IMG/VR virus record: IMGVR_UViG_3300034022_000110
Coordinates: 1-30,341 of that record
Direction: 5' to 3' (one strand)
From: a virus
Length of the DNA: 30,341 nucleotides
The translations under genes and the position numbers were made by a program. Below the pieces are notes generated by a model that was not told the DNA's origin, did no database searches, and saw only the letters and a program-made list of their open reading frames with translations. Positions 1-30,341 of the stretch are shown in pieces (within the stretch, counting starts at the first letter, position 1; each line of letters opens with the position of its first letter).

Positions 1-163
1 GTTATTTAACTAAGGCATTAGCAAATGGACAAACAAATCAAATAGTTATTGGAGATAGTGCTATTGGTCTTGGTTCAAATAGTGTTGTATTGGGTAATGA
101 TTCAATAACAAAAACTATTTTAAAGGGCAACGTAGGAATAGGAACAACTGCTCCTGTAGCAAG
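1..163. repeat. Left copy of the terminal overlap
   Basis: These 163 bases match 30179-30341 at 162 positions. The single difference is C at 128 against T at 30306, the third base of a glycine codon (GGC/GGT). The repeat lies inside the tail-fibre gene and the frame is kept across it. This is what a circular or circularly permuted genome looks like when an assembly is closed on itself. True short terminal repeats usually do not split a gene. Confidence 0.92.
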
Positions 164-332
164 TGCAAAAGTTCAAATTGATTCAACAACTCAAGGTTTT
201 TTACCTCCGAGAATGACAAATGCACAAAGAATAGCAATAGCAACTCCTGCAGTTGGTTTATGTGTTTATTGCACAGACGTAGTTGAAGGATTATATATAA
301 ACAAATCCACAGGGTGGACATACATAGGATAA
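1..332 (+). CDS. Tail fibre protein, C-terminal end (continues from the right end of the window)
   Basis: This is the 3' end of the gene that starts at 28270. The reading frame is open from base 3 and stops at 330-332. Bases 1-163 repeat 30179-30341 in the same frame, so closing the circle gives one uninterrupted protein of 746 residues. The part here holds the last glycine and serine-rich repeats (IGDSAIGLGSNSVVLGN, then GNVGIGTTAP) followed by a terminal segment with FLPPRMTNAQR and GLYINKSTGWTYIG. Such repeats resemble the head repeats of trimeric adhesins and are common in distal tail fibres of Flavobacterium-type phages. The last segment probably forms a trimer cap or receptor-binding tip. 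An internal ATG at 90 gives an 80-residue open frame, but it is not a separate gene. Confidence 0.9.
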   Translation, partial: YLTKALANGQTNQIVIGDSAIGLGSNSVVLGNDSITKTILKGNVGIGTTAPVASAKVQIDSTTQGFLPPRMTNAQRIAIATPAVGLCVYCTDVVEGLYINKSTGWTYIG

Positions 333-349
333 CAAATAAATAAATAAAT

Positions 350-712
350 ATGGAAACAAAATACGAGTGGATTATTAGTGCATTAGATTGCAGAGTAAAA
401 GAGGGAAGTCTTGAAAATGTAGTAAATGTTGTTCATTGGAGGTTAAACGCTTCGAATGATAAATATACGGCTGAAACATACTCAGCAACGGGTATGCCTG
501 AGCCAAGCGGAACAGATTTTACTTTATATGCTGATTTAACCAAAGACCAAGTTGTTGGTTGGGTTATATCTATTTTAAGTATAATTCCTGAACCAATAGA
601 TGGTGAACCGCAAATTTCACAATTAGAACAAATAAAAATAGGGCTTAACGAAAATTTAATTTTGCAAGAATTTCCAAAAGAAATAACTCCTGAATTACCT
701 TTTAATAATTAA
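350..712 (+). CDS. Conserved small phage protein, DUF7936-like
   Basis: A 120-residue protein directly downstream of the tail fibre. The N-terminal half reads as a beta-rich domain with W at position 8, a VVHWRL motif (about 27-32) and YTAETYSATGMPEP (about 39-52), followed by YADLTKDQVVGW (about 60-71). This order of motifs is what I recall of the DUF7936 family, found in many phages beside tail or lysis genes; its function is unknown. The C-terminal 40 residues are acidic and end in LPFNN. The place between fibre and lysis genes suggests a late role, perhaps in the virion. The family assignment is from memory. Confidence 0.7.
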   Translation: METKYEWIISALDCRVKEGSLENVVNVVHWRLNASNDKYTAETYSATGMPEPSGTDFTLYADLTKDQVVGWVISILSIIPEPIDGEPQISQLEQIKIGLNENLILQEFPKEITPELPFNN

Positions 713-719
713 TAAATTT

Positions 720-869
720 ATGGAAAATCAACAAGCAATTAATGTCCTTATTCAAGTAGCAAATTTAGCACAATCAAAAGGACTTTTATCATTAGACGAA
801 GCCGTAATCGTATCACAATGCGTTAAACAATTACAAGAAAAAAAAGAGGATGAGTCGACAGCAGTTTGA
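720..869 (+). CDS. Hypothetical 49-residue protein
   Basis: A short open frame between the DUF7936-like gene and the first holin-like gene. It begins MENQQAINVLIQVANLAQ and contains KGLLSLDEAVIVSQCVKQL, so it should form two amphipathic helices. Similar tiny proteins (NLAQSKG followed by an LDEA helix) recur beside lysis genes in Bacteroidetes phages, as I recall; their role is not known. It overlaps the next gene by 20 bases, which suggests translational coupling. There is no membrane segment or signal peptide. Confidence 0.65.
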   Translation: MENQQAINVLIQVANLAQSKGLLSLDEAVIVSQCVKQLQEKKEDESTAV

Positions 870-1032
870 TGTAATATTGAATAAATTAATTAGCCGAAAA
901 TTACTTGTTTTTGTTATCGCTTGCGTTGGTTTATTTAATCAAACATTAACGAGTTCCGATTGGGTTGTTATTGCAACCGCTTACATCGGAATACAAGGAT
1001 TTACAGAAATAGTTACACAATTAAAAAAATGA
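850..1032 (+). CDS. Holin-like small membrane protein
   Basis: A 60-residue protein with two hydrophobic stretches, about residues 17-31 (RKLLVFVIACVGLF) and 37-52 (DWVVIATAYIGIQGF). A short basic N-terminus and a lysine-ending C-terminus flank them. It sits 156 bases before the lysozyme gene, where holins usually lie. A two-span protein of this size could form the inner-membrane lesion that releases the endolysin. Its stop overlaps the next start as ATGA. Holin is inferred from size, topology and place, not from a recognised family motif. Confidence 0.65.
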   Translation: MSRQQFDVILNKLISRKLLVFVIACVGLFNQTLTSSDWVVIATAYIGIQGFTEIVTQLKK

Positions 1033-1205
1033 AAAATTATATTTTAGATTTAAAGAGTTCCTTTTTAACTGGAGGATATTTAGTTTTTACTTTCACAAAT
1101 GTAGATACAGCAATGAAAGTTTTTGCTTTTATTATTGCTACAGGATATACTGCAAGAAGATGGTATTTAATGGAAAAGAACAATAAAAATGAAACTGAAC
1201 AATAG
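1029..1205 (+). CDS. Second small membrane protein of the lysis cassette
   Basis: A 58-residue protein starting at the ATG that overlaps the upstream stop (ATGA). A longer frame from 960 would overlap the previous gene by 73 bases, so I reject that start. It has hydrophobic stretches at about 13-25 (LTGGYLVFTFTNV) and 28-43 (AMKVFAFIIATGYTAR), then a charged tail. Proteins with FIIATGYTxRRWYL are common next to lysozyme genes in Bacteroidetes phages, as I recall. It may be a second holin, an antiholin, or a membrane partner of the first. The last 17 bases overlap the lysozyme gene. Confidence 0.6.
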   Translation: MKNYILDLKSSFLTGGYLVFTFTNVDTAMKVFAFIIATGYTARRWYLMEKNNKNETEQ

Positions 1206-1635
1206 CGGTTATTTACTTATAACAGAATTTGAAGGATTTAGTTCAAAACCATATTTGTGCAGCGCAAAGATTGCTACAATAGGTTATGGAAACACTTATT
1301 ATCCAGATAACAAACGTGTAACAATGTTGGATAAAGAAATAAGTAAAATACAAGCTTTTGAAATGTTTAAACATATTGCTGATAAATTTGCAAGTACAGT
1401 TTCTAAATTAGTTACAAGTCCTTTAAATCAAAATCAATTTAATGCATTAGTTTCTTTAGCTTATAATATTGGAACTGGTAATTTTGCAAGTTCTACATTA
1501 TTAAAAAAAGTAAATAAAAATCACAATGATATTTCTATTGAATTAGAATTTAAAAAGTGGAATAAAGTAAATAAAAAAGAAGTAGCAGGTTTAACAAAAC
1601 GTAGACAATATGAAAGCAATATTTATTTTAGTTAG
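1189..1635 (+). CDS. Endolysin, T4-type lysozyme (glycoside hydrolase family 24)
   Basis: A 148-residue muramidase that should cut the MurNAc-GlcNAc bond of peptidoglycan at the end of infection. The catalytic pattern E-8aa-x-5aa-T is seen as E15, C24 and T30 in EFEGFSSKPYLCSAKIATIGYG. C24 stands where T4 lysozyme has aspartate, as I recall for P1 Lyz. The C-terminal part has the usual SPLNQNQFNALVSLAYNIG helix (about 97-115) and GLTKRRQYE (about 134-142). Length is normal for a single-domain enzyme. No signal peptide or SAR segment is seen, so export should depend on the upstream holin-like proteins. Its 3' end overlaps the spanin gene by 26 bases. Confidence 0.9.
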   Translation: MKLNNSGYLLITEFEGFSSKPYLCSAKIATIGYGNTYYPDNKRVTMLDKEISKIQAFEMFKHIADKFASTVSKLVTSPLNQNQFNALVSLAYNIGTGNFASSTLLKKVNKNHNDISIELEFKKWNKVNKKEVAGLTKRRQYESNIYFS

Positions 1636-2092
1636 TTTAATTTTATTTTCTTGTGCATCTCGTAAAGTAAATACACAAATATCAGAAGTTAAAAAAGATA
1701 GTTTAGTACTAACGCTTGTAGATACTAAAATAGAAACTAAAAAAGATACTGATTCAGAAACTAATATAAACACATTTATAGATAGTGATGAAATTATAAT
1801 AAAACCATTAGATAGTTTAAAAGAAATTATTGTAGATGGTAAAACTTATAAAAACGTTGTTTTAACGATTAAAAAAACTAAAGTTAATAGTTTATATAAC
1901 AATAAAGAAAAAGTGTCAGAAAATGCTTTAAAACAACAAAAGAAATCAATTAAAGTACAAACTAAACAAGTTGAAAATAAGAAATCAAAAGTTATAGATA
2001 AAAAAGCAAATTACTTTATTTATTTATGGTTTTTATTAGGTTTAATTATTCTTTATTTAATATATAAATATAAAAGGTTTTTTTTAATATAA
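1610..2092 (+). CDS. Probable unimolecular spanin (lipoprotein with C-terminal membrane anchor)
   Basis: A 160-residue protein with a type II signal peptide (MKAIFILVSLILFSC; lipobox LFSC, lipidated C15), then about 115 polar residues rich in K, D, S and T, and one hydrophobic helix at about 133-152 (YFIYLWFLLGLIILYLIY) before a basic end. An outer-membrane lipid anchor and an inner-membrane helix in one chain is the design of the u-spanin, T1 gp11, which fuses the two membranes in the last step of lysis. It follows the lysozyme at once and overlaps it by 26 bases, the usual place for spanins. The linker is predicted beta/coil rather than coiled coil. Function is inferred from architecture and context; no sequence similarity to gp11 was checked. 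Confidence 0.72.
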   Translation: MKAIFILVSLILFSCASRKVNTQISEVKKDSLVLTLVDTKIETKKDTDSETNINTFIDSDEIIIKPLDSLKEIIVDGKTYKNVVLTIKKTKVNSLYNNKEKVSENALKQQKKSIKVQTKQVENKKSKVIDKKANYFIYLWFLLGLIILYLIYKYKRFFLI

Positions 2093-2281
2093 TATATAGT
2101 GTAAATAAAAAGAAAAAAAGAGTAAAAAAAGAAAAAAGAAATTTTCAATAATTACCTGTTCCAAACAGCTTCCGTATTTTATTAGGTTCTGCAAGTCTTC
2201 AACGCATTGGAAGTACAAATGTATAATAATAATTCTAATTCTTAAAATTTGTTATTAACACAAAAGTTAATAAGTGCTATT
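2093..2281. other. Non-coding gap between lysis and recombination genes
   Basis: About 190 bases with no gene. Bases 2107-2146 are an almost pure purine tract (A runs broken by G). Bases 2155-2215 are less A+T-rich than the surroundings and contain an imperfect hairpin (CTTCAACGCATTGGAAG, about 2198-2214). No clear terminator for the late transcript is seen, and no tRNA fold. It marks the border between late and early genes and could hold a replication origin or packaging site; neither is shown by the sequence. Confidence 0.4.
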
Positions 2282-2289
2282 TATATTTG
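2282..2289 (+). promoter_or_regulatory. Bacteroidetes-type promoter box before the NinG-like gene
   Basis: TATATTTG fits TAnnTTTG. It ends only four bases before the ATG at 2294, so a transcript from it would be leaderless or nearly so. An 11-base palindrome, TGTTATTAACA (2250-2260), and a GTTAA (2266-2270) lie upstream. No good -33 TTG is placed at the usual distance. Confidence 0.45.
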
Positions 2290-2293
2290 ACAA

Positions 2294-2668
2294 ATGAAAA
2301 AACCAACAAGGAAATCATTAGTAATAAAATTAGATACTATCTTTAGTCAGTATATAAGACAAAAAGATGCTGTTAATGAAATAGCTACTTGCGTTACTTG
2401 TGGAAAAAAAGACCATTGGAAGAAATTACAATGCGGTCATTTTCAATCACGTTCGCATTACTCTACAAGATGGGATGAAAACAACGTTGGAGTTCAATGT
2501 TATGGTTGCAATATATCACGTTCTGGAGAACAATTCAAATTTAGTCAATATCTTGGTAATAACTTATCTGAAGAACTACAAATAAAATCAAAACAAATAG
2601 TTAAATTTGCTGATATAGATTTAATAGACTTAATTAACTACTATACCGAAAAGGTAAATAATATATAA
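2294..2668 (+). CDS. ninG: NinG/Rap-like recombination protein
   Basis: A 124-residue protein with the metal-binding core of the lambda NinG (Rap) family: C33-x2-C36, then LQCGHF (C47, H49), H55, and VQCYGCN (C69, C72). The spacing fits a treble-clef/HNH-like fold. Lambda Rap is a structure-specific nuclease that cuts Holliday junctions and D-loops and aids phage recombination in the Red pathway. Here it lies upstream of an ERF annealing protein, so the two probably act together in recombination of replicating phage DNA. It is followed by a strong terminator and so makes a single-gene unit. The length is shorter than lambda NinG because the N-terminal extension is mostly absent. Confidence 0.82.
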   Translation: MKKPTRKSLVIKLDTIFSQYIRQKDAVNEIATCVTCGKKDHWKKLQCGHFQSRSHYSTRWDENNVGVQCYGCNISRSGEQFKFSQYLGNNLSEELQIKSKQIVKFADIDLIDLINYYTEKVNNI

Positions 2669-2700
2669 GATTCTGTTTCTTTGTTTCATTGTTGAAAATT

Positions 2701-2729
2701 GGGTGTCTATTTAAGATACCCTTTTTTTT
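2701..2729 (+). terminator. Rho-independent terminator after the NinG-like gene
   Basis: GGGTGTC and GATACCC form a 7-bp stem (one G-T pair) around a TATTTAA loop, followed by eight T. It ends the single-gene NinG transcript and lies just before the next promoter region. Confidence 0.85.
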
Positions 2730-2736
2730 GCTATAT

Positions 2737-2752
2737 GTTAAAGTTTTGTTAA
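2737..2752 (+). promoter_or_regulatory. Tandem GTTAA element, 11-bp spacing
   Basis: GTTAA occurs at 2737-2741 and 2748-2752, both preceded by T. The second copy is 37 bases before the -7 box at 2790. The same pair with the same 11-bp register occurs before three other promoters (7786/7797, 8992/9003, 14883/14894). Confidence 0.5.
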
Positions 2753-2789
2753 AATAAATTAAAATAGTTTTATATTAAAAAACAAGTTA

Positions 2790-2797
2790 TATATTTG
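2790..2797 (+). promoter_or_regulatory. Promoter -7 box of the recombination operon
   Basis: TATATTTG matches the Bacteroidetes TAnnTTTG box. It is followed by an A-rich leader (TCAAACAATTAACAATTAAA) to the ATG at 2828. The leader shares AACAATT with the promoters at 7839 and 9033. It should drive 2828-4019. Confidence 0.75.
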
Positions 2798-2827
2798 TCA
2801 AACAATTAACAATTAAAACATTTAAAA

Positions 2828-2917
2828 ATGAAACAGAATTTAAAAGACTTCGCATCAGCATTACTATTCGTATTTACGTTTGGAATGATTTATTTAACAT
2901 TAACATCTTTATTATAA
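2828..2917 (+). CDS. Tiny membrane protein, 29 residues
   Basis: First open frame after the promoter at 2790: MKQNLKDFASALLFVFTF and on to LTSLL. Residues about 9-28 form one hydrophobic span. It ends in TAATG, sharing bases with the next start, so it is probably translated and coupled. Function is unknown. It may be mainly a leader that carries ribosomes into the operon. Confidence 0.5.
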   Translation: MKQNLKDFASALLFVFTFGMIYLTLTSLL

Positions 2918-3096
2918 TGAAAGACTTATTAGATTACAACAGATTTAGAATGGAAGTTATGCAAAAACATATTTGCGAACTTGAAGGAAAACTAACAAAG
3001 CTACAAAGTTTTTGTTTTGAAGTACTGGATGAAGATTGTCCAAAAGAATACAAAACATTAGTAAAAAAAGAAATTTATAATTTAACAGCAAATTAA
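2917..3096 (+). CDS. Hypothetical 59-residue protein
   Basis: The frame runs from MKDLLDYNRFRMEVMQKHIC through ELEGKLTKLQSFCFEVLDED to YKTLVKKEIYNLTAN. It is helical and charged, with a short possible coiled coil at about 12-36. It lies between the tiny membrane protein (TAATG overlap) and the ERF gene (one base apart), so it is translated with the recombination genes. No family recognised. Confidence 0.6.
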   Translation: MKDLLDYNRFRMEVMQKHICELEGKLTKLQSFCFEVLDEDCPKEYKTLVKKEIYNLTAN

Positions 3097-3097
3097 A

Positions 3098-3667
3098 ATG
3101 GAACAAACATTAAACCAAAAACTGTCTTTAATTCAAAAAGAATTTAAAGCAAACAAATCAAAATTTAACTCGTTCGGAAAATATAACTTTAGAAGTGCTG
3201 AAGATATATTAGAAGCATTAAAACCTTATAACGAAAAATACCAAGTAAGTTTTATTATTACAGAAAGGATAGTTTCAAGTTTTGATAGTAATAGTAATTT
3301 TCCACCAATGTTAAAATCAATAGCAACTATTTTAGATAACAATGGAGTTAATAAAATATCAGCTACAGCTATTGTTGGAATTGACTTAAATCAAAAAGGT
3401 ATGCAAGTACCACAACAATTTGGTTCTGCATCTTCTTATGGAAAAAAATACGCATTAGGTAACTTATTACTTATTGATGATACACAAGATTCAGACGCAT
3501 CTAATAAACACGATAAAGTAGTTAAAGAAGATGATTTAAAATGGTTAAATAAAAATACACCAGAATTTAAAAAAGCTATTGAATATTTAAAAAATGGTGG
3601 TAATATTGCAACTATTGAAAGTAAGTATAAAATGACTAAAGAAACAAAAGAAGAATTAACTAAATAA
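3098..3667 (+). CDS. erf: ERF-family single-strand annealing protein
   Basis: A 189-residue recombinase of the ERF superfamily. It has the family's N-terminal helix and GKYNFRSAEDILEALKP block (about 27-43) and the strongly conserved FGSASSYGKKYALGNLLLI (about 108-126) followed by DDTQDSDA (127-134). ERF proteins form rings on single-stranded DNA and anneal complementary strands during phage recombination and genome circularisation. The last 50 residues are variable and lysine-rich, as is common. Its partners are the SSB-like protein immediately downstream and the NinG-like protein upstream. I see no missing motif. Confidence 0.9.
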   Translation: MEQTLNQKLSLIQKEFKANKSKFNSFGKYNFRSAEDILEALKPYNEKYQVSFIITERIVSSFDSNSNFPPMLKSIATILDNNGVNKISATAIVGIDLNQKGMQVPQQFGSASSYGKKYALGNLLLIDDTQDSDASNKHDKVVKEDDLKWLNKNTPEFKKAIEYLKNGGNIATIESKYKMTKETKEELTK

Positions 3668-3722
3668 AGCTGAATAGCCGACAACAGTAAAATAAGGTAG
3701 GCAATAAATAAAAACAAATAAT

Positions 3723-4019
3723 ATGAGTGCATTAATTAATTTTAGTTTAAGAATTGACAAATTACCAAAAGAAAAATTTGTTATCGGAAAAGATGGAGCA
3801 GTTTACTACAATGGAACTATTTCTATTAACGATGAAACAAATCAGTTTGGACAAAATGTTTCAATTACAGATTCTCAAACACAAGAAGAAAGAGAAGCAA
3901 AGAAACCTAAAACTTATTTAGGAAATGGAAAAGTAGTATGGAGTGATGGTAAAATTACAAACGCTACAAAACAAGAATCAAAAGCAGTTGAATTAGAAAC
4001 TGCAGATTTACCATTTTAA
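3723..4019 (+). CDS. SSB-like protein with a DLPF tail
   Basis: A 98-residue protein downstream of ERF. The first part is compatible with a small beta domain: KFVIGKDGAVYYNGTISIND (about 19-38), then QNVSITDSQTQEER and YLGNGKVVWSDG. The last residues are acidic and end in TADLPF, like the D-D-[IL]-P-F tip by which bacterial SSB recruits RecO, RecQ, PriA and other proteins. With ERF upstream and a helicase-like ATPase downstream, a single-strand-binding role is likely. The domain is shorter than a usual OB fold (about 110 residues), so it is either a minimal phage SSB or a protein that mimics only the SSB tail. Confidence 0.65.
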   Translation: MSALINFSLRIDKLPKEKFVIGKDGAVYYNGTISINDETNQFGQNVSITDSQTQEEREAKKPKTYLGNGKVVWSDGKITNATKQESKAVELETADLPF

Positions 4020-4027
4020 ATTAATCA

Positions 4028-4051
4028 GGGAGTGTAACAGCTCCCTTTTTT
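4028..4051 (+). terminator. Terminator or attenuator between SSB-like gene and helicase
   Basis: GGGAG and CTCCC enclose an eight-base loop and are followed by six T. The next gene starts only 11 bases later, and no promoter fits in that gap. It probably lets part of the transcription through. Confidence 0.8.
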
Positions 4052-4062
4052 AAACAAAACAA

Positions 4063-4911
4063 ATGACAATAGACAAAGACGAACATAGACTTATAATGCA
4101 AGTTTTGATAGAAGAAGCTACTATCAATCCTTTAGAAAAAATAGATTATCCAACACCAGCTATTTCATTTGGAACAAAAGCATACGAAACAAAAGATGGT
4201 TTATTAGAATATCCTATTCCAATAGGAACATACGGAAATTTTAGTTTTGTACAAGCACCACCGAAATCAAAGAAAACATTTTTTATTAGTTTACTTTCAG
4301 CAGTTTATTTAAACGGACAATTAAACGGAATAAGCGGCGATTTAAAAGGTAATAGAGATAACAAACATTTAGTACATTTTGATACAGAACAGGGTAACTT
4401 TCACGCACAAATGGTTTTTAAACGACCGATTGAAATGACTGGAACTATAACTGATAGATATCATACATTAGCATTAAGGCAATATTCTGCAAAAGATAGA
4501 GTTGATTTAATAGAATTCTATTTATACGATACGTTAGATAAAAAAGATATTGGATTGGTAATTATTGATGGTATTGCAGATTTATGTAGTGATGTAAATA
4601 ATATAGAAGAATCTAATTTAGTTGTTCAAAAGTTAATGAAATGGACAAAAGAATTAAATTGCCATATAATAACTGTTATACACTCTAATTTTGGAACTGA
4701 TAAACCTACAGGACATTTAGGTTCAGCATTAGAAAAGAAAGCAGAAACACAAATTCAATTAGAATTAAATACAGTAAACAAAGATTTAGTAACCGTAAGT
4801 TGTAAACGTTCCAGAAACGCAGGATTTGAAAATTTTAGTTTTAAAGTAAATAAATCAGGATTGCCACAAGTTGAAGGAGATTTTTACGATGTAATGAAAG
4901 GAGTATTTTAA
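4063..4911 (+). CDS. RecA-like ATPase, probable replicative helicase (RepA-like)
   Basis: A 282-residue P-loop ATPase. The Walker A region is VQAPPKSKKTFF (64-74; lysine K71), the Walker B is LVIIDG (165-170; D169), and HFDTEQG (105-111) and VIHSN (205-209) fit the strand-2 acidic and H4-type motifs of RecA/RepA hexameric ATPases. The Walker A is odd: the two usual glycines of GxxxxGK are A65 and K70. This single-domain layout is typical of RepA-like helicases and the AAA_25 family. It lies just after the SSB-like gene and is the only helicase seen, so it probably unwinds the phage origin or fork. A recombination ATPase is an alternative. Confidence 0.75.
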   Translation: MTIDKDEHRLIMQVLIEEATINPLEKIDYPTPAISFGTKAYETKDGLLEYPIPIGTYGNFSFVQAPPKSKKTFFISLLSAVYLNGQLNGISGDLKGNRDNKHLVHFDTEQGNFHAQMVFKRPIEMTGTITDRYHTLALRQYSAKDRVDLIEFYLYDTLDKKDIGLVIIDGIADLCSDVNNIEESNLVVQKLMKWTKELNCHIITVIHSNFGTDKPTGHLGSALEKKAETQIQLELNTVNKDLVTVSCKRSRNAGFENFSFKVNKSGLPQVEGDFYDVMKGVF

Positions 4912-5201
4912 TGGAAACAACAATAAAAAACCACGTAGAAGAATTACAGCTATCAGCTGAAAGAATGTTACTATTGCATTCAGACAATAAAGTGTTAATA
5001 AGTTATTTTAAAGACTTGAAAGAAAAGTTGTTATATTTGAAACAATTAAGTATGATAGAAACAAAGTTCCAATGGAATGAATTAGAAAACATAATTAATT
5101 TATTGCAAAAACAAGATTCTCAGATAACTAATATACATATTGATTTAGAAGTTAAAGAAAGTAAATATAAAAATAACGCTTATTTAAAAATAAAACTATG
5201 A
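4911..5201 (+). CDS. Hypothetical helical protein, 96 residues
   Basis: The start overlaps the helicase stop by one base (TAATG). Residues about 5-70 are leucine-rich helices (LQLSAERMLLLHSDNK, LKEKLLYLKQL, LENIINLLQKQ) that could form a short coiled coil; the end (IDLEVKESKYKNNAYLKIKL) looks like two beta strands. It is coupled to the helicase upstream and to a membrane protein downstream (ATGA overlap). It may be a helper of the ATPase, but no family is recognised. Confidence 0.6.
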   Translation: METTIKNHVEELQLSAERMLLLHSDNKVLISYFKDLKEKLLYLKQLSMIETKFQWNELENIINLLQKQDSQITNIHIDLEVKESKYKNNAYLKIKL

Positions 5202-5419
5202 TACTAATTTCATTTGTACTATTTACTATTTATTTTTTAATGCAATTAATGGTAAAATACGATGGCGATGTAATAATAGCACCAATAAAAGGTTTAATGT
5301 TTGGTGCATTATACAATGACGATATTGATAATAGAGAAACAGAACACACTATTCAAATAGTGCTTTTCGTAATATCAATAACATTTATATGGATAACAAC
5401 AAATGGCTCGAAAAAGTAG
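5198..5419 (+). CDS. Small membrane protein, 73 residues
   Basis: Two hydrophobic spans at about 2-18 (ILISFVLFTIYFLMQLM) and 52-66 (IQIVLFVISITFIWI) separated by a polar loop with acidic residues (YNDDIDNRETEHT). The ends are short, so both termini lie on the same side of the membrane. It overlaps the sigma-like gene by 31 bases. A membrane protein in the early region could act in superinfection exclusion or host takeover; nothing in the sequence decides. Confidence 0.6.
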   Translation: MILISFVLFTIYFLMQLMVKYDGDVIIAPIKGLMFGALYNDDIDNRETEHTIQIVLFVISITFIWITTNGSKK

Positions 5420-5931
5420 CCTTACATCACAAAGAATGGGTTAAGATTATAAATGGATTTGGAGAATTTGATTATGCTGAAGATATAGTCCAGGAAAGTT
5501 ATATAGCTTTATGGAAATATGCAGATGCTGATAAAATTTTAGATTCAGAAGGCAATGTCAGAAAAGGATATGTTTATTTTACTTTACGAAGTTTATATTT
5601 TCAATATTACAATAAGAAAATGAAAATAACTAAAGTACCTTTTGATGGATGTTGGGAATTATTTGATGATTCAAACATTGAAGAACACAAAGCGTATAAT
5701 AATATATGCTTAATGATAGACAAAGAAATAGATAATTGGCACTGGTATGATAAAAAGCTGTTTAAACTTTATAGAGATTCAGATATGTCAATGCGAGATA
5801 TAGCAAAAGAAACAAACATTAGTTTGATATCTATATTTCATTCAATTAAAAACTATAAAGAAATACTTAAAAACAAATTTCAAAAAGATTACAACGATTA
5901 TAATATTAACGATTACAATAACACTTATTAA
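5389..5931 (+). CDS. ECF-like RNA polymerase sigma factor
   Basis: A 180-residue protein with the two helical domains of a minimal sigma-70 factor. The region 2 core is DYAEDIVQESYIALWKYAD (28-46), close to the AEDIVQExFxxLW pattern that binds the polymerase clamp. After a linker, SMRDIAKETNISLISIFHSI (134-153) reads as the region 4 helix-turn-helix that contacts a -35-type element. The C-terminal tail is rich in N, Y and D. A phage sigma factor would redirect host polymerase to late genes. A candidate target sequence, lacking TAnnTTTG, occurs after terminators at 15152-15173 and 25192-25214. Region 4 is recognisable but diverged. Confidence 0.75.
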   Translation: MDNNKWLEKVALHHKEWVKIINGFGEFDYAEDIVQESYIALWKYADADKILDSEGNVRKGYVYFTLRSLYFQYYNKKMKITKVPFDGCWELFDDSNIEEHKAYNNICLMIDKEIDNWHWYDKKLFKLYRDSDMSMRDIAKETNISLISIFHSIKNYKEILKNKFQKDYNDYNINDYNNTY

Positions 5932-5939
5932 TTAAAATT

Positions 5940-6317
5940 ATGGCTAAAAAGAATGCACAAGGTTTGGGAGACACTATTGAACAAATCACAGAAGTAACTG
6001 GAATCAAAAAAGTAGTAGAATTATTTTCATCCGTAACAGGTTTAGATTGCGGTTGCGATGAACGAAAAGCAAAGTTAAATAAATTATTTCCTTATAACGG
6101 AAACATTAATTGTTTAACTGAAAAAGATTATAACGCTTTAACAGAATTAATTGAACCAAGCAAAACCGAATTAACACCTGAAGAGCAAAATTTAATTTCT
6201 GAAATTTATCTTAATGTATTCAATTATCGTTTACAATTATCTTCTTGCGGTTCTTGTTGGGCAGGTAAAATACAAGAATTAAGAAAAGTATACAACGAAT
6301 ACAAAATTAATGATTAA
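5940..6317 (+). CDS. Conserved cysteine-containing phage protein
   Basis: A 125-residue protein beginning MAKKNAQGLGDTIEQITEVTG. Conserved-looking blocks are GLDCGCDERKAKLNKLFPY (34-52) and a C-terminal CGSC (about 102-105). The CxC and CxxC pairs could bind a metal ion. I recall proteins with GDTIExxTxxTGIK followed by CGCDERxxxLNKLFPY in many Bacteroidetes phages, crAss-like ones included, but know no function. It lies eight bases after the sigma-like gene and overlaps the next gene by eight bases, so it belongs to the same early operon. Confidence 0.7.
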   Translation: MAKKNAQGLGDTIEQITEVTGIKKVVELFSSVTGLDCGCDERKAKLNKLFPYNGNINCLTEKDYNALTELIEPSKTELTPEEQNLISEIYLNVFNYRLQLSSCGSCWAGKIQELRKVYNEYKIND

Positions 6318-6711
6318 TTGGAAAGAAGTTGATTTATTTAATTGGCTAAAAGAAAATATCTATCCTGATTTAGTCAAAGCAAAGAATCAAATGTCAAGGT
6401 GGGATTGTTATAGTTCCACCACTGGACATAGATTAGAACTAAAATGTAGAAAAGCACATTACCCTACATTACTATTAGAAAAGAAGAAATACGATGCAAT
6501 GAAACAAGAATGCGAAAAGCATTTAGATACACCAATGTATTTTAATTCAACTCCAAAAGGAATTTATAGTTTTAATCTAAATTTAATTATCCCAGAATGG
6601 GAAACAAATAATAAAAACCCAGCAACAACACAATTTTATAATACACAAAGAATAGAAAAAGAAGTAGCATATTTAGAAATAACAAAAGCAAAACAATGGA
6701 AAACAATATAA
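6310..6711 (+). CDS. PD-(D/E)XK-like nuclease
   Basis: A 133-residue protein with a possible PD-(D/E)XK active site: D32 in SRWDCYSS, followed by E43-L-K45 in RLELKCRKAHY, as in the D-x(n)-ExK signature. The next residues (LLLEKKKYDAMKQEC) form the helix that usually follows, and MYFNSTPKGIYSFNLN supplies further strands. Single-domain enzymes of this size in phages include resolvases and repair or packaging nucleases. It lies in the early operon, overlapping both neighbours (8 and 16 bases). The fold call rests on the motif and predicted order only, and the specificity is unknown. Confidence 0.62.
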   Translation: MINWKEVDLFNWLKENIYPDLVKAKNQMSRWDCYSSTTGHRLELKCRKAHYPTLLLEKKKYDAMKQECEKHLDTPMYFNSTPKGIYSFNLNLIIPEWETNNKNPATTQFYNTQRIEKEVAYLEITKAKQWKTI

Positions 6712-7052
6712 TACAATTAGAATACCTAAAATCAGTTCTATTAAGTCAATTACTTTTAGAATCAAATGAAAGTTTATTTTTTACAAAACAATACAAGCAA
6801 CAAATTAAACATAAAATAAATAGTTTAAATAAAGACTTGGAAGAAATTGTACGGGATGAATATAGAATTATTTACGATACAGATGCAGAAACAACTACTA
6901 ATATATTAAGAAGCATAGAAGAAATAATATCAAAGCTTCAAACCTCATCTATTGACGAATTAGTAATGATAAATGCTGTAATAGATAAATACAAAGAAAA
7001 TAAAGAATGGTTCGTTAAACACGCTGAAACAGAATTCTTAAGACTTGAGTAA
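6696..7052 (+). CDS. Hypothetical helical protein, 118 residues
   Basis: Mostly helical, with segments YLKSVLLSQLLLESNESL (about 9-26), QYKQQIKHKINSLNKDLEEI (about 32-51) and NILRSIEEIISKLQ (about 69-82). The basic first half and the long charged helices suggest a coiled coil or a DNA-associated adaptor. It overlaps the nuclease-like gene by 16 bases and the next start by one base (TAATG). No family recognised. Confidence 0.58.
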   Translation: MENNIIQLEYLKSVLLSQLLLESNESLFFTKQYKQQIKHKINSLNKDLEEIVRDEYRIIYDTDAETTTNILRSIEEIISKLQTSSIDELVMINAVIDKYKENKEWFVKHAETEFLRLE

Positions 7053-7327
7053 TGGCTAAAAAACAAATCATTCAATATAAACCTACGGATGAAGAATTTA
7101 AAGCAATGAAAATTTGTTTGGATAATGATTTAGCATATTATATAGAAAGAACTAAAGATTCAAGTTATTATGTAATTAAGTACAGACCATCAAATTACAA
7201 ACTAATAAATTATTTAGCTATTGATACAAAGTTAGAAGCAACACCAAGTAATAGACAAACGTTTAACGAATATGAAGGAATGAAGAAAGTAATGGATTTA
7301 TATAAACAACACTCAAAAAGATTTTAA
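7052..7327 (+). CDS. Hypothetical 91-residue phage protein
   Basis: It begins MAKKQIIQYKPTDEEFKAMK, then DLAYYIERTKDSSYYVIKYR (about 30-49) and a C-terminal helix EYEGMKKVMDLYKQHSKRF. The pattern of a short helix, a two-stranded sheet with paired tyrosines and a final helix resembles a small family I recall in Flavobacterium-type phages. Function is unknown. It is coupled on both sides by one-base TAATG overlaps. Confidence 0.58.
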   Translation: MAKKQIIQYKPTDEEFKAMKICLDNDLAYYIERTKDSSYYVIKYRPSNYKLINYLAIDTKLEATPSNRQTFNEYEGMKKVMDLYKQHSKRF

Positions 7328-7533
7328 TGAAAGATACAATAGTAGAAGCAGTAGTAAACAAATTTAAACAACGTTCTAACGTAGGAATAAAGAAATATGG
7401 AGTTACATTAGATAGAGAAGATTTAACTACATCACAATGGATTGAACACGCAATAGAAGAAGCAATGGATTTAACATTGTATTTAGAAAAACTTAAAAGA
7501 AAAATATATTTAATAGAAAATGGAGATAAATAA
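7327..7533 (+). CDS. Small MazG-like protein
   Basis: A 68-residue protein with SNVGIKKYGVTLDREDL (about 17-33) and WIEHAIEEAMDLTLYLEKL (about 38-56). The EExxD within a helical pair is like the metal-binding EExxD of all-alpha NTP pyrophosphatases (MazG/dUTPase-like), and phages often encode such short KYG...HAxEEAxDLxxYL proteins. If active it would act on nucleoside triphosphates or alarmones; it is shorter than complete MazG domains and could need to dimerise. The last 13 codons belong to a 32-base sequence repeated at 7616. Confidence 0.55.
   Translation: MKDTIVEAVVNKFKQRSNVGIKKYGVTLDREDLTTSQWIEHAIEEAMDLTLYLEKLKRKIYLIENGDK
7492..7523 (+). repeat. 32-base direct repeat, copy 1
   Basis: Copy 1 (7492-7523) and copy 2 (7616-7647) agree at 31 of 32 bases. 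Each encodes the end of one gene (KIYLIENG) and contains the ATG of the next. The pair looks like a tandem duplication of a gene end with its coupled start. Confidence 0.85.
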
Positions 7534-7657
7534 AAAAGAAATTATAGTTAGGTTATTAAAACAAATTTATGATTTAGTAGATTATAATTTAGAATTAAAA
7601 AATACAATAGAAGAACTTGAAAGAAAAATATATTTAATAGAAAATGGCAAAGACTAG
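7520..7657 (+). CDS. Hypothetical 45-residue protein
   Basis: The frame begins MEINKKEIIVRLLKQIYDLV and ends ELERKIYLIENGKD. It is one long amphipathic helix. The start overlaps the MazG-like gene by 14 bases. Its C-terminal RKIYLIENG duplicates that of the upstream gene, through the 31/32-base repeat. It may have arisen when a gene end was duplicated. Confidence 0.5.
   Translation: MEINKKEIIVRLLKQIYDLVDYNLELKNTIEELERKIYLIENGKD
7616..7647 (+). repeat. 32-base direct repeat, copy 2
   Basis: Partner of 7492-7523, starting 124 bases downstream, with a single A/G difference at the fourth base. Confidence 0.85.
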
Positions 7658-7772
7658 ATTTAAACCGCTAACAAGAATAAACAGAGTACTTGAATTTTAT
7701 CACTCAAGAGGAATAAATTCAGAAAGAGTTAATAAAGTTTATCGTAATATTATCAAGCTACCTAAACAGTAG
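7644..7772 (+). CDS. Small basic protein, 42 residues
   Basis: The frame MAKTRFKPLTRINRVLEFYH continues SRGINSERVNKVYRNIIKLPKQ. It is very basic (arginine and lysine spread throughout) with a predicted helix-turn-helix-like arrangement, so it could bind nucleic acid. It starts inside repeat copy 2, overlapping the previous gene by 14 bases. The stop codon TAG lies inside the terminator stem. Function is unknown. Confidence 0.5.
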   Translation: MAKTRFKPLTRINRVLEFYHSRGINSERVNKVYRNIIKLPKQ

Positions 7773-7780
7773 CTTTTTTT
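7755..7780 (+). terminator. Terminator of the early operon, overlapping a stop codon
   Basis: AAGCTAC and GTAGCTT form a 7-bp perfect stem around CTAAACA, followed by five more T. The TAG stop at 7770-7772 is part of the right arm. Confidence 0.85.
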
Positions 7781-7785
7781 ATTTT

Positions 7786-7801
7786 GTTAATATTATGTTA
7801 A
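7786..7801 (+). promoter_or_regulatory. Tandem GTTAA element, 11-bp spacing
   Basis: GTTAA at 7786-7790 and 7797-7801, both preceded by T. The second is 37 bases before the -7 box at 7839, exactly as at 2748/2790. Confidence 0.5.
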
Positions 7802-7838
7802 TTTTTATTAAAAAGTTTTTTAATGTAAATAACTTGTT

Positions 7839-7846
7839 TATATTTG
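7839..7846 (+). promoter_or_regulatory. Promoter -7 box of the exonuclease operon
   Basis: TATATTTG fits TAnnTTTG; followed by TATAACAATTAAAAACAA. It drives 7913-8989. The whole promoter region aligns well with that at 2737-2797. Confidence 0.75.
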
Positions 7847-7870
7847 TATAACAATTAAAAACAATCACAA

Positions 7871-7891
7871 TTTTATACCCAAAGTATAAAA
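7871..7891 (+). promoter_or_regulatory. Stem-loop in the leader of the exonuclease operon
   Basis: TTTTATAC and GTATAAAA pair perfectly over 8 bp around a CCAAA loop. It lies in the transcribed leader, about 21 bases before the ATG at 7913. It has no T tract of its own, so it is more likely an mRNA stability or translation element than a terminator. Confidence 0.5.
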
Positions 7892-7912
7892 ATAGGATTA
7901 AAAACAAACACT

Positions 7913-8083
7913 ATGAACAAAACAGAAATTTTAAACAAATTAGAAAGCATTATTTGGTTAATGAATGAAATTGAAAACACTTATGTTAGAAATGAACTTC
8001 AATTAATTGCAGATGCTTTAGTGAAAGATTGGCAAGAATCAGATTTATATTATGAACAAATAAAACAAACATTAAATGGATAA
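7913..8083 (+). CDS. Hypothetical 56-residue protein
   Basis: First gene after the promoter at 7839. It begins MNKTEILNKLESIIWLMNEI and continues YVRNELQLIADALVKDWQES, ending KQTLNG. Three amphipathic helices are expected. It overlaps the next gene by eight bases. No family recognised. Confidence 0.6.
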   Translation: MNKTEILNKLESIIWLMNEIENTYVRNELQLIADALVKDWQESDLYYEQIKQTLNG

Positions 8084-8279
8084 TGAAATAAAAGAACAAG
8101 CATACATCAAAGTAAGATGTAAAATAAATGCTTTAAACAGAGAAGAACAAGATTATGTTTATCAAATAACAACTGGTAAAACTGATTTAGAAGAAGACAT
8201 TTTATATAGAATGTTAGATTCAACCACGAGAGAATTAAAAGTTTGGGAGTATATGTTAACTTTAATCAATAACGGATGA
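8076..8279 (+). CDS. Hypothetical 67-residue protein
   Basis: A charged helical protein: MDNEIKEQAYIKVRCKINAL, then DYVYQITTGKTDLEEDILYR and a final ELKVWEYMLTLINNG. It overlaps the gene before by eight bases and the exonuclease start by four (ATGA), so it is part of a tightly coupled three-gene operon. No motif that tells its role. Confidence 0.6.
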   Translation: MDNEIKEQAYIKVRCKINALNREEQDYVYQITTGKTDLEEDILYRMLDSTTRELKVWEYMLTLINNG

Positions 8280-8989
8280 TTTTATTATTTGATGCAGACA
8301 GCTTAATATTTGCTAGTTGCCTTAAAAGAAAAGAGGACAACTCTGATGAAAAATTTTATACAGATATAGATTTATCAATACATAAATTTGAAGAAGGGTT
8401 TATGAAAATTATTAACGATTTAGAAGAAACTTACGAAATAAATAAAGTATTGGTTTTTTCTGGTTCAATAGGTAATTTTAGAAAATATATTTCACCGAAA
8501 TACAAAGCTAATAGATTAGTTTCTGATTTACCGCCGTTATTGAATGAAATGCACAAATTCGTTAAAGAAAATTATGGTTCAATAGTTGGTCACGGAATAG
8601 AAACTGATGATATGGTTGCGAGGTATTGGTATAATTTAGCAAAAGAACACGGTAGAGAAAGCGTTATGATAGTTTCAATAGATAAAGATTATAGGCAATT
8701 TCCGGCATTGATTTATAATTACCATTTTAAACACAAATGTGTTTATGATATATCCGAATCTGAAGCAATGTACAACTTTTATGAACAAATGATAATAGGA
8801 GATGGGGCTGATAATGTTCAATACTGTAAAGGTTATGGAAAGAAATATGCAGAGAAATTATTTGCAGGGTGTGATTCACATTATAAATATACTAAAAGAG
8901 TTTATGAATTATTTAAAAAAATACACAAAGGAAAAGCAAAGCAGCGTTATATTGAATGTTATAATTTGTTAAAATTAAGAACAAATTAA
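8276..8989 (+). CDS. 5'-3' exonuclease of the flap endonuclease family
   Basis: A 237-residue protein with the PIN/FEN metal ligands in order: FDAD (D6, D8), GIETDDMVARY (E109, D111, D112), SIDKDYRQF (D136, D138) and the start of the helix-three-turn region MIIGDGADNV (D176, D179) followed by GYGKKYAEKLF (187-197). These match the nuclease domain of DNA polymerase I and phage 5'-3' exonucleases such as T7 gp6 and T5 D15. It would remove RNA primers and 5' flaps, or resect ends for ERF annealing. It is the last gene of a three-gene operon. No polymerase is fused or seen elsewhere in the window. Confidence 0.88.
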   Translation: MILLFDADSLIFASCLKRKEDNSDEKFYTDIDLSIHKFEEGFMKIINDLEETYEINKVLVFSGSIGNFRKYISPKYKANRLVSDLPPLLNEMHKFVKENYGSIVGHGIETDDMVARYWYNLAKEHGRESVMIVSIDKDYRQFPALIYNYHFKHKCVYDISESEAMYNFYEQMIIGDGADNVQYCKGYGKKYAEKLFAGCDSHYKYTKRVYELFKKIHKGKAKQRYIECYNLLKLRTN

Positions 8990-8991
8990 AA

Positions 8992-9007
8992 GTTAAAAAA
9001 ATGTTAA
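8992..9007 (+). promoter_or_regulatory. Tandem GTTAA element, 11-bp spacing
   Basis: GTTAA at 8992-8996 and 9003-9007. The second is 25 bases before the -7-like box at 9033, about one helical turn closer than at 2748 and 7797. Confidence 0.5.
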
Positions 9008-9032
9008 TTAATTTTTTTTATTAAATAAAATT

Positions 9033-9040
9033 TATATTTT
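9033..9040 (+). promoter_or_regulatory. Promoter -7-like box of the modification operon
   Basis: TATATTTT differs from TAnnTTTG in the last base. It is followed by TACAAAACAATTTAAAAC, like the other leaders, and the ATG at 9068. It should drive 9068-13245. Confidence 0.6.
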
Positions 9041-9067
9041 TACAAAACAATTTAAAACAAAAACAAA

Positions 9068-9256
9068 ATGGAATTAAAAAAGTACAAACAGAATTTAGTT
9101 ATTGAAGGCAACTATGTTAAAAGTTACGGAACTATTGTGGCTATTATAAATTATGAGTTTAAAGAATTAGAACAGTTAGGGTATTGGTCTAAAACAACGC
9201 AAAAGCATATTAATTATGTAGCAGATGAATTAAATTTAATACTTATAAAAAAATGA
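9068..9256 (+). CDS. Conserved small phage protein, DUF8033-like
   Basis: A 62-residue protein: MELKKYKQNLVIEGNYVKSY, GTIVAIINYE, then GYWSKTTQKHINYVADELNL. The block WSxTTxKHINYVAxEL is strongly conserved in small proteins from many phages, which I recall as DUF8033; the function is unknown. It is the first gene of the operon that carries the DNA-modification genes and ends in an ATGA overlap with the next. Confidence 0.7.
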   Translation: MELKKYKQNLVIEGNYVKSYGTIVAIINYEFKELEQLGYWSKTTQKHINYVADELNLILIKK

Positions 9257-9471
9257 AATTATTTGAAGATGATTGGGGAATAGATAATTCACCAATAGAT
9301 AACACTGAAATTACTACAACAATGCTTTATTTTAGTGTAGAAGAATTAAAACAATTTAAAGCGTTATGTAAAAAAGGTATTAAAAAAGAATTTGGTAGAG
9401 AATACCAACAAAAAGGAAATTTAAGCGATTTACTATTAATTATTTTAAAAGAAAAATATGAAAACATATAA
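9253..9471 (+). CDS. Hypothetical 72-residue protein
   Basis: An acidic N-terminus (MKLFEDDWGIDNSPIDNTEI) is followed by one strand and two helices: MLYFSVEELKQFKALCKKGI and LSDLLLIILKEKYENI. Strand-helix-helix is the order of ribbon-helix-helix DNA-binding proteins, so a small regulator is possible. It overlaps the dioxygenase gene by 14 bases. No firm family call. Confidence 0.58.
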   Translation: MKLFEDDWGIDNSPIDNTEITTTMLYFSVEELKQFKALCKKGIKKEFGREYQQKGNLSDLLLIILKEKYENI

Positions 9472-10324
9472 ATTAAAAAAGCAATTAACTGACGAACAAT
9501 CAGAAAAGTTAAAAGGCAAATACCTTACTGATAAAAATTATGACCTGTTAATTACAGAAGATGCTGACGGCTATGATTTAAATGGAAATTTATTATTTAG
9601 CTTTAGGAAAAATGCAATACCAATGGAAACATTAATGTTAGGAGTTAATTCATTTAAAGATAGTATTGAAGTAACTGAAAGCAGGGGTTACGCTTCAGGT
9701 AGTAGCCACAAACGTATCCGTAAAGATGGTTCAGTTAGTAATATAACTGTAGGTAATAAAGTTGAATCAGGTAGCGTAGGTTTTATGGATTCAGGTGCTA
9801 TGGTTAAATATTGTCGTAAGACTGCTTTTGCTAAAAATTATTTTGATAAATATAAAAGCGGAATACCATTTGTAAAATTTATTGATGACAAATATAAAGA
9901 ACTTTGCCCAGTACATTACGCAAAACAAAAAGCAATAGCGCAAGGAACAAATCAAAATTATGTTATAGCTAGTACAGCTTTTACTACAGTAACAGTTAAT
10001 AAAAATTTTAGAACAGCAGTACATCAAGATGCTGGTGATTATCCTGATGGTTTTGGTAATTTAATTGCATACCGAGAAGGTAATTGGACAGGTGGTTACT
10101 TTTGTTTGCCTCAATACAAAGTAGCAATAGATTTACAAAACACTGATATACTTTTTGTTGATGTACATAAATGGCACGGAAATACAGATTTTATTAATAC
10201 TGAAGAAAATTGGTTAAGAATTAGTTTTGTAATTTACTACAGGGAGTATATGTATAAATGTAAACAACCTGCAGAAGAATTATTAAAAATGAAAATGGAT
10301 AAAACAGGGTACTTAAATTTATAA
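9458..10324 (+). CDS. TET/JBP-like 2-oxoglutarate and Fe(II)-dependent DNA base dioxygenase
   Basis: A 288-residue enzyme with the double-stranded beta-helix signature of the TET/JBP family: NKNFRTAVHQDAGD (181-194; iron ligands H189 and D191), GFGNLIAYREGNWTGGYFCLP (198-218), FVDVHKWHGN (233-242; third ligand H240) and LRISFVIYYREYM (253-265; R254 and S256 for 2-oxoglutarate). The N-terminal half carries RGYASG and CRKTAFAKN blocks typical of the phage branch. These enzymes hydroxylate the methyl group of thymine (JBP) or 5-methylcytosine (TET) in DNA. A glycosyltransferase follows two genes later. No DNA methyltransferase was found in the window, which favours thymine or a host-made 5mC as substrate. 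Confidence 0.83.
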   Translation: MKTYKLKKQLTDEQSEKLKGKYLTDKNYDLLITEDADGYDLNGNLLFSFRKNAIPMETLMLGVNSFKDSIEVTESRGYASGSSHKRIRKDGSVSNITVGNKVESGSVGFMDSGAMVKYCRKTAFAKNYFDKYKSGIPFVKFIDDKYKELCPVHYAKQKAIAQGTNQNYVIASTAFTTVTVNKNFRTAVHQDAGDYPDGFGNLIAYREGNWTGGYFCLPQYKVAIDLQNTDILFVDVHKWHGNTDFINTEENWLRISFVIYYREYMYKCKQPAEELLKMKMDKTGYLNL

Positions 10325-10326
10325 AA

Positions 10327-10782
10327 ATGACAACAACAAGGAAACAAGAAAAAGGATACGAATTTGAATCATACATAATGGATTGGTTCTGTAAGCAAAA
10401 AAACATTAATTTAAGTCATTACACTTTATTAAAAGAACAATTTGAAAAAGGGGAAAATAGACAAGGTATTGAAATTAAAAATGACCAAAGGTTTATTGAA
10501 ACTGGAAATTTATTTATAAGTATTGAACGTGATTATGGTTACAAAAAATATGAAGGCGGTATTTATAAGAATCAAAGTTGGTTATATGTGATTGGTTATG
10601 AACAAGAATTTTATATATTTGCTACCAAACATTTAAAACAATATTATGAATTTAACAAACCCGCATTGTTTGATGGCTTTAAAAGTGATAAAGGCGGAAC
10701 TGATAAAGGTTTTTTATTAAGCAAGAAACAAGCAGAAAGAATCTGCATAGAAAAAGTAACTAATCAAACTAAATTATTTTAA
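10327..10782 (+). CDS. PD-(D/E)XK-like nuclease between the two modification genes
   Basis: A 151-residue protein with an N-terminal helix (EKGYEFESYIMDWFCKQ, about 8-24) and the motif GENRQGIEIKND (42-53), where E43 and E49-x-K51 fit the core of restriction-type nucleases. A strand with ISIERDYGYKK (64-74) follows, then WLYVIGYEQEFYIF (86-99). It begins two bases after the dioxygenase stop and ends two bases before the glycosyltransferase start. Its place suggests a role tied to DNA modification, for instance cutting unmodified DNA. The catalytic residues are read from the pattern and are not proven. Confidence 0.62.
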   Translation: MTTTRKQEKGYEFESYIMDWFCKQKNINLSHYTLLKEQFEKGENRQGIEIKNDQRFIETGNLFISIERDYGYKKYEGGIYKNQSWLYVIGYEQEFYIFATKHLKQYYEFNKPALFDGFKSDKGGTDKGFLLSKKQAERICIEKVTNQTKLF

Positions 10783-10783
10783 T

Positions 10784-11551
10784 ATGGAAGAATTATATAT
10801 TTATATAACAACAAAGTCAAGGTTTAATAAATGTAAAACAGCTGATTTAATCGGAAACTTTAAAAATTTATATTTAATAGTTGAACCCCAAGAATACGAA
10901 GATTATAAAAAAAATTACCCAGATTTTAATATTGTTAAATTACCTTATAATAATAAGGGTTTATCTTATGCAAGAAATTTTATTAAAATAAATACAGAAT
11001 TAAAAAACATAAGTGATTATTGGTTGTTAGATGATGATATTAGTTATTTTTATAAAAGGGAAGGAACTAAATTAATTAGGGAAGATTTTAAAGTATGTTT
11101 AAATAATTCAAAAGAATTTTTCAAAAAAAATTCAATTGCTGTTGGGGCGTTAGAATATCGTCAATATGCGTGGGCGGCTAATAAAAGGTTAATATTAAAT
11201 TCTTTTTGTGATTCAGCGGTATTTATAGATAACCAATCAACAAAAGGTTTAAGGTATAATGAAGATTTAAAATTAAAAATAGATAGGGATTTTTGTATAA
11301 AAACAATAAAATCCGGCAACAAAACAGGTAGGGATACATTTTACGCCTTTAGTGTACCTCCAAACGGAAGTAATTCAGGTGGGTTAAAAGAAATTGCTTA
11401 TGATATTATTGACCTGGAAAAAAATATGTGTTTAAAAATGGTTGAAATTTGGGGTTCAAATATTTGCGAATATATAATAAAACCAGATGGCAGAAATGAT
11501 TTAAAAATACATTGGGATAAAATAAATACAAATCAAATAGAATTATTCTAA
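10784..11551 (+). CDS. TET-associated glycosyltransferase (TAGT-like)
   Basis: A 255-residue protein with a GT-A-type pattern: YIYITTKSRF (5-14), YLIVEPQEYEDY (30-41), YNNKGLSYARN (55-65) and a hydrophobic strand ending in an acidic triad, YWLLDDDIS (79-87; D83-D85, the likely metal and sugar-nucleotide site). These blocks fit the TET/JBP-associated glycosyltransferases predicted by comparative genomics (Iyer and co-workers) to add sugars to hydroxylated bases. Its operon neighbour two genes before is the matching dioxygenase. The likely product is a glycosylated 5-hydroxymethyl pyrimidine. The donor sugar cannot be read from the sequence. Confidence 0.8.
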   Translation: MEELYIYITTKSRFNKCKTADLIGNFKNLYLIVEPQEYEDYKKNYPDFNIVKLPYNNKGLSYARNFIKINTELKNISDYWLLDDDISYFYKREGTKLIREDFKVCLNNSKEFFKKNSIAVGALEYRQYAWAANKRLILNSFCDSAVFIDNQSTKGLRYNEDLKLKIDRDFCIKTIKSGNKTGRDTFYAFSVPPNGSNSGGLKEIAYDIIDLEKNMCLKMVEIWGSNICEYIIKPDGRNDLKIHWDKINTNQIELF

Positions 11552-11766
11552 TGAACGATAAAGCAATAGACCATTATAATCTAACTTTATATGAAATAGA
11601 ACAAGGAACAACTTTAAAACAAGTAAGAGATATACTAAAACACTATGAACAATTAGAATTATATGAAGAATGCCAAGGAATACATTTAGCATTAGAAATA
11701 ATAAGTTTCAATGTACTAACAGATTTAATTAAAAACAAACAAAAAATAAAAATAAAATGGAAATAA
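11551..11766 (+). CDS. Hypothetical 71-residue protein
   Basis: Helical, with YEIEQGTTLKQVRDILKHYE and YEECQGIHLALEIISFNVL, then a basic end (KNKQKIKIKWK). It overlaps the glycosyltransferase stop by one base (TAATG) and the DnaA-like gene by ten. The basic tail may help bind nucleic acid. No family recognised. Confidence 0.58.
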   Translation: MNDKAIDHYNLTLYEIEQGTTLKQVRDILKHYEQLELYEECQGIHLALEIISFNVLTDLIKNKQKIKIKWK

Positions 11767-12263
11767 CAGAAAGATTAAAAGAAATAATACAATCAGAAAC
11801 AGATACAAACATAAACATAAGAACACGTAAAAGAGAAACAGTAGAAGCAAGAAGTTTATATTGTTCAATATTAAAACAATTATACCCAAATAAAACCTTT
11901 CAAGGAATAGGAGATACATTAGAACTTAATCACGCAACTATTATACACGCATTAAGAATGTATAACATATACGAGAAATCAAATCCAGAGTTAAAGCATT
12001 TAAGAAACAAAATATTAAGCAACTTTATAGAAGTAGAACAATCACAAAATACAAAAGAAGAAAACGAAATATACAACTTAAGATTTAATAACGTATCTTT
12101 GACAAAACAAATAAAAGAATTAGAACAAAAACCAAGATATGAAAACAAAACAATAAACAAACTAAATAGCTTAATGGAACAATACGAAGGAATGAAACAA
12201 CAACAAATAATAATAGATAGATTAGAAGCATTTTATAAAATGAATACTAACATAAAACTATGA
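11757..12263 (+). CDS. DnaA domain IV-like DNA-binding protein
   Basis: A 168-residue protein. Residues 18-70 resemble the C-terminal DNA-binding domain of DnaA: RTRKRETVEARSLYCSILKQ (22-41), then FQGIGDTLELNHATIIHALR (48-67), where N-H-A-T-I-I-H stands for the D-H-[SA]-T-V-x-H signature that reads DnaA boxes. There is no AAA+ domain. The rest (about 95-165) is a long charged helix, LTKQIKELEQKPRYENK onward, likely a coiled coil. It may bind the phage origin and recruit a helicase, or compete with host DnaA. No cluster of DnaA boxes was noticed in the window. Confidence 0.72.
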   Translation: MEITERLKEIIQSETDTNINIRTRKRETVEARSLYCSILKQLYPNKTFQGIGDTLELNHATIIHALRMYNIYEKSNPELKHLRNKILSNFIEVEQSQNTKEENEIYNLRFNNVSLTKQIKELEQKPRYENKTINKLNSLMEQYEGMKQQQIIIDRLEAFYKMNTNIKL

Positions 12264-12364
12264 CACCTAAACAAGAAAAAATATTAGTAGAAGTAATGTC
12301 AATTTTATCTGCTATAAATATAATTTTAGCAATAGTATTAATAATTAAATCTGTAATATTATGA
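12260..12364 (+). CDS. Tiny membrane protein, 34 residues
   Basis: The frame MTPKQEKILVEVMSILSAIN continues IILAIVLIIKSVIL. One hydrophobic span covers about residues 14-34. It overlaps both neighbours by four bases (ATGA type), which supports translation. Function unknown. Confidence 0.5.
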   Translation: MTPKQEKILVEVMSILSAINIILAIVLIIKSVIL

Positions 12365-12555
12365 CACACAAAGAAAGAGCAACAATACTATTTAATAAAT
12401 ATTCAAAAGAATATAATAGATTCATAGTAGCAGGATATATCAAACAAGAAATAGAAGGATGGAAAGAAATATCTATTGAACTTGGAATATTATATCAAGC
12501 AAGAGAAAGAGCAAAGAATTATATGAAATTAAAATCAGGATATAAAACAATTTAA
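12361..12555 (+). CDS. Hypothetical 64-residue protein
   Basis: Helical and basic: MTHKERATILFNKYSKEYNR, then EIEGWKEISIELGILYQARE and a lysine-rich end (NYMKLKSGYKTI). It lies in a run of tiny coupled genes. No motif recognised. Confidence 0.55.
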   Translation: MTHKERATILFNKYSKEYNRFIVAGYIKQEIEGWKEISIELGILYQARERAKNYMKLKSGYKTI

Positions 12556-12569
12556 AAACAAATAAGATT

Positions 12570-12671
12570 ATGAATGAAGTATTTATTATAGGTATATTAA
12601 TAGGATTTCTTATAGGAAGCATTGTAACTGTTGCACTATGGACGCTAACAGATGAATTTAAAAACAAATAA
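12570..12671 (+). CDS. Tiny membrane protein, 33 residues
   Basis: The frame MNEVFIIGILIGFLIGSIVT continues VALWTLTDEFKNK. One glycine-spaced hydrophobic helix (about 4-25) and a short charged end. It is preceded by AAACAAATAAG, and the gene after it has the same sequence before its start. Likely a single-span inner-membrane protein; role unknown. Confidence 0.52.
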   Translation: MNEVFIIGILIGFLIGSIVTVALWTLTDEFKNK

Positions 12672-12672
12672 G

Positions 12673-12885
12673 ATGCCAGACATAACAATGTGTAGTGGTA
12701 ACAATTGCGAACTAAGTTCAACCTGTTACAGATATAAAGCAGAACCAAGCAAATATAGACAATCGTATTTTTGTAAACCACCTAACAATGGATTAGAATG
12801 TGATTACTATTGGGAAATAAAAACTAAATGTTATTGCGCTCATACAAATTATTGTGATTGTATTCCTAAAACAGATGAAGAATGA
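12673..12885 (+). CDS. Conserved cysteine-rich phage protein, 70 residues
   Basis: I start it at the ATG at 12673, one base after the upstream gene, because the family begins MPDITMC; the longer frame from 12652 would overlap. Cysteines occur in MCSGNNCELSSTCYRY (about 6-21) and CYCAHTNYCDC (about 54-64), enough for one or two metal sites. FCKPPNNGLECDYYW (about 34-48) is the other conserved block. Short MPDITMCxGxxCPL proteins are widespread in phages of Bacteroidetes and others, as I recall; their role is unknown. Confidence 0.7.
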   Translation: MPDITMCSGNNCELSSTCYRYKAEPSKYRQSYFCKPPNNGLECDYYWEIKTKCYCAHTNYCDCIPKTDEE

Positions 12886-13028
12886 AACCAATTCATAAAT
12901 TTAATAATGGCAGAGGTGCTATGCTCTGCAATAAATGTAGAACTATTATATCTACAGGTAAAGCAACTAAAGAATTATTATGTAAACAATGTAAAATAAA
13001 ACAAAATGAAAGCAATATTAGAATTTAA
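12882..13028 (+). CDS. Zinc-ribbon protein, 48 residues
   Basis: The frame reads MKPIHKFNNGRGAMLCNKCR, TIISTGKATKELLCKQCKIK, then eight residues. C16-x2-C19 and C34-x2-C37 form a compact zinc ribbon. It overlaps the previous stop by four bases (ATGA) and the next gene by 23. Small ribbons of this kind are common in Bacteroidetes phages; partner unknown. Confidence 0.62.
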   Translation: MKPIHKFNNGRGAMLCNKCRTIISTGKATKELLCKQCKIKQNESNIRI

Positions 13029-13245
13029 TCTTCCAGAAGATAACTCAGAATATTTAGCAACAATTAAAGCAATGGATATGGCTAACTTTATATTTGAATT
13101 AGTTTATAATACAAAGAAAGGATTAGTTTATACATTAAATGATTCTATAACTTCAGAACATAAACATCAAGGAATAGAAATGGTATTTGAAAAGATACAC
13201 GAACTAATGTATTGCCATAACATAACTATTGATGAATTAATATAA
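13006..13245 (+). CDS. Conserved hypothetical protein, 79 residues
   Basis: It begins MKAILEFNLPEDNSEYLATI, with the LEFNLPED start common to a family of small phage proteins, then ANFIFELVYNTKKGLVYTL and a final GIEMVFEKIHELM helix. Function unknown. It is the last gene of the long operon that starts at 9068 and is followed by a weak terminator. Confidence 0.65.
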   Translation: MKAILEFNLPEDNSEYLATIKAMDMANFIFELVYNTKKGLVYTLNDSITSEHKHQGIEMVFEKIHELMYCHNITIDELI

Positions 13246-13247
13246 AC

Positions 13248-13270
13248 AATAAACAAAAATGTTTATTTTT
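13248..13270 (+). terminator. A+T-rich hairpin, possible weak terminator
   Basis: AATAAACA and TGTTTATT pair over 8 bp around AAAA and run into T residues. The stem is almost all A-T, so termination should be partial. It lies at the border between the early/middle operon and the terminase genes. Confidence 0.5.
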
Positions 13271-13295
13271 AATTTAATAATAATTTTATTTAATT

Positions 13296-13556
13296 ATGGA
13301 AGATAAAAGAAAATTCAATGGTGGACATACAACTGCTGGTAGAAAATCAAAAGCAGAAGAAGTTAAACTATTAGAAAAATTAGGAGCATTAGAACCACTA
13401 GCATTTATGGCATTAGAAAAAGGATTAGAGAACGGAGACTTTAAATTCACTCAATTGTTTTATAATTACTATGCAGGTAAACCAAGAGAAACAAAAGACA
13501 TAACAGTAACTAATGAGCAACCTATATTTAATATAGATGATTTAGACATCATTTAA
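13296..13556 (+). CDS. Probable terminase small subunit
   Basis: An 86-residue protein 11 bases before the large subunit gene. It starts with KFNGGHTTAGRKSKAEEVKL (about 5-24), a basic, glycine-containing block seen in short TerS-like proteins, then a helical core LEPLAFMALEKGLENGDFKF and YYAGKPRETKDI (about 59-70). The acidic end (IFNIDDLDII) could dock on the large subunit. It should bind the packaging site and feed DNA to the motor. It is much shorter than classical TerS, so the call leans on context. Confidence 0.65.
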   Translation: MEDKRKFNGGHTTAGRKSKAEEVKLLEKLGALEPLAFMALEKGLENGDFKFTQLFYNYYAGKPRETKDITVTNEQPIFNIDDLDII

Positions 13557-13567
13557 GACATTATTAT

Positions 13568-14734
13568 ATGGAGTTTATATTAACTACTGCAATCAAGAAG
13601 TTATTACGTTTAAAGCAACGTATTAAGGTAGTACGAGGCGGAACATCAGCGGGTAAAACATTTGGAATACTTCCTTTGCTTATTGACAAAGCAATTAAAG
13701 AACCTTATTTAGAAATTAGTGTTGTATCAGAATCAATACCACATCTGCGTAGAGGTGCTTTAAAAGACTTCTTAAAGATTATAATGGCACTTGGTAGATA
13801 TACAGATGCTAACTTTAATAAAAGTACTTTAAAATACACGTTTGCAAATGGTAGTTATATTGAATTCTTTTCTGTAGACCAACCTGACAAATTACGTGGC
13901 GCAAGAAGAAACATATTATACGTAAACGAATGTAACAATATAGATTTTGATTCATATTATCAAATGGCTATTAGAACTTCAGGAGATATATGGTTAGATT
14001 ATAATCCAGCATCTACGTTTTGGGTAGATAGAGAAATACTAACACAAGATAATGTAGACTTTATTACATTAACATATTTAGATAATGAAGCTTTATCAGA
14101 TACGATTGTAAAAGAAATAGAATCAGCAAAGGTTAAAGCATTAACATCTACGTATTGGGCTAATTGGTGGCAAGTATATGGACTTGGACAAACAGGCTCT
14201 TTAGAAGGGGTATGTATAACTGATTGGAATGAAATAGATATGCCAACAGATGCTAGAATACTTTGTTATGGAATGGACTTTGGATATAGTAACGACCCTA
14301 CATCTTTAGTAGCAATGTATAAATATAACGATGCTTATATATTTGATGAATTGATTTATAAGAAAGGTTTATTAAATAGCGAAATATCTAATCTATTAAA
14401 AGCAAACGATGTAAACGATATAGTATATGCCGATAGTGCTGAACCAAAATCAATAGCAGAACTAAATACATACGGACATAATATATTACCAGTTTCAAAA
14501 GGTAAGGATTCAATTATATATGGTATTAATTTAATGAATCAAAATAAGATATATATTACATCAAGAAGTAAAAACTTAATTAATGAATTAAGAAACTATA
14601 TATGGTTAACAGATAAAACAGGAGTTAAAATGAATAAGCCAATAGATGCATATAACCACGCTATTGATGCTATGCGTTACGCTATAATGAGCCAATTAGA
14701 GAACCCTAATAAAGGTAATTACTTTATATATTAG
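13568..14734 (+). CDS. terL: Terminase large subunit (Terminase_3 / PBSX type)
   Basis: A 388-residue packaging motor. ATPase domain: Walker A RGGTSAGKT (23-31, K30), Walker B ILYVNE (116-121, E121). Nuclease domain: YGMDFGYSNDPTS (234-246, D237), VYADSAEPKS (286-295, D289) and NHAIDAMRYA (363-372, D367), the three acidic metal ligands of the RNase H-like fold. The enzyme pumps DNA into the prohead through the portal and cuts it at the end of filling. Length is slightly below the family's usual 400-430 residues. It follows the small subunit at once. No frameshift or lost motif. Confidence 0.95.
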   Translation: MEFILTTAIKKLLRLKQRIKVVRGGTSAGKTFGILPLLIDKAIKEPYLEISVVSESIPHLRRGALKDFLKIIMALGRYTDANFNKSTLKYTFANGSYIEFFSVDQPDKLRGARRNILYVNECNNIDFDSYYQMAIRTSGDIWLDYNPASTFWVDREILTQDNVDFITLTYLDNEALSDTIVKEIESAKVKALTSTYWANWWQVYGLGQTGSLEGVCITDWNEIDMPTDARILCYGMDFGYSNDPTSLVAMYKYNDAYIFDELIYKKGLLNSEISNLLKANDVNDIVYADSAEPKSIAELNTYGHNILPVSKGKDSIIYGINLMNQNKIYITSRSKNLINELRNYIWLTDKTGVKMNKPIDAYNHAIDAMRYAIMSQLENPNKGNYFIY

Positions 14735-14737
14735 ATT

Positions 14738-14887
14738 ATGACATACGGACAAATAATAGCTACAATACAATGTTATATACATCATATAAAGAATGTAGAA
14801 GTACAGATTAACTTGCCGAGAAATGTAGGCGAAATTAAAAAGATGCAGCAAATGTATTTAATAGCTTCTGCTTATTTGAATAGTTAA
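14738..14887 (+). CDS. Hypothetical 49-residue protein
   Basis: The frame MTYGQIIATIQCYIHHIKNV continues EVQINLPRNVGEIKKMQQMY and ends LIASAYLNS. It starts three bases after the terL stop, so it is translated from the terminase transcript. The final TTAA of its AGT TAA end is part of the GTTAA element of the next promoter. Function unknown. Confidence 0.55.
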   Translation: MTYGQIIATIQCYIHHIKNVEVQINLPRNVGEIKKMQQMYLIASAYLNS

Positions 14888-14898
14888 ATATTTGTTAA
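14883..14898 (+). promoter_or_regulatory. Tandem GTTAA element, 11-bp spacing
   Basis: GTTAA at 14883-14887 (which includes a stop codon) and 14894-14898. The second is 26 bases before the -7 box at 14925, close to the 25 bases seen at 9003/9033. Confidence 0.5.
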
Positions 14899-14924
14899 AT
14901 GTATTTTATTGAAAATATAAGTAT

Positions 14925-14932
14925 TATATTTG
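14925..14932 (+). promoter_or_regulatory. Promoter -7 box of a single-gene unit
   Basis: TATATTTG fits TAnnTTTG; the leader TATAACATTTAAAACAAAAA resembles those at 7847 and 9041. It serves only the 46-residue gene at 14957, which is closed by a terminator at 15125. Confidence 0.75.
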
Positions 14933-14956
14933 TATAACATTTAAAACAAAAACATT

Positions 14957-15097
14957 ATGACAGAAGAAGAATTAAAAAGTGAAGCATATAAAGCGTGGTT
15001 ACATTATGAAGAACCATATCTTTATGAATCAGCATTTAAAGATGGTTTTATAAAAGGATATGAATTATATTTAAAATCAATAGAAGTTAAAGAATAA
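14957..15097 (+). CDS. Tiny gene with its own promoter and terminator (moron-like), 46 residues
   Basis: The frame MTEEELKSEAYKAWLHYEEP continues YLYESAFKDGFIKGYELYLK and ends SIEVKE. It is acidic at both ends with a central aromatic-rich helix (W14, several Y and F). It has a good promoter at 14925 and a strong terminator at 15125, and separates the terminase from the tail genes. This is the layout of a moron, a gene carried for a side benefit and expressed on its own. Family unknown; small acidic proteins sometimes inhibit host nucleases, but nothing in the sequence proves that. Confidence 0.6.
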   Translation: MTEEELKSEAYKAWLHYEEPYLYESAFKDGFIKGYELYLKSIEVKE

Positions 15098-15124
15098 TAT
15101 TATTTTGGTTAATAGTCGAAATTA

Positions 15125-15151
15125 GGTAGTCAGAAATGGCTACCTTTTTTT
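15125..15151 (+). terminator. Terminator of the 46-residue gene
   Basis: GGTAGTCA and TGGCTACC pair over 8 bp (one G-T pair) around GAAA, followed by seven T. It insulates the tail operon from the unit upstream. Confidence 0.88.
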
Positions 15152-15173
15152 GTTTAATACAATTATGACTTTA
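15152..15173 (+). promoter_or_regulatory. Candidate late promoter element, copy A
   Basis: The stretch after the terminator, GTTTAATACAATTATGACTT followed by TA, closely matches 25192-25214, also directly behind a terminator: GTTT(T)AA, ACAATT, T, ACTTTA in the same order. ACTTTA starts 30 bases before the ATG at 15198 (31 at 25240). Neither has a TAnnTTTG box, so a different sigma factor is possible. Confidence 0.42.
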
Positions 15174-15197
15174 TTTTATTATTAATAAAAAATTTGT

Positions 15198-15875
15198 ATG
15201 AAGTTAGAAATTAACATACCAACTGAATTAAACGAAATTAAGTTATCGCAATATCAAAAGTTTTTATCTATTGCTAAAAATAATCCTGAAGGAGAGTTCT
15301 TACAACAAAAGATGGTTCAATTGTTTTGTAATATAGATTTAAAAGATGTTGCTACAATTAAATATTCTGAAGTCAACGATATAACTAATAGACTTGGTGC
15401 AATGTTTTCTAAAGAACATAAATTAGTTCAAACGTTTAAACTAGGTGGAGTTGAATTTGGATTCATTCCTAATTTAGAAGAAATATCATTTGGAGAATAT
15501 ACAGATTTAGATACATATATAGGAGACTGGGATAATATGCACAAAGCAATGGCTGTATTATATAGACCAATAGACCAGAAGTTTAAGCATACGTATTCAA
15601 TAGAAAAATATAATGGTTCAATAACATATTCCGATGTTATGAAACACGCTCCTTTAGATGCTGTTCTAGGTGCTACTATTTTTTTTTACAATTTAGGCAA
15701 CGAATTGTTGAAAAGTACACTGACTTATTTGGAGAACAACAAGGAGATGCAGACTATTCTGCAACAGCGCAGTTCGGACAAAGATGGGGATGGTATAGTT
15801 CAATCTATGCTATTGCTCAAGGAGACATTACAAGGTTTGATAGAATCACCGAGTTACCGATTAACCAATGTTTAA
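15198..15875 (+). CDS. Zero-frame product of the chaperone-like gene
   Basis: This is the unshifted 225-residue reading. The first 163 residues (MKLEINIPTELNEIKLSQYQ and on to ISFGEYTDLDTYIGDWDNMH) are shared with the fusion and resemble a family I recall from Flavobacterium-type siphoviruses. The last 62 residues (from YNLGNELLKSTLTYLENN) occur only without a shift. By analogy with lambda gpG and gpGT the short form may be the major product and the fusion the minor one. The unusual codon use of the tail may simply reflect overlap with the -1 frame. Confidence 0.6.
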   Translation: MKLEINIPTELNEIKLSQYQKFLSIAKNNPEGEFLQQKMVQLFCNIDLKDVATIKYSEVNDITNRLGAMFSKEHKLVQTFKLGGVEFGFIPNLEEISFGEYTDLDTYIGDWDNMHKAMAVLYRPIDQKFKHTYSIEKYNGSITYSDVMKHAPLDAVLGATIFFYNLGNELLKSTLTYLENNKEMQTILQQRSSDKDGDGIVQSMLLLKETLQGLIESPSYRLTNV

Positions 15876-15937
15876 CATATCTAACATTTGAAAAGCAAAA
15901 GAATCAAATAGAATCAGACTTAATTAAAAAAAGATAA
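15198..15937 (+). CDS. Tail assembly chaperone-like protein made by a -1 frameshift
   Basis: The zero frame runs from 15198 and stops at 15873-15875 (225 residues). At 15679-15687 lies a run of nine T containing T TTT TTT in the zero frame, a standard -1 slippery heptamer (15680-15686). Shifting there joins residue 163 to a -1 frame of 83 codons that ends at 15935-15937 in a TAATG coupling to the next gene. The -1 frame reads like a real domain: FGQRWGWYSSIYAIAQGDIT and FDRITELPINQCLTYLTFEK, as in C-terminal extensions of tail chaperones. Beyond the T run the -1 frame keeps the A/T-ending codons of the genome, while the zero frame uses rare ones (CTG, CGC, TCG, GGG, CTC). The fusion would have 246 residues. 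A miscounted T run is the alternative. Confidence 0.72.
15680..15686 (+). promoter_or_regulatory. Slippery heptamer for -1 frameshifting
   Basis: T TTT TTT in the zero frame of the chaperone-like gene, inside nine consecutive T. It fits X XXY YYZ. No strong downstream pseudoknot was identified by eye. Confidence 0.55.
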
Positions 15938-16392
15938 TGAGTACATTTTACGAAATAACACAAGCAATTAAAAACAAACTACAAGAAGATTTGTTTGTCA
16001 ATACAGTTACAACTGGAGATATATTTAAAGTTGATTTAAACAAACTAACTATATTTCCTTTGAGCCATATAATAGTTAATTCAGTATCTTATCAAGGTGC
16101 TGTATTGAATTATAATATATCTATATTGTGTATGGACATCGTAGATGAATCAAAAGAAAAGGTAACAGATATATTCTTGGGTAATGACAACGAACAAGAC
16201 GTGTTGAATACACAACTATCGGTAGCAAATAGATTCTTGGAAATATTAAGTAGAGGGGATTTAGCCGATGATTATGAATTGGTAAACAATAGTGCAAACA
16301 TTGAATTCTTTACAGAACGATTTGAAAATAAAATAGCAGGAGTTACATTTACATTTGATATGTCTATTGAAAACAGAATGACAAAATGCTAG
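15937..16392 (+). CDS. Structural protein, probable neck or tail completion
   Basis: A 151-residue protein whose start overlaps the stop of the -1 frame upstream (TAATG), further support that the -1 frame is used. It begins MSTFYEITQAIKNKLQEDLF and has VDLNKLTIFPLSHIIVNSVS (about 32-51) and a central beta region, with FTFDMSIENRM at the end. Size, alpha then beta order and the neighbour at 16386 fit the tail-terminator/completion proteins of siphoviruses. The assignment is by context; no diagnostic motif. Confidence 0.58.
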   Translation: MSTFYEITQAIKNKLQEDLFVNTVTTGDIFKVDLNKLTIFPLSHIIVNSVSYQGAVLNYNISILCMDIVDESKEKVTDIFLGNDNEQDVLNTQLSVANRFLEILSRGDLADDYELVNNSANIEFFTERFENKIAGVTFTFDMSIENRMTKC

Positions 16393-16916
16393 AAACAGAA
16401 GCAGTTATAAAAAGATTCCGTGATTATGTTATTCAACAATCAAGAAGTAATTTAACAAAGTCAGGACATAACAATACAAAGTCTTTATATAATAGTATTA
16501 AAGGAGAAATAGTAACAGAAAACAATTTTACTATTGTAGGGTTTACAATGGACGATTATGGTACGTTTGTAGATTTAGGTGTTAAAGGTAAAACAAGTTC
16601 TAATAAAGCTCCTAATAGTCCATATCAGTTTGGTTCTGGCACTGGTCGAAAAGGTGGTTTAACAAAAGGAATAAATCAATGGGTTAAACAAAAAGGATTT
16701 CAATTTAAAGATAGAAAATCAGGTAGGTTTTTAAGTTATGAATCTACAGCTTATTTAATTACACGTTCAATATTTAACAAAGGAATCAAACCAAGTTTAT
16801 TCTTTACAAAACCATTTGAAGCAGGATATAAAAAATACATAGACGTTGATTTAATAAAAGCGTTCGGTCAAGATGTAGAAACAATAGTAGACTATAATTT
16901 AAAAGATATAAAATGA
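16386..16916 (+). CDS. HK97 gp10-like neck protein
   Basis: A 176-residue protein: an N-terminal helix (AVIKRFRDYVIQQSRSNL, about 5-22), a beta core with TIVGFTMDDYGTFVDLGVKG (about 49-68; the YGTFVDLGVKG turn is the family mark), GRKGGLTKGINQWVKQKG (about 87-104) and a C-terminal ITRSIFNKGIKPSLFFTKPF (about 125-144). The pattern YxxFVxxGxKG and an end that reads IRPxxFF fits the gp10/neck family that bridges head and tail. It overlaps both neighbours by a few bases. Confidence 0.65.
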   Translation: MLETEAVIKRFRDYVIQQSRSNLTKSGHNNTKSLYNSIKGEIVTENNFTIVGFTMDDYGTFVDLGVKGKTSSNKAPNSPYQFGSGTGRKGGLTKGINQWVKQKGFQFKDRKSGRFLSYESTAYLITRSIFNKGIKPSLFFTKPFEAGYKKYIDVDLIKAFGQDVETIVDYNLKDIK

Positions 16917-17992
16917 AATTAATATTTACAAGAAGTCCATATTTTATAAGTGTAAATGAAGCAGGACAAACAGGAGCAAAAATCAAACTATATATTTGGA
17001 ATGAAGGAACTGCTGTACCTACAACTCCAACTTATATATTATCAAAGAATATTCCAAGTGCAACGCAAACAAATTTAAGTTTCAATATATCAAACTATGT
17101 TAGAGAATTTATAGATAATATTGCGCCATTAGTTCCTGAACCTATTGCTGTTGAAGAAAATAAAGCTTGGTGTTTTGTTGCAGTAGAACGTTATAAAACA
17201 GTTTCAACAACAGACACCTTATTAGATTCTACAATTTATACTTGCACAAATGGATATACTAAATATTTAGACGGATATAATGAAAACATAGACGATACAA
17301 TTATACCATTAACAAATGATTTGCAAACAATTTACTATAATCGTGATGCTGGTAATATACCTTATGTAAATCTTTTATTTTCTAATCCAACAGGTGCTGA
17401 ATCTTTGGATATTAGATGGATTCAGTTAAACTCAAATACAGTTATTGATTCAACAGGAATTGGAGATGTTGGTAATTTTAATTATGCAATAGCACTAGCG
17501 AATGAAGGTGTTGCTTATGACAATGGAAATAGATTAAGAATTATAGATGATACGACTGCTGGTATATTAGCAACCTACAGAGTTATTCCTTTATGTGAAC
17601 CTAAATACACTTCTGTTTTTTGTTCGTTTATAAATGCAAAAGGCGGATGGCAGTTTTTAACGTTCTTTAAAGCACAAACTAATAATATCAATGTAAAAGG
17701 TAGCACATATAAAATGATGCCTTCAGCGTTGAATTATAACATAGCACAAGGACAAACAAAATCATTTAATATTAATGGTGGACAAACTGTTAAATTAAAT
17801 ACTGGATGGGTTGATGAAAACTATTCTGATATTATTACGCAATTACTTTTATCAGAAACTATTTTATTGGATAATAAACCTGTAGAAATTAAAACACAAT
17901 CTTCAAGTTTAAAAACATCTTTGCAAGACAAGATGATTAACTACGAAATGGAATTTGAATATGCTTTCAATTTAATTAACGATGTAATATAA
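16913..17992 (+). CDS. Tail structural protein, probably distal
   Basis: A 359-residue beta-rich protein: MKLIFTRSPYFISVNEAGQT, then IKLYIWNEGTAVPTTPTY and NLSFNISNYVREFIDNIAP. The first 100 residues look like an immunoglobulin-like or DUF-type tail domain. The last part (LNTGWVDENYSDIITQLLLS and KTSLQDKMINYEMEFEYAFN) is beta/alpha. It is translated with the 806-residue tail protein (TAATG overlap). The pair, lying before the tape measure, suggests distal tail or hub components. No enzymatic motif. Confidence 0.6.
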   Translation: MKLIFTRSPYFISVNEAGQTGAKIKLYIWNEGTAVPTTPTYILSKNIPSATQTNLSFNISNYVREFIDNIAPLVPEPIAVEENKAWCFVAVERYKTVSTTDTLLDSTIYTCTNGYTKYLDGYNENIDDTIIPLTNDLQTIYYNRDAGNIPYVNLLFSNPTGAESLDIRWIQLNSNTVIDSTGIGDVGNFNYAIALANEGVAYDNGNRLRIIDDTTAGILATYRVIPLCEPKYTSVFCSFINAKGGWQFLTFFKAQTNNINVKGSTYKMMPSALNYNIAQGQTKSFNINGGQTVKLNTGWVDENYSDIITQLLLSETILLDNKPVEIKTQSSSLKTSLQDKMINYEMEFEYAFNLINDVI

Positions 17993-20412
17993 TGAATGTA
18001 GTTTCAATTTATATAACTGTGGATTCAGTAGCTAAAAGGATTGAATTATTTAACGATGAAAAGATATCTGTTACTTCTGCTTTATCTAATGCTAATGATG
18101 TTGGAAAAGTATTTACAGATTATTCTCAAAGTTTTACAGTACCTGCTTCCGACCATAACAATTCTATATTTAAACATTGGTATGAAAGTGAAGTTGATGG
18201 TGGATTTTTGCACGGACAACGTTACAATGGGTATATAGAAATTAATACTGTTTTATTTAAAGAAGGAAAATTTCAATTAGAAAAAGCCAATAAGAAAAAT
18301 GGAAGGATTGAAAGTTATACTGTTACGTTCTATGGTAACTTAACTCAGTTAAAAGATTTATTTAAAGATGATAAATTAAATACTATAAATTTTACAGCGC
18401 CTGGAATAAATCACGCTTATAACTCAGACCAAGTATTATTAAGAATAAATACTTCAGGTTCCTATTCTGTTATGTACCCTTTAATTGGAACTGAAAAAAA
18501 GTTTTATTATAAAACAGGTGGTACAACAAATGATGTTGCATTATCAGCAAACGCAATTAAATGGAATAGTTTATTTCCTGCTATTAAATTAAAAGATGTA
18601 ATTGATGCTATTCAAGTAAGATATGGAATTACTTTTAAAGGTACTTTCTTAAATTTAATACAATGGAAAAAATTACGTTTGTATTGTAAGAATGCAGAAA
18701 CATTATTAGTACCTACGGAACAACTTCCTATTAATTTTACAACAATAAGTGGTTTACCTAATACAACTTCGTTTCCTGAAATGAATTTAACAACAGATGT
18801 ACTAACTACAAATAATAGTAACGTATGGCCAAATGTTGGTACAACAACTATATACACAGGTAGAAATATGAGAGTTGCATTTAAAGTAACTCCATTAGGA
18901 GCTACATCTTTAACTACAAAATATAATATTTATGTTTATAAAAATGGTATTTTATTTTATAAAGTTAGTGATGTAATAGGTATTCAAGAAACATCATTTG
19001 GTATTATACCTTCTGTAACTAATAATAATACAACTTATAGTTATAAAGTAGACAGTGAAAATCCTTTTTCTTTTACGTCTCGTTTAACATATACCAGGTC
19101 TGCAAATAAAACTCTTTTAAGTTACCCTTGGGTGCAAACATTTACCAATTATTCATATGCTGACTCAGCAGTTCAAACAACTGTTGGTAATATTCAAATA
19201 AAAAATTATCTACCTGATATTTCTATGGTTGATTTTTTCTCTGGATTAGTTAAAATGTTTAATTTAATGATTGTTCCTGAAAGCACTACAGTATTTGAAT
19301 TAATACCATTAGAATCATATTATAATGCAGGAAACATTAACGATATAACTAAATACGTACGTTCAGAAGAAGCAGACATAGAAAGACCGAAACTTTTTAA
19401 ATCAATAAGTTTTCAATATGAAAAATCTAATAACATTTTAAACAATGCTTTTTATAGAACTAATAATTTAGAATATGGAGATTTGGTTCTTAATAATATT
19501 AATACAAATGAATCTTCAAACTATGAAATAAAACTTCCGTTTGAAAATATAATGTTTGAACGTGCTACATTAGCAGATGTTGTTTTTAATTTTGAAACAG
19601 CAACTCTTATTGATAAAGATTTAAAACCATACACTCCAAAACCTATTTTTATTTATGAAAACGGAGAAACGCTTGTTAACGGAACTGGTAATAATATTTG
19701 GATAACAACAACATCAGGAACAAATTCGCCAATGCCTAGTTATGTTAGATTCTCAAATGAAATAATGGCTGTTCCAACTGACCCAAACTATTTAATGAGT
19801 TTAAATTTTGGCGAATATCAATCTCCTTGGTATTATCAAAACGCAAGTAATGGACTTTATGCAAGACATTACGAAAATTATATAGCAAATATCTATAATA
19901 ATAAAACAAGAATTGTAAAAGTTAAAGCGGTATTTCCTGATAAAATGTTAGGTTCAACAACAACAAACGGAACAGGAAAAAAGTTAGGTTTGAAATTAAA
20001 TGATAGATTAATAATTCGTGATAAAAGATATATTATAAATTCATTTACAACAGATTTAACAACAGGCGAAACTGATTTAGAATTGATAAATGATTATAGA
20101 GGAGCGAATGCAGCAACAACAGTTGGGTATCGTTTCAGTTCATCTGACCAAATTAGAGTAGACAATACAGAAAAAGAAGTTGAATATGCAATTTATAAAA
20201 ATGAATATGATAGTTTTAATATATTACCTCAAGATTCTGGAGGGTTCATTAAATATGTTTCTGTTTCTGATTGCGTTGAAGATACAATGTTACAAGTAAT
20301 TATAGACCAAAACACAACTGGAGTAGAAAGAGCTGGAAGAATAAATTTGGAATATTTCCAAGATGGAGTTTCGGTATTAACAACTTTTTTAATAATAGAA
20401 CAAGATGTTTAA
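17992..20412 (+). CDS. Large tail protein, probable tail hub or tip
   Basis: An 806-residue protein. The first 130 residues (VFTDYSQSFTVPASDHNNSI, then FKHWYESEVDGGF and NGYIEINTVLFKEGKFQLEK) are a well-organised beta domain. KKNGRIESYTVTFYGNLTQL follows, typical of hub proteins that hold the baseplate. The middle has LPDISMVDFFSGLVKMFNLM (about 404-423), a helix seen in gp27-like hubs, and the C-terminus is beta-rich (GVERAGRINLEYFQ and on). It should join tail tube, tape measure and fibre. It lies between the distal protein and a small gene before the tape measure. Hub is an inference from place and the FSG helix. Confidence 0.65.
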   Translation: MNVVSIYITVDSVAKRIELFNDEKISVTSALSNANDVGKVFTDYSQSFTVPASDHNNSIFKHWYESEVDGGFLHGQRYNGYIEINTVLFKEGKFQLEKANKKNGRIESYTVTFYGNLTQLKDLFKDDKLNTINFTAPGINHAYNSDQVLLRINTSGSYSVMYPLIGTEKKFYYKTGGTTNDVALSANAIKWNSLFPAIKLKDVIDAIQVRYGITFKGTFLNLIQWKKLRLYCKNAETLLVPTEQLPINFTTISGLPNTTSFPEMNLTTDVLTTNNSNVWPNVGTTTIYTGRNMRVAFKVTPLGATSLTTKYNIYVYKNGILFYKVSDVIGIQETSFGIIPSVTNNNTTYSYKVDSENPFSFTSRLTYTRSANKTLLSYPWVQTFTNYSYADSAVQTTVGNIQIKNYLPDISMVDFFSGLVKMFNLMIVPESTTVFELIPLESYYNAGNINDITKYVRSEEADIERPKLFKSISFQYEKSNNILNNAFYRTNNLEYGDLVLNNINTNESSNYEIKLPFENIMFERATLADVVFNFETATLIDKDLKPYTPKPIFIYENGETLVNGTGNNIWITTTSGTNSPMPSYVRFSNEIMAVPTDPNYLMSLNFGEYQSPWYYQNASNGLYARHYENYIANIYNNKTRIVKVKAVFPDKMLGSTTTNGTGKKLGLKLNDRLIIRDKRYIINSFTTDLTTGETDLELINDYRGANAATTVGYRFSSSDQIRVDNTEKEVEYAIYKNEYDSFNILPQDSGGFIKYVSVSDCVEDTMLQVIIDQNTTGVERAGRINLEYFQDGVSVLTTFLIIEQDV

Positions 20413-20551
20413 ACATATATTAGATATGTTAGCTTTAGATGCACATTACAATCAAAGCGAAACGATAGAAATTGCAAAAGGAAAATATCAATTAACAACT
20501 ACTTGGAAACAAGGATTTAATAAATTAAAAAGAGAATGGAAAAGAAAGTAG
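20405..20551 (+). CDS. Hypothetical 48-residue basic protein
   Basis: The frame MFKHILDMLALDAHYNQSET continues IEIAKGKYQLTTTWKQGFNK and ends LKREWKRK. It overlaps the previous gene by 8 bases and the tape measure by 16, which supports translation. The C-terminus is strongly basic. It may be a small chaperone or a structural part; no family known. Confidence 0.55.
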   Translation: MFKHILDMLALDAHYNQSETIEIAKGKYQLTTTWKQGFNKLKREWKRK

Positions 20552-22152
20552 TTGAATTAGATATTCAAAGTAATGTACAAGAATCTATTGCAGGTTTAAA
20601 ACAACTTAAAAGACAATTAAAAGATACTGCTGCAGGTTCTGAAGAATTTAAAAAGATATACAATCAAATAGATGACTTAGAAGATAAAATCAAATCTTCT
20701 AAAAACGCTTCTTCTGATTGGGTTGATAGTTTAGAAAGAGCAGGTGGACCGTTAGGAATGTTAGGTACTTCTATTAATAATGCAAAAGTAGCCACACAAT
20801 CTTTTGGCGGAGCATTAAAAGCTACAGGAATTGGATTAATAGTTTCTTTACTTGGTGGATTAGTTGCTGCATTCTCTGAAAATGAAGGAGCAATGAAAAA
20901 ATTGCAACCTTTATTAGATGGAATTAAAAAGATATTTCAAGGAGTATTTAGAGCAGTAGAACCATTATTTAATACAATGGTTGATTTAGCTACAGATGCT
21001 TTACCTTATGTTACAAAAGGTATTGGTGCTGTTTATTCTGCTATGATGGCATACTTTACTTTCTTAAAAGAATCAGGTGCTGGTGCAATGAAAATTTTAA
21101 AGGGAGTTTTCACTTTAGACGGAGATGCTATTTCGGAAGGTATAGACCAAGTTGGTGGAAGTTTTAAAAAGACACAACAATCGTACGGAGAAAGTATGAA
21201 ACGTTTTACTGAAGGTTCAAAAGAACTAACAGAATCCGAAAAAGCAGAAATAGAAAAGCGAGAAGAAAATAGAAAAGCAGCTTTAGAAAAAAAGGCAGAA
21301 AACGAACAGAAAGCTAAAGATAAAGCAATTAAAAAAGCTGAAGAAGAAAAAGCTGAATTAGACAGAATAGCAAAAGAAAAGTTAGATGCGCAAATGCAAT
21401 CAGCTAAAGATGCAATGGCTATTTTAGATGAATTAAATAAATCAAGAGAAACTCCTGCTCAAAAAGAACAAAGAGAATATTTAGAAAAGAAAGCAATTCT
21501 TGAAGCTAATAATTTAGATACAGCATTATTAACTCAAACACATAATGAAACTTTAGATGCTATAAATAAAACTGCTGCAGAAAAAATAGCTGCTGATAAA
21601 AAAGCTATAACAGACAAAACAACTGCAGATGAAAAAGCTGCTGTTGATGCCAAAATACTTTTAGTTGCTGCTGAAAAGAAAGCTAAATTAGACGCTGCTG
21701 ATGAAACGGCAAAAACTTTATCTGCTATGTCTGATTTATTAGGAAAAGAAACTGCTGCTGGAAAAGCTGCTGCTGTTGCTAGTGCTACAATTAATACTTT
21801 TAGTTCTGCTCAAAAAGCATATGATGCAACTGTTGGAATACCTTATGTAGGTCCAGTATTAGCTCCAATCAATGCTGGATTAGCAATTGTTGCTGGTATT
21901 AAAAATGTTAAATCTATTTTAGCTGTTAAAGTTCCGGGTGGTGGTGGAGGAGGTTCTGCTCCAAGTGGTGGTGCTACTGGTGCTGGTGCTGCTGCTCCAC
22001 AATTTAACGTAGTTGGTAATACAGGTGTAAATCAATTGGCTCAAACATTAAATCAAGAACAGCCTCCAATTAAAACTTATGTAGTTGCTGGAGATGTAAC
22101 TACTGGACAATCTTTAGATAGAAATATAATTACAAACGCAAGTTTGGGATAA
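20536..22152 (+). CDS. Tape measure protein
   Basis: A 538-residue protein that fits a short tape measure. It starts with a helical part (ESIAGLKQLKRQLKDTAAGS and EEFKKIYNQIDDLEDKIK), then hydrophobic helices at about 95-116 (ALKATGIGLIVSLLGGLVAAF) and 134-186. A very long charged coiled coil (about 236-390) is rich in A, E and K, as in EKAEIEKREENRKAALEKKA. A second hydrophobic part (about 425-475) ends in a glycine run (about 476-481). By the usual 0.15 nm per residue it implies a tail of about 80 nm. It is placed after the hub gene, not before as in most siphoviruses. Confidence 0.82.
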   Translation: MEKKVVELDIQSNVQESIAGLKQLKRQLKDTAAGSEEFKKIYNQIDDLEDKIKSSKNASSDWVDSLERAGGPLGMLGTSINNAKVATQSFGGALKATGIGLIVSLLGGLVAAFSENEGAMKKLQPLLDGIKKIFQGVFRAVEPLFNTMVDLATDALPYVTKGIGAVYSAMMAYFTFLKESGAGAMKILKGVFTLDGDAISEGIDQVGGSFKKTQQSYGESMKRFTEGSKELTESEKAEIEKREENRKAALEKKAENEQKAKDKAIKKAEEEKAELDRIAKEKLDAQMQSAKDAMAILDELNKSRETPAQKEQREYLEKKAILEANNLDTALLTQTHNETLDAINKTAAEKIAADKKAITDKTTADEKAAVDAKILLVAAEKKAKLDAADETAKTLSAMSDLLGKETAAGKAAAVASATINTFSSAQKAYDATVGIPYVGPVLAPINAGLAIVAGIKNVKSILAVKVPGGGGGGSAPSGGATGAGAAAPQFNVVGNTGVNQLAQTLNQEQPPIKTYVVAGDVTTGQSLDRNIITNASLG

Positions 22153-22195
22153 ACAAATTATTAAATAATTTATTATAAAAATATAGATAAAAAAT

Positions 22196-22792
22196 ATGAA
22201 AAATTTAGAAACGATAGAATTATTTATAGATGAAAATGCTGACAACGATGGAATAGAGGCATTAAGTTTAGTAAAGTTTCCCGCTACAGAAGAAAATTGG
22301 GTTGCTTTAAATAATCATAGAATAGAATTTAAATCTATTGATGATGAAAAAAGAATCATTATAGGTTTAGCTTTAGTTCCTGATAAATTGATTTATAGAA
22401 GAAATGGCGATTACGAATACAACATTAAGTTTTCAAAAGAAACTGTAAAAAAAGCAGGTCAATTATATTTAAAAAAACTAAATAACAATAATGCTACATT
22501 AGAACATAAAACAGAAGTAGATGGCGTTTCAGTTGTTGAATCTTGGATAGTAGAAAATCCTAAAATGGATAAATCTGCTATTTATAATTTAAACGCTGCA
22601 GAAGGTTCTTGGGCTGTTATTATGAGTATTGAAAACGATAAAGTTTGGCAAGAAATTAAAGATGGAACTTATTTAGGAATAAGTGTTGAAGGATATTTTA
22701 GTGATGAGCAAAAATTATCTTCACAATTAATACAAGATAAATTAATAGAAAAGATAAAATCAATAATAACTAATGCTGAAATTAATAAATAA
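22196..22792 (+). CDS. Prohead protease, XkdF-like (S78_2)
   Basis: A 198-residue protein with the Peptidase_S78_2/XkdF pattern: KRIIIGLALVPDKLIYRRNG (about 52-71), FSKETVKKAGQLYL (about 79-92), TLEHKTEVDGVSVVESWIVE (about 101-120; histidine H104 likely catalytic) and GTYLGISVEGYFSDEQ (about 160-175; serine in GISVEG). These serine proteases mature the capsid by cutting the scaffold and the capsid N-terminus. The scaffold-like gene and the major capsid follow, in the usual order. The C-terminal tail is helical and variable. Confidence 0.8.
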   Translation: MKNLETIELFIDENADNDGIEALSLVKFPATEENWVALNNHRIEFKSIDDEKRIIIGLALVPDKLIYRRNGDYEYNIKFSKETVKKAGQLYLKKLNNNNATLEHKTEVDGVSVVESWIVENPKMDKSAIYNLNAAEGSWAVIMSIENDKVWQEIKDGTYLGISVEGYFSDEQKLSSQLIQDKLIEKIKSIITNAEINK

Positions 22793-22796
22793 AATT

Positions 22797-22982
22797 ATGG
22801 GAAATAAAACAAGTTCGCCAAAAGGCGATAAAAGAGGATGTTTATGTAAAGACGGAACTTATGATTCTAAATGTTGCGAAGGAGAATTAATTCAACAAGG
22901 AATCGGAGCTACAGTATTACAACAAACAAGTACAGTTACAAACACAAATAGCGCAAGAGTTATAACGAATGTAAGTTCGTAA
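22797..22982 (+). CDS. Small conserved cysteine-containing protein
   Basis: A 61-residue protein. I start it at 22797 (MGNKTSSPKGDKRGCLCKDG) because an upstream ATG at 22773 would overlap the protease end by 20 bases and lacks family-like sequence. KGDKRGCLCKDGTYDSKCCE (about 9-28) has four cysteines in CxC and CC pairs, and GIGATVLQQTSTV follows. Short proteins with GCLCKDGxYxxKCCEGE are known to me from many Flavobacterium phages, between protease and capsid; function is unknown. A metal-binding or decoration role is possible. Confidence 0.65.
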   Translation: MGNKTSSPKGDKRGCLCKDGTYDSKCCEGELIQQGIGATVLQQTSTVTNTNSARVITNVSS

Positions 22983-23031
22983 TTTATAACAAAATTAAAT
23001 AATAATAATTAATACTAAAAAATAATTAGAT

Positions 23032-23568
23032 ATGAATGTAATTAATGAAATCAAAACTCTTTTGGGTATGGAAGTAAAACTTGCTCAAATGAAACTTAAA
23101 GATGGAGTTACTGTTTTAGAAGCAGATGCTTTTGAAACGGATAATGCTGTTTTTATTGTAAACGGTGAGGATAGAATTCCTGTACCTGTTGGAGAATACG
23201 AACTTGAAGATGGAATGATTTTAGTTGTAGCAGTTGAAGGTGTTATTGCTGAAATTAAAGAAGTTGAAACTGAAGAAGAAGCTCCTGAAGCTGAAGTAGA
23301 AGTTGAGGTTGAAGCACAAGCTGAAACAGTAGCAACTCCTAAAAGAATTGTAGAATCAGTTTCAAAAGAAATGTTCTTTGCTGAAATTGAAAAACTACAA
23401 GCACAAATTGCTGAATTAAAATCAGTAAAACAAGAATTAAGTTCAGAAGTTGTTGTTGAACCATTAACACATTCTCCTGAAGTTAAAAATGAAGTTAAAC
23501 TAAATAAAATATCAACTAACCGCCAAATGACTACACAAGATATAGTTATGGCAAAACTTTTTAATTAA
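23032..23568 (+). CDS. Probable capsid scaffolding or head protein, acidic
   Basis: A 178-residue protein just before the major capsid gene. The N-terminal half is a small beta domain (LKDGVTVLEADAFETDNAVF and IPVPVGEYELEDGMILVVAV). A long acidic stretch EVETEEEAPEAEVEVEVEAQ (about 81-100) leads to a helix with EMFFAEIEKLQAQIAELKS (about 118-136), typical of the coiled coil of scaffolds. Its place between protease and major capsid fits. The beta domain is unusual for a scaffold, so it could also be a decoration protein with a scaffold tail. Confidence 0.65.
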   Translation: MNVINEIKTLLGMEVKLAQMKLKDGVTVLEADAFETDNAVFIVNGEDRIPVPVGEYELEDGMILVVAVEGVIAEIKEVETEEEAPEAEVEVEVEAQAETVATPKRIVESVSKEMFFAEIEKLQAQIAELKSVKQELSSEVVVEPLTHSPEVKNEVKLNKISTNRQMTTQDIVMAKLFN

Positions 23569-23575
23569 ATAAATT

Positions 23576-24520
23576 ATGGCGACTACAACATCTATTACGA
23601 CTACCTATGCGGGAGAATTTGCCGGAAAATACATCTCTGCTGCTTTATTGTCAGGTTCAACTATTGCAAATGGTGGAATCGAAGTTAAACCTAATGTAAA
23701 ATACAAAGAGGTTATCAAAAGAATTGCTACAGATGCAATCGTTAAAAACGCAACTTGTGATTTTGATGCTACTTCTACTGTAACATTAACTGAAAGAGTA
23801 ATTACTCCTGAAGAATTCCAAGTAAATTTACAACTTTGTAAAAAAGATTTCAAATCTGATTGGGAGGCCGTTCAAATGGGATATTCTTCATTTGATAATT
23901 TACCTCCTGCTTTTGCAGATTTCTTATTAGCACACGTTGTTTCTAAAATTGCTGAAAAAACAGAACAAAACATTTGGAAAGGTGTTACAGCTAATGCTGG
24001 TGAGTTTGACGGATTCTTAACTCTTGCTACTGCTGATGCTGCTGTACTTGATGTAGCTTCTCCTGCTGCTGGTGGAGTTACTGCTGCTAACGTAATTGCT
24101 GAACTTGGAAAAGTTGTTGACTTGATTCCTGCTTCACTTTACGGAAAAGAAGATTTATACTTATATGTTTCTCAATCTATTGCTCGTGATTATGTACGTG
24201 CTTTAGGAGGATTCGGAGCTTCTGGACTTGGTGCTAATGGTACTAACACAATGGGAACTCAATGGTTTAACAATGGTTCATTATCTTTTGATGGTGTTAA
24301 AATCTTTGTTTGCAATGGAATGACTAACGATTATATGATGGCTGCTCAAAAATCTAACTTGTATTTTGGAACTGGTTTGTTATCAGACCAAAACGAAATC
24401 AAGGTAATTGATATGGCTGACATCGACGGTTCAGAAAATGTAAGAATTGTAGCTAGATTTACTGCTGCTGTTCAATACGGTGTTGGTGCTGAAATTGTAC
24501 TTTACACTCCAGCTGCATAA
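23576..24520 (+). CDS. Major capsid protein (HK97 fold)
   Basis: A 314-residue protein that fits the HK97-type capsid. An N-arm (TTTSITTTYAGEFAGKYISA) precedes an E-loop-like part with GGIEVKPNVKYKEVI. FQVNLQLCKKDFKSDWEAVQ (about 82-101) leads the spine helix, LPPAFADFLLAHVVSKIAEK (about 109-128), and a long C-terminal P/A-domain follows (GSLSFDGVKIFVCNGM, about 233-248, then SNLYFGTGLLSDQNEIKV). Codons are more G+C-containing than in neighbours (GCT, CTT), which fits high expression. It lies after the scaffold-like gene and is followed by a strong terminator. Confidence 0.85.
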   Translation: MATTTSITTTYAGEFAGKYISAALLSGSTIANGGIEVKPNVKYKEVIKRIATDAIVKNATCDFDATSTVTLTERVITPEEFQVNLQLCKKDFKSDWEAVQMGYSSFDNLPPAFADFLLAHVVSKIAEKTEQNIWKGVTANAGEFDGFLTLATADAAVLDVASPAAGGVTAANVIAELGKVVDLIPASLYGKEDLYLYVSQSIARDYVRALGGFGASGLGANGTNTMGTQWFNNGSLSFDGVKIFVCNGMTNDYMMAAQKSNLYFGTGLLSDQNEIKVIDMADIDGSENVRIVARFTAAVQYGVGAEIVLYTPAA

Positions 24521-24544
24521 TCATTATAAATAATAATTAAATAA

Positions 24545-24571
24545 GGGTAGGTAAAGCGCCTGCCCTTTTTT
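24545..24571 (+). terminator. Terminator after the major capsid gene
   Basis: GGGTAGG and CCTGCCC form a 7-bp stem (one T-G pair) around TAAAGCG, followed by six T. The next gene starts 23 bases later, so it either has its own promoter or receives read-through. Confidence 0.88.
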
Positions 24572-24594
24572 ATTAACTTTAAAAAATATAACCT

Positions 24595-25137
24595 ATGCCT
24601 TGCGATATTTCTTTAGGAAGAGCCGAACAATGTAAAAATTCAATCGGTGGATTAAGAGCTGCATACTTCATTAATTGGGGTGATGCAACAACGGTAACTT
24701 ATTCTGCAACTGCAGGACAAGAAGATGTAATAACTGCATTAGGAGGAACTCCTATCGGTTATAAATATGAATTAAAAGGAACTTCAACATTTGAACAAAC
24801 TGTTACTTCATCAAGAGAAAATGGAACTACATTTGTAGACCAGAAACTAACTTTAAGTATGAATAAATTGACTATTGCTGACCACAAGCAATTGAAATTA
24901 CTTTCTTATGGTAGACCACAAGTTATTATTGAAGATAACAACGGAAGTTTCTTTTTAGCAGGTTTAACTAAAGGAATGGATTTAGTAACTGCTACTATTT
25001 CAAATGGCGCTGCAATGGCTGATAAAAGTGGATATTCTTTGGAATTCCAAGGAATGGAACCTTTAGCTGCAAACTTTGTAACTGGACCGTTAACTACAGG
25101 TATTTTAGCTTCTATTGTTGAAGGTACTGTAGCATAA
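24595..25137 (+). CDS. Putative tail tube protein
   Basis: A 180-residue beta-rich protein: MPCDISLGRAEQCKNSIGGL, AAYFINWGDATTVTYS, then YELKGTSTFEQTVTSSRENG (about 58-77) and TLSMNKLTIADHKQLKLLSY (about 86-105), YGRPQVIIEDNNGSFFLAG (about 105-123), SGYSLEFQGMEP (about 145-156). YELKGTSxFEQTVxxSRENGTT is a motif I know from the major tail or structural protein of Bacteroidetes phages, and the fold pattern fits the tube family. It lies after the capsid, enclosed by two terminators, so it is a single-gene unit with high expected expression. It might instead be another virion protein. Confidence 0.68.
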   Translation: MPCDISLGRAEQCKNSIGGLRAAYFINWGDATTVTYSATAGQEDVITALGGTPIGYKYELKGTSTFEQTVTSSRENGTTFVDQKLTLSMNKLTIADHKQLKLLSYGRPQVIIEDNNGSFFLAGLTKGMDLVTATISNGAAMADKSGYSLEFQGMEPLAANFVTGPLTTGILASIVEGTVA

Positions 25138-25162
25138 TATTATTGTTTGTTTTTTTTAAGAA

Positions 25163-25191
25163 GGGTGCTATTTATTTAGCATCCTTTTTTT
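25163..25191 (+). terminator. Terminator after the tail tube gene
   Basis: GGGTGCTA and TAGCATCC pair over 8 bp (one G-T pair) around TTTATT, followed by seven T. Confidence 0.88.
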
Positions 25192-25214
25192 GTTTTAAAA
25201 CAATTTTAACTTTA
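25192..25214 (+). promoter_or_regulatory. Candidate late promoter element, copy B
   Basis: GTTTTAAAACAATTTTAACT followed by TTA matches copy A at 15152-15173 in order and spacing. ACTTTA begins 31 bases before the ATG at 25240. A shorter TTAACTTTA also lies at 24573-24581, after the capsid terminator. There is no TAnnTTTG box. Confidence 0.42.
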
Positions 25215-25239
25215 AATTATTAATATATAAAAATAGTTT

Positions 25240-25569
25240 ATGATAATTTTAAAAGAACAAAATACAGCACAAAGCATAACTTTCATACCACGTGAAATGA
25301 ATGCTACAACTATTGTTTTAAGAAATGAAACTACAGGAATTGAAACTAATATAGCAGCTGATTTTTATTTATCAGATTATTACATAACTGCTACAACTGT
25401 TTTTGCTTTAAAAGAAAATACATTTTATAATTTAACGATTAAAAATGGTTCTAATATAGTTTATAAAGATAAAGTATTTTGCACAAACCAAGCGAATGAT
25501 GTTTATACAGTAAACCAAAATCAATACGTAGCGAACGTTACAAACAACGAATTTAAAATTTATGAGTAA
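25240..25569 (+). CDS. Hypothetical virion-linked protein, 109 residues
   Basis: A beta-rich protein: MIILKEQNTAQSITFIPREM, NATTIVLRNETTGIETNIAA and KENTFYNLTIKNGSNIVYKD (about 66-85), ending in FKIYE. The pattern is like a small immunoglobulin-like or adaptor domain. It overlaps the portal gene by eight bases, so it is expressed with it. It may bind the portal or the capsid; no family is recognised. Confidence 0.58.
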   Translation: MIILKEQNTAQSITFIPREMNATTIVLRNETTGIETNIAADFYLSDYYITATTVFALKENTFYNLTIKNGSNIVYKDKVFCTNQANDVYTVNQNQYVANVTNNEFKIYE

Positions 25570-27349
25570 TATATCAATAGTAAATTTAAGTGCTTATACA
25601 AGCCCTGTAATACAAGAAAATAAAAAGAACAATTATATTGAATACGGAAGTGATAATAATTACTTTCAATATTTAATTGATAGATATTTATATTCAGCTA
25701 CAAATGGCGCTATTATTACAGGTGTTGCTAATATGATTTACGGAAAAGGATTAGACGCTTTAGATTCTAATAAAAAGCCAAATGAATATGCACAAATGAA
25801 ATCTATTATTAAAGATTCAGATTTGCGTAAAATAGCTTTAGAACGTAAATTATTAGGAATGGCTGCAATGCAAGTCGTGATAGAAAAGAAACAAGTAAAA
25901 CAAGTGCTTCATTTTCCTATGCAAACATTGCGAGCAGAAAAATGTAATGATAAAGGACAAATAGAAGCTTGGTATTATCATAACGATTGGACTAAAAAGA
26001 AACCTAGTGAAGATGCAAAAAGAATTCCAGCTTTTGGTTTTGGTAACGGTAATGAAGTTGAAATATATGTTATACAACCTTATGTAAGTGGTTTTGACTA
26101 TTATAGTCCAATAGATTATTCTGGTTCTTTACCTTATGCTTTATTGGAAGAAAACATAGCAGATTATCAAATTAACGATGTACAAAACGGGTTCAGTGGT
26201 ACAAAAGTAATTAACTTCAATAATGGTATTCCTTCTGAAGAAATGCGTGATAAAATGAAGCGTGATGTTATGGGTAAATTAACAGGAGCAAGAGGCGAGA
26301 AAGTTATTATTGCTTTTAATGCTAATGCAGAATCTAAAACTACTGTTGAAGATTTACCTTTAAACGATGCGCCAGCGCATTACGAATATTTAAGTAAAGA
26401 ATGTTTTGATAAGTTAATTGTTGGACATAGAGTTACTTCGCCTATGTTATTAGGAATACGTTCTGGCGATGGTGGATTAGGTAACAATGCAGATGAAATA
26501 AAGACTGCTACGCTATTATTTGATAATATAGTTATAAAACCATATCAATTAGAAATAATAGACGCTATTGATGAAATATTAGCTGTTAATGGTATATCTT
26601 TAAAACTTTACTTTAAAACAATACAACCTTTAGAATTTGTTGATGTTTCAGGAATGAATGCAGAAACTAAAGAAGAAGAAACTGGAGTTAAAATGTCAAA
26701 AGTTTGTTGTTCAACTGATAAAGATTTTTCAGATGAAGAAGGAAATCAAATACTTGGTTTATTAGAAGGAGAATCTATTAATGAAGAATGGGAATTAGTA
26801 GATAAAAGAGAACATTCAGATTCAAATATATCTATTGAAGAATGGGCAAGTTCTAAAATTAAAAATAAAGAAAATTTATTTCAAAAATTAGCTGGAGTTG
26901 TAAAATCAAATGCAAATGCTGAAAGTTCTTTAGATAAAGGATTTTATAAAGTTCGTTATGAATATGCACAAAAATATTCAGGTCTTGGAAATTCAAGAGA
27001 TTTTTGCAAACAAATGATGTCAAGAACTTCAAATGGAGTTGTATATAGAAAAGAAGATATAGACCAAGCAAGTTTTGCTGGAGTTAATATTGAATTTGGA
27101 CATAACGGTCAGAATTATTCTCTTTTCAAATATAAGGGAGGAGTTAATTGTGGACACGTTTGGAATGAAAATCTTTATAGATTAAAAACTAAAACAGATG
27201 GAACTCCATACGTAGATAAGTCTTTATCTTCAAGTGAAGAAGTAAATTCTATTTCAGGTTACAATCCAAATCCTTCAGGATGGGCAGAAGCACAAATAGC
27301 ACCAATAGATATGCCTAATAGAGGACATCACCCAAATTATAAAGGATAA
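25562..27349 (+). CDS. Portal protein with a C-terminal extension
   Basis: A 595-residue protein. Residues 1-365 fit a portal: YIEYGSDNNYFQYLIDRYLY (about 22-41), LPYALLEENIADYQINDVQN (about 191-210), VTSPMLLGIRSGDGGLGNNA (about 293-312) and DEIKTATLLFDNIVIKPYQ (about 313-331), the clip and stem region. After a variable acidic linker (about 370-450) comes a second domain, FYKVRYEYAQKYSGLGNSRD (461-480), FCKQMMSR, VNIEFGHNGQNYSLFKYKGG (about 510-529) and NCGHVWNENLYRLKT. Similar tails occur on portal or MuF-like head proteins. The portal forms the ring through which DNA enters. The C-terminal part may replace a separate MuF-like minor head protein, which is not seen. Confidence 0.8.
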   Translation: MSNISIVNLSAYTSPVIQENKKNNYIEYGSDNNYFQYLIDRYLYSATNGAIITGVANMIYGKGLDALDSNKKPNEYAQMKSIIKDSDLRKIALERKLLGMAAMQVVIEKKQVKQVLHFPMQTLRAEKCNDKGQIEAWYYHNDWTKKKPSEDAKRIPAFGFGNGNEVEIYVIQPYVSGFDYYSPIDYSGSLPYALLEENIADYQINDVQNGFSGTKVINFNNGIPSEEMRDKMKRDVMGKLTGARGEKVIIAFNANAESKTTVEDLPLNDAPAHYEYLSKECFDKLIVGHRVTSPMLLGIRSGDGGLGNNADEIKTATLLFDNIVIKPYQLEIIDAIDEILAVNGISLKLYFKTIQPLEFVDVSGMNAETKEEETGVKMSKVCCSTDKDFSDEEGNQILGLLEGESINEEWELVDKREHSDSNISIEEWASSKIKNKENLFQKLAGVVKSNANAESSLDKGFYKVRYEYAQKYSGLGNSRDFCKQMMSRTSNGVVYRKEDIDQASFAGVNIEFGHNGQNYSLFKYKGGVNCGHVWNENLYRLKTKTDGTPYVDKSLSSSEEVNSISGYNPNPSGWAEAQIAPIDMPNRGHHPNYKG

Positions 27350-27352
27350 CAA

Positions 27353-27853
27353 ATGGCAAAAGCATTATTTATAACAACAAACGATTTAGTTAAATATACT
27401 ATTTTAAATGGTAACGTTGACCCTGATACATATACACAATATATATTTCAAGCGCAACAAGTACATATCCAAAATTATTTAGGTACTAAATTATATAATA
27501 AGATTAACGATGGAATTGTAGCTGGTAATTTAGCAAGTCCATATACAACGCTTTTAAGCGACTATATTAAAATGATGGTAGTACATTGGACTATGGTAGA
27601 GTTTTTACCTTACGCATCTATTAAAATAAGCGAGAAAGGTGTATTTAAACATAATTCAGAGAATAGTACAGCGGTTGATAAAACTGAAATAGATTTTTTA
27701 ATTGAAAAAGCACGTGATACAGCACAAAGTTATACAAATCGTTTTATTGATTATATGACTTTCAATCAAGTTTTATTTCCTGAATATAATTTGAATTCTA
27801 ATGCAGATGTATATCCAGATAAAGACGCAAATTTTTCAGGATGGGTACTATAA
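27353..27853 (+). CDS. Head-tail connector protein, DUF6712-like
   Basis: A 166-residue helical protein: KALFITTNDLVKYTILNGNV (3-22), YTQYIFQAQQVHIQNYLGTK (about 27-46) and LYNKINDGIVAGN, then LLSDYIKMMVVHWTMVEFLP (about 67-86). The order ITxxDLxKYTxLxGNVDxDxY...QQVHIQNYLGTxLYxKI is what I recall of the DUF6712 family, adaptor proteins that dock on the portal. It begins three bases after the portal gene. The end (NADVYPDKDANFSGWVL) is a short variable tail. Role is inferred from family and place. Confidence 0.72.
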   Translation: MAKALFITTNDLVKYTILNGNVDPDTYTQYIFQAQQVHIQNYLGTKLYNKINDGIVAGNLASPYTTLLSDYIKMMVVHWTMVEFLPYASIKISEKGVFKHNSENSTAVDKTEIDFLIEKARDTAQSYTNRFIDYMTFNQVLFPEYNLNSNADVYPDKDANFSGWVL

Positions 27854-27936
27854 AAGAAACATATAAACCAAAAGAAACTAATGTTAAAAAATTAGAAATC
27901 TTTTTAAATAAATTAGAAAAACAAAAAAAGATATGA
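27841..27936 (+). CDS. Tiny hypothetical protein, 31 residues
   Basis: The frame MGTIKETYKPKETNVKKLEI continues FLNKLEKQKKI. It is highly basic. It overlaps the connector gene by 13 bases and the next start by four (ATGA), so translation is likely. Function unknown; it may mainly couple its neighbours. Confidence 0.45.
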   Translation: MGTIKETYKPKETNVKKLEIFLNKLEKQKKI

Positions 27937-28268
27937 GTTTAAATTTTTCACATATACAAGGCGATACATTTGAAGCAGTTAATTTCGCTGTTATTAAAAA
28001 TACAGTAGTATTAAATTTAACTGGTGCTGTTATTAAAATGCAATTAAAAAAAGAATGTGGCGGAGTTCCTATTTTATCATTTACTACAGTTGCTTCTGCT
28101 GGTTTAACAATTACAAACGCTGCTGGCGGATTGTTTAAAATCAACAAACAAATAATTAATATTCCTGAATATAATTATGTATACGATATTGAAATAACAT
28201 TTTCAGATGGAAGTGTTAAAACTTGGGTAGAAGGTAATTTTGTAATTAAATGCGATATAACAAGATAA
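27933..28268 (+). CDS. Baseplate or tail protein with a BppU-like domain
   Basis: A 111-residue beta protein directly before the tail fibre: IQGDTFEAVNFAVIKNTVVL (8-27), NLTGAVIKMQLKKE (about 28-41), ITNAAGGLFKINKQ and NYVYDIEITFSDGSVKTWVE (about 81-100), GNFVIKCDITR. The order (a short GDTFE turn, then NxTGAxIKMQ, then YDIEIxFSDGxVKTWxEG) is that of a small Ig-like domain, as in upper baseplate proteins of lactococcal phages. It probably links the fibre to the tail end. It overlaps the tiny gene before it by four bases and is one base from the fibre start. Confidence 0.62.
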   Translation: MSLNFSHIQGDTFEAVNFAVIKNTVVLNLTGAVIKMQLKKECGGVPILSFTTVASAGLTITNAAGGLFKINKQIINIPEYNYVYDIEITFSDGSVKTWVEGNFVIKCDITR

Positions 28269-28269
28269 G

Positions 28270-30341
28270 ATGGCAAACGATATAATTGATATAAATGTTT
28301 ATGAAACTACTGAAACAGTTTCAATAACAGTACAACCTAATTTAACTACTATTAATGTAAATTCTGTTACGAGTGTTTCTCCTGTAACTTCTGTTAATGG
28401 ACAAATTGGGGATGTAGTTATTCCGACTTCTGATAATAATTTTACTACAGTTTTAAAAAATAAACTTGATGGAATTCAAGCTGGAGCAGAAGTTAATGTA
28501 AACGCTGATTGGAACGCTACTTCAGGAGATGCTCAAATTTTAAACAAGCCAACTATTCCAGCAGCAGTTACAAAAACATCGGATTTAACAAACGATGGAG
28601 CTAATGGAGTGAATCCATTTATAACTTTGGAGGATATTCCTGCGGGTGGTTTAACTTCCGTAGGTTTAACAATGCCAACTGCTTTTAGTGTTGCAAATAG
28701 TCCTTTGACTTCTGATGGCACAATAGCCGTAACCGCTTCTGGAACTTCGGCACAATATATTCGAGGCGATGGTCAACTCGCAACTTTGCCAAGCGGAGGC
28801 GGAGGTGGTGCATCTGTATTTTATTATTTAAATGGTTCGATTGCTGCATCGGTAGCTACTTATAAACAATTAAGTAATACGGCGGTAATTGGAGCTGGAA
28901 CAGATTTTGCAATTACAGGCAATGGTTTAATTACGCAATTTTTAACGGATGTTGGAAATCCAAATAGATTACAAATACCTTCAGGAGCTTGGAATTTTGA
29001 AATGTTTTTTTCAATGTCCTCAAGTGGTGGAACGCCAAAGTTCTATGTTGAATTATTAAAATATAACGGAGCAACTTTTACAACTATTGCAAACAATTCA
29101 GCAGCTCCTGAAACAATAAGCGGAGGTACAAATATTGATTTGTATTTAAGCTCTTTAGCAGTTCCTGAAACAACATTGTTATTAACTGATAGATTAGCGA
29201 TTAGGGTTTATATTGTAAATAGTACAGGAGGTAGAACAGCTACATTACATACTGAAGATAATCATCTTTGTCAAATAACCACAACCTTTGCAAGTGGTAT
29301 TTCAGCAATAAATGGATTAAATTCTAACAATCAATATTTATCGGTAGGAACAAGCGGAACAGATTTCAATATTAATAGCGCAAGCGAAACGCATACATTT
29401 AATTTACCAACGGCATCAGCTACAAATCGAGGAGCTTTAAGCACAACAGATTGGAGCGCATTCAATGCTAAACAAAACGCATTAACAAATCCAATCACAG
29501 GAACAGGAACAATTGGAACAATACCAAAATTCAATGGAAGTACTACATCATTAGCAGATAGTACTATTATTCAATTAGCGAATGGCGATATAACAATTAA
29601 TGGTTTAAGATTAGGATTAGGATTAGCATCGGTTGCACAAAATACTGTCTTTGGTTATCAATCAGGTAACGCAATAACTACAGGAAATTTTAATACTTTG
29701 ATGGGTTATCAGGCAGGAACGTTATTAACTGAAGGACAAGAAAATACTTTTTTAGGAAGATATGCAGGAACTGCTGCAACAACCGCTGCTCAAAATGTTG
29801 CAATAGGTCAAGGAGCAGGGATTGCTTTATCAACAGGAGCAGGAAATAATGTTTTGGTGGGCAATGGAAGTGGAAATAAAATAAAAACAGGGCAATATAA
29901 TTCTGCAATAGGAAATTCTGCATTACAAGGAGTAATAACAGGAAGTCAAAATACAGCAATTGGTTTTGGTGCTTTGCAATCAACAACTTCAAATTACAAT
30001 ACTGCTTTAGGTTATAATAGTGGGTCTAAAATTACAGGAGGTCAACAGCAAGTTACTATTGGTTATGAATCTTTAGGATATAATACAACAGGAGATTATA
30101 ATATTTCAATAGGTTCACAAGCAGGAAGGTCAACATCAGTTGGTAATTTAATAAGTTCAAGTTCTTCGATTTTTATAGGTTATTTAACTAAGGCATTAGC
30201 AAATGGACAAACAAATCAAATAGTTATTGGAGATAGTGCTATTGGTCTTGGTTCAAATAGTGTTGTATTGGGTAATGATTCAATAACAAAAACTATTTTA
30301 AAGGGTAACGTAGGAATAGGAACAACTGCTCCTGTAGCAAG
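28270..30341 (+). CDS. Tail fibre protein, N-terminal 690 residues (continues at the left end)
   Basis: The frame opens at 28270 and runs to the window end without a stop; through the 163-base overlap it continues to 332, giving 746 residues. The N-terminus (DIIDINVYETTETVSITVQP) is the likely attachment part. NADWNATSGDAQILNKPTIP (about 78-97) is a motif found in many phage fibres. TSVGLTMPTAFSVANSPLTS (about 129-148) and a glycine run (about 177-181) follow, then many repeats of the type GYQSGNAITTGNFNTLMGYQ and IGNSALQGVITGSQNTAIGF, which resemble trimeric adhesin head repeats. It should bind the host surface. A lone C/T difference in the overlap leaves the protein unchanged. Confidence 0.9.
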   Translation, partial: MANDIIDINVYETTETVSITVQPNLTTINVNSVTSVSPVTSVNGQIGDVVIPTSDNNFTTVLKNKLDGIQAGAEVNVNADWNATSGDAQILNKPTIPAAVTKTSDLTNDGANGVNPFITLEDIPAGGLTSVGLTMPTAFSVANSPLTSDGTIAVTASGTSAQYIRGDGQLATLPSGGGGGASVFYYLNGSIAASVATYKQLSNTAVIGAGTDFAITGNGLITQFLTDVGNPNRLQIPSGAWNFEMFFSMSSSGGTPKFYVELLKYNGATFTTIANNSAAPETISGGTNIDLYLSSLAVPETTLLLTDRLAIRVYIVNSTGGRTATLHTEDNHLCQITTTFASGISAINGLNSNNQYLSVGTSGTDFNINSASETHTFNLPTASATNRGALSTTDWSAFNAKQNALTNPITGTGTIGTIPKFNGSTTSLADSTIIQLANGDITINGLRLGLGLASVAQNTVFGYQSGNAITTGNFNTLMGYQAGTLLTEGQENTFLGRYAGTAATTAAQNVAIGQGAGIALSTGAGNNVLVGNGSGNKIKTGQYNSAIGNSALQGVITGSQNTAIGFGALQSTTSNYNTALGYNSGSKITGGQQQVTIGYESLGYNTTGDYNISIGSQAGRSTSVGNLISSSSSIFIGYLTKALANGQTNQIVIGDSAIGLGSNSVVLGNDSITKTILKGNVGIGTTAPVA
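30179..30341. repeat. Right copy of the terminal overlap
   Basis: Matches 1-163 at 162 of 163 bases; see the left copy. Removing one copy leaves a circle of 30,178 bases in which the fibre gene is whole. Confidence 0.92.

Follow-up and report, generated by a model that had tools for sequence, protein, structure and literature searches.

The question raised by this locus is how a small virus might decorate its own DNA with a TET-like dioxygenase and the genes around it, which base would be decorated, and how this could be coupled to replication in a genome among whose scanned proteins no DNA polymerase or clamp was matched. The window, meaning the whole stretch of 30,341 nucleotides analysed here (an IMG/VR virus record), had been given a preliminary description in which three consecutive genes were a possible hypermodification cassette, with thymine or host-made 5mC as the likely substrate. 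The cassette itself is borne out by profiles, predicted folds, gene order in more than 80 relatives and the replacement of its glycosyltransferase (GT) by a kinase or an amino acid:DNA transferase (ADDT); a preference for thymine is not established, since residues D194 and R262 of the dioxygenase match those of CMD1. We consider it probable that four genes constitute a post-replicative DNA hypermodification cassette that is tethered to a sliding clamp.

Structure of the genome and the cassette

The first 163 nucleotides of the record (1..163) and the last 163 (30179..30341) are identical at 162 of 163 positions, and when the ends are joined a stop-to-stop frame of 749 amino acids spans the junction. 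Given this overlap, the window amounts to an essentially complete genome, about 30,178 bp (~30.2 kb) in length and circularly permuted or redundant in form; the label 'linear' that IMG/VR attaches to the record is contradicted by an end overlap with a single mismatch. Genes for ERF, an AAA protein, a 5'-3' exonuclease, terminase, portal and endolysin were identified, and the nearest relatives of the terminase belong to Flavobacterium phages (55%); the host of this small virus is probably a flavobacterium. An Rfam scan of the window gave no match, and scans for promoters and terminators gave nothing exceeding shuffled sequence. A small protein at 6310-6711 contains an LELKCRK stretch and might be a further PD-(D/E)XK-type nuclease, with no match in a profile search.

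All four cassette genes lie on the plus strand. The three genes first described have the coordinates and close spacing attributed to them, with 2 bp separating the dioxygenase from the nuclease-like gene and 1 bp separating the latter from the GT; the gene after the GT begins at 11551. Two features had been overlooked: the nuclease and the GT each end in a QxxLF tail, and a gene for a 72-amino acid protein (9253..9471) overlaps the dioxygenase gene by 14 nt, which is also the usual overlap across loci. This protein has no match among Pfam families or PDB sequences and looks like a ribbon-helix-helix protein by eye only, with no profile match. Of 87 loci collected by way of TET, 83 have this gene before TET, and when a scan was anchored on the 72-aa gene itself, TET came directly next in 70 of 71 loci, the remaining one lying at a contig edge; it is an obligate upstream partner of TET. 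All four genes are under purifying selection (dN/dS 0.07-0.18 against relatives). Judged by profile scores, the linkage of nuclease to TET and these dN/dS values, the cassette is well beyond chance.

The dioxygenase gene (9458..10324, 288 aa) encodes a genuine member of the TET/JBP family of 2-oxoglutarate/Fe(II) enzymes. It matches PF12851 at 5.3e-25 (88 bits, cut-off 34.9), and the iron ligands H189, D191 and H240 and the 2-oxoglutarate-binding R254 noted from the start are present and invariant in an alignment of 39 sequences. Its AlphaFold model (pLDDT 82.7) superposes on human TET2 (Z 20.4), CMD1 (18.6), NgTET1 (17.6) and CcTet (17.1), ahead of the best non-TET chain (14.3) and of AlkB-type enzymes (about 14), so the dioxygenase withstands the refutation that a failure to superpose on TET folds would have been; oxidation of a DNA base is the activity predicted from sequence and model. 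When family profiles were run against PDB sequences, TET (profile A1), GT and ADDT had no relatives and the nuclease matched at chance level only; a more diverse set of TET sequences was needed to reach TET2 by sequence. TET-anchored searches recovered 125 viral relatives, from which 80 loci were fetched. A search of GTDB genomes returned one match only, a contig from a Winogradskyella MAG (L122) in which a TET of 37% identity is accompanied by two GT-like genes.

The last gene of the cassette (10784..11551, 255 aa) encodes a TET-associated glycosyltransferase (TAGT), as identified by PF20691 (4e-17; 63.3 bits, cut-off 27.5), phrog_842 (4.9e-26) and its aspartate motif. The DDD motif at 83-85 is where it had been placed; D84 and D167 are invariant among GT sequences and D85 nearly so, and sugar transfer is the predicted function. 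The position that it occupies, after TET or TET-nuclease, holds a DNA-tailoring family in all 83 complete loci: GT subfamily a in 26, subfamily b in 36, both in two, a P-loop kinase alone in eight, and ADDT (PF18724, 4.7e-19) with a kinase in 11. At least 26 changes of occupant are required on the TET tree, compared with seven for the nuclease. In four relatives (L005, L006, L007 and L013) a P-loop kinase stands in place of the GT; their DNA is 86-90% identical to the window up to about 10800, where homology breaks, to resume at about 11520-11750. The simplest reading of this exchange would be that one common TET product is supplied to different finishing enzymes.

Several observations were made beside this slot. 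Three loci (L016 7006-7662 and two others) have a different sugar transferase (PF04488) before the TAGT, which suggests a second sugar in some relatives. In Pelagibacter phage HTVC112P (L002 6973-9195) a ParB-like protein and TET are followed by an FkbM-family methyltransferase, which may be another way to finish a TET-made hydroxyl. Relatives of the kinase carry the annotation terminase small subunit (L110 2875-3465, L112 10998-11543) or, in other mycobacteriophage records, adenylate kinase, and the TET at L110 785-1759 is listed as a queuine tRNA-ribosyltransferase; these look like misannotated hypermodification genes. The 5'-3' exonuclease just upstream of the cassette (window 8276-8989) is found in 19 loci and its position is taken in 47 by an unrelated PD-(D/E)XK exonuclease of the DUF3799 family, making a second site of exchange. 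The protein at window 11757-12263, which has a sub-threshold match to PF08299 (the DnaA C-terminal helix-turn-helix), occurs near the cassette in 63 loci.

Thymine or 5-methylcytosine as the substrate

With regard to the base on which the dioxygenase would act, the evidence is even: the missing methyltransferases point to thymine and the pocket residues D194 and R262 to 5mC. As first described, the window lacks a methyltransferase or hydroxymethylase, in that PF00145 (C5-methyltransferases), PF01555 and PF00303 (thymidylate-synthase type) have no match, and this absence carries more weight because the genome is essentially complete. PF00303 is also absent from 17 of 18 other records. A phage C5-methyltransferase is present in eight of 48 records; among six contigs with end overlaps (the window, G005, G007, G017, G026 and G030) it is found in G005 only, and the complete genome of phage P12024L has none. 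Collinearity with L008 places the insertion site of this gene, which is uninterrupted in the window, at 4908..4914: window 3657-4912 and 4910-7137 correspond to L008 956-2223 and 3090-5327, and between these the relative carries a C5-methyltransferase of 287 aa (L008 2224-3087). L011 shares the insertion, and the TETs of L008 and L011 are 95% and 90% identical to that of the window; since such near-identical TETs accompany a methyltransferase whose insertion site is unoccupied in the window, the methyltransferase appears to be optional.

The predicted base pocket comprises D194, Y260 and R262. D194 aligns with N1387 of TET2 and is the counterpart of the residue that contacts N4 of 5mC in TET2 (N1387), NgTET1 (D234) and CMD1 (D350); together D194 and R262 match Asp350 and Arg418 of CMD1, R262 by its position two residues past the stacking aromatic. 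Both are invariant in the window's TET family, as taken from the 39-sequence alignment and not from a regular expression. The corresponding positions in ADDT/kinase phages outside this family hold Asn with Leu or Ile in 25 of 33 sequences, a count made by regular expression, which misread some sequences. CMD1 uses 5mC, and neither the wild type nor its D350N mutant forms a product on T (PMC7854593).

There is, then, close to an even chance that the substrate is thymine, the dioxygenase acting like kinetoplastid JBP to place 5hmU in DNA, which the TAGT would convert to a base-J-like product. The lack of a C5-methyltransferase in the window, in four of the five other contigs with end overlaps and in P12024L argues for this, as does its optional nature in L008 and L011, and the slot also accepts ADDT and kinase, two families with known parts in the hypermodification of thymidine by way of 5hmdU. 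Against it stand the correspondence to CMD1, an enzyme inactive on T, and the pocket composition of the ADDT/kinase phages. Nor can the kinase and ADDT relatives be taken as proof of a 5hmU route, an argument weakened by the gene order in phage Melnitz, where a C5-methyltransferase, TET and an unknown gene precede the kinase.

It is just as credible that the substrate is 5mC made by methyltransferases of the present or a previous host, which TET and GT would turn into glycosyl-5hmC and so hide from type IV (modification-dependent) restriction. The pocket residues are of the 5mC type, some of the C5-methyltransferases in the eight records carry a QxxLF tail, and a passage in PMC12730594 states that published phage systems combine a C5-methyltransferase, TET and GTs. 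However, a cassette strongly conserved across many phages would then rely on variable host methylation, and a C5-methyltransferase is lacking in most records, five of those with end overlaps among them.

The nuclease-like protein and the C-terminal tails

The middle gene (10327..10782, 151 aa) has no Pfam match, and its assignment follows from a motif and a predicted fold. The PD-(D/E)XK-like motif reported for it corresponds to E43, E49 and K51 (GENxQGxEIK), invariant in 35 sequences, and the model (pLDDT 84.9) matches I-Ssp6803I (Z 7.4), Eco15I-N (6.5), D212 (6.1), Hjc (5.5), RecU (5.3) and PvuII (5.1). The best 18 fold matches in the PDB are all PD-(D/E)XK nucleases at Z 4.6-7.4, moderate scores that, being below 8, may mean no more than a common arrangement. 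We regard the protein as an optional accessory that most likely cleaves DNA lacking the modification, whether of the host or of a competitor. A minority possibility that we take seriously is that it has nothing to do with modification state and is a recombination resolvase, or a free-standing homing-type endonuclease inserted beside TET; its top structural match is indeed a homing endonuclease, with the Hjc and RecU resolvases next, and the close relatives L010 and L012 lack it while retaining TET and GT. Yet it adjoins TET in 63 of 64 loci, with no other setting seen, and half of the nucleases share the clamp-like tail of the modification enzymes.

This tail is QTKLF in the nuclease (codons 10765-10779) and QIELF in the GT (codons 11534-11548), and these are the only ORFs of the window with a QxxLF ending. 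Counting distinct sequences across loci, it terminates 64 of 77 GTs, 34 of 66 nucleases and 22 of 24 kinases whose loci also contain the 72-aa gene or the nuclease, compared with none of 125 TETs, none of 78 proteins of the 72-aa family and six of 2425 background ORFs; the motif counted is short, and within a family most of the sequences are related. Three of the six background cases look like N-methyltransferases, and C5-methyltransferases with the tail also occur, including in other positions. It is absent from distant GTs and from the kinases of the T4-like phages Melnitz and Cr30, the latter of which encodes its own clamp loader.

The pattern suggests that the tails dock the tailoring enzymes and the nuclease on the host clamp DnaN and so couple them to the host replisome. 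Such docking is likely because the tails match the C-terminal QL(S/D)LF of bacterial sliding-clamp binders (PMC9690074), and because the alpha-glucosyltransferase of T4 binds the T4 clamp gp45, although in T4 this interaction is not the main determinant of glucosylation levels (PMC13216743). What counts against this part of the model is that the tail is missing from all TETs and from half of the nucleases. Among open-licence papers we found none linking a clamp motif to a phage DNA methyltransferase. That the tail is a contact among cassette proteins or a stability tag instead of a clamp hook, as its occurrence mainly on enzymes of one cassette and the predicted status of clamp binding would allow, is quite unlikely given its fit to the published motif, its presence on DNA methyltransferases (P12024L gp28 and C5-methyltransferases in other positions) and its absence from the kinase homologues of T4-like Cr30, with its own loader, and Melnitz.

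A proposed mechanism and its relation to known systems

The model of a clamp-tethered, post-replicative cassette is built on computed families, folds, gene order, slot exchange, a tail motif and the absence of phage methyltransferases, and from these we infer catalysis, the base used, clamp binding, the role of the nuclease and a benefit to the phage in escape from restriction. First, the TET-like dioxygenase, for which the co-produced 72-aa protein is probably a guide, would hydroxylate a pyrimidine of phage DNA at its C5-methyl group. Second, the TAGT would link a sugar to the hydroxymethyl group so formed. The QxxLF tails, on the GT and about half of the nuclease family, probably dock on host DnaN, so that new phage DNA would be modified at the fork of a borrowed replisome, and the PD-(D/E)XK protein would cut unmodified DNA. 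Two further points tell against this account: there is no phage-encoded source of 5mC that would account for the substrate, and the TAGT of T2 and T6 adds its sugar to an already glucosylated base and not to the hydroxymethyl group itself.

A bolder version, which we regard as somewhat unlikely, is that small phages lacking a replisome operate a modular base-decorating line. Its enzymes, though unrelated (glycosyltransferases, kinases, methyltransferases and a nuclease), would have gained DnaN hooks independently, and its TET would act on thymine with no phage methyltransferase, giving a bacterial counterpart of base J. The cassette model itself, if right, would show in what way DNA is modified during replication by phages that depend on the replisome of the host, would make a C-terminal QxxLF a simple sequence flag for unknown phage DNA-modification enzymes, and would offer natural sets of near-identical TETs paired with different finishing enzymes. 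The old question of what a methyltransferase-less phage TET/JBP uses, thymine or host 5mC, would also become directly testable, P12024L being a cultured phage.

TET-TAGT cassettes are already known, and TET with ADDT and kinase also occurs in cluster-B mycobacteriophages such as Zemanar (gp2-gp4). In the base J pathway of kinetoplastids, hydroxylation by JBP1 and JBP2 is followed by a J-glucosyltransferase; the proposed scheme is similar in that a TET/JBP-family hydroxylation precedes glycosylation and needs no methyltransferase, but the host belongs to a different domain and the pocket residues of the window's TET resemble those of 5mC enzymes. Thymidine hypermodification in phages M6, ViI and W-14 is said, in the account of Lee et al. 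from 2018, to proceed through a 5hmdU kinase and an amino acid:DNA transferase, and cassette relatives likewise carry ADDT and a P-loop kinase in the GT slot. Here, however, the hydroxymethyl group is probably made in DNA by TET and not by a dUMP hydroxymethylase. The same distinction applies to pre-replicative systems of the T4/SPO1 type, whose thymidylate-synthase-like dCMP/dUMP hydroxymethylase is absent from the window (PF00303). The alpha-glucosyltransferase of T4 and the TAGT of T6 also place sugar on hydroxymethylated phage DNA, and the former binds a sliding clamp; but in T4 5hmC is produced at the nucleotide stage and the clamp is the phage's own, whereas the putative clamp here is that of the host and the tail is found on several unrelated enzyme families.

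The phage system of TET, C5-methyltransferase and GT attributed to Burke et al. 2021 in a passage of PMC12730594 similarly applies TET and GT to DNA after replication; from what that passage conveys, the window differs in having no C5-methyltransferase and in adding the 72-aa partner, the nuclease, the exchangeable slot and the clamp-like tails. The same gene order is seen in Nonlabens phage P12024L (gp25-gp28), with a 72-aa-type gene of 71 aa, a TET 73% identical and a TAGT 53% identical to those of the window, although P12024L lacks the nuclease and its TAGT is followed by an N4/N6-methyltransferase with the same type of tail. Relative to the literature searched, what is new is the obligate 72-aa partner, the linked nuclease, a measured rate of slot exchange, a tail motif shared by unrelated modification enzymes, and the existence of two pocket types.
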